Shown in pieces: positions 1-64,000 of a stretch of DNA of 64,000 nt; position 1 is the first letter of the stretch, and each line of letters begins with the position of its first letter. A model generated the notes under the pieces. That model had not been told where the DNA came from, did no database searches, and saw only the letters and a program-made list of their open reading frames with translations. Source of the stretch: Sistotremastrum niveocremeum HHB9708 (Eukaryota > Basidiomycota > Agaricomycetes > Sistotremastrales > Sistotremastraceae); assembly GCA_001630475.1 (NCBI GenBank), contig KV419404.1, forward strand, positions 578,351 through 642,350. Reading direction: 5' to 3'. The position numbers were made by a program, and so were the translations under genes.

Positions 1-541
1 TGGGGTCCCATCGCTTGGGTTGTCGTCGGTGAAATCTTCCCTCTCAACGTTCGCGCAAAGGGAATCGCTCTCTCCGTCGCTTCTAACTGGCTTTGGAATT
101 GGGCTATCAGTTATGCTACGCCTTTCCTCGTCAATGTCGGTCCGGGCGACGCAGGTCTTCAGGTCAAGGTGTTCTTCATCTGGGGTACCACCTGTCTTTG
201 TGGTCTCGTCTTTGTATACTTCTTCGTACCCGAGGTTCGTCTGCTTCTCTTCTTCTCTTCTCAATGCACCGAGATCCTAACGCGTGTTCTAGACTAAAGG
301 TCTCTCCCTCGAACAAGTCGACATTCTCTACCAACACACTACACCTCTCAAATCCGCTGCATTCCGCAACCAGATCATCGCCAACGACGTCCATGTGCAC
401 GATAAAGACGCAATTGCAAAAGTTACTTCGATCATCAACCAAAATTCGCGTGCGGGCGGTATACTTGGTGTACGAGGCAAGTCTGCTGATATTGAGCGAA
501 ATGAGCATGAGGAAAGTGTCGAGAAGATGGAGACTGCATAA
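1..541 (+). CDS. Sugar transporter (MFS), C-terminal part only
   Basis: This is the end of a plasma-membrane sugar/proton symporter of the major facilitator superfamily; the rest lies left of the window. The frame is open from base 1, beginning WGPIAWVVVGEIFPLNVRAK, which contains the sugar-transporter signature E-x-F-P-x-x-x-R. Two hydrophobic segments (transmembrane helices 11 and 12) follow, then the family's FVPETKG motif. That motif is split by a 58-base intron (235-292) between FVPE and TKG. A hydrophilic cytosolic tail of about 80 residues ends at a TAA at 539-541. Which hexose or other sugar is moved cannot be told from this part. The family call is safe; the substrate is unknown. Confidence 0.93.
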
Positions 542-1510
542 GCATCTGCTAGTTTCTCCATGTTCGTTCTCACCCCCTATGCCCGTAATCATTAGTTGTG
601 CTTCTTTCCGTTCTTGGTCCCGATTCTACCCTTCATAATCATCCGATATCCTTTACGACACTGGCACTTGGTACATAGCTTCCTTGTACGATCCCTGGCA
701 CGCTTTTACGTACACTTCATGTTCACGTCGCATAGTACACTAATATTACATCCAATATCCAACTTCTCTCGATCCCATCAACATTCTAGTACTATCAATG
801 CATGAAGATTAATGAATGTGGTCGTGCGAATTGTGTGTCATTCGAGCGGGTGTCAACAAATTTCGGGAAGCGACATGCGAGCTAAGCCGACGATCGAGCC
901 CGGAGTAGGAAGAGCCGAGAGCCGCTCGGATCCGGAGCACGGAGTTGATTTTCACGATCAGAATGGCAATTATGATCGAAGCCGGAGTACGGACCTGGCC
1001 GAATTTTTTCTGGGTGGTGTTCTAAATTCGATCAATTTTTCTCAGGCTTTGCGAGCTTGTGCGTCATTGCGATCTGATTCATCCGATCTGATCTGTGGTC
1101 AAATAATCTCCTGCTGGAGATCTCCTTGCTACCTTGCCCTGCGTGACAAGTTGCATCTCCACAGAGGCGATGTTCATTGCGGTCCTTCGTTACCTGCGCT
1201 CGTATGGACGTGGACACGTCGAGAGAGCTTCTGGAAGATTGGAACCATGCGCTTTCAATTACGAGCGCAGTGACTCAACGTCTCGAATTAGAAGACCTGC
1301 CAGCACTTCGTCTAGATGTTTCAATTCTGTACAGGGTACGGATACGGATACTATAACTTGTACAGGGGTTTGTACATATATGGATACATATATACATCAT
1401 CTGCATCAATGCGCCATTTGCTCGATCGTTCTTCCGTTATTATTGTATACGAGTGACGGTGCGGTCGTGCGATCTCAGCTCGACGTGGATGGATGGTTGG
1501 TTGGTGGAGA
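542..1510. other. Intergenic, no supported gene
   Basis: This lies between the end of the transporter and the end of the minus-strand msrB gene, so it is 3' flank for both. One open frame of 153 codons (812-1273, plus) resembles no family I know and has no paired splice signals. It contains an AT-rich stretch with GTACAT/GTATAC repeats at about 1335-1400. Nothing functional is claimed. Confidence 0.6.
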
Positions 1511-2449
1511 TTACTTGGTTTTTCCATTCTTGTCTGTGAAAGTGAGTGAAACAGAGTTCACGCAATGACGCTCGTCGGCTGGATGAGAAGTGAATTAGTA
1601 TTAGTGTCCGGATACATAACAGATGGGAAGAGGCGAGACTAACTGGGAGTAGAGTATCCTTCGCCCTGTGAAATCATGAATTAGCGCGAGCTCCACAAGG
1701 TACGACGGCGAACATTCAATTGCGTACCTTGAATACGTGCCCCAGATGACCTCCACAAGCAGTGCAGGTGATCTCAGTCCGTGTCATGCCCCACGACCTG
1801 TCTTCGTGCCTGAAATGCAAAGCGGTAAGTCTCCAGAACCGTTCAAAGGGTGCTCAGGAAATCACCTGCTGACAGCTCCAGGAATAGCTGATCGAGATAG
1901 AGTACGACATAGAATAAAAAAGATGGGATAATTCATTAGCCTCCATCCATAGCCATAGCCATAGCCGTCCCAACCCTGAAGGTGAAACAGGCAAAGGCGA
2001 GAATACCGCACGTACCATCGAAGAATGCCGGCCAACCACATCCACTTGCAAATTTTGTGGTAGACTTGTAAAGCGGGGTGTTACATGCAGCACATGTGTA
2101 CACGCCTTCTTCCTTGAAACGATCGTATTTCCCTGTGCCGGCTGGCTCGGTACCCTTTTCCCGCAGGATCTTGAACTGTGATAGCCGCGACCGTTCAGGG
2201 GAGTGAGAGTAGTAATAGGGATAGAGTAAGACGCTCGGGTCAGATATCTTGCGAATCTAGATGCGACAATTCGAGGAGGTCTACCTGAGTAGGCGAGAGC
2301 ACGGCTCTCCATTCGTCATCAGACTTGGCTTTGGATCCGGCGGCGACAGACATGTTTGCAACGGTTGTAGTAGAAAGGCCTGAAAGTAGAATTCTTGGGT
2401 GTCTCAGTGAGGATCTGTATGCAGCACGAGTGAAGATGCGAGCAAACAT
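1511..2449 (-). CDS. msrB: Peptide-methionine (R)-S-oxide reductase MsrB
   Basis: The enzyme reduces methionine-R-sulfoxide in proteins back to methionine, with electrons from thioredoxin. Six exons join in frame. The first (2285-2449) carries an Arg/Ser-rich leader, [19 protein letters not shown], that looks like a mitochondrial presequence, then [12 protein letters not shown]. Later exons give [18 protein letters not shown], the zinc motifs CAAC and [21 protein letters not shown] and the catalytic-cysteine box RHCVNSVSL. The protein ends TDKNGKTK. One internal exon (1866-1887) is only 22 bases and encodes AIPGAVS. A second in-frame ATG at 2353 (MSVAAGSK) would give a cytosolic form without the leader. 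All family hallmarks are present, so activity is expected. The start at 2449 was chosen because of the presequence. Confidence 0.93.
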
Positions 2450-2603
2450 GCAGAGTTGTATCGCCCTTATATTGAAGATCGCCTGAGAGCGCAGCACGCA
2501 AAGATAATCGGCAATCCCACAACAGTCAGCCTCGGGCACATCGTCATCGCACGGTGATACCGGGATAATCACCGACCAATGTATCTGCCACTCTATCCGT
2601 TTT

Positions 2604-5004
2604 CTATCGCAGGCCAGTGCTACTACTAGTGCTAGAAAGATCGCGATCAACGTCCACCAGTGTCGCGTCGGCTTTGTGTAATTCCAAATATGTCTCCTCA
2701 ATATTTTCACCCTCCGGACCTTGCGATCGTCTAACGGCGAACCACGGCAAAGAACTGGGGGTCGGTCTGCTAATAACCTCGAGAATATTCATGTGTCGGA
2801 GCAGACGGCGAGAGTGGAGAAGCATGTTCGACGTGGTCGACATGGGCGAATTAGCCGTGTACTGCCCATCTCCTAGAACAGCACGTTTAGTCAGTGTTGG
2901 CCCCGTCTTCGTGCGCGTCCTGAGATTTTTAACATCAGTAAGCGCGCACTTTCACCAAATGAAGTAACATTGCACTCACTCAGACTCATAGCTATCCAGT
3001 GCCTCACGAACTAGGGATAATAATTGCACCGCACTGTCCACTGATTTCGCAGGACATTCGTCTTCCGGAACATGCTCGTCGATCATTTCGGCATGTGAAA
3101 TATTCGATCGCGGTAAAATCGCAAAAAGTAAACCGGAACTCTAAGCACATCCGTGTTCCTTGAGATTATTTTTTTCGATCATTTGGAAGCACTCACCGAA
3201 ATACACCAGATCCTTCTTTCTGTATCCTGGGTGGAGTCGCTTCCGGTGGGCAAAAAAACTTTTGCGCAGGACCATTCATGCGTGATCTCGCTTTCCAGGA
3301 CGGACGAGACATCGGACTGAAGAACTGACGGTGTACTATTTCCAGATTGCGCGGGTGGAATCCCGGAAGCTTCGTGCACATCGCTCTTCACTGCAGGCTC
3401 GGAAGCTTCACCATTTGAAACTGGGTCAAGCTTCGAACCATGTAAAGTCTCATCTGGCAGACCAGAGGGATCCAACGACTCTTTGGAACTCTCTTGGGGA
3501 AGGGAATTTCGAGGCATTATGGTCATCTGAGAGGTAGACATATGCCCATCAGCACCTGTTTGGGTCCCCCGTTCATCCTCGGTTGGAGGTGCGTCACTCG
3601 CGCTATCTTGACTATCATGAGCAGCATCCGCCTCCCCCTCGACGGCAACGGCATCGTCAGCTGGAGATCCATTTGAAGGATCCGTAGCCGGCGTCGATCC
3701 CTCGTCAGCTTTCTGTGTATCTTCTTCGGGCTCTGGCTTTGTCTCAGGAGGATGTCCATTAGATGCCGACTTGAACAATCCAGCACCCCAACTCCATGAT
3801 CTCATATTCAAGTTTACGTTCAGGTTCATGTGCATGCTAGGCATGCTAGGCATTGCGAAACCAAGCGTCGATGATTTCGACTGCAACGTCTGACTTGGAT
3901 GGCCATCGGAGGGAGAAAGGCTTTCCTTCGCATCTTTCTGACCAAGGTTTTTGGCTTTGCGTCGTCCCCCGCGTGTTTTGGGCTTCGATGGTGTGAGTGT
4001 GGTGAGGAAAGAAGTCAACGCTGGGTGATGGGTATAATTATGCCGCTTGGGGTTATGTGAGGTGTCAGAAGCTGATGGGTCTTGACGATAGAGATATGGG
4101 GAATCGAGGATGACGAAGGGCGTCTCAGAGTCGTTCCAAGAAGAGGTAGATATGATGGAACTGATTTGGTCGCTTCTGGGGTGTGTCGTGATTCCAACTG
4201 CATATGACGACTTAATATTATCTTGCATGGTCTAAAGAGCATGCTTACCAAATTCACTATCGAGTTGAGATGATTCCTCTATGTCCCAATTCCAAGCCCA
4301 TGAAGTGAAGAAGCGATCCATCCGATTCCGTAGATGCTGTCGCCCATGACGTGACAATATAGACTCGAAACCTCCATATTGCAGCTGAGATCAAAGATGA
4401 GTAAACGACGAAAGCGATAGATAGGAAATACGAACCTTGAACCACTGATAAGCGTGTAATAATTGAGCTCGCAAAGCAGCATCGTCCAAAGCATTCTCAT
4501 GATAGTCAAACGTCGGGGTAGCTTTAGGTTCTACCTCCCGTTCCTTCCCCTTCCCTTTGCCTTTGATATCCATTGGCTGAGGAGTCTTTCCGACATCAAT
4601 GCACTAGAAGAGCGTGAAGAGGCATCCAAGTCTGCTGCAAGATATGAACTGACGGCATGTATCCAGTAATTAGTCTCCGGTGATATCATGACTCTCCGAC
4701 TGGTTTGAGAGTGGACGCTCTCGCACTGACTCGACGTCCCAGACATCATCCTGCGAGTCATAGTCAATAATACGCTATAGAGACGAACGGTAAAGCCTGA
4801 CTCGCAGAAATTGACCAATGCTTCCGCTAATCCCACCTGCCGGAGCATTCGATCGTGGTCCACCTCGCGCTCCTTACACGTATAAAATAATATGTGGGCC
4901 CGTTCATCAGCATCTTCATCATCTGGGTCTATCGTATCCTCAGGTTGGAGGGTTGCATTATAGATGATCAAGTAAGATAGGTTGGCAGGTTGTCGAACAC
5001 TCAT
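2604..5004 (-). CDS. CCZ1: Vacuolar fusion protein CCZ1 (Mon1-Ccz1 Rab7 GEF subunit)
   Basis: CCZ1 pairs with MON1 to activate the Rab7 GTPase Ypt7 on late endosomes and vacuoles. The first exon reads MSVRQPANLSYLIIYNATLQ, then HILFYTCKE and MLRQVGLAEALVNFC, the first longin (INTU) domain of the family. Next come ISPETNYWIHAV and ENALDDAALRAQLLHAYQWF. A long, low-complexity acidic and Ser/Pro-rich middle (about 3210-4000) follows. The C-terminus is LLHSRRLLRHMNILE and ATLVDVDRDL, matching the third longin-like part of CCZ1. The 3' end depends on the intron 5' of GACGCG (about 2924): with it the frame runs on to the stop at 2604. The stop lies only 154 bases upstream of the msrB start codon, on the same strand. 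The long middle insert is the least conserved part. Confidence 0.85.
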
Positions 5005-5263
5005 ACGAAGCGACTCAGGCTCATGGCGATCGGACAGTGAATTCGGCAGACCAAACCGCGAGTGCGATGTGTCGATGGAGGAATAATTTCAATACACTAC
5101 ATGCAAGTGACTATTACAGTGCCCAATAAGCACATAGCTATAAGCTATAAGAGTTGTTAAATAATCGTGATTTCGTGACAGGTATACAAAATGCAGGAAG
5201 CAATCCGGATAATGTCCATGGCTCAGACTCGTACACGTGGAAATGGTTCCGTGGCATTTGAGC

Positions 5264-8200
5264 TCATAGCATATTCAACGGATCGTGGATGTTGTCATTT
5301 AGGGGTGGTGGAGACGAATGGCCTTCATCCACGTTTCCTATTTCGTCAAAGTCGGAGATCCCGTCTAGATTCGATGTCGAAAACGTATCGAGAAGGTCAG
5401 ATTCGTCCATCTCAGCTTCCTGGGATGAGGTCGTTGATGGCGGTGTCACTGGTGAGAGCTGTCGGTGATCGAAGCGCATGTTGGCACGCTCAATAGGATC
5501 TGCGGTAGTAAACGGTTCGTCTTCGTCGAAGGGAAGTGCGCTTGAGCTCAGAAAGCTATCTGGCCCCTCAGGAAGCTCCAGAGGTGGAGGAGAATCATCC
5601 AAAGATATCTTAGTCCCATCAGATATATGGGATGTAATGCGAGTATCAGAGGACTGAAAGGAATGAAGGGGTTCTTCGTTCGGGGGAGTCGGAAGTTGGG
5701 AAGCTGTGGTAGAATCGGGAGCTCCATTTCTTTTCGCGTCCGCCACCTTTTCGTGTGTTTTACCACCCAGTGGCTTGGCCGTCCGGCGACGATAGAAGAG
5801 CAGGTAAGCGTTGTTATTCTAGACATCAAAGTCAGCGACGCCCCAGATCTCGAATTAAATATGCGTACCACAGCATGCTTGGCCTCCGCTGGTGAGACGT
5901 GAGAGTCATCGAAATGATACCAGTTGCCATCGATGTGATTCTTCGCATACGCTCTGTAGTGACCGCCTCCAAGACCGCCCATATGCTCCGTAACGGAGAA
6001 AAGATCGTAAAGCAATGGCTCATCGATGTCATCCAATTTGAGATCCATGTAGTCTTCGACACCTTCGTCCTGCAACTTCCGAGCCAAAACACGTTCCTCG
6101 ACACGATACTCTAGATCAAGGCCCTCGATAGGGAATTCGACAAGAGCATCGATTTTATCACGAATGATCCTTGAATTGCTGAAACGTTTCAAGTGGACGA
6201 CAAGGACGTCTGGAGCCTTCCACAAATCGAACTTCTTTGTAGCCTGTTGGTGCTTCTTGCATCGAGGACAATACCACAAGTCGTCCTCGCCGAGCTGCTC
6301 CTCTTTCGTGAATTCGTCTAGACATTCATCGAGCGTGATCCCCTTCTTCTTCGTCTTGTTTCTAGCTTCCTGCGCTGCCAGGTATTCCGGATGTTCGAAG
6401 AGGGGGAATCGATAATCGTCCTGCTTGTCGGGTCCAAAGTAATATTCACGCATGTGAATATCCCATTCACAAACAAGCCAATCACCTCTCTTCAAGAGAG
6501 AGACGGGAGGTGACTGCGAGGAAGTCGAGATGCCACTGGCAAGTCGTTTCTCACGCACTTCCCAATCTACCGGGCCTTCCAAGGGGTCCGATTTATCCAG
6601 AGTCTGCTTGGCGACTCTCGACGTCGAAGCGTGAAGCGTGAGCTTGAAGATATCAGGTTTAGGCCCTAATTTCTTCGGAACCTCGTCTACATCCATGCTC
6701 GTAGGTTGGTCATCGATAACAGCCGTCTTCAAATCAACTATATCGTCCTCTTCGTCCGGGATCGGCTCTTCAACGGTTACGACGTCACCATTTTCTCTGA
6801 TCTCTGTGATGGATTCAGAGGGTTTTAGTGGGAGGAACTGGTCCGAGGTGGAATGTGATACGCCTTGCCAAGAGTATAGGTCTGAATGCTGGGGTGTCCA
6901 GCGAACCAAACGGTCTGTGACTGCTGCATATATTTGCTCTTTGGTTGCCGATTCTTCAGGTGTCAAAACGACTATGAAAGGGTTTTTGAAGCCCGAGTTG
7001 CTGTTGTTTTGAAAGTTGCCGTAGACAGGGCGAGTGAGGTTGGTCTGTTGATTCATGAATACCGGAAGGATGAAAGGATCAGTTGGGGACGGCTTGAAAT
7101 TCTTGGATTGCTGAGCGTTGCATGGTAATTCGAAGCAAACGATATTATCGCGTTCAGCGATGTCTGACACTTGGACTGTGTCATCGATCTCCTTGTAGAT
7201 GCGATGGGACCAGACTTCGAAAGTCAAAAGCTGCAAGTATGTTGGACAATGAAACGCAGAAGACTAAGCAAGACGAACGTTTTCAGGAATGGTTTCAGTC
7301 CAACGACCTAAGAGTTGTTTGAGATCCTTTACACTCGCCTCTCGGGGAGTCTCCACCGGTATCTACCAGAAAATGAGCTTGTATTCAGGCACATGGAGCG
7401 GTACGCACTTGAACATGTGGTTTCGCATTATCCCAAGGGATGAAATATATCGATTGTTTCCATCTGCTGACGACGGGGATGGGCAACGTCAAATACATGA
7501 ACGGGTCGAATGTGATGGAAACCTGATGATTGAAAGTCAGTCGCACAAGGATCGTGGTATGGTTCGTTGATAGACGCTACCTTTGAACATTCGGGGCATA
7601 CCAATGTGCTCTTGTATTGACCCTGGAAGAGATCCACAATAACGCTATCGTTCCTAAGCATATACCCGTCCCAGCTCTTTTTGGCGAATTCGATGAGTTC
7701 TCTCTCGCCTCCACCTTCCCAGTCAGGTTTTTCGACGTAGGGTTTCTTGAGAACACGATTCAGATCTTCGTGTAAACCATCAAGAAGGAATGCCACAAGC
7801 TCCTGGGCATCGTGCTGCTGGTAACCGCTGAACTGTGGCGCAAACTTTGCCAGGACCTGCTTAAACTCGCGCGGCGAGAAGCTGCCTGAGCTACCAGACT
7901 GCCACAGCCGATGTAGAAGAGCGCCGAAGGACTCGGCGATTGCCCCTTGCATGCCCAACGGGTTGTCCGGGTTGAGTTCCTGTCTAAACAATCCAGCTGA
8001 CACATGCATCAGGAAGTGCATGGATGGGGTTTAATATCGAATACTCACTCAGAAAATAGTCGGTGAGTTCGGGCGCATGGGCCAAGCCCTGGATGGCAGA
8101 GTTCATGAAGCACGTGTTTCCCCTTCGAACATGAGCGATCTGATACAAACTTGCAATAACCATACTCACAAATTCATGAGGCCAACGGTTCCCGGCGGCT

Positions 8201-9477
8201 TTCCAAAGGGAGATCGGGAGCGAGTGGAAAGCGAACTGGGAGTTAGGGCTTCCAGAGATTTCGAAGCTGATTTGATAACAGAAGAAGTCGAGGGAGGTGA
8301 CATTTTAGAGAAGAAATCCTGTCCAGCGCCGGATCCAAATACGGGTCCAGGGTCCATTCCAGCAAACGGGATTGGAGCCGCAAACTTGAATGGACTGGTT
8401 ATTGGCTTCTCGGAAATCCATTGATTGTCGAGTTTTGTGTCAACCACGAAGATATCGTTAGACTCAATCAGAGCATCCTCCAAGGTCCGCGCCCCAGCTG
8501 AAGCTTTCAGAAGGGATCCGTATTCGCGTTTGAGCCGGGCCGGCGTGTACTCGCTGCCATCTTCTCCGTCTTCCTCGACTTTGCCTGCATCGATATGCCA
8601 AACCCGAACGATGTCGTCACTCGCTGCTAACCCAAAAACTCCAGCGAGTTCCTCTGAAAGCTGCTTCAGGGAGGCTTTTTTTGAGATGGTGATCTCGGGT
8701 GGAGGTGGACCAGAAAGTTCGAACCCAGTAGAATGCTTTAGGATGTAGGCTTTGAGTTGCAGAGGGTGTATTTCCAAGCCAGGTTCTCCCCTCAATCCAT
8801 TCAAAATGACATGTCTTGGCAGTGGTCGTTCACATTGACCATACCTGACGTACGACAGTCAGGACAAGTTGCGACTGATGCGCCAAATATACGCACCACT
8901 CCGTGAAAAGATCCCAAACCTCTTGTGGGACATATTCGACATTAGTCCCTTCCTGTATTTGTATCTCTGATCTAATCTCTCCCTCGGCGTCGGCGATGAT
9001 TGAGTTGTCCACGGGCCCAATTGTCGACTCATCCACCAGCTCTTCCTTCCCGCTTTGACCGCTGCAAGCGTTCTCCCACTTCCTGAACCAATCTCGCTGA
9101 ACGATGTACCACGTCTCGCCCTCGATCATAGGACGTGACTTGAGCTCTTTGATCTGGGCAAACTTCTTTTGCGGCGCTGACGCGTTCGAAGGTGGCATCT
9201 GTTCATTCGGGACAATCGATGGGCCTGCGTCCTGCTCCTCCATATACTTGTCGATATCGAAGTCGTCCGATGTGGTAGGCAAGACTGAGGGTGGATGAGA
9301 TGAACTCGACTCTGGGGAACGGTTCGAGTCTGATGGCTGCGAAGGCACTTCTGAAACGGCACGTTTTGGGGAAGATTCGGATTCGGCTGATGAGTCGGAC
9401 GCAGACCTCATTCTCTTTTTTCCGAGAGACGTGGGCTCGAGGGGAGGAGTTGGCGCAGGTGAAGGGAGTTTGGACAT
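5264..9477 (-). CDS. UBP12: Ubiquitin carboxyl-terminal hydrolase, USP4/USP15/Ubp12 type
   Basis: A large multi-exon cysteine protease that removes ubiquitin from proteins. Order: a Ser/Pro-rich N-terminus with a basic KKRMRSASD patch; a DUSP domain (about residues 95-210: EGETWYIVQRDWFRKWE to VPQEVWDLFTEW); a ubiquitin-like segment; then the split USP core. The Cys box is GLMNL joined across an intron to GNTCFMNSAIQGLAH, with a QQHDAQELVAFLLDGLHEDL helix. A long insert with DDLWYCPRCKKHQQATKK (zinc ribbon CPxC) sits between the halves, as in USP4/15. The His box is GGLGGGHYRAYAKN, then WYHFDDSHVSP. The Ser/Pro tail ends DNIHDPLNML. DUSP-UBL-split-USP architecture supports the Ubp12 group. 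It shares a 101-bp divergent promoter with DAK. Confidence 0.92.
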
Positions 9478-9578
9478 GAATGGAAATCGAATAAAGAATT
9501 AGATTTTGAAAAAACGAATGTGGAAGAGCAGCGGTTGATGACAAATATTGCACAACTCCGATCAGCCACTATACTCTC
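9478..9578. promoter_or_regulatory. Divergent promoter, UBP12-type gene / DAK
   Basis: Only 101 bases separate the two start codons (9477 minus, 9579 plus), so the genes must share this DNA for both 5' leaders and both promoters. No clear TATA box was seen. Inference from spacing only. Confidence 0.6.
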
Positions 9579-11866
9579 ATGGTCTTTACTCGTATGTCTA
9601 TCTGCTCCCTGTTGTTCAATATAACCCAGATTATTTCACAGAAAAGCACATCATCAACGCACCCTCTGACCTTGTCGTCGAGTCTCTTCAGGGTCTATGT
9701 GCGATCAATCCACAGCTTAGCCTCGATGTCGAACACAAAGGTTCACAGCCTGCTTGTCAGCTTCTTGCCATACTCAAGTGATGCAAAGTCGTATATCGCA
9801 AGGACCAGGATCGCTCCAAAGTTGCTCTCATCAGTGGTGGTGGGTCGGGACATGAACCGGCTCATTCAGGTTTTGTTGGTGAGCCAGGAATTCCCACATG
9901 CACATGAGAGGCGAGGTTGAGGGAAATCCATCAGGCAAGGGCATCCTCACTGCCGCGGTGTGTGGTAGTGTCTTTGCCTCCCCGAATGCAAGCCAGGTCA
10001 AGAAAGCGATCAGTCTTCTTGACAATGAGGCTGGGTACGTCTGGCTCACAAGTAACCCAGTGTCTCATCTAACGCACGAACCCCAGGACATTGATCGTCG
10101 TCAAGTTGGTACTGTCGATTATTCCTACTACAAAGTTCTAAATTTTCTGCTAGGAATTATACTGGAGATGTTCTTTGCTTCGGCTTGGCTCGTGAACACC
10201 ACCTTGCTACTCAGCCGGCGAAGGCGGATAAAGTCAAGTTCGTGATTGTGGGTGATGACGTTGCTGTTGGCAAGACACGCGGTAGTCTTGTTGGAAGGAG
10301 GTAGGTTCCTGTCTGCCCAACAATTCCAAGCTGATGGTCTTCAAGAGGGTTGGCTGGCACCGTCCTCGTGTACAAGATCGCTGGCGCGCTGGCGGAACAG
10401 GGGAAGTCATTGAACGAGGTACATGCAGCAGCTCAATGGGTTGCGGATAACGTTGCCACAGTTGGAGTTGGCTTGGAACATTGTCATGTGAGGCTCCTTC
10501 GATCGGCTGCTCTATTCGTTTTCATAGTGAACATAGGTTCCTGGGACTTCTGCTTCCGACTCAGAGATCGGTGCGAACAGTGTGGAGGTCGGTCTCGGAA
10601 TCCACAACGAACCAGGGTTTACGACTCTTTCTCCCATTCCCTCAGCTGAAGAACTGATTAATCATCTTCTTGATCTTCTAACTTCGACTTCTGACCCAGA
10701 ACGATCCTTCCTCCCCTTCACCCACGATCAAAGCTCTGATGAAGTCGTTCTTCTGGTCAATAATCTGGGTGGCATAAGTGAACTTGAGCTTGGCGGCGTA
10801 GCTCGACAGGCTGTGAAATTACTGCAGGAAAGAGGTGTTATTGTGCGGCGTCTTATTTCTGGAACATTCATGGTCTGTATTACCTCCCATTGGAGTGCAA
10901 TATTTGAAGAACTAGTTCTCAGACAAGCCTTAATATGCCTGGGTTCTCTCTGACGCTTTTGCTTCTGCCTCGGACTGGTCACGGAAACAATCCACTCTCT
11001 ACTGATGAAATACTCTCCGCTCTGGATACAAAAACTGAGACTCCCGGCTGGAAATGGTCCGCTTCGGCTGTCCCTTCTCTGCCCAAATCAGAAGCGGTCT
11101 CACTTCAAGAACGCACGACCTCTCACTCTGTCAAGCCTATCCCAGCCTCTGAGCCTCAAGCATTCGATCGGGCAATCTTCGCAGCTTGCAAAGCCCTGAT
11201 CGACGCCGAAGCAGAGATTACTCGATTGGATAGGATAGCTGGAGATGGTGATTGCGGGACGACACTACGTGATGGCGCTGAAGGTTGGCTCTATCAATTA
11301 CATGGCATGACATGTAGTGACATGACATTTTCTTCAAGGGGTGCAAAATAAAGTCGCTCAAGGGAAAATATTGGGTTTGGATGTCATCCAGAGTATCGTG
11401 AGCATCGCTGGTGTTGCTGAAGAACAAATGGGCGGGACGAGCGGTGCAATCTATTCGTGAGCCTTCTGTTCAGGGACCTACTCGATCTGAACCTTGTTTT
11501 AGCATATTCTTCTCTGCTGTCGCTCAAGGCCTTTCGACTACGAACTCGAGCCAGATCACGCTTGAAGATTGGATACAAGGGCTCTCTCATGCTCAAGAAA
11601 CTCTATATCGATACAGTCGTGCTCGCCCTCCCAGTAGGACTCTCGTGGATCCTTTGGTCGCCTTCATCGACACTTTGCGTTCCGGGTCGACATTCGCTGA
11701 AGCAGTCTCCGCAGCCTCCTCAGCGGCTGACAACACTGCGAACATCGAAGCGAAAGCAGGACGTAGTGTTTACGTCGAATCTCAACAATTGAAGGGCATC
11801 AAAGATCCCGGTGCAGAGGGTGTATCAGTGGTTTTGCAGGCGATACTAAAGTCTTTGAATGCGTAA
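9579..11866 (+). CDS. DAK1: Dihydroxyacetone kinase
   Basis: This ATP-dependent kinase phosphorylates dihydroxyacetone (and glyceraldehyde) to the triose phosphate. It detoxifies dihydroxyacetone and feeds glycerol carbon into glycolysis. About ten introns join cleanly. The first splits MVFT from [13 protein letters not shown]. The DhaK part has [34 protein letters not shown] and the substrate-binding histidine in [11 protein letters not shown], then [13 protein letters not shown] and LISGTFM. The DhaL part has [19 protein letters not shown] (the Asp cluster that binds Mg-ATP), [13 protein letters not shown] and the C-terminal [17 protein letters not shown]. Both domains and their key residues are complete, so the enzyme should be active. 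The start was chosen because the first exon reads straight into the conserved K-H-I-I-N. Confidence 0.95.
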
Positions 11867-11942
11867 AATATGTTGGTGAGATGTACATAAATGTGGATCA
11901 TTGTATTACTACAAAGGAAAATGAGGAGCTTCCCAAAAATGC

Positions 11943-13629
11943 CTAGTCCTCATCACTGAACTCAAACTCAGGCGTCGCAGTCCCTGCCACAAAGCCAGCG
12001 GTGAATCGATCATCCTCGTCATCCTCGGTATCATCCATGCCCTTGACCTCCTCCAAGAAGTCTAAACAGGGACGAGAACATCCCCTCCACTTGACCGGAA
12101 TGCCTCCATGTAACGAACGCGCAAGTTCAACACCAGCAATGACATTCATCCATTCCATGCGCTCGACCACGGGCTCAACAAAGAAGGTTTTGATCTTGTG
12201 GAGAGTCGAAGGACAAGTGGATATGTACTCGTCCGTGTCTTCGGCTTCGCCAGGTCCAAAAGGGTTTGAAACCAGTAAGCTCAGAGTGTTAACATATCTC
12301 TGAGGCAAGTCGCCTCGTTGAGTGGGGAGTTCGTAATACTCCTTCAGTGGGCACTCATCCTCGCTTTCCTCCGGCTGAGCAAGGGCGCGGATCGATAACT
12401 CGGCCAAAGAAGGGAAGCGAGCGTGTATTGTTAGTTCACCTAAACAGCGTGTTGTCCCTGCATCGACTTGAGGCGGGCATGGGATGAATTGATTGGGTTG
12501 TAATAGAAGGCGTTCCAGCGACAGGTCCAGGATCTCCGAAGGAAGCCATTTCAACTGATTTCCGCCGACGTTTAGCTCCTTGAGATTCCGCAAACGGTTT
12601 ATCCAAGGAGGTATCTCCTCCAGAGCATTTGATCCTAGATGGGGCCATAAGCGGAGTATCTGACGAAAGGGAACACATACGGAGGCTAAGGACGGCCAGT
12701 TTCTCCAGCTCAAAGAGCTTGGGCGAAATGTGAGAGATATCGTTGTTTGATAGATACAAGTGGATGTTTCCGCCATTTTCTCTGTTCAATGAGGAGCCAA
12801 ACTTCAAAGCTCCAGAGGTTTTTGTTGAGGATAAGGTTTGGCGAACAGTAGTCGTTGCGGCGGGGGCCGTAGCAATTCGAGAGAATGGACGGGACACCCT
12901 CGGGGGTGGCGGTGGTACATCGTCTAGTTCCGGCAGAACAACAAGTTTCCCCAGTTCAGAGATCTCGTCCGGAATGGTCGTCAGACCTCGTAGGCTGGAC
13001 GCGCGTAAGCATGGTATGGCTAAGTTGTCCTATGCACAAGTACCTCAAGTCGATTCTTGGCTGCACCAAATCGATGGCATTTGCAATCGCAGCATTCCAA
13101 ATCTCGTCTTCCGTCAGAGGCTTTGGGGGCGTATTCACAATGAGCGGTTTTGAACGTGAAGGTGCTTCCTCAGGTGAAGATGCCTTTGTCTCGCGAAGGG
13201 AAGGGGATAACTTGGGAGGAGTGATCGGAGGAGTGATAGGCTTCTTCTCATATAAAGGGGGCGGCCGATCGGCCTTACTGGAGCCAGCATACGGATGGTG
13301 CGGAAACACCGAGCTTTATGGTTGGTAACATGGGACATCAGCGATCACATGAGAGACATGAACTTCATCAGGGAGACCAGTGGACATACCCTTGCCAAAC
13401 TCTTGACGCAGGCTGAGGAGGGCAGCCATACAGTCCGAAAAATTCACTTGAAGGAGGCGACTGCAAAGACGATGCTGAGTCGGAGCACTCAAGTCATCAT
13501 TGGCACATGACTTACGCTGGGAGCTTCCTGGAAGGCGACCCTTCGCCGGCTGCCAGAGCTGGACGTCGACGGGGACGAAGGTGAGGACGGCGGGGATGGA
13601 CTAGGAGTATATGTTCTGAGTGTGCTCAT
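11943..13629 (-). CDS. Leucine-rich repeat protein with PP1-docking-like motif
   Basis: A cytosolic or nuclear LRR protein of unknown role. The N-terminus is low complexity (Ser/Pro), with RRRVAFQEAP about 30 residues in; RRVAF fits the RVxF docking motif for protein phosphatase 1. After a proline-rich stretch comes LTEDEIWNAAIANAIDLV. Several LRRs follow: IHLYLSNNDISHISPKLFE, LEKLAVLSLR, LEEIPPWINRLRNLKELNVG and QLKWLPSEILDLSLERLLL. The C-terminal part (HARFPSLAELSIRAL, NTLSLLVSNPFGP, then GCSRPCLDFLEE) lies beyond the repeats and ends in an acidic tail. Its second intron join was settled by frame: acceptor at CTTTGCAG, then SPPSSEFFG. I know similar proteins only as uncharacterised fungal LRR proteins. 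A link to PP1 is inference. Confidence 0.8.
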
Positions 13630-14226
13630 TGGAAGAGAGAAAGAAAGGGACGTGCGCCAGACTTGACCCAACTTGAATGGGACGCGAGCATGTGACTGAC
13701 ACGTGATCGCGAGCTTCGGCGCTACGACCTTCAACTTCAAAAGTTCAGCGTAGAGGGCCTCCCGTATTACTCTGAGGCGTTGGGTTTGCTGTCCGAGAAA
13801 ACATCGAAGACGACTGGCGCAGAATTTTTTTGGTAGCGGAGTGGCTCGATTTTGAATGCCATCCCTTCAATGTTTCAGTGTTTCCGATCACATCTTGCAC
13901 ATGTACATCTTATATTTCGAGGGCGTCTTGGTGCATCTTGGTTATTAATGTTGGAGATCAACATTTGGAGGCCTGAGCTCGTTGAAAGGAAGGAGTTGAA
14001 TGTCTTCACTCTTCGAGATTTCAACGGTTGTCGATGACTCAGACAGTTCTTTGACTTCTATCGCGGACGGTCCTAGACTTGCGCGTTGCCCCCATTGCCT
14101 TTGGGAGGTTATTGAATCATTTCTGCAAGCGTATGACTTGTTCGATAGAAATCTTCATATAGCTTTGGAAATCTGGTCGCTGCGGGAAAGAAGGAAAGTC
14201 TGCCGCCACCAAGCAAAGACAAATAA
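13630..14226. other. Intergenic, no supported gene
   Basis: This is upstream DNA of the LRR gene up to the left target duplication of the transposable element. An open frame from 14000 runs across the element boundary into the transposon, which argues against it being a host gene. Nothing else was recognised. Confidence 0.6.
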
Positions 14227-14234
14227 GCTCGTGC
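14227..14234. repeat. Left target-site duplication (GCTCGTGC)
   Basis: Perfect 8-bp copy of the sequence at 14853-14860, immediately outside the terminal inverted repeat of the hAT-like element. Confidence 0.85.
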
Positions 14235-14852
14235 CAAGGGGTGTCCACCGGGAAAATCCGGAACATCCACTCTTATCTTGCTTTAAGGCCGCGATTTCAC
14301 CCACCCACCCCCCCTACCTTTCCTTATTTAGTATTTTGAGTGCTTATATAATTATTTGACATATATCTGAGTCATCCACAACAAAAAGTCCGGCATGTCC
14401 AAACCAATATTCTTGCTTTCTGATGTTTGTTGAGTAGTAACTGATTTCTTTCGAGGTGGTATTTCTACTTATTGCACCAAATTTTGCACCATATTCCCAT
14501 CACGTTGCTTGTGAGACGTTTGGAGCGTGTGTCCAAGTTTCTTTGATAATGGTTTGTGTCTTGATCCCTGGATATACTCGAGCGTCTGTAACACGGAGTT
14601 AAGCGGAGATAACGTCAAAATAATATAAATATACATTTTCAACCGGATATCTCACCGTTTTAGGCATTCAAGACACATTCATTAGATGAAAGTGATGACT
14701 TGGACCATTCTGAGCACTTCGTATCGAGCTAATTATCCAAAATTAATATATTTATTATTTTATTACCGAGGTCATATCATTCTGTAAGACCTTCGTCAGG
14801 ACCACCCCACCCCCTAGTCGATGTTCCGGCATTTGCCGGTGAACACCCCTTG
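14235..14852. mobile_element. Non-autonomous hAT-like element (618 bp)
   Basis: The ends are inverted copies of each other: the left end reads CAAGGGGTGTCCACCGG and the right end, reversed, CAAGGGGTGTTCACCGG. Similarity continues inward for about 40 bases through CCGGAACATC-ACT. The element is flanked by a perfect 8-bp direct repeat, GCTCGTGC, at 14227-14234 and 14853-14860. Eight-base target duplications with a short CA(A)GGG-type terminus are typical of the hAT superfamily. The interior is AT-rich and shows no transposase, so it would need a helper elsewhere. It lies about 150 bases upstream of the palmitoyltransferase gene and may affect its promoter. Confidence 0.85.
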
Positions 14853-14860
14853 GCTCGTGC
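14853..14860. repeat. Right target-site duplication (GCTCGTGC)
   Basis: Perfect 8-bp copy of the sequence at 14227-14234, immediately outside the right terminal inverted repeat. Confidence 0.85.
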
Positions 14861-15011
14861 ATAAGCTCGTCAATTAGACCGATCCTTGCATCCACGTCGT
14901 CAATGGCAGTCATCTCAAAAGGCCATCCCAACAAGCAATAATCGCCCAAATACACTACCCATTCTCAGCGCTCCTCCTGCTACACCGATTGGGAACAACC
15001 AAGGGCGCAAC

Positions 15012-16349
15012 ATGGCCATTTCTCGATATCAGGTCGTGGACTGCGTCTTACCGGCAATCATCGTATCATACATATTGTCAGGAATCATGCCACAGCACAA
15101 CGCGTCAATCTGATAGTGACACTTTCAATCTCTAGCTGGGCTTGCTATTTTTCGCTATTGGAAATCGGAGGTAGGCGTGATCTATCAAAATCAATGCCAT
15201 TCAACACCTGAAAGGCAGTATTCAGTGTTCTGGTTGATTCGCGTCCAACAAAAATATCTTCTGGGAGGTGCGGCCTTAGTGATTCCTCTGGTCTAGCGGA
15301 AAATTAACTTGTGTACAGGATGCTATGTCGCCTTTATGACCCTGCTATTCATCCCGCTTATCTCGTCATTCCTCTATCTCTGGCTGGTTCCACCTGTGAT
15401 GCCTATGCCACCAGGACCTCCTCCGCCGAAAGACTCTTTGGTCGAGCCACACGAAACTAATGAAAACGGAGATCTTGCCATATGCAATCGAGACCACTGC
15501 AATGGTAATTGGAAACCGCCCCGAACACACCACTGTTCGATTTGTAAAGTCTGCCGCCCTGGGTTTGATCATCATTGCCACTGGGTACGCTGCCATTCGT
15601 CAACTGCGCACAGTCCATAATCTGTATTAACATTCTATCGCCTATTGCTTCTTAGGTTGGATCTTGTCTCTCCTTGGCAGATATGAACGTATTTCTTTGC
15701 CTGTTATGGATCACTCCTGTCACTGTTGGCTTGGGAAGCCTGCCTATCATGCCGACACTGGCCCATCAAGTGAAAGAAGCATATAGTGTTGCTCAGTCGG
15801 ACGAATGGATAATCGCTAACTGGTGGTCTTGGTTCGGTTCATGGATTTTCTTTGGGGGACCGTTTGGTCGGTACATAGGAGCCGTGATCCTTGGTTATCA
15901 CACCATCGCGAGACAACGTCCTGATATCCCAAAGCCACTCTCGATGATCGAAGAACCTCATCTCGGAACTTTCCTTACAATAGCATTTGGAAGTTTACTC
16001 GCTTTATTTACCTTGGTGAGAATACATATACAGGAGAAGAATTACGTTATTGATACAAAGGCGACAGGCTCTAGGCCTTGTATGTTCTTGGAGAACGTTA
16101 AAAGGGCTCTCGACGATTGAAGCTTTGCGTCAGTCATCTGACGTGCATCGTCCGTACGTCCGGCTGCCCTGTTTAGAGGAAAGCGACGACGGTATAGCAC
16201 GGGAAGTAGTCGTGCTTTCACTGCCGGGGGATCGCCTCTACGACCTGCAATGGCGTATGAACCTCAAGAACACAATGCAACGGCCCCTGAGTCGTCTGAG
16301 GACGGATCAACAACCGAGGTTCGAATTTTCGTCATCAGCGAGGTGGTGA
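15012..16349 (+). CDS. DHHC-type protein S-palmitoyltransferase
   Basis: A multi-pass membrane enzyme that attaches palmitate to protein cysteines, likely at Golgi, vacuole or plasma membrane. Exons join as MAISRYQVVDCVLPAII, LGLLFFAIGNRR (first membrane helix), QYSVFWLIRVQQKYLLG and GCYVAFMTLLFIPLISS (second helix). The cysteine-rich domain follows: PPRTHHCSICKVCRPGFDHH then CHW, joined over an intron to VGSCLSLADMNVF. The DHHC catalytic tetrad is intact. Two more helices (FLCLLWITPVTVGLGSLP and FLTIAFGSLLALFTL) lead to GLSTIEALR, a variant of the TTxE motif. VGSC replaces the usual VGNC. The short second acceptor (after CTGAAAG) was chosen because it alone keeps the frame. The exact PFA-type subfamily is not assigned. 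The upstream hAT element sits close to its 5' end. Confidence 0.88.
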
Positions 16350-16472
16350 TGGTGTCTGATTCGGCCGTTCCAGACATCTCCCCAAAATGAATGCCATTAT
16401 GCTGCGGAGGATGTTCGCGGAAGTCAGACACAGAGGACGCGAAGATTGATTCGAGCGCGTTCTGATGCGCGT

Positions 16473-18531
16473 CTATCCTTCGCTTTGGCTGCTTCGCACA
16501 TTGCGTAGAGCAGCCCTCTTCACGTCGCTCGACCATTTGAAGAAATTACACCGATACTGCGGGTTCACTTCCTCCCGCAGTCGTTTAGACCGACCGGCGT
16601 CATATCCAGTTCCAACAGGTCTGATATCAAAGGTCAATGTCGCACGACGGCCGACTTATGCTGATGTGACATACCGGGAGCAAAGCCAGAAGGTTTTGCC
16701 CTTATTCGGGCCCGGCTTATTGACTGTATATTGTTTGCAAGGTTCGCCGTGAACGTCGCATTTAGGAGGTTGAACAGGTGCCATAAGTTGAGACCATTGG
16801 GCTTTGCTTTTACTAGATGTAGTGCTTTCGTTTGCAATGAAAGCAGAAAACTGAGATAAATTGTCGAGATCGAGAGGAGAGTGATTGGGATCTCCTGGCA
16901 CTTCCTGAGACGACGTGGGAGCCGACGTGGGCTGTGAATCGAGACTTTCGTCGTCTTGATCGATAATGATAGTTTCGGATACAGATGCACCAAGCTTTGG
17001 CTGGGAGAAGAAAGTCGAGATTTTGCTTTGCCCTACTCGTGCTTTCTTTGGGGCCTTGGGCGAAGGTTTTGAGGGAGGATTCGGCTGTTTTCTTTTCTTG
17101 ACGCCTTGTATCTGCTCCTCTTTAGGAATAGCCGGGGAAGGTTGCTTATCTATGGACGCTGAGCTTTCTATTTTGGTCGAGATCTGTGAAGATTGTTCCG
17201 CTAACGGCACTAGACTGGAGGAAAGGAGGGGCACTGGCGTCTGTGAAAGAGGCACCGACTCGCTTCGTCTCCCAAAGAAATTAGACAGCAGTTTTTGGGA
17301 GTTCGAAAATTCATCCCAATATTTTGTACACAGCCTAGGCGGGTCCTTTGCAGTATCTTGCTTGAGAGCGTCACGTAAAAGCAGGGTCTGTCCTGACTCG
17401 AGCTCTATCTGGTCGTGCAAATCAATGTACACGGGGCAGTGATCCGATCCTTTGACAGATGGTTGGATGTCTCCTCCTTTGAACCACGGCATCATTCCTC
17501 GCGTCAAGAGGATATAATCGATCCTTGTCCCGTAATTGGTCTCTCGAGCAGAGATTTTCGTGTTCCAGCCTGCCCTTTATTGTGAGATAAAGGTTACTAT
17601 CGTTCGTAGTGACTCACATGTATACATCCCTTTACGATCGGGCCACTGATGACGAACAACGTCAATCATAGGGCCTTGAGGGCTAAGCCATTTCCTGAAC
17701 CAGGCTCTAGCAGGATGCTCCCAGAATTCGCTAGCACGACTCTCCAAGGCACCGTCACAATGGTCGATAGGAGCAGCAGTAATGTTGATGTCTCCTACTA
17801 CGATCACTTCGCGTTTCTCGTCTTCAAGTAGCTTTCGGACGCGTTCCTCTAGCATCAAATGATAGTTCACCTTGTAGGGAAGGCGCTCCTCCGAGCCTTC
17901 ATTGGGACAGTAGAGATTGATGAGTACGAAGAGGCCAAAGTCCAGGACGAGCGCTCTGCCTTCGGCTTCGAGGGCCTCGAAATCCACGGGGACCATGCCC
18001 TTCTCATCAGGTACCAAGTTGATGTCGTCTGCTGCAGGATACGAAGGCGAGATGCGTTCCTCACTAGTTAAAGGAGGTTTGGGCTGCAGCTTCCCTGTCA
18101 ATCCTTCTTCGGCTTTCAAAGGGATGACGGTGGTGTAGACAGCGACGCCGCTATATCCTCCTTTGGTGGCGGGAAAAGATAGGAAAGCATGATATGGATC
18201 CGGAACAGCAATGTCGCGCGTAAGTTGAGGGCGGGTAGTCTTCATTTCTTCGGAATACATGTTAGGCAAACTATTACGAACTGGCGTGCACGTGCATCGC
18301 ACCTTGGAAACATATAATATCAGCCTGTAGTCCTTCAAGGATCGCTGATGTCTTCTTGAGAGTATTCCACCTATACCCATCCCAGAGTTGTCCAGCAGCT
18401 TAGTGCTCATGGATGTACAACCTACGGATAGTATTGAGGGAGAGTGCGTATTCCGTTCTGAAAGCAAAAATATTAGGCGCGATTCTCGATATACAGGCAA
18501 CACGCACGATGTTCCATGTCAGTATTCTCAT
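16473..18531 (-). CDS. APN2: AP endonuclease 2 (exonuclease III family)
   Basis: This nuclease cuts DNA at abasic sites and trims blocked 3' ends in base-excision repair. The N-terminus is assembled from small exons: MRILTWNI then NGIRTLPQYYP, then AILEGLQADIICFQ-EMKTTR, which carries the metal-binding Glu. GGYSGVAVYT, the catalytic GDIN in VVGDINITAAPIDHCD, and GSDHCPVYIDL with the active-site Asp-His follow. The C-terminal extension has QSKISTFF, a full match to the PCNA-binding PIP box (Q-x-x-I/L/M-x-x-F-F). It ends in a GRF zinc finger: CDVHGEPCKQY, GPNKGKTFWLCSR and YRCNFFKWSSD. The last exon (PVGTGYDAG to SSQSEG, stop at 16473) is joined over a short intron. This layout is standard for fungal Apn2. 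Confidence 0.94.
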
Positions 18532-18985
18532 GCTGATTCATATCCAGAGTTTTATAATGGCATTCAGAGCTCAGCGCTCAACACGGTTGGCTGCACTACT
18601 GCTGCACTCGGAGAGACAGAAACTCCGCTCATCCTCCTGTTTGTCGACATGACGGCAGCCTTTTCCCATTCAGTCTCGTATCAGCATCATGCCTCCCGGC
18701 CACTTTTATTGTCAAACCAGGATCATAAACGACATTCTACTAATTAGTGCGGACTTTCTAATGCTCTTGATTGAACTCATTTTGCTTGAAACTGTCTTGA
18801 CCGGCGGAAATCTGAACCATCATCACGATGGCGACTCAAAATATCGCGTTCGTTTGTTGAATGAACCACATCCATTTGAACCTTCCTATATATATACATG
18901 CCCCATGAATACCGCTGATGCGAAGAAAGGCTCAGATTCCCTTGTTCAGCCAACGCATATCATACAATATAATACCAAGTTAACG
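18532..18985. other. Intergenic, no supported gene
   Basis: This is the shared flank between the APN2 start and the end of the GH45 pseudogene. A few short open frames are present without recognisable motifs or splice structure. Confidence 0.6.
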
Positions 18986-19913
18986 TTAAGGTGCGGTACC
19001 TGTGGGCTGAAATTAATAAATTTGATAGACGTGGACGCCTTGAAAACTTACCTTTGTTTCCGCACCCAGTTGAGGGCCAGATAGGTGCTGTCTCGCCGCT
19101 CAAGCATGCTCCGGTCCAAAGCGGGGAACCATCATGCCCAGACCACTTCAGGCATGCTCTGAGTTACAGAAAACCCCTCAGGCTTACGACTTACCTGGCT
19201 ACAAGGAACCTCGGTATATGTTCCAGTCAGAGCTCCATGACCAGATGGGAAGAACACATTAGATGCTCCCGTATCTTGACAGAGGTCGAAGCTGCCAGGA
19301 AGTTAGCAAGATTTTGATGACTGAAGCGAAAAGGCTTACTGCACTGGCTTCTGATACTGGTTCTCAGGGTTGGCAACTGTCTGTCCGCATCAAACAGAGT
19401 TTCCGGAGACGGGACACATATCCGTGACCTGAAGACTGAATAAATAGAACAAGACACTCCCATAGACTTGAACAGTACCTTGACGACTATACTATGGAAT
19501 GGGCCGGTGTATGACGGAGAATAAGGATCCGCCTGTCCGGTCAAAGAAAAGCATCTCCCTGTATGGGACGATCAGCGGACCGGTATCCATCTTGGTAGAC
19601 TGGTTCATACCGCATGCATCTCCAGCACCTGACCCTGGAGTCGAACCGAAGGCTAACTGACTGATCGCGGCAGTATATCCAGAACTAGCTGCGATACCAC
19701 AAGCTACACGAGACATTCGCATCTCCTTCAAGTCTTTCTTACAGTAAGCACCATAGACTTACCAGGGGAGCCGCAACCGGAATAGTAAGTAAACGAGGCC
19801 GTCCCGCTGGGGTTCTGTATATATCCTCCGGTAGCTCGTTCCTCAAGATCAAGTGGACTTGAAATAACACTGGAGGATAGCGCTAGGAGCAAAACTGGAA
19901 GAATGGCTAACAT
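18986..19913 (-). pseudogene. GH45 endoglucanase copy with an in-frame stop
   Basis: This is a second copy of the GH45 gene at 21340-22222, pointing away from it. Exons: signal peptide MLAILPVLLLALSSSVISS, then ERATGGYIQNPSGTASFTYY and SGCGSPG; CGIAASSGYTAAISQLAFGS; the RCFSLTGQADPYSPSYTGPF block; VTDMCPVSGNSV; HFDLCQDTGAS; GHGALTGTYTEVPC; WSGHDGSPLWTGACLSGE and a final NKGTAP-type end. In the exon after VTDMCPVSGNSV a TGA (19390-19392) stands where the sister gene has TGG (SGNQVWCGQ). Everything after the stop, including the putative general acid Asp in HFD, is still in frame, with good splice sites. Inactivation therefore looks recent. A splice that skipped the stop would remove the CPVSGN block. 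Readthrough or a sequencing error cannot be excluded. Confidence 0.82.
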
Positions 19914-21339
19914 GTTGGCGTATGAAAGGTAGACAAGGCCTGTATGGAAGTGCGGCATCCTTTTGTACTTAAGTCATCCATCGTAGAACCAGAAGTCAGA
20001 TGCGGTCGAAAAAGTGGAGAAGACTTCTGGAGTGGCATATATAGCATCAGCGGCCGAAGATGGACCGCGACTGGATTGGCGCGGGGGATCCTTCACCAAT
20101 GATGAACCGTCCAAGGTGTCTGGCTAATATACGTAATTGCATGGGCCAAAAGTGCCCCCTTTGGAATACCGAAGGAATACACAGATGCCGCACGAACTTC
20201 AGAAGCGATGGTTCGCGTGACGTCACGTGTCAACGTCTCTACTCGCACTGCAGTCCTCAAGGCACTGTTGGTTGGCTGGAGCACTCCTATTTCTCAGCTC
20301 GAAGCCGGCCACCGAAATTGTGAGACAATGAAACATAACTCCCACCTTCGCATCATGTCGACCCTTGGGAAAGCGCATCAAGGTTCTTCTGGCAGCATGA
20401 ACTGCAAGCCTCCGTGAAACCGCGATGCATGAACGTTTTCTCGGCATAGGACCACCCTCTACCATAGACAATACAATTGAAATCTTCGGAAGAGAAAGTC
20501 TGTCTGAACAGAAGCCGTATTGAAAACGCTGTCCATGGAGAACCCGACCAATTAGGCTGCTTGTTTTCTCGGCCTGGGGCTTGTCCGAGGCTGACATGAA
20601 GCCGGATATGTTTGGACCAGTGTACCAGTAGTGGCGAATTGTAGGTTTTAGGATAAACAGAAGTATACCTGGAGCCACAGCATCAACTCAATCTCGTTTC
20701 TAAGTCACTCGACAGGTCATTTGTCTGCTTGCTGTATCCCACTGGACTCGTCATCGAGATCAAGTTTTCATAGAAACCGAAAGGTCATGATGTGGCGAGC
20801 CTTTCGTGAAAGAATGCAAGAATAACAAATCAGATGCCTCTGAATGCTGGAGCATAAAAGTCTTGATTTATGATCTTTGACAATTTGAAGGTACTCGCGA
20901 CCGATCAAGATTACTTGCTGACGAGAATAAGCAAGCATCCTTATCCGACTCCCCAATCTTGCAATTGTTCCGGATAATATCGTCTCGTGCTGAACAAAGA
21001 GCATCCCCTGGAAGCTTTCCCCTCGGCTCATATGGAAAGACAGGCATTGCAAAGGATGCATACCAACACCGACTTCACTCCTCTATGAAATCACATTTCA
21101 TGTTGTTGGAATGAATTTCCACGGATTTATCCAGACCCGACCATTGGGACGAGCTCCAGAACCCGGGGTCACGATGCATCGTCTGGTCACTGGATGATTT
21201 TCCGTATCGGGATGACTTCGGTCTGGGAGGCCACTTGATACACCAAGGAAAAATTATGCGGTCATACGTGAAAGACTATACGACGTAACGGCTATATAAC
21301 GGGGTGTTTTATTTTCGTCGCAAGCCCCACATCGACATA
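19914..21339. other. Divergent spacer between the two GH45 copies
   Basis: This is 1.4 kb holding both GH45 promoters. A TATA box (CTATATAA) lies about 40 bases before the plus-strand gene. On the minus side a TATATA stretch sits near 20038-20043. The longest open frame (20223-20678, minus) has no recognisable motif and no splice support, so it is not called. Confidence 0.6.
21292..21299 (+). promoter_or_regulatory. TATA box of the GH45 gene
   Basis: CTATATAA lies about 40 bases before the ATG at 21340. This is a strong match to a core TATA element at a usual fungal distance for a short leader, and suggests inducible, high-level expression. Confidence 0.6.
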
Positions 21340-22222
21340 ATGTTCTCTTCTTTGAAGCTAGCTCTTTGCGTCTTTGCCATCACTGGCGCTCACGCTTTGG
21401 TGTTGGAAGAGCGTGCTACTGGCGGATACGTTCAGAACCCAAGTGGCAGTGCTTCTTTCACATACTACTCTGGCTGTGGTTCCCCCGGTAAGTAGGCAGC
21501 ACGAATAGCAGAGAATGATGCTGAACATGGGATTTGCAGCTTGTGGTAAGAGCGCCTCTGGCTATACTGCCGCCATCAGCCAGTTGGCCTTCGGTTCTTC
21601 ACCAGGAGCAGGAGCCGGTGATGCATGCGGTATGGATTCGCGAACCTTCTCTGCAGTCGTCTAACTTGCTGACCGCGTTTGTGAAGGCCGATGCTTCCGC
21701 CTGACTGCCAACAAAGATCCCTACTCTCCTTCATACACCGGTCCCTTCAAATCGGTTGTCGTCAAGGTCACCGATATGTGCCCCGTCTCTGGCAACCAGG
21801 TTTGGTGTGGCCAGACCCAGAGCAACCCCAAGAACCAGTATGCCGAGCCCGTTCAGTGTGTCATAATCTCTCGAGTACGCGCGGAAAGGATGACTGATGA
21901 GTTTCCGTAGCTTTGACTTGTGTCAAGACAATGGTGCCTCAGGTGCCTTCTTCCCCTCTGGTCACGGCGCGTTGACCGGCTCATACACGGAGGTTCCTTG
22001 CCAAGGCAATGTAAGTGGCCAAACGTCATCCATTATAATGTCGGCGGTCCTAATCAATATGCAGTGGTCCGGAAGCGACGGTGGATCACTCTGGAATGGA
22101 TCTTGTTTGAGCGGAGAGTCTGCCGGACTCTGGCCCGCTGTTGGGTGCGGCAACAAAGGTCGGAGGCTCTTCGAATATATGATGATCCTGGCTAACTCCT
22201 CGTCGTAGGTACCGCTCCCTGA
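21340..22222 (+). CDS. GH45 endoglucanase (subfamily C, Cel45A-like), secreted
   Basis: A secreted beta-1,4-glucan endohydrolase that cuts amorphous cellulose. The signal peptide is MFSSLKLALCVFAITGAHA. The mature part starts RATGGYVQNPSGSASFTYYS, then CGKSASGYTAAISQLAFGSS, GAGAGDACGRCFRLTANKD, VTDMCPVSGNQVWCGQTQ, HFDLCQDNGASGAFFPSGHG, WSGSDGGSLWNGSCLSGES and CGNKGTAP. The order and many cysteines match Phanerochaete Cel45A. There, an Asn in the CPV-GN loop acts as base and the Asp of HFD as acid; both are present here. Exons are joined by six short introns, and the last leaves only GTAP plus stop. No cellulose-binding module is present. A broken sister copy lies head-to-head 1.4 kb away. The start was chosen at the signal peptide ATG rather than an upstream in-frame ATG at 21304. 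Confidence 0.92.
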
Positions 22223-22377
22223 TTCACCGGCTGAAGCAGAGATTGAGATAACGGATTGAGCGGATTAAGAGCGGATAGGGTACGGTAAAATATCCTTTGA
22301 GTTGGCATTTCGGATGTGTCTGTATTAAGTACGTTTCAAGACATGGCTGATATCCGCTGATCGAGGATGGATCATAT

Positions 22378-23205
22378 TCAAAGATCCAGATCAAGGTCCG
22401 GATTCAGATCAAGATCTAAGCCGTTGAAAGGTTGGCCAGGCAGCTCATGGCCAGCATATTCGTTCATATGATACTGCTGCAAAATATCGCGGCCGCCTCT
22501 CCCGTCGGTCGGAGAGGGAGCACTCGGGGCTATTGACAGTGTCAGTCCGGTCTGAACTCGACTAAATGAAGGACTTGATAGCACTTACCCTGTCCAACTG
22601 GGTGCGTCTCGCCAGGCTTCCCAAGAGGGTCCAACGTGTTAAGATGTCCCTTGCGCATTTTCTCTTCATTCGGAAATGGCGGGAAGAACAGTGGTGGTGG
22701 AGGCTGTCCAGGTAATGAAAGATCTGGCATATTGGGTGGTGCGGACGTGAATGCGCTGAGAGTTGATGCGTAAGCAAGCAATTCAGGGTACGGAATAGCA
22801 GCTAGATAATCATTAGAACCTAAAGCTTCGAGGAGTGAGAAGGCGACGCAGTTACTGACCGGCCTTTGCTTTCTCAATCGTCTCCAGTCTTTGGTCGGCT
22901 TCAGCAAGAATTTTGCCTAGTTCGCGCCTCCCGGTTTCCAGCTCTTGCCATATCTCTCTCAGTTTAGATTCTTGATCAAGTACTTCAGCTTTTAGTTCTT
23001 CGATACGTCTCTGTTTGATCTGGTGCTGGCGTGCCACATGTAAGGCTTCACTGAGTACGACTTCACAGTCCAGAAATGACTCTATGGGTGGAGGTGGGGG
23101 AGGCTTTGTAGATGGTGGCGACAGAGACTGGAATAGCTTCTGTGTTAAATTCTGTAATCTATTGAGTGGGTCGAGCAACTCGTCGGTCATCGACTTCGAG
23201 GTCAT
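22378..23205 (-). CDS. MED4: Mediator complex subunit 4
   Basis: A subunit of the Mediator middle module, which links transcription factors to RNA polymerase II. The N-terminal half is a long coiled coil: LLDPLNRLQNLTQKLFQSL, then RQHQIKQRRIEELKAEVLDQ and LETGRRELGKILAEADQRLE. The family hallmark follows over an intron: AIPYPELLAYASTLSAFTSA then PPNMPDLSLPGQP. The last exon gives a short tail ending in acidic Leu-Asp repeats (DLDLNPDLDLDL), which at DNA level is a small run of GAT-rich repeats at 22380-22415. Length (about 240 residues) fits the family. The start codon lies only 33 bases from that of the divergent mS29 gene. A second in-frame ATG five codons on is possible. Confidence 0.9.
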
Positions 23206-23238
23206 GATGGCATGGAAAGCGCTTCCGAATTCCGCACC
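23206..23238. promoter_or_regulatory. 33-bp divergent spacer between MED4 and mS29 start codons
   Basis: The two start codons (23205 minus, 23239 plus) are separated by only 33 bases. The leaders must be extremely short, or the transcripts must overlap with promoter elements inside the coding regions. Seen directly from the two conserved starts. Confidence 0.6.
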
Positions 23239-24890
23239 ATGTCCTCAGTCTTTTGCAGGCAATTCTCTTCAACACCAGTTTCAAGAGTCCTACGTATGAA
23301 TACGCGTTGTGCTTTTGTTCAATAACTGATTCGATGATAGGGGGGCCCAAGTCTCTGAGAAAACGTATCAAGAAAGGAGATGCGTATCAGCTTCCAAAGC
23401 GCGAGAAGAGAAATGACTCTCCAGTAGCCCATCTCTTCTTGAGCCATATGCGAACAACTGAATTTTATTCTTCAGTTATATCGACCCATGCCAATCAGTC
23501 AAACCAATCAATTGCCACAAAATATTCGAGAGTCACGGCTTGAGCCTCTCAACTTTTCGGTGTTTCATCCCGTACGTTAATGTATGAGTCGTCAGCATTG
23601 AGCCTACTTACATCTTGATCCAGAAAGTTTTAAAGCCAGATACTAAACCCAGAGCTCTCACATTCCTATATGAAGAAAAAGATGCTTTAAGAACATTCGG
23701 AGTCCCTAAGAATGTCTTGTTTGATGTATGTGACTGCTTTCAACCGAAATAACGCTTCTGACCATCTTTGAAGTTTCGCCTCTACCAACGACCATTATCG
23801 ATAGTTCGAGATGTCACGATATCAACTGTCGATCGTCTACAGACGGCATCGGGTCGGTCTAGCGCCTCATCTCGCTTTGTTCTTGAAGGTGCTTCTGGCA
23901 GCGGAAAGAGCTATACCCTTGTTCAGGCCGTTGAATATTGTTATCGTTCTGATTGGATCGTCATCTACATACCGAGAGGTGAGGGTCATTGAACTGTGTG
24001 GAATCACTATTGACCCTTCTATCAGCGATAAAACTGGTCGATTCGTCAACCCCATACACATACAACACACGGACACAAACATATATACAATACGATGCAG
24101 CGTTCCAGATTCTGCAACGACTGCTCACTGTAAATCGAGAACGAATAGAGGGTCTCACACTGGAATCGACGGCAGCATATGAACACTTGAAGGGCTTGAA
24201 GGCAGGCATGACCCTCACATCATTAATTGAAATGGGGTTGAAGGATAAGACCGTGGTCATGGACATCTTGGCAGTTGTTATGGAGGAGCTAGGAAAGCAG
24301 AAGAGGTACGCTGTTCACTGCATTGTGATTTTCCCGTCTCAGGCTGATGGCTCTCAGTCGCCCTGTGCTGCTCGCAGTCGACGATTTCCAAGCTCTTTAT
24401 CAGAGCTCACAGTATCGTGATCCCAACTACCAGATCATCAAATCATATCATCTTTCGATACCCAGACTGATCCTGGAATACGCAAGTAGCAAGCGCCAGT
24501 TTGCTCGCGGTGCCGTCGTTGGAGCCATTTCTACGGCGAACCCTACCTATCCATTACCTCTAGAGCTCAGCGAAGCTCTCCAAATTACACCTCCCACTCC
24601 TACAGGCCCCTGGTCAAAGCGCTCACCAACGTATATTGGCTACGCAGCAGGCTTACAACCCTTGCATGTTCCCGAACAATTACAACTTTCCGAGGCTGCT
24701 GTGTTGTTCGAAGTCTGGATGAAACACAAGACTCTACATACTGGTAAGTGCGCTTTAGATATCCTGTCGAGCCTGCGCTGAGTTATCCATAGATGCAACT
24801 GATCAGTTGTTCCTATCAAAATACACTGAGGCGAGCGGAAATCCACGTCAGTTTGTGCATACGGGTCTCCTGCAGACTTTGGAGACATAG
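23239..24890 (+). CDS. RSM23: Mitochondrial small ribosomal subunit protein mS29 (DAP3/Rsm23)
   Basis: A GTP-binding protein of the mitochondrial 37S/28S ribosomal subunit. The first exon is a mitochondrial presequence (MSSVFCRQFSSTPVSRVL). Further exons give LYRPMPISQTNQLPQNIRES, FSVFHP, VLKPDTKPRALTFLYEE and FRLYQRPLSIVRDVTI. The P-loop is FVLEGASGSGKSYTLVQAVE. Next are DWIVIYIPRAIKLVDSSTPY, a helical stretch ending EELGKQKR, and LLAVDDFQALYQSSQYRD (Walker B-like DD). The C-terminus is DQLFLSKYTEASGNPRQFVH then TGLLQTLET. All DAP3 signatures are present in order, across seven or eight introns. The start was chosen as the ATG that opens the presequence. Confidence 0.93.
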
Positions 24891-25097
24891 AATATCATTA
24901 GTTCTTAGTGCCAATCAATTTATTATCATTCGTACTGTCTGCGTACGATCGTGAGAACGAGTCCAAGATGATGCCGATTACTTCCGCCCACACTGCACTC
25001 CGGTCATGGCATATAATTTGAACGGAATGGCGTCTTGCCCACGCCCGACCTCAGACTCCCACCTCTCTCTTTCTGCTCTTTCTAGGGGTTTTATATC

Positions 25098-26076
25098 ATG
25101 TCGCAACCTTCCATCTTTATAATCGGCGCTGGCCCTCAAATCGCGTCCGCTGGTACGATAATTCTGAGGATCTAATCTTATCTACCCAAAGTTCTGAATC
25201 TTGATCAGTCGCGAAGCTCTTTGCATCCAATGGGTTCTCCGTTGGTTTATCGTCGAGATCACAAGAAAATCTCGATAAATATGCTGCCTCTTTGCCCAGT
25301 GGAACCAAACATGCCACTGCTGTAGCTGATGCTGGAGACTATGAATCCATAGTTGCTGGTTCGTCACACGATGTGTTCAGGAACTGCGATCAGAAATAAC
25401 GGACGAATACAGCTTTGGACACTCTGAAGGAGAAGCTCGGGGCCCCGACAGTCGTGGTCTACAATGCTGCGAGTCTGAGCCTAGGACCTAAACCTCTGCT
25501 GGAACTTCCACCAGCCGAATTTGAGAAGCATTTGAGCCTGACGACCGTTGGAGGGTGCGGAGGATGATGCCATGATCGCAGGCTGTAGTTGACCCTCTTC
25601 TCAGCTTGGTCACGGGTCAATGGGCGGCAAAGAACTTGCGACAAGACGGCAGTTACAAACCTACGGTGTGTTGCCGAAGCCGTTCAGGTGGAAAGAGATT
25701 GCTGATGATTTCTTCAAGGTTATCTTCACTGGCGGTGGCTTGTCACTCCAGGTATGTAAAGTCGGCCGTGCTGTTTCGATGAATCAGTCTGACGTTGCAA
25801 TGCTTCAGCCTCGACCAGGCTTTGCAGGCCTCGCAGCGGGAAAGGCTGCTCTGCTGAATCTTGCCAAGGCTTTCCGGGTCGAGACGAAGGGTACGTCTGA
25901 AGAACCAAGTCTCCATCTTATGCTCATAGTTCCCAGGTATCCATTTTGCAACGGTGATCGTGAAAGGATTGGTAGACAAAGGCGATCCTTATTTCGCCTC
26001 TCCGCTCATCGCGGAAGATTACTGGAAGTTGTACGAAGAGAAGGAAGAGGCTTGGACTTTTGAGGTCCATCATTAA
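25098..26076 (+). CDS. Atypical short-chain dehydrogenase/reductase
   Basis: A soluble Rossmann-fold protein of about 245 residues, substrate unknown. MSQPSIFIIGAGPQIASAVA is the nucleotide-binding Gly-rich loop (G-A-G-P-Q-I), followed by KLFASNGFSVGLSSRSQENL. VVVYNAASLSLGP supplies the N-A-A motif in place of the usual N-A-G. LFTGGGLSLQ carries the Ser region. The usual catalytic Y-x-x-x-K is missing its tyrosine: the sequence is GFAGLAAGKAALLNLAKAF, with Leu at the Tyr position but Lys kept. The last exons give GIHFATVIVKGLVDKGDPYF and end AWTFEVHH. The same GAGPQI-type SDRs are known in other fungi and bacteria as uncharacterised proteins. It may bind NAD(P) without classical chemistry. 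Exon joins are supported by frame and consensus sites. Confidence 0.82.
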
Positions 26077-26166
26077 TCCATTCCCAGCAGATATCCAAAT
26101 GAGGGGTTGCAAGAGTAATCATTAGTCAATGATAGTGATAAACCAAAATGCATGATGATAGGATCC

Positions 26167-28187
26167 CTAGTTCTTCCAACTAAAATAAATAGTAAGATTA
26201 GAACGCGGCGCAAAGCTAAAGCATGCACTCACATCTTAACCACTTTATCCCTTCCTCCGCTGACAACTTTATCAGCAACGAAATCTACACAGTAGACCTC
26301 ATCCGTATGACCGGGGAGATCAGTATGAATTTTGTACGTCTTCAGATTCCACAACTATAGGACAGCGTCAGTACATATGAATATCGGCCCGATGAGAGAC
26401 ACAGCACCTTCAGTGTGGTATCTTTGCTAGCGCTCACAAGCTGTCGAGAATCGGCAGACCATGTTAGTCGATACACAGGCCCGACATGGCCACGCAAAGT
26501 AGCGATAAACCTTGAGCCCGACTTGTCAGCAGCAATAACAATTCTGAAGCCATATCGTCTCACTTTCCAGTTCTCCCGTCCCACAATCGGACACTGCTAT
26601 CCCATCCAGCACTAGCAGCCCATCTTCCGTCAGGACTGAACGCAACATGAGACACTTGTCTCTGATGACCCGTCAATCTCGCAATAGACTTCGTCCCGCC
26701 CGGTGCTTCTCCGACAGGGCCAAAGACTGACCAAAGGAACAGGGTGTGATCGTCTGAGCCTGTGATGAGCAGTTCGGGGACGTTGGAGATTAGTTTTGAA
26801 TAGCGTTCTTGGGCCATCTTTTGGGCTAGAATCACGAATACACTCAGATCAGTCCGTTCGAAGGCTCATGGAGAAGAACTTACCTTCTTCGTCGGATGAT
26901 GGCTTTTTGGCTGTGTGGTCAAATGGACCTGTGCGAAGCACGAAATCCGTGTTCAGAGTAAGAGTTGTAACCCAGTGACCGTGCTCTTTGAGCGTATACA
27001 GCGGTTTACCCTAGAGTTTCACAGTGAGTTTGCTGAGTTAAGGGATATTGGACAAAGGACTGACCGAAGCTGCATCCCAGACTCTGACTGTACGATCGCT
27101 GGACGCGGTGTATAGGACGCCTGTGCCTTTTGCTCCCCCACCTCCCCACCTGACAACGTTTACAGATGCAGTATGCCCGCCTAGTGTATAATCGCATCTT
27201 CTCGACTGAGTAGCCCATACTCGCACAGTTCCGTCTTTCGATGAAGAAGCCAGTCGAGGATTAGAGGGGTTTCTGAGTCGCTTTTAGGTTATTGGTAACA
27301 GAAACAGGCATTGGACATACATATGGATAGGTTCCCAAGAAAGAGAAGTGACCCATTTCGAATGTCCTTTCATAGCGTCTCCCAAAGCTTTGCCGGTCTT
27401 CGGGTCCCATAATCGAACCTGCAGAGAATCGGTCAGGGGCCTCAGTGAAGAGGGATTCACATACATGTCCATCATGACCACCAGTAGCCAGCTTCCTCTC
27501 TCTCGCTTCCCATTCTACACACAGCACCCAACCTTTGTGGCCCTCCAGAGTATGTGACGGTGTTTCGGTATCGAGATTCCATAATCTTGCATTATTATCT
27601 CCTGAACCAGTTGCGAGAAGATTTCCTGTCGGTGAAAAAGATGCGCAGAGTATGGGTGCCTCGTGTCCTGACGTAAATATAAGCCAGACTCCTCGTCTCA
27701 AAACATTGCAGGCTTACCTGACAGAGTAGAAGAACATCGAGTTGCGGGTCGAACTTTGAAGACCGATTGAGGGGAACATTGGATCACGATGATGTCTTCT
27801 GAACTGAATTTTGAGTTGGCCGGAGCGAAGAGATCCTCTTGAATCGACTTTGAGATGACAAGACGGGTGGGCTGCCCAGTCGTAGCATCTTTCTCGGGAA
27901 GATTGACATGGAATGAATATGGAACGGGGTCTTCAGACTAGCGCATTTTCAGAAATGCTCAAGACAGAAACGATCACAACTACCTTGGACAGTCTGTTCA
28001 CAAGCGATTCGAGGCTGTCGCGAGTCAAGTCTGCTGGAACGTTGATCGACGGTGCCAATGGAGTTCCATCGTCCTCTGAAACGAATTGAACGACGACGTT
28101 TGGCACAGCCGCCTTGGGCTCCGCTTCTGGTTCGGGAACGCCATGATAGACTTTCTGTCTTTTGGGTGGTGGTAAGAGAGTAGCCAT
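26167..28187 (-). CDS. RSA4: Notchless/Rsa4 60S ribosome-assembly WD40 protein
   Basis: A nucleolar assembly factor whose N-terminal ubiquitin-like (NLE) domain binds the AAA-ATPase Midasin/Rea1, which strips it from pre-60S particles. Start MATLLPPPKRQKVYHG, then NVVVQFVSEDDGTPLAPSIN and SEDIIVIQC (NLE domain). Eight WD repeats follow: LSGHEAPILCASFSPTGN, LEGHKGWVLCVEWEARERK, MKGHSKWVTSLSWEP, LGGHTASVNVVRWGGGGA, LKEHGHWVTTL, LITGSDDHTLFLW, LTGHQRQVSHVAFSPDGRW, LRGHVGPVYRLTWSADSRQ and LPGHTDEVYCVDF. The last coding codons KIWKN lie in a tiny 3' exon joined over an intron; this is the usual Rsa4 ending. The start is the ATG at 28187. Complete and expected to be essential. Confidence 0.95.
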
Positions 28188-29198
28188 GGTCAAGCGTAGC
28201 CGATCACAAATTTCTTCGGAGAGAGCGCTTCACACAAAAATTTCAAGCCATAAAAGGAAAATCAAAATGCATTTTCGAGGTACATAATAGACAGAAAACT
28301 ATGATACAAATAGACATGTGAAATAATCTGAAAAGAGATATCAGCATGACGTTCATGACGACGTTAAAAATGAAGAGCCCTCAGACATCCTAGGAAGGAC
28401 TGCAACCCTCATCGCACCGACCCCCACCTCCCAGACACCGCGCCCCCGTTCGCCGAAGCTAGTAGAAGGGTCGGCCCACACAAGACACACTGAAATAGGT
28501 TCGCAGCGCATCGAGGGGGACAAATGTAAGGGAGACGTGAGGGAGTACCCCTTTCGGAGGATGCTAGAGTGAAAACTGCGAATGTCGGAAGATTTTCATC
28601 ACCGGGCAAAGGAAGAAGGAAGAAAAAGATAAGGATAAGAGACTGACCAAGTACAACATTACAACTCTTGAAGTCAATGTGATACAATACAAGTCTGCGG
28701 TAATGATTAGTATGTTGCAGGGAAACAAGATATAGAAGAGTCAGACAAAATGGCACTGGCAAGTGCACTGGTGCCCCGAAGGACACGTCTGCGGCGAAGC
28801 AGACACTCTGTTCCTCGGCATGGTCGTGTAGGACGGGGAGAGAAAAGGACATCATAGAAAGAAATAAAAGGACAGAAACTCACAAATACTGTAAGACTCG
28901 CTGACACTCTTGTCGCCCACGACGACACGAGACAACGAGCAGCAAGTCAATCACTCTCCCATCGCTCCGTTACACGACAACGCTGGCCTCGAAAGGTGGG
29001 CGAGGACGAGTGCATCTCTGAGAAGATGCAACGATGGTACAAGTTGATGAGAGACAGACAGGCCAAACTGACGCAAATTTATAGCATTTTTGCGGCGGAG
29101 TCCGAACCAGCGGAGTTCCAATTCCATACAGCCGCGGGAAGTACCGGGCGAAGAACTGCAAGCTCAAGACCGCAACACTCGACGACCAGCAAGAATTC
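28188..29198. other. 1-kb spacer with a possible spliced minus-strand transcript
   Basis: This separates the divergent RSA4 and eL33 starts. On the minus strand there are convincing splice signals: a donor GTGAGT at about 28885, and a branch-site/acceptor pair (ACTAATCATTACCGCAG) ending at about 28696. Between them lies a 26-codon Cys-rich open frame (28741-28821). No long gene was found. It may hold a non-coding or small-peptide transcript, or only the long leader of a ribosomal-protein gene. Confidence 0.45.
28741..28821 (-). CDS. Possible 26-residue Cys-rich peptide
   Basis: A tiny open frame, MPRNRVSASPQTCPSGHQCT then CQCHFV. It has a C-x5-C-x-C-x-C cluster plus two His, reminiscent of a metal-binding peptide but with too few Cys for a standard metallothionein. 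An intron with a textbook branch site and acceptor begins near its end; if used, the tail changes to HFTCIVSH with one more Cys. No homolog is known to me. Weakly supported. Confidence 0.2.
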   Translation of the reverse strand: MPRNRVSASPQTCPSGHQCTCQCHFV

Positions 29199-29822
29199 AT
29201 GGGCTCCACTCGGTGAGTGCCATCTCTGATACTATCTGGATGTTGTCCTGGAAGTGAACACGCTCGTTGTGTGTGGTTATGGAGTTTGGGTTGGGATGGA
29301 TGCACCGGCGGCACTATGGATGACATTGGACCCAAGCTGACTTGCCTTTCGTTTCTTCAGGCTATACTCTAAGGGTCGTGTCCTGGGACACAAGCGTGGC
29401 AAGCGCAACTCCCGCCCGAATACTTCTCTCATCCAGATCGAGGGTGTCAGCTCGAAGGAGGATGCTCAGTTCTACCTCGGCAAGGTACGCACAGTGACCC
29501 TTTGATCGTAACTCAAAATCTCATTATACCCAGCGTGTCGCCTACGTTTACCGAGCGAAGAAGGAGATTGAAGGATCAAAGGTCCGGGTCATCTGGGGGT
29601 GCGTTGCGCTGCAAACTGCCAACCTTTCACTTGACTGAACTTTTCTTTGCGTAGACGCGTTACCCGTCCACACGGCAACTCTGGTGTTGTCAAATCAAAA
29701 TTCAGGTCTAACCTGCCCCCTCATTGCTTCGGTGCTAGCGTGCGTGTGGTACGTATCGCCTTTACTGGTCCAACGATCCTTTCTAACCTCCAATCTAGAT
29801 GCTCTATCCTTCAAACATCTGA
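29199..29822 (+). CDS. RPL33: 60S ribosomal protein eL33 (L35Ae)
   Basis: A structural protein of the large cytosolic ribosomal subunit. Five exons: MGSTR, then [87 protein letters not shown] and the C-terminal MLYPSNI, which is almost invariant in the family. A start codon placed in a very short first exon is usual for ribosomal-protein genes. Length (about 108 residues) fits. Intron 1 (about 145 bases) is longer than the others; no box C/D snoRNA could be seen in it. The 3' end converges on BUD20. Confidence 0.96.
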
Positions 29823-29984
29823 TTTCCTCTGTACTCGCATGTTTTACATTTATCGCAATGTCATCATACTCTATGAGCACGCACGCCGTTATGCAGTTAT
29901 GACAAAAGATTAGACTTCGTGGTCGTTCATCCGGATTTGTCTGAGAAAATGCAAGTCTATAATTTACAAGATCATACTGTACAG

Positions 29985-30564
29985 CTATGAGTCAGTAACC
30001 ATCTGTGAAAGCTCCGTAGTCAAAGCGCCAATGGAAGGTTGTATGGGCAAGCTCGATGCTGTGGCTCTCCGTGTATCTCTGCCCAGCCCAGCCGCTCGCT
30101 CTGCTTCCTCAATCGTGTAGGCAGGAGATTGCAGCGTTTTCAGACGACGCTTGTGAAGCTTTGTTTTCCAATGCCCATGAAGAGCGCCATCGGTTTCGAA
30201 ATATCTGAATAGTCAAAGTCAATATATTATGAACTCCTTGCTGACAGAATCGAGACGTACCTGGCACACTCGACGCAGTAATGTTGAGCCAGCCCAGTTT
30301 TCTCGTAGTCAAGGGGTTGTGCCTCTAGCTTTGCCCTGTGCTTGCTATAAAATGATTGAGCCACAGCTGCAAGGCGAAACGAAGAGCACCAACGGGTCCA
30401 TGTCATGTAACTGAATCTGGTCCAAATCTCTTGTCCGAGCCTGAAAATTACCAGTTTACTACTCCATTCCGGACTACGACCACGAGAACACTCACCCTTG
30501 TACGTGCAGCCCGATGGACATCTCTCTGAGCCTTGTGTACTCTCGACCGACGAAGACGACCCAT
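29985..30564 (-). CDS. BUD20: Bud20/ZNF593 60S export factor (C2H2 zinc finger)
   Basis: A shuttling factor that helps export pre-60S ribosomal particles. Start [20 protein letters not shown] then RTR, joined to [17 protein letters not shown]. The next exon gives [11 protein letters not shown] and the zinc finger [20 protein letters not shown] then KTKLHKRR, with C-x2-C and H-x5-H spacing of the ZNF593 type. [20 protein letters not shown] follows, and the protein ends QMVTDS. The third acceptor (ATAGCAAG) was chosen because only it keeps the frame into the conserved finger. The start codon is 55 bases from that of the divergent CDC8 gene. Two 60S factors (this and RSA4) and eL33 lie within 5 kb. 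Confidence 0.9.
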
Positions 30565-30619
30565 TCCGAAAGTTTTTGTGGTGTGGAGGAGAGGCGCGGA
30601 GACAAGCGTCTAATCTCCG
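30565..30619. promoter_or_regulatory. 55-bp divergent promoter, BUD20 / CDC8
   Basis: Only 55 bases separate the start codons of BUD20 (minus) and thymidylate kinase (plus). Both genes serve growing cells, so a shared control region is plausible. Inference from spacing. Confidence 0.55.
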
Positions 30620-31369
30620 ATGGCTTCTCAACGGCGAGGAGCTTTCATCGTTCTCGAGGGGCTCGATAGGTCCGGAAAATCTACTCAAGCTGCTGCTCTC
30701 GTTTCTCGTCTCAAGACTATCAATGGAGAAAATTCTGCTAAGCTGATGAAATTTCCTGGTCAGGATTATTCTACACTTCCGACTGCTCGCGCTGTTCAAC
30801 TTGGCCCAAGACAGAACGACGACTATTGGCAAGATGATCGACGCTTATCTGCGTTCTCAGAACGAATTAGACGATCATACGATACATCTTCTATTCTCTG
30901 CCAATCGATGGGAGCTCGTGTCCGTCATTTATATCGCTCTGTCAACTCTGCCATTCACGACTTGTGCAGATCTGCTATCAATGCTGATCTCGCCGCTGGC
31001 ATAACTATCGTTTGTGATAGATATGCATTCTCTGGCTGTGCATTTTCCGCTGCCAAGGGCCTTCCTTATGACTGGTGCATCGCGCCTGATAAAGGCCTAC
31101 CTGAACCCGACCTCACGGTCTTTCTCGATCTTACACCGGCCGTGGCGAAACTCAGAGGCGGCTATGGTGAGGAACGGTACGAAAAGGAAGAACTGCAAAG
31201 AAAAGTCCGCGTGCTTTTTCACAGCATTGGGAAGCAGATGAAAGGGGGAAAGTGGCAAGAAATCGACGCCTCATCATCTATTGAAGAGGTAGAGAAGGCA
31301 ATCTGGAAGCATGTTGAACCCTTTTCGGATGGGTGCACGAGTAGCATAAACGGGCTGTGGATAGAATGA
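30620..31369 (+). CDS. CDC8: Thymidylate kinase
   Basis: Phosphorylates dTMP to dTDP, an essential step of dTTP supply. The P-loop is FIVLEGLDRSGKSTQAAALV. LMKFPDRTTTIGKMIDAYL is joined over a first intron (30763 region), then HLLFSANRWELV over a second into SAINADLAAGITIVCDRYAF. The DRY motif and the Lys/Arg of the P-loop (G-L-D-R-S-G-K-S) are intact. The C-terminus is WCIAPDKGLPEPDLTVFLDL, then RGGYGEERYEKEELQRKV (lid region). Length, about 215 residues, is normal. The start sits 55 bases from the divergent BUD20 start. The 3' end converges on UBC6. Confidence 0.95.
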   Translation: MASQRRGAFIVLEGLDRSGKSTQAAALVSRLKTINGENSAKLMKFPGQDYSTLPTARAVQLGPRQNDDYWQDDRRLSAFSERIRRSYDTSSILCQSMGARVRHLYRSVNSAIHDLCRSAINADLAAGITIVCDRYAFSGCAFSAAKGLPYDWCIAPDKGLPEPDLTVFLDLTPAVAKLRGGYGEERYEKEELQRKVRVLFHSIGKQMKGGKWQEIDASSSIEEVEKAIWKHVEPFSDGCTSSINGLWIE

Positions 31370-31525
31370 ACGTGTGTGGTTTCATGACGAAACCTGTACT
31401 AAAACAAATGCAAGAAGGAAACAAAATAGTAGGGAGGGAGGGAGAGAATACAAGGCCGTTACCATTATACGACACACCACGAGCACCGGAGTCATCCCGC
31501 TAATCTTCAAATCCCGCCTGCTGCG

Positions 31526-32640
31526 TTAATTGGAGGATAATCTAGAGACAACCAGAGCAACAGCAATCAGCGCGCCCCAGCGCCATCTTTCCACTAAGAT
31601 TTGGCGCAAACCGACTGCCCACCCTGTTTTGTCCATTGGCCTGTCTAACGTCTTCGTTCCAACGGAGGTTTTGGCGGGTGCGGGGGTGAGTCCGGCAGGG
31701 AGGGGTGGTGGTTCGGATGAGGTAGTGGGTGGTTCAGGTTCATCTGGCTTTCCTCTTTCTCGCTCGCCCATGTTAGGAAGATTCTTCATAGTGGGAGCAG
31801 AGTACTATATGCTGTCCTTAGTAACGAGAAGTCCGAATGAGAATTTGCCAAATTACCTCTGGGAATGCGTCTCGGAACTTTTTCTGCCCGATGTTCCACT
31901 CGTGGCTTTTAGCAGCGAATGCTCGACGATCGGACTCCTTAGAACTGACGGACCCTGTGGTCATCTCATCGGACAGCATAAAGGAGAGTAGACCGGTGAG
32001 GCTGAACAGAATGAGCGTTAGGGTTAGCACACTGAATCTAGGCGCTCACATGGTTGCAACGCTCCATGCCGGGTTCCACTGCACGAAGGTTGTCAGAGGA
32101 ATGTGTCGGTTATAGATATATCACTGTGACTCACCGATCCAGGATGGTAGTCCGACATAGAGAAACAGATCTTCTTGTCCGGTTGAAATCGGCCAGATGG
32201 AGTGAGCATCTAGGACCCAATAATTAATGGCTGTATTTCGAACGTCGGAGACAGGCCAACCTTGATTCCAGGAGGTTTGAAAGGGTATTCCGGGGGAAAC
32301 ATTATGACTCCGTGGTACTCTCCACCGTCGAAATGGCTATCAGGTGGTCCACGCTGCGCAACACCTGGTGTGAGCAACTCTGAAACACGACATCTGAGGG
32401 CACTAACAATAATGAAATTCCCTACAGGCCATGATCAACGAGGTGTTCCGAGGCGATTTCAAGTAGAAAACATACATATCAAGATGTTCTTCTCATCGGG
32501 GGCGGCCCAAACGAATGGTGGTGGTTCTTTCTGCATATTTACATATTCTTTTCCAAGCTATCAGAGCATCATTATCAGCGCCAGAGTCGAGTCATCTGCA
32601 GCATTTGACTGACACGTTTAGCCGCAGCTTTAGATGCCAT
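31526..32640 (-). CDS. UBC6: ER tail-anchored ubiquitin-conjugating enzyme UBC6/UBE2J2
   Basis: An E2 enzyme of ER-associated degradation, anchored in the ER membrane with its catalytic domain in the cytosol. Small exons join as MASKAAAKR, LGKEYVNMQKEPPPFVWAAP, RGPPDSHFDGGEYHGVIMFP, PEYPFKPPGIK and MLTPSGRFQPDKKICFSMSD. The last carries the active-site Cys (KKICFSMSDYHP, typical of UBC6 rather than HPN-type E2s). WNPAWSVAT, ILTGLLSFMLSDEMTTGSV and a linker rich in Pro/Glu follow. The C-terminal membrane anchor is WGALIAVALVVSRLSSN. The architecture matches UBE2J2/Ubc6 fully. Seven or so exons; converges on CDC8. Confidence 0.94.
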
Positions 32641-32831
32641 GATCAAGACAAGGAGGAGGAGGGGGTGGTTGGGGTCAATAAGGACAAATACCCGGCATCG
32701 CCTTACTCGTCAGCGCGCTAGCGCTTATAAGCGTCTCGGATATCAAAGCGTTGACTTGGAAATAATAACAAAACAGTACTAGTATTCAAACAAAACACGA
32801 CCTTGTGTTACATGTAGAGATGGCAATGACG

Positions 32832-34902
32832 TTAGTGACGGTATCCTCGCGAATGACCTTGTTTAGCTTGTTGTCGAGCCTTTCTCTCTCTTGCTTCCTC
32901 CTTGGCCCGATTTGCTCTGACTCTGGGGTCAATAACCTCATATTCATGCTCGGCCTTTTGGGTTTCCGTTTCATTATTGTCTTTCGGAAAATGCAACGCA
33001 TGAGACAACCATCCGACATCATCGTCCACTTCCATCCCTACGAATTAATTCAGTGCGCAGTTCCAGCCTGTTGCCTTGAGACGCACCTTCTTCAGGCTCT
33101 GGAACCAGACCGTCTTCATTCTCTCCATCCTCCCTGTTCGCGTTGTCCTCTTCCTCAGGGACATTATTAGCCTTGAGCTTCCCACGAAAACTGTTCATCA
33201 TAGCCAGCACATCGCCTTCGTCTTTTCTTTTTCCGGCTTTTCGACCTTTTTGATTAGATTTGTATTTAGCCAACTCTTGTTCCAGTAGTGATGGCCCTTT
33301 TTGTTTCTTCTTCGGAGCATCGTCGTCGTCAGAGCCTTCACCACGGCGTTTCGACAACTTCCGGATTTCCGCCTCCATTTTTTCAATCTCGGCCTTACGC
33401 TTTGATCTACATATCAGCTAGTCAGCCCTCCGCGAGAGCACGGCGAAGAAAAAAAGACACCTACTCTGCGGAATCTTTGCTTTCCTCGTGTTGACGACGA
33501 ATTGCTGCAAGATCATCCTGGTCTTCTTTGCGCTTTTTGGACTTCAAATCATTAGGCTAACGGAGTCATAACATGCTAAGAGGACTCACTTTCCCTTCAA
33601 CGGGCAGTTCGACAGTAGGTGTTTTTTCTCGCCGTTTCACGGGGGTGGTCGCGCGAGCCAGAGGAACAGGGATTTGATCAGAGACATCAACGACTGAAGG
33701 TGTTTCGTGAGCTGAGAGCGTCTCTGAAATGAATAGGGAACGCACGATCCGGACGACTTATCGACTTTTTCTTGAACGAAGCGACCTCTTCCTCGGCAGC
33801 GCCTTCCTCTTCTCCAAAAGACAAGAGCTTCACATTTCTGGGAGTAGATTTTGTGAACGGAGAACAAGACACAGATGACAATGCACCGACTTTTTCCCTT
33901 TGGATCTGCGTGCCTCTGCCTCGCGCTCTTTCTGTGCTTGTTCTCGAGCCGCCTGCTGAACGCGCTTTTCCTCGGCCGTAATACGCGGTATAATGTCATC
34001 AAAGGGATTGTCAAGTATTCGAACGGTGTTGATCTTTGGGGGACTAAAGCAGCGTCAATAAGGCGACCCGAAACAGGAGCATATCACATACTAAACGGGA
34101 CGTTCGTTTGCACCAAGCTCTGCCAAAAAGCGTGTAGCAAACCAGGACAACGTCTAAGCGAAGCACGTACCAGTGTTGCCGATCTTCAGCACATCTAAAC
34201 TTGTATTTCCATCAAGCGTGAAGGGCGCAGGCTAAATGCGATGCGTACTATAGATAGTGTCGCCAACGACTCGGCCGAATAAGGTATGCTTGCCATGAAG
34301 CTCATCGGCGCGATCTTCCAAGCCAATGAGGAGAGCAGATGCGGAAAAAGCCACTGATCATACCGAGAGTGATGATGAACTGGGAGTCGTTGGAATCTTT
34401 CGTGCCGTTATTGGCCATGGCGACTATGCCTCTATGGCTAAATCGAAGTCTCGGGTGGATTTCATCCTCAAAAGGCTCTATAACAGACCGTATCAAGGAT
34501 ATATGCTTGAAAGATGAGCATGAACTTACCTCCAAAGAAAGATTCGCCACCACCTCCGGTACCAGTCCGATCTCCCGTCTGAACCAGAAAGCCAGGCACA
34601 ACTCTGACGACATTGAGCTCTCTGGAGTACCCCAAAATTGGCAACGCGTTACCGGTGAAATATGACACCATCATAGTATCCTGCATCACGTTCATGAACA
34701 GGTCGAAACGCGACGGCTATAATCCATCAAACCTTCCAAGGCCAGTGCAATAAAATTCCGGCACGCTTTGGGCGCCTCCTTTGACCATAATTCGATTTCA
34801 ATGTCCCCTAATCATAGTGAGCGCTCTGAAAGTCATCTCCGTCGTCCTTCTCTCACCTGCTGTTGTATCCAGCAAGACTCGCCCACGAGTCGGAAGAGCC
34901 AT
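32832..34902 (-). CDS. CWC27: Spliceosomal cyclophilin CWC27
   Basis: A cyclophilin-type peptidyl-prolyl isomerase of the activated spliceosome (partner CWC22). N-terminal exons: MALPTRGRVLLDTTAG, DIEIELWSKEAPKACRNFIA, YYDGVIFHR, VVPGFLVQTGDRTGTGGGGE, FEDEIHPRLRFSHRGIVAMA and NDSQFIITLG. The Arg-His of the usual F-H-R and the Q-T-G-D core are present. The C-terminal half is charged and coiled: EAEIRKLSKRRGEG, KKKQKGPSLLEQELAKYKSN and DVLAMMNSFRGKL. The end is DVGWLSHALHFPKD, then DPRVRANRAKEEARERK, which is the CWC27 hallmark. The start at 34902 opens straight into the cyclophilin domain; a short upstream exon cannot be excluded. Confidence 0.9.
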
Positions 34903-35312
34903 CGAGAAAGCGGATGCAGAACAACAGACGACAACACGTTCCCAAGCGCTGACCAGAGCGTCTTACGGATGGCTGTCCTTCCGTTTCAATTCTTCTCCTG
35001 AACACGTTTCCGTAATGCTGCCGACGACGAGGTACACCAATCATGTCTGGAAAGCAGTCCTATCTCATCAGCGGCAATCATGGCTTTTCTTCTTGATCGA
35101 GACCTATCTGTGTTCTTTGATCCAACACACGGCGGAGCAGCTCTGCTTCCCGGCTGCCTCTTCTGACTTTATGGTCTGGCCTTGACTTGCGTCTGCTATA
35201 TGAACAGCACACGACTGCAAGATGGACGACAAAAACGCGCTGACTGCACACACAACTAGCAGCCTCGAATAAAACTCATCTTCACCTCACCCGCTCCATT
35301 TCTCATCTTCCC
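34903..35312. other. Intergenic between CWC27 and the small plus-strand ORF
   Basis: This is the 5' flank of CWC27 (minus) and of the small gene at 35313. It contains no open frame with recognisable motifs and no clear TATA box. Confidence 0.55.
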
Positions 35313-35555
35313 ATGAGTTCTCAAAGCTCCTTCTCATCGTCTCGTATATCCTCGTCTTCTAAGGATTTCGCCGTCGCGCTTGCATCTCTAAAGTCGGCAG
35401 GCAGCACCTCCGCTGGACAGATAAGACCCCCGTCTTGTTTGCCACAGTCCAAAATGCACGATCCCACTGCACCCACGGCCTGGGATTCATCAGACTATCA
35501 CCATTATGGCATTATTCCTGGGCCTTTCACGCCCCTGCACCAGATGAACATGTGA
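35313..35555 (+). CDS. Small Ser-rich hypothetical protein
   Basis: An uninterrupted 80-codon frame: MSSQSSFSSSRISSSSKDFA, then VALASLKSAG and a Pro/His-rich end. The S-K-D-F-x-x-A-x-x-S-L core resembles short, serine-rich fungal proteins that carry an S-K-D-F-E-x-A-F-x-x-L-Q motif, which I know only as uncharacterised. No signal peptide or membrane segment. A run of CT-rich leader sequence precedes the ATG, as in many basidiomycete genes. It may have a further 3' exon. Confidence 0.4.
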   Translation: MSSQSSFSSSRISSSSKDFAVALASLKSAGSTSAGQIRPPSCLPQSKMHDPTAPTAWDSSDYHHYGIIPGPFTPLHQMNM

Positions 35556-35779
35556 TGATTCTCGCTCTCACCAGTGGGTCTATTTTACCCCTTCTTTGCC
35601 GGCATGGCAGCTAACATTCAAGTTTCTAGCACACGGACCCATTTCTGAATAGCATACATTATCTTTATTACTGGCATACTGCATCTTAACCTCAGATTCA
35701 TTATAATGTACATTTGTTTGATCTGATAAGACAAGGCACGAGGGGCCTAGCGACTAAAAGAAGATGCCGAAGCAAATCA

Positions 35780-36866
35780 ATGGCTCTTCTCAACTCATCC
35801 CTCCCTGGCCTGGCGTTAGTCTCGAAAGGCAAAGTCAGAGACATCTATGCCACTTCGGATCTGTCGACTCTGCTCTTCGTCGCCAGTGATCGTATTTCGG
35901 CCTACGACGTGATTCTTCGAAACGTGCGGAAAAGTTTTCGCTTTCTTTGCAGGCGCATGACCGTCGTCCTCAGGGTATCCCAGACAAGGGAAAGATCTTG
36001 ACCCAACTCTCTCTCTTCTGGTTCAACCGATTGCAACATATTATCCCGAACCATGTCATCACAGCCGATGTCCATCAAATGCCTCCAGAAACTCATCAAT
36101 ATCTCGAACAATTGCAGGGCAGAAGTATACTCGTCAGAAAGGCCGAGGTGATACCCCTGGAGTGTATCGTTAGAGGTTATATCACAGGTGAGTTCTTTAT
36201 TCGATCATACACCAATAGTCACAATAAATCGCCTTGGAAGGGTCCGCATGGAGCGAATACAAAAAGAGTGGAACCTGCCACGGCATTGAACTCCCTGCTG
36301 GCCTCCAGGAAAGCCAAAAGCTCGATAAACCGCTGTTCACGCCCAGCACCAAGGCTGAGCAGGGCCAGCATGACGAAAATATACACCCCGACAAAGGTAA
36401 GGAATGAAGTTGTTTGACGTTCGGTCTGACTTATCGACACGAAGCTGCTGAACTCATCGGTTCTGATCTCTACGAGATTATATCGACGACATCTGTGAAA
36501 CTATACTCCGATGCTGCCGAATTCGCCTTGTCCAGAGGCTTGATCCTTGCAGACACGAAATTCGAGTTTGGCCTTTTGCCGCAATCCCCTTCCAATCCAA
36601 CACTTCAATCACGGGTCATCTTGATCGACGAAGCACTGACGCCCGATTCATCGAGATATTGGCCTGCAGCAGAATATGAAGTCGGACGGTCGCAGAAAAG
36701 CTTCGATAAGCAGCATCTGAGGGACTGGCTCGTCGGTCAGGGTTTCCAGAAAGGCAGAGAAAGTGGGCCTCCCGGCAAGGAAGGTGAGGGGTGGACTATG
36801 GACGACGTTGTGGTTGAAGGAACGAAGGCGAGATATGAGGAGGCAATGAAGTTGCTCACCAAGTAG
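35780..36866 (+). CDS. ADE1: Phosphoribosylaminoimidazole-succinocarboxamide synthase (SAICAR synthetase)
   Basis: Joins aspartate to CAIR, a step of de novo purine synthesis. [20 protein letters not shown], then [20 protein letters not shown]: the K-G-K-V-R-D-I-Y and [10 protein letters not shown] motifs are the ATP and substrate sites. Next come [66 protein letters not shown], and then the region ending [17 protein letters not shown] and [10 protein letters not shown]. Three introns. One (about 36188-36242) was placed so that ITG runs into GSAWSEY. Length, about 300 residues, is normal and all motifs are intact. Confidence 0.95.
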
Positions 36867-37081
36867 ATTTACAGTTGTGCTCGAATAATAACACGAAGAC
36901 AACACTGATCGACAGACGCTGGTCATCACTTCTCTGATCCGTGTCCGGTGCCGAGATGCATGCATGTTCTGCAATAGGGGAAGGCTTAGGGTTGTCTCTT
37001 CATACAGCACTATCAACTACACATATCTCAGCTTACCTACATAACGCTGCGTCGTGCGACGAGCGCTGAATTCCTAACACC

Positions 37082-39272
37082 ATGTCGTTCTGGCAATCCT
37101 CACTCTCCGCCGGCGGAAACCGCAATGCTCTCACTCACGCACGCAACATCAGCAACGCAGGGTCGCTCTCTCGTACGACAAGTCCACCATTACCACCAGC
37201 ACCAGCACCAACTATTTCTGTTGCCCAAACATGCGCTGAATGTAGTCAACCACTCAGCGGGCAATTCGTGAGAGCTCTGGGACAAGTTTATCATCTCGAT
37301 TGTTTCCGATGTAAAGTGCGTGCACCTGTGACTATTCCCCCACTATTGCACTACATAACTCACTTTTAGGACTGCGACGTAGTCGTTGCCTCGAAATTTT
37401 TCCCAATAGAGACTGCGGATGGCGCTCAGCAGCCCTTATGCGAAACAGACTATTTCCGTCGGCTAAATCTGATTTGCGCTAAATGCGAAAGAGCACTCCG
37501 AGCATCTTATATCACTGCTGTGAGTGAGTGGTGCGATTTCATGTCATGGCTCGATTCTGTTGACAACGAGAAACACTCACAGACAAAAAATATCACGTCG
37601 AGCATTTCACGTGCTCTGTCTGCCCGACCCTTTTTGGCCCTCAAGACTCGTACTATGAGCATCAAGGGGATGTTTACTGTCGATTCCATTATTCAACCCG
37701 ATTTGCGGCAAAGTGTGCTGGTTGCGACACGGCCATCTTGAAGCAGTTCGTTGAGATCAATCGTAATGGCCAAGACGAGGTGTGGCATCCGGAGTGTTAC
37801 ATGATCAACAAGGTTAGTTCGATTAATTATATTTGTGACGGAGGTCACTGAATGATGGGGTTAGTTCTGGAACATCAGATTGGCTAAACGCGAGCGGCCA
37901 AATGAGGGAACGGATGTGAAAAGTTCGGAGTCACAAGGCGCAACAGAGCCTTGGATCGAACTCGAAGAGCGATACAATGCGGAGTCTCTGGAAAAGCTTC
38001 AAGTCGATACAGAGATGAAGACATATCGCATCTGGACGTACGAGATCATGTCCGATTCGGAATTTACACACACCTGATACCGTTCCAGAACATTGTCTAC
38101 TTTCGAGGAGAAGGCAGCTGCCAACTTCTCGAACATTATCCAAGAGTTCAATTCGCAAAACGCTCTAGCGGGCATTCGGAGCTCAGAAATATTCCTTTTA
38201 TTCGTCCAGATCCTTTTTGCAAGTCTCACTGACCTGGATAATCGATACGAGAAATTGGGCGCCAAAAGTAACTCGCAGGCTTCCTCATTCCTCAGCGTTC
38301 TGACGTTGTCTCGTGCCAGAGTTTTCCTATATACGCGAGGCCAGAATGCTGTTTCGCTCAATAGTTGACTACTTCACCTTGTTCTCGCATATGAGCCAAG
38401 GAAGTGCTCGAAGATCCGGGCTCACGCAAGAAACACTTGCCCTAATGACAAAAACGGCCCACTATCTCAAGGTTCTGATTCGCATCTTCCTTGCCGCTAT
38501 GATCAAACTGGAACGCGAATACGGGGATGCAAGTGTTATGTATGCACATCTGAACGTATTTGATGTGCTTAGCAAGCTGGAATCTTATCCCTCCGCGGAG
38601 CGCTTGGAAAAATACCAGGCCGATGGAATTCTTAAAGCTCCCTTCGGTTTTCCATCGTTATCGCCGGAATTGGCCGGAAAGCCACCATTCACTGGTGAGC
38701 CGAATGAATCTGGACGTTTTCAGCTTCCTCAGGTCCCTTCGGACACATGCGAGGCATGCAAGCAGACAGTCGAGGAGGATTCTTTACGGCTCAGTACCTA
38801 CCAACGATACCATGCGCGCTGTGTTATTTGCTGGGAATGTGGTCAAAGCGCAGAGGGTCCTGAACTGTCCCCGACAACTCCATCATTCCCCGTAAAGGAG
38901 ACCGACAGCGAAACAATCAAGCCCACGAAAAAGCGCCATTCCATCGACTCAAGCTTCCGCTATCGAAAGAATGCCAAAGGCGACTCGCTTGTTTTCTGTG
39001 GGGAGCACGCCCCGCAGTATTTCGATCATTTTCAAATCACAGGTCGCTTGGAACAATATGCCTACTTATTGAATCTTGCACTCAAGAGGTTATACCTTTT
39101 GCTCGGCCAACGAGGGGTATTTACACAAGGTACGTGTCTTTTCTTGAGTACATAGCTTTGCTGATTTAAGTCCACTGCACCAGCGGTGGAATCGACACCC
39201 CTTGCTGGCGATCGCGAAAGCATCGCAAGAAGACGTCCCGATATCCATCTGTGGAGGACTCGGTCGACGTGA
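37082..39272 (+). CDS. LIM-domain protein, Rga-like but without RhoGAP domain
   Basis: Proteins of this shape in mushrooms carry three LIM zinc domains and a C-terminal RhoGAP that regulates Cdc42/Rho and polarity. Here LIM 1 (CAECSQPLSGQFVRALGQVY, HLDCFRC, then DCDVVVASKFF), LIM 2 (CAKCERALRASYITAV, then KKYHVEHFTCSVCP) and a third Cys-His group (CEACKQTVEEDSLRLSTYQR, HARCVICWECG) are present. The long helical middle (YRIWT to KLEREYG) and LEQYAYLLNLALKRLYLLLG also match. No RhoGAP domain follows. With the usual acceptor (CAG at 39181-39183) the frame ends about 30 codons later at a TGA (39270-39272). With an earlier acceptor (AAG at 39168-39170) it continues in frame into the G-domain gene at 39171. 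Truncation by rearrangement is likely. Confidence 0.85.
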
Positions 39273-40243
39273 GGCACTTTGAGACCTTATGGTTCCATGA
39301 TCTCATCTCATCTAGGACCGGACCAGCTCCTCCCCTTTACCGGGCGCCAACCGCAAAGCCCACAAAATTTAGGGTTTTGATCATCGGAAGAACTGGATGT
39401 GGTAAAACTACCATTTTGGCCAAGTTCTGTCCCAAGGTAAATATTTCCCGAAAATCGAAGGTGCTGTACCTGACGTTCTCCACAGTCCGAAGCAGGCGGG
39501 GAGACTGTATGTTTCCAAGCTGCATAGCCAATTCTCAATACTTATATACGTCCAGCGAGGCCTGCATAATATCGAGAACGAATTGGTTGCGGAAGACGAC
39601 TACAACTTCGTTGCTCATGATTCTCGTGGATTTGAAGCTGGTACAACTGCCGAGGTCGACATTGTGATGGATTTCCTGCAGAAGCGAGCGAACCTCAGGA
39701 GCGAAGATCAGATCCACGTTATCTGGTATATCACTCTCTGCTACCCGAGAATTGAACGAGTTTGTTAACAGCTGGGCGAAGGTATTGCATACAGGCGAAC
39801 AGTCGGCCATTGCAAGAAACTGAACTCGGATTTTTCTCACAACCAAGGGGCCAAGGTAATGTTACACATTCCCCAAATACCGCTCACTAACCGAATCAAT
39901 CTAGTTGCCGTGATCTGCATTGTCACCAAGTTTGACTTACTGGTGGAAGAATGTCTACAGAAGATCATGGAAGCTGACAACTATGACGAAGAGGAGGATG
40001 AAGAATTCACGATGGAGAAGGCGGTCACAATGGCGGCGAAGATCTACAGAACCAAATATGAAGAGCCTCTTTTGAAAATGCGCTACCCCCCGAATATTGC
40101 CATCAAGTTATCCAATGGTAATATCAATCCTCTTCACTTTCCTTACTCTGATCTTTGCTTGCGTTACAGTTCATCTTCCGGTGCCGGAGATCAAAGTTCT
40201 CCATGAGCTCGTGAATGCCACAAGAACATGGCTGAAGACTTGA
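39171..40243 (+). CDS. P-loop G-domain protein (agaricomycete-type)
   Basis: A predicted GTP-binding protein of a family I know as widespread and expanded in mushrooms; cellular role unknown. SVDVRHFETLWFHDLISSR leads to KPTKFRVLIIGRTGCGKTT, a Walker A G-x-x-x-x-G-K-T. Short exons then give RGLHNIENELVAEDDYNFVA, HDSRGFEAGTTAEVDIVMDF (switch-like D-S-R-G), DQIHVIWYCIQANSRPLQET and VAVICIVTKFDLLVEE, where T-K-F-D is the guanine-specificity motif. It ends MRYPPNIAIKLSN, then VHLPVPEIKVLHELVN. All exons splice in frame to a stop at 40241-40243. No ATG exists in this frame before the P-loop, within the first exon. Either an upstream exon is missed or it is translated as a fusion with the LIM protein; the first base given is that fusion acceptor. 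Confidence 0.72.
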
Positions 40244-40850
40244 CCTGTACTGACTGTTTGCTTTCTAATTGCTACTAGTTTTTTTGCTACAATGTCGCAT
40301 CGCTAGTTTTGGATTGGCGTTAGGCCACGGATACTGTGTAATCATTTCAAACAATCTGTACTTTTTTTTTTGTATCATGGATCAATATAATCACGACGAC
40401 GTACATGTTCCTGAAATTTCAGTACCGAACTATTAATATTGTGCCTGATCGGAGGGTTGAGTTCGGCATCTCGGGATGCAATTGTGGCTGTGTCGAAGAG
40501 TTCTGCGCGTCTCCTTGAACTTTACGCTCATTATACTATTGGGACTTCTCTTCCTTGATCGTCTGAAGTAATTCTGAGCTGCGGAACACAGGCGCGCTAG
40601 ACAAGTCGCTCCTGGACAATCATTTCACCCCGGTCTCTTGGGAGCTAGTACCCGTTTTGAATCAGGAGTCAGGACACCCTGCGTCATGCGCTGAGCCCCA
40701 CCACGGTTGCAGCGCATGAGCACCCGATGCCCAGAATATTTGAGTTACTAGTGACATGCCGTCATCTGGTACCTGGCTTCTACTTATCAGCAGGATTTGT
40801 GAAGGACTCTGTCTCTCAGCCTGATATCTAAGCCTGATATCTAAAGCTTC
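40244..40850. other. Intergenic, upstream of GH128 gene
   Basis: No gene was found. It ends with a perfect tandem 13-base duplication just before the GH128 start codon. No remains of the missing RhoGAP domain could be seen. Confidence 0.55.
40819..40844 (+). repeat. Tandem 13-bp duplication in the GH128 leader
   Basis: GCCTGATATCTAA occurs twice head-to-tail (40819-40831 and 40832-40844), ending six bases before the ATG at 40851. Seen directly. It could be replication slippage or affect the leader or promoter. Confidence 0.8.
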
Positions 40851-42066
40851 ATGGTCCTACCACTCTCCCTGCTTTCCCTGCTTTGGGCATCTACATACTT
40901 GCGCTCAACCCACGCTTCGCGACAATCTCTTATAGTCACCAATAATTCCAAAGCGGGTCTAGCATGGCCGAATGGCGATTTTGTTGACATCCAACAGTTT
41001 ACGAAGACCGGCAAGGTCTCCTGGTGAGCAATATTGATCCTGTGCATGGAGAGACGCCTGAATTAAGGCCAATTAATAGGTACTATACATGGGGACCAAT
41101 TGGTGTTGACACGACTGATATTGAATTTGTACCCATGCTCTGGGGTGCAGATCAAGTTGATCAGTTTACCTCATCCATAAATCGAACTCTACAGCGGACA
41201 GGTGCCACTGCTGTTCTGGGGATGAACGAGTAAGTATATAATTGCATTAGTCTATACTAGGCTATTGACACTCTACCAAGACCTCAAGAGACTGGTCAAT
41301 CAAATCTTACCCCAGAACAAGGTGTCGCGATGTGGACAGCATATCTGGAACCTCTGAAATCTCAGGGTGTTCGGCTTGGCTCTCCAGCTCCTTCCGGCGC
41401 ACCTTCGGGAAAACAGTGGTTGTTGGACTGGCTCGGTGCGTGCGGAAATAACTGTACAGTTGATTTCATTGCGCTTCGTCAGTGGCAGGATTATCTCTGC
41501 ATACAGCGAAGAGCTCATGCTTGCGGCAGATTGGTATGACGTGAACGCGACAAAATTCCAAGAATATCTCGAAGACTTTCACTCAACCTTTCAGCGACCA
41601 CTCTGGGTCACCGAATGGACTTGCCAGGTTTGCCAGTTCAGGCATTATTCTCTCAAATTTCTAACGCCAGACGCAGAACTTCAACAATGCCACTGCACAG
41701 TGTTCACCCGAAGATATTATCGCATTCATGAACCAAACTCAGTCGTTCATGGACTCGACGCTTTGGGTCGAGCGATATGCATGGTTCGGAGCCATGGAGA
41801 ATTTGCAAGGTGTTAATCCGGTATGCTTGCCAGTGTTCTTGTTCCTTCGGTGCCTGATTTGTGTCTAGGAGGATGGTCTCATGACGAGCACTGGGAAAAT
41901 AAACTCGCTCGGCATGCAGTACATCAACGAGTCGTCGACGAGCTCAGCTACACCGTCTATCCCACCTTCGGCAATTATACCCAGTCTTGCTTTTCCCGTT
42001 TCACGGAACCCAGCTCTCTTCTGCGCGATTTACTGTCTTGTTTTTCTGTCCGGCTTTCTATCTTGA
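40851..42066 (+). CDS. GH128 beta-1,3-glucanase, probably GPI-anchored
   Basis: A secreted endo-beta-1,3-glucanase acting on fungal wall glucan. Signal peptide MVLPLSLLSLLWASTYLRS then THASR. KTGKVSW joins over an intron to YYTWGPIGVDTTDIEFVPML, the family start. TGATAVLGMNEPQ carries the acid/base Glu (N-E-P), and RPLWVTEWTCQ the nucleophile Glu (T-E-W). WYDVNATKFQEYLEDFHSTF and LWVERYAWFGAM complete the barrel. The C-terminus is Ser/Thr/Pro-rich and ends in a hydrophobic stretch, LFCAIYCLVFLSGFLS, that looks like a GPI-attachment signal. Five or so short introns. Lentinula GLU1 is the type member of the family. A role in wall remodelling or fruit-body autolysis is inferred. Confidence 0.88.
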
Positions 42067-42368
42067 CCTGTGATATCTCAGACATATACCCCATATATTA
42101 TACCATTCGCTATTGGCATTAGTGTATCGTAGAGTGAATCCCACGTGTTCGACCATCAGGGACCGAGTCGAGTTTTGATCGAGATGGCGCGTTCAGTCTG
42201 GTCCCACAAGCGGTCTCCAACACTTGAATTTGAGTTCATGAGTCCGGCTTCATAGACACTCTGTTCCGTATTTACGACAAACTGTTAGCCAGTGAGTGCA
42301 CTTGAGAATAAGATCTGGTGCAATAGGATGCAACTTAGAGCCATCGTATTTTCAGGACGAGCAACGTC
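42067..42368. other. Intergenic, upstream of VPS9-domain gene
   Basis: A 302-base gap between the GH128 stop and the next start. No TATA box or open frame of note. Confidence 0.5.
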
Positions 42369-45300
42369 ATGGCTTCACCCTCCAATGCTCTTCACCCCGA
42401 CGCCTCTGCTGGACGTGCTCATGGCATCTCAATCCACCGAACACCGTCTCGAGAATCACTCACAGCACATCCACTATTGTCACCCACTCCTGGTATACCC
42501 ACGAGCTCTACCAGCACGCCGCCTGTAGACATCGCTTCCAGTCCAACATCGACTTCCACCACCGCAACACCTCCTCGATATGCCCCATATACGCCAAAGC
42601 ATCATCGTCCTATTCCTGTCTCATTATCACCGACTACACAATCGACGGTGGCTTCTGCACCTGTGTCTAAACCCGTAACGAGTGGACCAGCAGGATCTGC
42701 TACATCGAAACTTCAGATGCAGAATCTAAAGGCTGCCGCACAAACTATTGGCCTGAATGCAGGTAGTCTTGGATGGAATATGCTAGAAGCATTGGTGAAC
42801 GAAGGCAATGCACCAGAATGGGAGGAAGTATGGTCCGCGATCACTATAGGGAAAGCCACGATGCTGCTACCCGCCGAAGATGCTGGCAGCGAAGCGAACA
42901 TGGTTGAGGTTGTGAGAGATCATGTTGTATATCTCGACCATGATTCGCATATCAATTCACCTGCCGTGACTCTTACTGGCCTACGGGGAACTCTAGACAG
43001 GTATATTCTCTGCTTTTGATTCTGTTATTTCGTCTTTCTTGACTTATTTTGAATATAGCTCTGTGCTGACCTTCCAATCAACTTTGTCAACGACATCTAA
43101 ACCCTTCTCGAGCCTCCAAACCCCCAGTTCCCGTTCATCCACATTAGCGTCTCTTCCTCCATTACCTGAAGTCCCTGCCACCTTCCCTTCCTTCACTGTT
43201 TATCGCACTTCTGTGCGCCTCCCTCTCCCGCCCCGAATCACGAAACCCCCATTACCCCCTCGTCCAGGAACTCGAGGTGCTGCATCCACCGCAGTACCGG
43301 GACAGTCCCGAATAGCTAATCCGTTTGCGTCGCTATTCGGTGGTCGCTCTTCCACTCCTCCCCCTCCTCCCCCAGCACCTCCAACCATTGTTCATACTGA
43401 ACCCGAGCATGTCATTGAAATCGAAGCTGTCGTCATGGACAGACGTGTGGTTCGACAAGATGTTTGCAAACAAATGTCTAAGTCACTAACGACCGCGATT
43501 GATGACAGCCTTAGGAGTTTAGAATCTCCCCAGTGGATCATCGATCGCGTCCAGAATTTCGTCGCACCTTTGCTACCTGCGCCTAAGCCTGCGAAGCGCG
43601 GGTCTACAGACGGCACAATATATTTACCGGAATCGCCCTTGGAAGAAACCCCAGATCAGTTCTCCCAAGCTCTACAGTCATTCTATGCTACCCTAGAAGA
43701 CGAATTAAGGACCGACGAAGCCCCCGCATCTGTTAAAAAGGATGATGGCTCGTTAGAAGTGGACGAGAAAGCTGATAAGGAGAAACAGCACAGTGAGGAA
43801 AAGATCCAATATGTGTTGCAGAACGTAGAAAGCATCATATGCACGTTCTTCTATGACCGTCTTTTCCGGCCTTTCAACAGCGACGATGCGCAGCACGACG
43901 AGGCACTGGCGAGCAGGATTGCCGCGCTGAACCTGTTGGATCTTGGTTTGGAGCATCTGGGTATCGATGCCGACGGGAGCGCAGTGGAAGTGGGCGAGGT
44001 GGTCAAGAAATGTGGAAAGGGTGAATGCTCATTTTCACCGTCGTTTAATAGGTCGAACTAACGATTCATCGTAGCTCTGTCAAATTTAGAACTGTCACAT
44101 CGTCGAGCTCCGGTCGAAAAGGCAACGGTGCTGGTGTCTACGCACCGAATTGCCGCAGGTCGGTCTTGCCATATCTCCGATTATTCCGGCCTTACGTTCT
44201 TCCAGATGGACTTTCCAAACTGCCATCAATTCGACTCAAACCTGAGGGCGAGATGGTAGACCAGGCGACACCAAAAGCGTCTAATTTTGCGTCAAACGCT
44301 CAATCGTCGAAACCCGTGTCCAGTGAATTACCAGATGGGAAAGCACTGGTGACCCCCTTGGATACGCTGAATATCCCTAGATCTGATTCACTCGCGCCCA
44401 CCAAGAGTGAAACATCCGCTGAATCCCTCAAATCTCCTCTATCCCTTCAAAGCCCCGCACCCGAAGTAGCCGAATCACCGATGCAATTGCAGCCCGCCTT
44501 GTCTGTGGAGGATACTGATGCGACACAAAGCAATTCTTCGGTGGTTGCTAGCGACTTATTACTTCCTATTATCATTTATTCCGTTGTGAAAGCCAATCCT
44601 GCTCATCTGGTGTCGCATCTTTTATATGTTCAAAGATACCGAAATAATCGGATTGGAGGCGAGGAAGGGTTTTGCTTAATCAATCTTATGGCTGTCGTGG
44701 AATTTTTGGAACATGTTGACTTAGCGGCACTAGGACTTGGAGATAGCGAAAGGGTCATGAGGTGTGATGCGTCTTTCATCTCAATTTCTTCCGCTAAAAT
44801 ATCCCCATAGCACGGAAGATTTGACCCCCATCACTCTATCGCACGGTGCCATTGATGCTACCACTTCATCAGCAGTGCAATCGGCCTCAGCTCGTCTCCG
44901 AGGAAGAGTCGTACAGGAAGTCGATGCACTCGCAGGCTCAGCCAATAAAGTTATCACAGGCGTCGTCGACTCTTCGTTCGGCGTCATCAAAGGCCTGCTC
45001 ACGTCAAATCCAGAGGCACCAATGTCGGCTGCAAGTGATACACATGACCCTCCGCCCTGGAATCGGCCTGGCTTTGGGCTTCTCCGACGAGGATCCACCT
45101 TTTCCATCGCAAATGTGGCTGCATCTCTTCCTGGAGCGGGGAGCGTAAGAGAGCGAGGGAGAAGCGTCTCTCAAGCTGGTGAAGAAGGACAGCAGATGGT
45201 CGAAGTATCTTCCAGACCTGGTTCCGTGCGCGAAGTCGTATCAGATAGCGATGCGCAATCCCAAGAGTCGGAGAGTGAGGCAGGCGAAGGTTCTGATGCA

Positions 45301-45788
45301 GAAGAAGAATCTGAGGCTGATCACGGTGCTGCTCTTGATTCAAAGAGTGATGCTCGGAGCGTGAGGAGCTTTAGCAGCATGATGAGCTCAACGAGTAGGG
45401 ATAGAGAAAGGGAGAAGAAAGATAGGAAGAGCCTTTCTGATCGATTGGCAAATGTTTCTGGGCTATCTAAATTTTCCAACCCACGATCTCCTCAGCGCGA
45501 GACACCATCGAAGGTGAGAACGCCTCTCAATTAATTCAATCCCTCTCTTAATTTTTTTTCTAGCCTCCACAACGGAGGGCGTCACTGTTGCCCCCTCCAA
45601 AGGAATCTGAATCAAGTACCTCATCCAGATCACCTTCGCCTATCAAAATACGTATCGCTCCTCCGAAGACAAGGTTTTTGGAGTGCACAGTGGATGACTT
45701 GAGATTGTCGGAAGTGGGCGACCTACTGCAAGAGTATCGCCGTGTCGTAGAAGGGCTACAAGCCATGGATGGTTTTACAGAGAAGTGA
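42369..45788 (+). CDS. Large VPS9-domain protein (putative Rab5-type GEF)
   Basis: A protein of about 1,000 residues predicted to activate Rab5-family GTPases. The start MASPSNALHPDASAGRAHG lies in a Ser/Thr/Pro-rich N-terminus. Poly-Pro runs (PPPPPPAPPTIVH) are followed by a helical region: QVFLIEDRL-like spacing is not clear, but IDRVQNFVAPLLPAP, KIQYVLQNVESIICTFFYDR then LFRPF and RIAALNLLDLGLEHLGI are. These are the helical bundle that precedes VPS9 domains. The VPS9 core reads SDLLLPIIIYSVVKANPAHL, then VSHLLYVQRYRNNRIGGEEG and FCLINLMAVVEFLEHVDL. The Asp and Tyr used for Rab activation (D-x-x-L-P and Y) are in place. The C-terminal tail is acidic and Ser-rich, ending LQEYRRVVEGLQAMDGFTEK. 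Four or five introns. Distinct from the Vps9 ortholog at 52.4-54.3 kb. Confidence 0.85.
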
Positions 45789-46158
45789 ATGTAGTACTCG
45801 CTCTTTGAAAGTCACTGGATAGTTGACAGACCTGCGGAGATACCCATACATCAACAATAATATTATACTTAGGTGTGCATGTACTATATTTGTCTTCACA
45901 GCATTCCGGAAAGCTCTCATTGCCGATCATGATGATATCTCTGCTCAAGTATAATCGACAGCCAATGGCATATCATTACTAGTGCATGGCAAGCGATTCA
46001 ATGATCCAAGTTTGTTTCGAGTCATGTTGAATATTAATCAGCGAGGCATCATCTTCAGACATGTCGGCTTGAACGAACACTTCGTATTGCTAAATGAATA
46101 ATAATATACATGCGGAAGGTAACTTGGTGATAGAAAACGAAACAAAAACAGAAATAGA
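45789..46158. other. Convergent 3' flanks
   Basis: A gap of 370 bases between the stops of the VPS9-domain gene (plus) and the BAG gene (minus). AT-rich, no gene. Confidence 0.55.
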
Positions 46159-47595
46159 CTACAGCATCTCGAACCCATTCTCGATCTCAGAATCTGGGTG
46201 AGATTGTGATTTGATTTGCGATGCCACTTCGCTCTCCGACTCTCCTGAAGTCTCGTCGACGGCGTCGTAGTATATGGAGGGAGTTGCAGCCGTCGAAGGT
46301 TCTTCTTCGTCGAGACTCCAGGCGCTCTCGTCAATCGATGGGAAGAGTGCGTTTTCGACGAGTGCTGCATCGTCTGCGTCCTCTACAATTGGGCTAGGGA
46401 GGGAGGAGCCCTCGGTTTGAAGAGGTAAATGTTCGGGGGAAGAAGGGGCGTCTGGAGATGTAGACGAGGTGTTGTTGGTGAGGTGTTGGGGCGAAGACTC
46501 AGCCTCAGGAACGATGGTGCTAGGAGAGCCTGGAATAATGCGATCGACTTCCATAACGGTGACTTCCGAGGCATCTGAAGGAGACTCGGTTGGAACAGCC
46601 TCCTCGACCTGCATCGAAGAGTCTTCCGAAGGGAGTTCTGCGACCGTCGTCTGAGAAGAAGTCTTCTGACGAGTCCACATCTCTTCCTTCTTCGAGTCGA
46701 TAACTGAGAGAGCAGCTTCGATCTCGTTCGCCAGTTGCTTCCTGGCTGCTCTGATCTTCTTGTCACCTGCTGACTCTACAGTGTCGAGTTTAGACAAGAG
46801 GCGCATGAGGGAGTCTTCCTGCGCGTGTACTGGGGCGTTGGCGGAGCTGTAGGTGAGCTTTGGTGACACGGAGTCGGGTTCGAATTCGAGAGTGGTGGGG
46901 AAGGTGAATGATGAGCACAGAGATTCGAACTGGGAACGAATGGAGGCGAGGGAAGATAGTGCTCGTCGTCGAGCGAAGGTAGTGCGCACGAAGGATTGAA
47001 TCTTGATGGCAGCCTCTTCTTTCGCTTCGAGAGAAGGCTCTGGACGCGACTTCTGCGACAAAGAGTCAGATGAAGTCGATGTCGATGGCGCTCTATCACT
47101 AACCTTCTGAACTGGCTGAGTCGCTGGAATGGGACGGCTGGGCACGAAGTCGAAGATACTCTGGAATGGGCTTTGACTTCGCCTCTCCCGAGCTTCCTGA
47201 GCTTGACGCTGCTGCTGCAAGTAGTGTTCGTACTGGCGACGTCGAGCTTCCGCGATGCGTTCGCGCTCCCGACGCTTTTCCTCCAAGGCAGCTTGCCTAG
47301 CTTCCTCGATCTCCTTCAACCTCAAGTACTCGCGTTGTTCGTCCAAGTACCGAGAACGAGCACTACGCTGATAAGGATCAACGAGGTACGGAGAGCGAGA
47401 GGAGTAGGCGGGAGACATGTAAACGTCGGAGTCGTCGTCATCATAAGAGTTGTAGATACTGTAGGGATTATACCGTTCGCGTGCGAGCTGAGCTGCGTAG
47501 GCTTCGCGAGCTGCGTTCTCCTCGGCGAGGGCGCGAAGGTAGCGATCTCGAGGAGATGGCTGGTAGTTGAATTGTTGAGGAGTATAGAGGAGCAT
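46159..47595 (-). CDS. IQ and BAG domain co-chaperone
   Basis: A cytosolic Hsp70 co-chaperone (nucleotide-exchange factor) with a possible calmodulin site. It is a single exon of 478 codons. The N-terminus is rich in Tyr and Arg (MLLYTPQQFNYQPSPRDRYL), then a long charged coiled coil (RLKEIEEARQAALEEKRRER). An IQ motif lies near residue 200: EEAAIKIQSFVRTTFARRRA. The BAG domain follows at about residues 260-305: LMRLLSKLDTVESAGDKKIR then AARKQLANEIEAALSVID. The last 150 residues are acidic and Ser/Pro-rich. The IQ-BAG order is like plant BAG5-7 proteins, but this is the usual arrangement for fungal copies too. Heat-shock elements lie upstream, which fits a chaperone partner. Confidence 0.85.
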   Translation of the reverse strand: MLLYTPQQFNYQPSPRDRYLRALAEENAAREAYAAQLARERYNPYSIYNSYDDDDSDVYMSPAYSSRSPYLVDPYQRSARSRYLDEQREYLRLKEIEEARQAALEEKRRERERIAEARRRQYEHYLQQQRQAQEARERRSQSPFQSIFDFVPSRPIPATQPVQKVSDRAPSTSTSSDSLSQKSRPEPSLEAKEEAAIKIQSFVRTTFARRRALSSLASIRSQFESLCSSFTFPTTLEFEPDSVSPKLTYSSANAPVHAQEDSLMRLLSKLDTVESAGDKKIRAARKQLANEIEAALSVIDSKKEEMWTRQKTSSQTTVAELPSEDSSMQVEEAVPTESPSDASEVTVMEVDRIIPGSPSTIVPEAESSPQHLTNNTSSTSPDAPSSPEHLPLQTEGSSLPSPIVEDADDAALVENALFPSIDESAWSLDEEEPSTAATPSIYYDAVDETSGESESEVASQIKSQSHPDSEIENGFEML

Positions 47596-47650
47596 TGGCT
47601 AGATGGTGGTTTGGATGACGGTGAGGAGCAAGCATGGTGGTGGCCTTGAG

Positions 47651-47660
47651 ATACTTATAA
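47651..47660 (-). promoter_or_regulatory. TATA-like box of the BAG gene
   Basis: On the minus strand the sequence reads TTATAAGTAT, about 55-65 bases before the ATG at 47595. This is a usual distance for a fungal TATA element with a short leader. Confidence 0.5.
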
Positions 47661-47733
47661 TGTCCAGGACACATTCGCCGTCGTCGGAGAGCTTTGGTGA
47701 ATATTCTGGACGATTACCAAACGCGGATGCGAC

Positions 47734-47751
47734 TTCCCGAACGATCTGGAA
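47734..47751. promoter_or_regulatory. Heat-shock element (four units)
   Basis: TTC-nn-GAA-nn-ATC-nn-GAA: four alternating 5-bp units, 11 of 12 key bases matching the Hsf1 site (nTTCnnGAA). A second, weaker site (GAA-nn-TTC-nn-GAC) lies at 47699-47711. Both are 105-155 bases upstream of the BAG start. Heat induction is inferred. Confidence 0.6.
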
Positions 47752-47971
47752 ATTTTCCTAAACAAGAAACTCAATGACGCAAGATCATCTCACGTAAGCT
47801 GTATTACGAGAGGCTCCTGAGAGCTTCTCAGGCTCGTACCTCAGGCTCTGGTAATCTTGCTGGTAATAGCAGTGGAATCGATATCCTCATTCATGAATTC
47901 ATTATAACATCTGGGGAGAGCACTACTAGTAGTACTAAGGGTCAAGACTTCTCGATGCACCAATCAAGACC

Positions 47972-50900
47972 TCAAGCGGCAGGGTCATGGCCATGAGCAA
48001 GGTTATCATGATGAGCAGTAGTCGGTTCTGGCTCTGAGCCTGTATCTGGTTTGATAGTGCCATCTTCGATTGGCGGTAAATCCTCCATTTCGATCGTACT
48101 GTGAGGCACACGTAGGACGGAAATAGACATAGGTGTGCGATCAACGCTAGGTATGTGGCCGAGCCACCTCGCGATTGTCGCTCGTGTCATATACCAGTAC
48201 TTCATGACTCGAGAGCTTGCGGCATGGTCTAGATTCTTGAGTCAATACAGAGGAGATCTCGTATTGAGATATACGTTACACACCTTTAACGGGGTCCAGT
48301 TTTTTCAAGTATTCCTTGGCTTGCCTGCGAGTCTCCTCGGAAGTGCTCCCCCGATAATCCCAGAGACCAATTTCAGGTTCGTTGGCACAGAGGGTGAAGA
48401 ATTTGCGTGCGGAGTCGCGGTCGGTGAGGCGATGGATTGCGTCTCCTTGCGCGATGTAATGCGTCAGAGCATTGCCGTGAGTCCGCCACGACTCCGAATG
48501 AGGTTCATGACGGGTGATACAAGCCAGAAGGGGTGACAAGTCAGACTTGGATGGAAGAATGAAGTTTCTTTCTTTGAGACAGCTGAGGAATCGGAGAGGA
48601 AGTAGATCGTCATCTACGTATCCCAAGTTCGCAAGGTTCTCGGGGGCAGAAATCACCCTCCATATGGCGACATCAGACCACTTCATACGAGATACAAGCG
48701 ACTCGATATCGTCCCATTTTGCAATGGGGTTGCGCACGATAGACTGGAGAATCAACAGAGAGTCGTTTTGACTAAGCGCAGGAAGAGAGCCGCCAAGAAG
48801 TCGGACATGATAACGATTGAGCGCAATCAGGAATTTCTCATCCCTGGCATGATGTTCAGAAAAGTCTGGCTCCCGCGCAAAGACAGACAGATCGGCGATG
48901 AGGGATGCACGATCATCGGCAGAGAGCTCGAAGGAGCCTGGCAGAAATGTCAAAAAGGACATGTATACATATGGTAGCCTCGCACCAGAAAAGCGCTCGG
49001 CATGTTGGTCCAGAAACGAGCTAGCGCGTTTGGAAGCGGGATAAGAAATGTCGAGATTCTCGATAGATCGTTTAAGGAAAATGTACGCAGAGCTGACATC
49101 AGACAGCATATCAAAAGCACCATGGCCGAGTAAGAATAGGGTCGCGTCTGTGAAATCTTCCCAGTTACTCCAGGAGGGCCGCCCTGTTTGACGACTAACT
49201 GTAGCAAGGAGATGCGAAAGGTCGAGGGGTGATGTAAGGGTGAAGTCAGAAGGAAGCAGTGAAACAAGGGCGGCGAGGATATCGTTGACATCATACCGAC
49301 AGACGAAGAGAGGATCAGATAGTAAGGGCGAGATCTCGGTGAGAGTAGCCTGTGCACGTCCCTGTAGGATGAACGAGCGAAGAAGGTTCTCGTTTATTGG
49401 GCGGTAATCCCGACCCGTTCGCATCATTGATCTGATGATGGAAGAATGACGACCCGAGATGATTTCTCTGACGTCGTCCTCCTTTCCGGCTTGCAGGAGA
49501 GAAATGCATCCTTGGACAGCAGAATCAAAGAGGTCTGTGCGATTCCCTAACTCCTCCTCTTGATCATAGGAAGACAGAACGCGACCAATGGATTCCTTAT
49601 ATGAAACTTCTGCGATCTCTCGCAGGTCCTCGTTGCCTTCTTGCGCTGAAGTGACCTCAGCGAAGAACCTGAAATATTTCGCATGCGCTTCGGCCGATTG
49701 ATTGCACAAGGATCGGCACTGATTCGAATACCATTGCCTGAACTTCTTCCTGATCTTCATAGTCTCCTCCCGTTTTTCGTCAGCGAGCAATTTCCAAAAA
49801 GACATGAATTCTTCGCTGATCGTCTCCTTGACACGGATCGACGTGTCTGTAGCCATGAATCGGTCGTATGCTGCCTCAAAGAGCGAGAAAAAGTTATTTC
49901 CCGCTTCGAACCAAGGCCCAAATCTGAATGAAGGCGCCACCTTGTCCAAGACCTCCACTTCCGGCGAGTTGATCGCTACAGATGCGAACACCTTCAGCGT
50001 TTCCGGTACAAAGAAATAAATCTCGGATTCTGTCTGAAACTCCATATTCTTTCCGTCATCTTTTGTGACTTCAAGCATATCCTCCGGGCCATTAGGGTTG
50101 CCTTCATGATTCCCTCCGCCATTAAAGAGTAATCGTATCACATTACTCAGTAGGGTCTCGAATGGTGAGTTTTCCCTTAGCACTGCATGATATGTTGTCA
50201 CTGTCACGATTATGAGGATCGTGAACACTGTGGCCGATACGATGGCAGCTGCAGCAATGAGCACTGGTCGTGGCCTGGGCTGTGCGTACGCAACGACCCA
50301 TGCTTGCAGCAGGAATGCAACCATGAAGAGGAGGATAGACAGAAGCAGGGTTGAGAATAGCAGGCCCGAGAGTCGAAGAAGCCATTTTTTCCCGATGGCT
50401 TTCCGACGCTCAAACTGGATGGTTGACTCGTGGTGATTCCTTGCCTTGATACGAGTAATCAATCGTGCTCCCCATTGTGTTCCGAGCACACACAACGCGG
50501 AGTTGAAGATCTGCCTCTGGTGTTAGCCTAGCCGATCGCAATGTCATAGAATTTTCACTCACGCTTAGCGCAAATGCGGATACTTGGAATAATGCAATCC
50601 ATTGTTGGATTACCTCTTGCCGATGAGGGTCAAACAGGCCCGATGCTGCTGCTTGATCGTCAGCGGAGGTATATGTGCCGTCTGTTGCCGGGGCCTGGAG
50701 GCCTTGGAGGACGGGAACGATGAATGCAGTCACAATCGCAAGGAAAATAGCGTTCTATTGAAAGTACAATCATGAACAGGTCCGGTTAAGGAGATAATGA
50801 AATGGCTCACAAAGACCAACGACACATTCATCAATGTGGTCCATTCGCCAACCGCTTCCTTCGTCATTGCGACAGCCTCCTGATTCATAGCACCCCAAGT

Positions 50901-51214
50901 TTGCTGATCATGAAGCTCTCGTTGCTCAAACGGTTGATCGTCTAGTGTTGACGATTAGAGGAGATGGTACTTGCTCCTAATCAAGACTGACTTTTCACGG
51001 CGTCCTTCCTAAGGGTTTCCAACTTCTCCCCATGGTCCTTTAGCTCTTTTTCGATCGCCGTAGTTTGTTCCCTGATCGCCAGAGTCTGTGTCTCCATCAA
51101 CGACAGCAGCTTGTCGAACTTGGTCTCCAGAGCGCCCATCGACAAGGTTGGCAGAGTGGATCCTAACGGCTTCACGGGTTGAGCATGACTATCATGTGCC
51201 GACGAATCAGCCAT
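47972..51214 (-). CDS. DUF6535-type multi-pass membrane protein
   Basis: A large membrane protein of a type common in Agaricomycetes, function unknown. Exon 1: MADSSAHDSHAQPVK, then a coiled stretch KFDKLLSLMETQTLAIREQT. The DUF6535-like core: WGAMNQEAVAMTKEAVGEWT, then a membrane helix LVFNAIFLAIVTAFIVPVLQ, a loop, IQQWIALFQVSAFALS, and LCVLGTQWGARLITRIK. Two more helices follow (LLFSTLLLSILLFMVAFLLQ and PVLIAAAAIVSATVFTILII). The remaining 600 or so residues are helical and cytosolic, with no motif I know (KKFRQWYSNQCRSLCNQSAE, VLGTQWG in the core). A last exon joined over the intron near 48226-48282 ends HDNLAHGHDPAA. The true start is the ATG at 51214; an upstream in-frame TTG is not used. 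Confidence 0.68.
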
Positions 51215-51533
51215 CCAAGGCGAACAATATCGTGATTTCAAGACGTTCGCGAGTACGCAGGAACGAAGACCAGCGAGAGAACCAGGTAGGGCTGTGCAAT
51301 GTATATGAGATGGGTTTTAAGCCTCTGAGCTCCGAAAGTTGAAGCCTTCGAAGTCGAAGGCGTTGTTCCCAAGGATTTGCCTGTGGTAGTTACTTTGAGT
51401 ATGAACCTCCAAAGAAGTCGGAAGCAGACGCACATCCAAATTGGGAACGGAGTGCGAAAATGCAGTCTCGGCCGTTCGTGCCGAGCCGGCACAGCCACCA
51501 TTAACCGCTCGTCTTGCAAATTTTTTCAAGACG
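51215..51533. other. Divergent spacer
   Basis: A 319-base gap between the DUF6535 start (minus) and the small hypothetical gene (plus); shared upstream DNA. In-frame codons upstream of 51534 stay open back to an ATG at 51441, so the plus-strand start is uncertain. Confidence 0.5.
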
Positions 51534-52181
51534 ATGGGTCGCCTTTTGCTGTCTCTGACATTGGATGCACCTCCTCCTAGTGTCGAGATTTCAACTGAAG
51601 CATCTCAATACGAGACTTGGAGCGCGTTGAACGCGTTCGATCCTGACTCTGAGGAATTTTACGCGACCCAGGATGTCGTCTACGAGGCCTTCATTGATGA
51701 TGCCAGCAGTCCCTCAGCCTCATCCAGCGACGACGATGGGTCATCTTTACCTAGTGGCATACCTCCGTGGCAGCAGCTCTCAACGCCGTCGAGAGTCGAC
51801 ATTGATGTTGCCATTCCTGCAAGCGCCAACGCTGCCACGACCTCCTCCTCCAACCCACACATGCCCATTATAACTTCTATCATCGCAGACAGACCTATCG
51901 CGAACGTCCTTGATTTTTCACCCACACCATCCACCCCGCCTGCGCCAGCAGTGCTGCCAGACCTTCGACAATTATCCATATCTCCAACACTTACGCGGTC
52001 GCGTCTCGCCTCCACCACAATTCAGACCCCAGTCCAAACTCCATCTCCTGGACCTCCCTCCACTCCTCATTTCTATACGTGGGATAGGACGATTGGAATG
52101 TCGCTCATTCGAACTTCTCGAGTGCGTCGAACCCACGGACGAGGAGACAGTCTACCCACAACTCTCCATCTTCAAGGCTAG
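51534..52181 (+). CDS. Hypothetical Ser/Thr/Pro-rich protein
   Basis: No recognisable family. MGRLLLSLTLDAPPPSVEIS, then an acidic part (NAFDPDSEEFYATQDVVYEA) and a long Ser/Pro/Thr-rich stretch with LDFSPTPSTPPAPAVLPDLR. Near the end the frame reads FYTWDRTIGMSLIRTS and stops at 52181. In the overlapping frame a more protein-like end is seen (LLECVEPTDEETVYPQLSIF, then KARFSSSLAKAIPL, stop at 52218). Either a small intron or a frameshift joins them, or the first frame is right. The ATG at 51441 could also be the start. Composition is like neighbouring coding sequence. Confidence 0.5.
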   Translation: MGRLLLSLTLDAPPPSVEISTEASQYETWSALNAFDPDSEEFYATQDVVYEAFIDDASSPSASSSDDDGSSLPSGIPPWQQLSTPSRVDIDVAIPASANAATTSSSNPHMPIITSIIADRPIANVLDFSPTPSTPPAPAVLPDLRQLSISPTLTRSRLASTTIQTPVQTPSPGPPSTPHFYTWDRTIGMSLIRTSRVRRTHGRGDSLPTTLHLQG

Positions 52182-52357
52182 ATTTTCATCCTCCCTAGCA
52201 AAAGCCATACCCTTGTAGGGTTAGCACTCTCTATTCCCTGGACGCACATCACCATGTATCATCCCATGTATCCCCTGTATGCCATGTATAAACAGGAATA
52301 CCCGCATCGATTTCCTATGTAATCCACAAATTGTTTGTCAGCTTGTAAAAATGCCCA

Positions 52358-54325
52358 TCAACCACCAGACATCTCAAGCAGACGATCAATGCTCATTCCA
52401 ACATCGCCGTCACTCGCTTCTAAGACTAACTGCAGAACATCGGTTTCAAGGGTGGGGAAAATTTGCCGCAGTGTGTTCATGGCAGCGGTACCCTGTTCAG
52501 CGGTTCGGGCATCAATAGTCGCAATAGACTCTGAGAGTTCAGAGAGGTCGAGGAGTGGCGACGAAGCTCTTGATGGTCCTCGAGAGTCCAATAACGTTTG
52601 AACACGAGGGGCCAAGGTAGGTCGTGCATCTGGTGACTGCTCGGCTCCCGCGTCAGAGGAGGATTGTGGGGTGTCTGGTCGAAGCCTTGACTTGTAAGGG
52701 ACGTAATTCAGACCGTCAGGCGGTGGATGTGATGGAGAGGATGATCGAGACGATTGTCGAAGGGCGAGAGGAGAGAATGGACCAGGAAGTCGTGGATAAC
52801 CATTAGGGTTTTCCCCGTTGTCGGAAGACTCTTTGCCTTCCACAGCTGTGCTAATGATTTTGCCGATAGCACCAAGTGGCTTCGAGATTGAATCTCCTGT
52901 GCGACGAAAGAAGCTCTTGGTGTCTTCAGCGAGAGATAATGGATTGAAATTGGGTGCGGAGGGGTGTGAAAAGGGTTGCATTGAAGTGAAGTCGAGATCG
53001 GGACTGGCCATCGATAACGGTTGGGCTGATTCTTCTCCTGCGTGCGGAGGTATAGTCTCTGCCTCAGGATCTTTTTCCTGAGTCACAGTGATTGTCGGGC
53101 CTGTGGTTTCGTTGGGGCTGGGTGGAGGAAGGGCTTTGATAGCTTCTTCGACGTTATGTTCAAATTCTTCCGGGGTGATATTTGCTAGGCAAGTATGGTC
53201 GAGTGTCTCGATAAATGATACAGCAGCCATCTATATTCGGGCATTAGGTAGCTGAAGATTCTAAGCCAAGATTCTCACCAATGAAGATAAATAATAGCCA
53301 GCTTCCGACTTTAGTTTGGCAGGGGAACGGAATCGCTGTATATACCTACGCCGTTGAGAAAGATACTACCGGGGGCTTGTCATCACCTACTCGACATTGG
53401 AAATGAGATGATCGGGGTTGCTCTGTATGACAAGGAAGATCAACAAGGGCATGAACGTATCCGCACTTTCATCAGAGTGAGAGTGACGTATCAGGCCTGA
53501 GATACAAGTATGAGACAAGCGAGAAACACAAGGCACAGTGCCCACCGAATATGACCTTGCAAGCGTTCAAGATACAGATGAGCTTATCTCGAGGTGCTTT
53601 ATAGTGGTTTATCTTCAAGAGTTCTGAAATTAGATCAGGGAGGATCCCCAGGATGGGATGAGCTTCGTGATTTACCTGACTTGGCAAAGTCAAGGAAACC
53701 ATCTTGTCGGGGCGGAATATCGAGATGCTCTTCACGGATCCATGATAGAAAGCGGATTCGCTGAGACAGAATATTATCTTTCTCGATATCGTCGGTCGTC
53801 AGAGGTCGGTTCGTTTGAGCGATTGACGGTGAGAATGTTCTGCAGAGTTGTAGCAGATGGCCAAGATGGAGACATTGAGTGGCTCACAAGTCGTATAGCC
53901 GATTCATAACCAGTTTCTCCATCGCCTCCGTCGCATTCTCAAATTCAGACTCGGAAGCACGACTCCAGACCTCGCATTCTCTCATCCTCACAGATATAAA
54001 CTGTCCTGAGCTTCAGTTGGATACTAGCGACAGCCCGAGGGTCTAGATTCGACGTACGCCCAGGAAATCCTGAATGACTTTGATCTGGTCGTTGACAGAG
54101 AACGCTTTCTTAGAGAAATTGCTCAGAAATCTAGAGATGGTAAGGAGACAGTCCTGGTCTCGACACATCACTGTTTCCTCACGAACGAAGGTACTTGGCA
54201 ATTGGCTCGGCTCCTTTCGACTTCATCTGGTCCAGAAATTTGGAAAAGTCGAACGACGAGGACTGTGAGGACGACGAGGAAGTGCGCAAGACCGTCGCAC
54301 TAGGCTCTATCCCATCTTGCGACAT
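52358..54325 (-). CDS. VPS9: Vacuolar sorting protein Vps9 (Rab5 GEF with CUE domain)
   Basis: Activates Rab5/Vps21 on early endosomes and binds ubiquitin through a CUE domain. First exon: MSQDGIEPSATVLRTS, then FDFSKFLDQMKSKGAEPIAK and YLRS. It continues over an intron to the FLSNF-SVNDQIKVIQDFL region of the helical bundle. LLKINHYKAPRDKLICILNA and CKVIFG are the family hallmark just before the VPS9 core, then PLLI-Q-SNPDHLIS. The big last exon starts MAAVSFIETLDHTCLANITP. It carries a long Ser/Pro linker and ends in the CUE domain, AMNTLRQIFPTLETDVLQLV then LEASDGDVGMSIDRLLEMS. The CUE Met-Phe-Pro motif is I-F-P here and the di-Leu is kept. Five or six exons. Downstream of it lies the other VPS9-domain gene. 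Confidence 0.87.
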
Positions 54326-55712
54326 TGTGGATATGTTGTCGCGTGCAAGAACACTTGAGTGAGGGGAAGGTAGAATTAGGGCTATGTACGGGATTAGGCA
54401 AGTGACGCGCCTCACTGCGGCCACCGACTCCTGACACGGTGCACGGCGAACACCAGCCAGCCGTCATGGCGTTGAAGATACTATTCTCACTTGAATTGGA
54501 ATTTATTATTGTTCTCAGTGCCGCACTCTGGAATCAACTACTACACCGCTCATCCTGGATCACAGTTCGCTCAAAGAAGTGCTACTGACCTCCGCCGCTC
54601 TCCCTTCAAGCTTCACAGATATCTTCACCGTCGCTGGCTCTATCCAAGTCATACACGGCACCGTGCTATCTCGCTGCCCATTGGGTGCGTCCAATGTTGG
54701 TTGGCGAGTCTTCTTTGTGGAAGCTTAAACTCAATGACTCGTGCTTCTCTGGTTGTCGCCTCAGCGCGCTCTTCAGTTTGCGAACAGACCAAATTTGTCG
54801 TCCTATCCTGTTGTGCTGTCGTGGATGCTGTGCTGCTCCGTCTTCTTGACCGCAGAGTTCTTTCCTCGTGCGAATTCTTTGGGCTACGAACAACATATAA
54901 ACCACGCCTCCCCTGTCAATTTCCTTCGATCGACCACAACCCCTTCCCACTCACCTGCTAGGTTCTCCTAGCGGGCGCCCACTGTCCGCCGGACGAAATC
55001 GACCATGGTTCCAGAGATTATGTGCTGGGTCAGCGATTGTCCAGGGCCCAGCGACGCTTTTGCGTCGTATGACCCTGGCTGTCCACCATTCTTCGAGGGC
55101 CTAGGAGGGCGCACGGTTTCATTATCCCCACCTGCATTGCAGGGCTCACTGTCCTTTCGGACGAAATCCACATTGTTGCTAGTCAGCAATGTTGGAGAGC
55201 CTAGTGAGTGCCAACCCAACCATCACCTGCTCAGCAGGGCTCGCTGTCCTTTGGACGAAATCCACTTTGCTGGAGAGCCTAGTGATCGCCAACTCCACCC
55301 TCAGTTCAGTCTCAACACTGGCGTGACATCCACTGCAGGGTCACAACATCGAGATGCTGGTACTTTGCACGGCCGAGGCTGTTTCCACCTCGTGACTGGA
55401 TCATTCCTTCCACTCGTAGATTGCTTTCCGAACCAATCCACTTTGCTCGTCATGAATCTGCGATATTCAGGGGTGACTCATCGTGAATGCATCAATTCCT
55501 GTTCCATAGATTCAACCCCCACTTTCATTCTTGGAGTTCGTGCTCATCACAGCCTTCGGCTACCGTAGTCACACACACTACTTAGTAGTATACTAGTAAT
55601 TCATGTTCATATTACAATCCTCGAGGAAATGTATGGCAATTATTATGTATCGTGCTCAACGCTGTACCCGTGCAGTAACTATTACACCACTCTTCATTGG
55701 ATGTCACCTCGC
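54326..55712. other. Intergenic with degenerate repeats
   Basis: A 1.4-kb gap between the VPS9 start and the end of ARG7 (both minus). It contains the repeat cluster listed separately. Open frames on the plus strand (54491-54961, 55005-55568) show no family motif. A 70-codon frame ending at 54728 (RTLESTTTPLILDHSSLKEV) looks protein-like but has no clear start, so it is not called. Confidence 0.5.
54950..55300. repeat. Three degenerate copies of a short repeat
   Basis: Each copy has CACCTGC, a GC-rich hinge, then CTGTCC-(N)-GGACGAAATC. Copies begin near 54953, 55129 and 55225, with the GGACGAAATC cores at 54991, 55160 and 55252. The last two are 95 bases apart and also share GGAGAGCCTAGTGA. 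GTCC-N-GGAC forms a small palindrome in each. Not coding. Confidence 0.65.
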
Positions 55713-57227
55713 TCAGCTGCGATAATCGCCGTTTATCGAAACGTATTCCTGAGCGAAATAGATCAGTCTGAATTTCAAGCGCACCAGATGGGTCACTTAC
55801 ATGACTTAGATCACACGTCCAATACACCGCACTCTCGTTCCCGATCCCTAATTCTACTTTGATTTCCAGATCTTCTTCGCTCAAAATAACCTTGGCGCGC
55901 TCTTCATCCACTGTTTCGGGTTCTCCACGAGTCAAAAGCTTGAGAGGTGTCGTGTCTGACAGCGTAGCCGCAGGGATGAAGGATACGGAAACTCGGGATG
56001 GATCAAGTGGCTTTGAAAGGGAATCCGATACAGAGCCGGCGGAAGCCAAGATTCGGCCCCAACTGAAGCAGACAAATCAGAAAGCACAATGGGAGGAAGA
56101 TAATCAGGTTACTTTGCATCTTCGCCGTAAAGCGCGGTCTTCACGAGCATCGAGGTCGAAATTGTGGAAGCGACTTTGCTAGCGTCTTCATAGGTAGAAG
56201 CACCCTATTGATACTTTCAGATTGTGTACACTTTGTTCGGATGCCATGATGAAGGACATACCTCTACACTGACTGTGACAAACTTGCGTGCGCCTTCGCC
56301 GTCCCGAACGATCAACTTTGCGATTTCGGCACAGAAGTCCGTGAGCTCGTCCTGGAATTTTGAAAATGCAGGAGTGCCGTCTTCAATGGGCTCGGTCATC
56401 CCAGAAGCGCCATTGGCAATAACGATGATAGTATCGTTAGTGCTCATGTCTCCGTCCACAGATATCGAATTGAACGATCGTTGGACTGCATGTGTGAGGG
56501 CGCTCTGGAGGGCAGGTGGAGAGATGAGAGCATCCGTGGCGACGAATCCAAGAAGTGTTGCATGCAACGAGGATTTCGGAGGTCCCATTCTAGGATGAAT
56601 CATACCTGCTCCTTTATCCATGCCTGCTATCCGAACTTTCTTTCCGTCCAAATCAAACGTCCTCGCCCTCAATTTTGGAAACGTATCAGTGGTCATGAAC
56701 GCCTTCGCAGCACGTTCCCAAGCCTCGAAGTTATCGCCAAGATCGGTGGCTCCTGTCTTGATGCCACTGAGAATTTTATCGATAGGGAGATGTTGTCCAA
56801 TAACGCCTGTCGACATGACCATTGTCTGCTTTTCGGCAGGAGGGTCAAGTAAAGCGTCCACTGCGCTCGACATCGCCCAAGCATGGTCTAGCCCTTTCTG
56901 CCCAGTGACAGCGTTCGCACATCCGCTGTTAACGACCAAAGCTCTCGCTCGTTTGTTGCCTGCTAATATCTCCTCGCTGACGAGGACAGGAGCGGCTCGA
57001 AAGGCATTTTCTGTGAAGCAGGCTGCTGCAGATGTACGGTTTGACGGCGCGTCAGACACGATGACCGCGAGATCGAGCGCCGAAGGAGATTTTTTGACGC
57101 CGCAATGCAATCCAGTTAGTCTGAATCCTTTTGGAAAGTTGTCTGATGGGATCGGCTTATGGAGGTGTGTTTTTGAGGGAGTTGCTTTGAGAGCTGTTGA
57201 ATATAGGCGTCGCCATGATTGTAGCAT
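55713..57227 (-). CDS. ARG7: Glutamate N-acetyltransferase / ornithine acetyltransferase (ArgJ)
   Basis: A mitochondrial enzyme that recycles the acetyl group from N-acetyl-ornithine to glutamate in arginine synthesis. The presequence is [18 protein letters not shown]. Next come [53 protein letters not shown] and [32 protein letters not shown], then [14 protein letters not shown], holds the self-cleavage site before the nucleophile Thr (A-T-L-L). [20 protein letters not shown] follows. The last exons give [20 protein letters not shown], then [21 protein letters not shown] and [11 protein letters not shown]. The invariant C-terminal N-G-D-Y-R-S is reached only through the last intron. Complete. 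Confidence 0.95.
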
Positions 57228-57443
57228 CCTGGAAGACGATGCGACTGGAGCGAGTCGGCCCAGACTCAGAGACGCTATAGCAGATCTGAGTTCCGGATTA
57301 CTATAAATGGTTATTCGCTAGTTTATTTCTGAGTCGTGGTCATAGATAATGCCATGCAGAAAATACCGACATGATTTATGTTACAGTTTCATCAGGATAT
57401 GTTATGATACTTCTCCGTTCCGTACTCAGGCTCATCATCGCCT

Positions 57444-58819
57444 TTACTCCCAGACCAGTTTGCCTTGTTCATCGACGCTAGCAGTCATGCCACCTCCTTT
57501 CTGCTTGGGCTTGCTTTTGTACTGCTCAGCAATCTTGACCTTCTCCAACTCCCTACGATGCGTAGCGAGCCGCTCAAGCCTTTCCTTTTCCGCCGCAGCT
57601 TTGGCTTCTTTTTCAACCTCTCGCTTGGCTTGATTCTGGCGTTGTTTCTTCGTCAAGGTTTCTGAAGCTGAGGACGCGCGCAAGGGAGCAGAAGAGGACG
57701 CCGAATGAGAGGATTGTCTTCGCGCTGGTCCTAGACATCCGTAGCGACGTCAGCACTGCTCACTAGCCGTGTTCCATATACATACCATTTCGACGAACGA
57801 CGCCCCAGCCCTCGTCGTCATCCGTCGTCGCATCGGCACCATAGCTCGCACTCGAAAGTGTGCCACCCAATCTGGATGATGAGTTTGCCACGTCCTCATA
57901 ATCATCCCAAGAGTAGCCGGCGATAGGCTTCTCGTCAGGACCTGGTTTCACGCGTATGACTCGCGCGAGCTGTGGTTGGTTGGGAGTTTCAAGCATGCTG
58001 AGATAGCGTCAGAACTGATAAGGTTGAAAGGGGGAGAAAATCTCACTCGTCTACCGCCGTCTTGCGCACTTTAGGTGCAAGCTTCTCGGCCAGAGTCTTC
58101 TGCTTCACAGCGGGCTGCTCGTTATCTTTGGCGAAATCATCATCCGCGAGAGAGGAGGTCTCCCTAGTCGGGGAAGAGGCGGTCGTGGTAGCAGTAGTTT
58201 CGTTCTCAGTGACGACATTCGCGCTCTCTGAGCCGGCAGTCTTCACTTGAGTGACGATGTTGGAGGGTTTGCGGCGGTCCACTCGAGTCCAGGCGTCGTC
58301 GTCATCAGGTTTCGACGACTGCGCTAACGAGGACTGCTTGGCTGCTTTTTTGGCGGATGCTTTCGAGGGTTTAGATGGTCCCGCAGCAGGCAACACGCCA
58401 GACGCTTCCGGAGTTGGGGCGTCACTCTCCGAGAGAGCTGGGGTAGACGACGCGTTCGCTGACGAAGTGGCCTTCTTGCTCTTCTTCTTCTTGGGTTTCG
58501 CTGCAGATGCTGCAATTTCCGGAATAGCAAGCACGGTTGGGGCAGTCCCTGACACTCCAAGGGCTGCCTCTTTCTCCAATACATCGCTTCCTCCAGGAAT
58601 GCCACTCGTTTCAGTCTTGAGATTAGCAACGGACGAGGAAGCAGAAGCCGAAGATGATTTCTTGAACTTCTTCGATTTTTGAGCGGGCTTAGGGTTGGTG
58701 GCAGCGGTGGATGTGGATGGGGCACGCGAGCTGCTCAGGGCGTAGAGCGTGACAGCTCCGACGACGACAGCGACGGACGTGATTCCTTCGGCAGAGAGGA
58801 GACTTTGAGATGAGCCCAT
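57444..58819 (-). CDS. Conserved fungal membrane-anchored protein
   Basis: An uncharacterised protein of about 420 residues that I recognise only as recurring in basidiomycetes. MGSSQSLLSAEGITSVAVVV, then GAVTLYALSS, is one N-terminal membrane segment. A long Lys/Ala/Ser-rich linker follows (KKKKSKKATSSA). The conserved part is TLAEKLAPKVRKTAVDD, joined over a short intron to MLETPNQPQLARVIRVKPGP, GYSWDDYEDV and DEGWGVVRRN. The last exon is a Lys/Glu coiled coil (TLTKKQRQNQAKREVEKEAK) ending GGGMTASVDEQGKLVWE. The topology (short lumenal end, charged cytosolic tail) is inferred. The W-G-V-V and G-K-L-V-W motifs are the most constant features. Confidence 0.75.
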
Positions 58820-59525
58820 GATTAGACTTGATTATTTATTGGAGTGAAAGAGTGGATTGGATATCGATTTAGGCCAGCAAGGCGTGAGTTGAGACGTGGA
58901 GGAAACGATGCCGGACATCGGCTCAGGGCTTGCTATTCGTCGGACTTTGTTCTCCGACGCCAACCTCATCCAGCTCAACTTTGCTAGCACTGAGGTCCGC
59001 ACGATGGCCTCTACCCATTGTCTGTGCACCTGTCCCAAAGCCAAGCTGCAGCAAGTACTGGTGCTCCTAATCTGATACTTCCTGCAGAGCTGACCTGCGT
59101 GTATCCTTGGGCTGAATCTCCGCTTGCTCTTGGGTTCTGCAGGTCACCCATGAACTGGCATCAGCCAAATGGAACCTCTGTCAGCGCAGGCCTCGCCTGT
59201 TGTTTGTCCGAGGTGTCAAGGTATGCAGAGCTCGCTCTCGACATTCTTGCCCTGACCCTGTGTCCTCTTCGCGTCAGATGACCGATAGGCGGATTCATAG
59301 TCATCTCAGACTCTGACTCTGACATGGGAGCAATTCAAGGATTGCACACGCGTCGTCGACATATCGGCCCATGAAGCCGCCTTGATCAAAGTGCGAAGAG
59401 CATATATAGATGTGATCCATGATTGGTCGGGAGCATATAGAGGGTATTATAGCTATATCAAAGATAAGGTGGGTCTGCATACTGATGCTTGACGTCCAAT
59501 TGCTATAGGTGACTGGGATGTCTGG
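58820..59525. other. Intergenic, no supported gene
   Basis: This is the 5' flank of the membrane-anchored gene. It holds a CTCTGACTCTGACTCTGAC microrepeat near 59309 and an element similar to 60574-60607 (see findings). No gene. Confidence 0.5.
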
Positions 59526-60099
59526 CTAAAATTGGCTCTGCGGTTCGGTCGAGGCGAAAGAGGCCTGCACCTCGCGTGATCGTTGGGACCCGAGGCCTCG
59601 GAGCCAGGGTTGTCTTGGCCATTTAGGGCGGGGCGACGGTAAAGACTGAGTATCGATCTATGGCCGAATGAAGTCCGTTGTACGGTAGAGATCATATATG
59701 ACACATACCGTAGAAAGAGAATCGTCAGATGACGAGTCCGAGGTTAACACTGGCTTTTCGAATGGATAAAGTCGAGAAAGAAGGGGTATCCGACTGGTTG
59801 CAACACCAATCTTTCGTGATAGGCTACTCATGAAATATCGTGGTGCCTGCTGGTCCAGGAATGGATACTGGACGAGACCTCCACCGGAGGTCTCCTTCAT
59901 CTGTTGACATCGGACCGTTCAGCAAGGAAGCCTCCACTATCGTATAACAAGAGGCGACTGACGCTGGGGTTTGGGCTTTGTTCCTTTGATTGAATCCCCA
60001 CGATGACTCTGCCGGCCTGATCAGGGTCCGAGAATCAGTGTCGCAATTACGACGACTCACGAGGCAATAACTCACCTTCTTCGCTGTAGGGAACGACAT
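59526..60099 (-). CDS. Small hypothetical protein, four exons
   Basis: No family known. The exons splice in frame: MSFPTAKK, AGRVIVGIQSKEQSPNPSVS then RLLLYDSGGFLAERSD, APRYFMSSLSRKIGVATSRI then PLLSRLYPFEKPV, and IDTQSLPSPRPKWPRQPW to the stop at 59526. Intron 1 (GTGAGT, branch CACTGAT, acceptor ATCAG) and intron 3 (GTATGT, acceptor CATAG) are strong. Intron 2 (GTCAAC to CAGCAG) is weaker, and without it the protein ends after AERSDVNR. The product would be about 130 residues, basic, with no signal peptide. It has no long competitor frame. Moderate support only. Confidence 0.4.
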
Positions 60100-60642
60100 T
60101 ATTGGATTAGGTGAACGGGTGATGGAATAGAGTAGTGACAGGACGATATAAGATAACGAGAGACAGACAGCAAAGACTAGCGATAGAGCAAGGGTGTGGT
60201 TGGAGACAAGTTGTCAGCCTCCTCGCGAGTGATGTGGGCCAGGTATATATACCAGTACGAGCAATGACATCACCATGCCTTCGCTGTCAGGATTTTATGC
60301 TCCGACCACTGAGTAGGATTGAGTACTGAGTAAAGAGCAGGCGCGACGGCTCGTTCAGTCCCGCCGAGCGTGAGTTCGACTCTTTGGCTGAGATCGTTGA
60401 CAGATTCAGCGACGCGTTCCGATTGACTTTCCTTTCCTTTCAGAAGAGATGTCAATATAAACAGATAGTTCATCAAGTTGCCAGGATAAACTGAATATTG
60501 TGCTGGGGTAGAAACGCGTAAGTTGAGTCGCTCGACGCGACGGAGAATGTTGTCGGGCTCGGGCTCGGCATCCCATCGGATTTTGTTCTCCGACGACCAC
60601 CTCGACGTTCAATGCTGACAATATTGAAACAGACATTGCCTA
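60100..60642. other. Spacer before the LINE
   Basis: This is the 5' flank of the small hypothetical gene and the region before the LINE open frame. A TATATATA stretch lies near 60244. The true 5' end of the LINE may lie in here, but it has no visible boundary. Confidence 0.5.
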
Positions 60643-60940
60643 ATGCCTGCACACCCGAAAACAAAACCTGTGCGTATTTTACAATTGAATACTAACCGAT
60701 CAACAGATATCTGCCATGCACTGCTGAATACAGCAGTCAATGACTTTGACATACTAATCATCCAGGAACCCTGGTGGGGAACCATCGGTGTAGGGCCCAT
60801 CGACGTAGACAAGGTTCAAGGCCCAACCTCCCATCCGGCATGGCAACCGATTCTGCCCATACAGCCTGTCCCCGACGGATGGGCACCAAGAGTATTGACA
60901 TACGTCAAAAAACGCGGTGACTTCACGGTCACATTACGAT

Positions 60941-61038
60941 CTTCAGAAAAAATTAGACCTACTAATTGTACTTTTGAGTACTCCTGAGTACTCCTGAGCG
61001 CTCAAAAGTACAATTAGTAGGTCTAATTTTTTCTGAAG
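60941..61038. mobile_element. 98-bp palindromic insertion, copy 1
   Basis: Two perfect 38-base arms (outer end CTTCAGAAAAAATTAGACCT) flank a 22-base loop with TGAGTACTCC repeated. It sits in the LINE endonuclease and is flanked by AT/AT; because the end is palindromic, a GATC duplication reads equally well. Removing it restores the frame TLR-SDLAKS. It has no coding capacity. Confidence 0.8.
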
Positions 61039-62308
61039 ATCAGACTTGGCTAAAAGTTTGGATCTACAGATAATAGAGATACATCAGAAACCCCATCCAC
61101 CGGTGATGGTGGTGAATATGTACAACCAGTCGACACATTCCACAAACAATACGAAGGCAGCGGAGACACTCATCAGGCTGACATTACCCGTTGATCAACC
61201 GGTGATGGTGACTGGAGACATGAACCTACACCACACAGATTGGGAGGATATGGAGACTGCACCGAATCAGGAAGCAGAATCCTTCGTTGCTTGGACTGAG
61301 GAGGCCGGTTTAACCCTGATGAATGAGAGAGACAATCACACGTATCATTCACATAGTGGACAATACATATCTACGATTGATCTCACTTATGTCAATGAGC
61401 GAGCCAGAAACCGAAACACAGTGATGGAATGGCAGGTTAATCCAAGATGGCGATGTGCGTCAGACCACATGGCCATCACATGGAAAATAAACTGCCGAAG
61501 GACAACAGTCGAAGGCGTCGGCGAAAGTGCATGGAACTTCAAAGATTCTGACGGAATCGAGTGGAGAGCGAGTCTGCGAGGAGAACTAGACAAGCAGGAG
61601 GAGGCTTTTGTCGTGCTTAAAGAAACTCGGGAAACCGATGCTATTGAGCGGGCGGCAAAAGCGTTCGACCAAGCTTTACGAACGGCAACGGAAGACACAA
61701 TTCCCAAACGCCAGTTCAGTCCCAAAGCCCGAGCGTGGTGGAATCCAGATGTCAGTGATGCACACACGAGAATGGTGGAACAAATCAATCAGGCCTTCCG
61801 ATGGCGGAAAAATTTTGGAGAACACAACGAGATACTCGACGAGATCGTAAAAAGATCCAAGAATAGATTTCGGAGGTTGGTCAAGAAAGCGAAGAGGCTT
61901 TTCTACGATGAAACGACTGAAAATGCTGTCACCGATGATATATGGAAGATGAGGAAGTGGGGAATCGGGGAGAGGACATACCAGTCACCACCGCTTCATA
62001 TGCCAAACGGGGGAATGGCAATATCGCATGCTGAGAAATGCGATACACTCAGGGAAGTCCTTTTCAAACCACCACCAGAATTACCAAACGCTGAAAATGC
62101 GGATCTTGTCAATCCGGTTGATGAGGAAATTGTGTGTCCCGAGGTCACACGAGACGAGATCCGCTTTGCTCTTTTCGCACAGGCACCCAAGAAATCACCT
62201 GGACCAAACCAAATCCCATTCCGAGCCCTACGATGGGCATGGGAGATTGCAGAAACCGAAATAGTGAACATCCTAACCGCTTGCTGCAATGTCGGATATC
62301 ACCCAAAG

Positions 62309-62590
62309 TAAGGCTTCCAACGAATATAGCCCGTTTAAGGATATCCGCAAGTATACTTGCCAAGGGTACCTGCCTAATACACCGTAGGCAGGTATGAGAT
62401 TAGCGGCTGGACATTTAGGCAGGTACCTGCCTACTATTTTTACTAGTAAATAGGGGTTATTTAGGCAAGTATAGGCAAGTAAGTACCTGTACTTGCCAAG
62501 TACAAGTATGGGATTTTGGCTGAAAAAAACAGGCAGGTACCTGCATGCAGGTACCCAGGTAAGGCAAGTATATATTCATTGGAGGCCTTA
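62309..62590. mobile_element. 282-bp hAT-like MITE in the LINE
   Basis: The ends are imperfect inverted repeats: left TAAGGCTTCCAACGAATATA; right, reversed, TAAGGCCTCCAATGAATATA. It is flanked by a perfect 8-bp duplication ACCCAAAG (62301-62308 and 62591-62598), typical of hAT elements. The interior is full of GGTACCTGC palindromes and CAAGTA/TACTTG repeats. It inserted between the endonuclease and the reverse transcriptase; the LINE frame reads through YHPK to IWREAV when it is removed. No transposase inside. Its reverse complement matches the element at the right edge. Confidence 0.85.
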
Positions 62591-63067
62591 ACCCAAAGAT
62601 ATGGAGGGAAGCTGTCGCAGTCGCGCTACAGAAACCTCTGAAACCGGATTACTCAATGCCAAGGGCATATCGCTTGATCCAACTCCTAGACTGTCTAGGA
62701 AAAACACTTGAGAAAATACAAGCCAGGCGGGTCACCTTCCTTGTCGCGCGGCATGGCCTAGTCCCAAGTACGCAATTCGGAGCTCGACCAAGCTCATCAA
62801 CTGTAGATGCCATGCTAACACTCGTAAATGACATCGAGGAAGCGAGAAGCCACGGATGGGTAACGTCGGCACTCACATTCGATATCACCGGCTTCTTCGA
62901 CAACGTTAACCACAACAGGCTACTGGTGATCATGCGAGAAAGACGATTTCCGCTAGCGATCATCAACTGGACATCCACTTTCCTCAGTGATAGGAGAGCT
63001 TCGATATGCTTGGATGGCGTCCGAGACGAGACAAAAGCGGTCCAGAACGGCATACCCCAGGGTTCCC

Positions 63068-63165
63068 CTTCTGAAAAAATTAGACCTACTAATTGTACTT
63101 TTGAGTACTTTTTAGTACTCCAGAGCGCTCAAAAGTACAATTAGTAGGTCTAATTTTTTCAGAAG
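63068..63165. mobile_element. 98-bp palindromic insertion, copy 2
   Basis: Same family and exact length as the copy at 60941: perfect 38-base arms (outer end CTTCTGAAAAAATTAGACCT) and a 22-base loop. It splits the reverse transcriptase between GIPQGSP and ISPIL. Flanking C runs fit a 2-bp duplication. Compared with copy 1 its arms differ at the fifth base (T for A) on both sides at once, so both arms stay perfectly matched. Confidence 0.8.
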
Positions 63166-63465
63166 CCCTATCTCACCGATTCTGTCAGCAATCTACTCAG
63201 CCAGTCTGTTGGAAGAAATACAAAACAACGCTAACCGGGAACAAAGCGAAAATCACTCAGACAGATCAAGATCGTCAGGGGGACTATACGTTGACGACGG
63301 GATACTGAAAGTTGCGTCGACATCGCTCCATCAGAACACGGAGATCATACAACAAATCTACAACAACATCGTTGAACCGTGGTTAGCGAAAGCCGGATTA
63401 TCAGCAGATAAGGGGAAGTTCGGATATATCCACTTCTATGAAGGTGGATTTCCACAAAAAATCAA

Positions 63466-63729
63466 ATTTGCGCACACACTACCATTTTTCACTACACGCA
63501 ACAGCTTTTTTTGAAATTTTCAATGCACACATCAGTTTTTCAAATAAATCAAATAAACAGTGTGCGCAAAAATCATAAAAAATCGGATGTGTGTGCGCAC
63601 AACACTGCTTGTGCGAGTTTTTTCTGATCAAGGTTTGTGCATGCGTATTTGACTTTTAGTTTTACACGCAAAGACATTGCCTCACAAAAGACGCACGCAA
63701 GTAGGTGCACAAAAACCGCACACACAGTC
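63466..63729. other. AT-rich stretch with GCGCACAC inverted repeats
   Basis: The LINE frame breaks here. TTTGCGCACACACT (63467-63480) and AGTGTGCGCAAA (63559-63570) form an inverted pair about 104 bases apart, and another GTGTGTGCGCAC lies at about 63589. No gene. It may be another small element whose other end is hard to place. Confidence 0.5.
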
Positions 63730-64000
63730 TAAGGCCTCCAACGAGTATGTACCTGTGGTACTCAGGTACCTGCGTGCAGGTACCTGCCTGTTTTTTTGGG
63801 CCAAAATCCCATACCCGTACTTGCCAAGTACAGGTACCCATGCAGGTATACCTGCCAAAACTGTCTTGTTTTGTGGTTAAATGGTGAAATGAGAACACTT
63901 TGTTAGAGGCAGGTACCTGCCAAAATGGTCAAGGGCCAAACTCATACCCACGCACGCTAATTTTGGCAGGTACCTGCGCAGGTATACCTGCGGGTACCCT
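63730..64000 (+). mobile_element. Second hAT-like MITE or larger relative, cut by the window end
   Basis: Begins TAAGGCCTCCAACGAGTATG, matching the end of the 62309 element. For about 110 bases it follows the reverse complement of that element (CAGGTACCTGCxTGCAGG, CCTGTTTTTTT, CCAAAATCCCATAC, GTACTTGCCAAGTACAGG). It is therefore in the opposite orientation. Further GGCAGGTACCTGCC palindromes follow. The right end lies outside the window, so size and coding content are unknown. Confidence 0.7.

Follow-up and report, generated by a model that had tools for sequence, protein, structure and literature searches.

The locus raises the question of what kind of element two near-identical palindromes in a single LINE represent, and how the arms of each can remain perfectly matched when the two copies differ from one another. 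Within the window, the 64,000-nucleotide stretch of DNA analyzed here, the first-pass annotation had described two 98-bp palindromes, each with 38-base arms and a 22-base loop, in which the fifth base differs between the copies (A vs. T) with the matching change in both arms of each, and had proposed that the element moves or is repaired through a hairpin. The description of the two copies proved accurate (Table 1). They are 94% identical, at 98 bp apiece, and their loops, said to differ by several bases, do so at 4 positions (counted by hand). In copy 1, the arm pairing extends 3 bp beyond the element into its flanks. Folded as single-stranded DNA, copies 1 and 2 have energies of -39.6 and -39.0 kcal/mol, respectively (z = -15.4 and -14.5), and for each copy none of 200 shuffles matched this stability, indicating that the hairpins are not due to chance.

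The same annotation had both copies hitting one LINE, and the endonuclease and reverse transcriptase (RVT_1) frames recognized around them agree with this. We removed each element together with n duplicated bases (n = 0-4) and checked 110 codons past the junction for stop codons. The LINE frame was stop-free over these 110 codons at n = 2 only, at both insertion sites; the flanks of copy 2 by themselves also permit a 3-bp duplication, but the LINE frame permits 2 only. Since n = 2 alone restores the frame, both window copies are insertions with 2-bp duplications (AT and CC, respectively). The LINE also carries another insertion, its third, identified by eye; this is 282 bp long (window 62309-62590), has the ends TAAGGCTTCC..GGAGGCCTTA and is flanked by the 8-bp repeat ACCCAAAG at 62301-62308 and 62591-62598; we presume it to be hAT-like from the length of this duplication. 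A related piece with a similar end (AAGGCCTCCAACGAGTA) lies at window 63730-64000, inverted relative to 62483-62590 and 85% complementary to it over 108 nt; it carries many GCAGGTACCTGC palindromes and reaches the end of the window. A DUF6535 match falls just under the Pfam cut-off; together with the many Plavaka matches it may hint at an Agaricomycete.

Table 1. Palindromic elements, their target duplications and the interrupted LINE in the window.
Feature	Position	Strand	Remarks
Family-A MITE copy 1	60941..61038	.	arms 60941-60978 and 61001-61038, loop 60979-61000; fifth base A in both arms
Copy 1 left target duplication, AT	60939..60940	.	basis: sequence and LINE frame
Copy 1 right target duplication, AT	61039..61040	.	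basis: sequence and LINE frame
Family-A MITE copy 2	63068..63165	.	arms 63068-63105 and 63128-63165, loop 63106-63127; fifth base T in both arms
Copy 2 left target duplication, CC	63066..63067	.	basis: sequence and LINE frame
Copy 2 right target duplication, CC	63166..63167	.	basis: sequence and LINE frame
LINE endonuclease part, target of copy 1	61037..62311	+	open frame with PF14529, PF03372
LINE reverse-transcriptase part, target of copy 2	62563..63144	+	open frame with PF00078 (RVT_1)

The whole genome was then searched with the arm as a pattern (up to 3 mismatches), with the reversed pattern as a control, and all listed places were collected. The arm gave 51 forward and 49 reverse listed matches and the reversed control none genome-wide; in IMG/VR, there were no exact matches to the arm pattern. 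Among the matches listed we found 45 full-length copies of the element, hereafter family A, all of them 98 bp (full-length copies were filtered at set lengths between 78 and 129 bp; nested or truncated A pieces, e.g. L020 at 2020, L011 and L054, were left out of the 45). Grouping by flanks reduced these to 38 independent insertions, with seven copies representing a single insertion within a contig-end block that is repeated, and two more representing another duplicated site. Family A is mobile, as had been supposed from the two window copies. Thirteen copies, including window copy 2, are letter-identical when strand is ignored. The insertion shared by seven contig ends (L020 at 7674, L024, L036, L045, L049, L053 and L055) lies 2,041 bp from the end in six contigs and 1,664 bp in C64; this block is duplicated and subtelomere-like.

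Family A has relatives. Sister families with the same termini are B (88-98 bp), C (78-88 bp) and D (128-129 bp), the counts of which, given below, are minimum values ("at least") because they cover part of the places among the matches listed. The clear inverted repeat of family D is limited to about its outer 16-19 bp, and two further families, E and F, have CATCAG-like ends. The interior of families A to C is made up of 10-bp units centered on GTAC or GCGC, and the lengths of 78, 88 and 98 bp are consistent with gain or loss of such units. The units in the middle of these elements (e.g. window 60970-61010) are close to one helical turn in length, and could possibly form a protein-binding array. 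Further palindromes with CATCAG ends (E/F) and similar 10-bp interiors were seen in L028 at 1742, L029 at 2858, L038 at 965 and the CATCAGRAAAAATWAG places. Some elements are nested: a D element in L078 holds a GTTGCC-rich repeat, the A element in L020 at 2020 holds a GTACCCG-rich repeat, and in L038 at 2363 a C element sits in the end of an A-type palindrome.

An exact 2-bp target duplication flanks 72 of the 88 independent A to D insertions (A 32/38, B 8/14, C 9/9, D 23/27), and 2 more have an exact 3-bp duplication only. When the pairing of flanks was shuffled, the count averaged 6.9 of 88 and never exceeded 15 in 2,000 trials, and at offsets of 1-6 bases only 2-10 of 88 had matching dinucleotides. 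The E/F insertions, not included in the 88, showed none (0/3); L029, an F copy, is flanked by the 3-bp duplication AAG. It should be noted that two copies did not pass the length or end filter, namely L062, which is masked at its left end, and L070, a C copy of 89 bp that has an additional base and, by eye, TT/TT flanks. L068, also masked at its left end, was retained in the 88 and scored as lacking a duplication. All 16 dinucleotides occur among the 72 duplications, TA being the most common (13/72). The variability of the duplicated dinucleotide leaves no constant splice donor, and on this reasoning alone an introner, i.e. an intron-making insertion, was considered unlikely.

Empty sites gave the same duplication length. 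We queried the collected genome stretches with 95 joined flanks and recovered 8 matches spanning the junction. Five were clean, each with a 2-bp difference between the filled and empty site (family A in L014, family C in L026 and L037, family D in L092 and L096), so that the duplication length could be defined from empty sites as the first-pass annotation had envisaged. The other three were the D copy in L014 and the match in L025 (misaligned or rearranged), and L038, nested in another palindrome.

The first-pass annotation had also considered that its reading would be contradicted by a longer parent element that has these ends and codes for a transposase, and an element of this sort exists. 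The Pfam Plavaka family (PF18759) is matched 38 times in this genome, compared with zero in 14 control genomes, and two of the matches (C8:711053-712050) lie within a 6,515-bp element at C8:707362-713876 that has TA on each side. Its 15-bp perfect inverted ends (CTTCAGAAAAAATTA) are identical to the termini of A (A-type), B and D, with CTTCAGAAAAAATTAG at C8:707362 and the inverted end at C8:713876, and PF18759 is found on two of its open frames (E = 1.3e-17 and 9.9e-73). What it has in common with family A is the terminal 15 bp, not the full 38-bp arm. A second long copy (C40:86346-111380) has ends 93-95% alike to those of the C8 element, spans 25 kb and has no matching target duplication. 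The motif ATAGC/GCTAT is crowded at the extremities of the C8 element, with 16 occurrences in the outer 300 bp per side vs. 4 in the remaining 5.9 kb (hand count), resembling the subterminal repeats known for CACTA elements. Family D is built largely of the same motif, making it plausible that D is a direct derivative. One family-A copy is located inside the C8 element (L016 at 1966; C8:707965-708062) and another just outside (C8:713961).

No Plavaka element with the inner arm sequence of family A was found: no listed one-armed match to the arm flanks any of the Plavaka hits in the genome. Likewise, GTAC-type repeats are not crowded near the Plavaka transposases in L099-L110, within stretches that reach 1,500 bases past the match and beyond which the element ends may lie. 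Families A to C have the terminal bases and the duplication length of the C8 element but a different interior; we infer that the C8-type transposase, or a relative of the same, mobilizes family A.

Two other sources of transposase have to be weighed. The hairpins might be MITEs belonging to a superfamily with TA specificity (Tc1/mariner-like, PHISTA or ESTA), as the prevalence of TA among the duplications would suggest; the presence of all 16 dinucleotides contradicts this, and the common ends belong to a Plavaka element, leaving this reading with next to no credibility. The hairpins could also stem from another DNA transposon lineage that resembles Plavaka at the terminal 15 bp only, the true partner of A having been lost or being unsampled. 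This would account for the lack of a direct parent of A among the elements found and for the absence of its 10-bp GTAC-centered units around the Plavaka transposases of L099-L110. We nonetheless think it improbable, because 15 identical terminal bases and an equal duplication length occur on an element that encloses a Plavaka transposase, and because family D bridges the two groups, sharing its termini with both hairpins and Plavaka and its ATAGC repeats with Plavaka.

How, then, do the arms stay alike? Arm differences had been expected always to come in pairs, and unmatched changes in other copies to count against the hairpin reading. Across the 38 A insertions, 27 have perfect 38-bp arms and 11 have unmatched arms. 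Matched changes are real at positions 5 (TT 21, AA 13, AT 3, GT 1), 24 (AA 31, TT 7) and 27 (TT 35, CC 2, CT 1), and between families A, B and C, where several arm positions differ in both arms, but they are not a general rule: the remaining 11 variable arm positions of family A show one-sided changes only. All four matched combinations of position 5 and loop class were found (each of the two most frequent CGCTC loops occurs with TT as well as with AA), showing that there was either more than one change of the matched state or recombination between elements.

Several unmatched states recur at independent sites. The same two unmatched positions are found in L013 and in the subtelomeric insertion, the flanks of which differ; in family B, the pair CC/TG occurs in four insertions and CA/TG together with position 35 in two; in family C, TGA/CAG occurs in three. 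These recurrences indicate that mismatches pass through transposition. L025 and L033 have a one-sided change at position 37 in common, on the same arm with respect to the loop; this could be either a fifth recurrent mismatch or a repeat mutation. Changes private to one insertion are mostly one-sided (L015, L025, L034, L037, L041, L044, L050), the sole two-sided state confined to a single insertion being that of L046, which has A/A at position 5 with a loop otherwise paired with T/T. The orientation of the loop relative to the A5 arm is opposite in L013 and L029, a weak hint of loop inversion. The simplest cause of the paired changes would be occasional copying from arm to arm, by template switching or gene conversion. 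Template switching homogenizes inverted-repeat arms and inverts spacers in yeast (PMC8604942), and has been proposed to maintain hairpins (PMC8794818).

Three other accounts of arm likeness bear on this point. If the element moved as a self-folded single-stranded hairpin, with its arms rewritten from each other at every move, the 27 insertions with perfect arms, the paired changes at positions 5, 24 and 27 and the very stable self-folding would all be expected. Identical unmatched pairs at independent sites in at least four lineages (L013/subtelomeric, B twice, and C) contradict hairpin-templated movement as the rule; moreover, ordinary DNA transposition is what the clean 2-bp duplications suggest, as does the existence of an element that codes for a transposase and has these ends, and we regard hairpin movement as very unlikely. 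Of the original proposal, the movement part is disfavored, and the repair part survives in a weaker form, as occasional homogenization of the arms. A better contender, albeit still a somewhat doubtful one, is that point mutation and selection on the hairpin, as an RNA or as a transposase substrate, keep the arms alike without any copying; this concerns arm matching only and does not conflict with the elements being MITEs. In its favor, nearly all changes confined to a single insertion affect one arm only, as would be expected if copies drifted freely once in place, and intermediates exist, such as the C/T of L044 at position 27. On the other hand, unmatched elements have multiplied too, so symmetry is not strictly required, and the four matched combinations of position 5 and loop would need repeated double changes or recombination. 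Lastly, equalization of the arms could be coupled to mobilization, with a Plavaka/CMC-type reaction, or repair at the excised palindrome, sometimes rewriting one arm. The CMC clade includes Transib and RAG1, both of which make hairpin ends. Paired changes would then arise mainly in moving elements, which would fit the one-sided changes of resident copies and the two-sided changes between lineages; we give this coupling little weight.

Taken together, the palindromes are very probably MITEs moved by a Plavaka-type transposase with a 2-bp duplication, and subject to rare copying from arm to arm. Family A would be a short non-autonomous cut-and-paste DNA transposon in which the inverted repeats take up almost the entire length. 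Encoded elsewhere in the genome, a transposase of the Plavaka type (CACTA/EnSpm-like, CMCT clade) would recognize the termini (CTTCWGAAAAAATTA), excise the element and reinsert it at nearly any dinucleotide, creating a duplication of 2 bp and now and then of 3 bp. Transposition would copy the element unchanged, mismatches included. In resident copies the arms would mutate independently, and arm-to-arm copying, favored by the self-complementarity of the element, would be rare; now and then it would strike a copy that later seeds new insertions, giving rise to the paired changes. An apparently unexplained fungal palindrome is hereby classified and given a probable source of transposase, and short hairpin families are added to the little-described Plavaka group. 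The 38 family-A insertions, with matched, mismatched and mixed arms, also constitute a natural data set on the likeness of inverted-repeat arms in a mobile element.

MITEs such as mimp, Stowaway and Tourist are short, non-coding, multicopy elements of uniform length, with inverted ends and a target duplication of fixed length. Family A resembles MITEs in each of these respects, and its ends, although only the termini, are common to a transposase-coding element, that of C8. It differs from MITEs in general in that its arms account for roughly three quarters of its length, that matched arm changes separate its subfamilies, and that its 2-bp duplication lacks TA specificity. Foldback transposons such as Tetris reportedly have long inverted repeats able to fold back; compared to these, family A is much shorter, with Plavaka-like ends and a 2-bp duplication.

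According to PMC12730594, fungal PlavakaA elements have 2-bp duplications and TGT..ACA termini, and PlavakaB elements 2-3-bp duplications and CATCA..TGATG termini. The hairpin families resemble Plavaka, and PlavakaB in particular, in their 2-bp and rarely 3-bp duplications, which are of the length given in PMC12730594, and palindromes F and some B end in CATCAG..CTGATG, fitting the PlavakaB ends described there (family F and three B copies, one of the latter masked at its left end). The long element found here likewise combines the termini of the hairpins with a PF18759 transposase. The hairpins differ in being non-coding and nearly all inverted repeat and, at 98 bp and with no coding capacity, family A is not itself a Plavaka element. 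Families A to D end in CTTCW..WGAAG, thus carrying neither the PlavakaA nor the PlavakaB termini, which counts against a Plavaka partner. Also unfavorable to this reading are the second long copy, with its 25-kb span and unmatched flanks, the modest record of exact 2-bp duplications in B (8/14) and E/F (0/3), and the three of eight empty-site matches that were not clean. We found no description of a Plavaka MITE in the open-access journal papers searched. In a passage of PMC7473861, Plavaka and MITE appear as separate rows of a repeat table, and in passages of PMC9674265, Plavaka is mentioned once and the non-autonomous families described are hAT and mariner.

As for the arms, the template-switch homogenization outlined in PMC8604942 and PMC8794818 similarly produces changes matched in both arms and is able to flip the spacer; there it is known for yeast coding repeats and RNA genes, whereas in the present case its substrate would be a mobile family, and transposition would spread its products. 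In sum, family A is a new family within an established type of element, the MITEs, and has Plavaka-type ends that match neither of the terminal signatures published for PlavakaA and PlavakaB.
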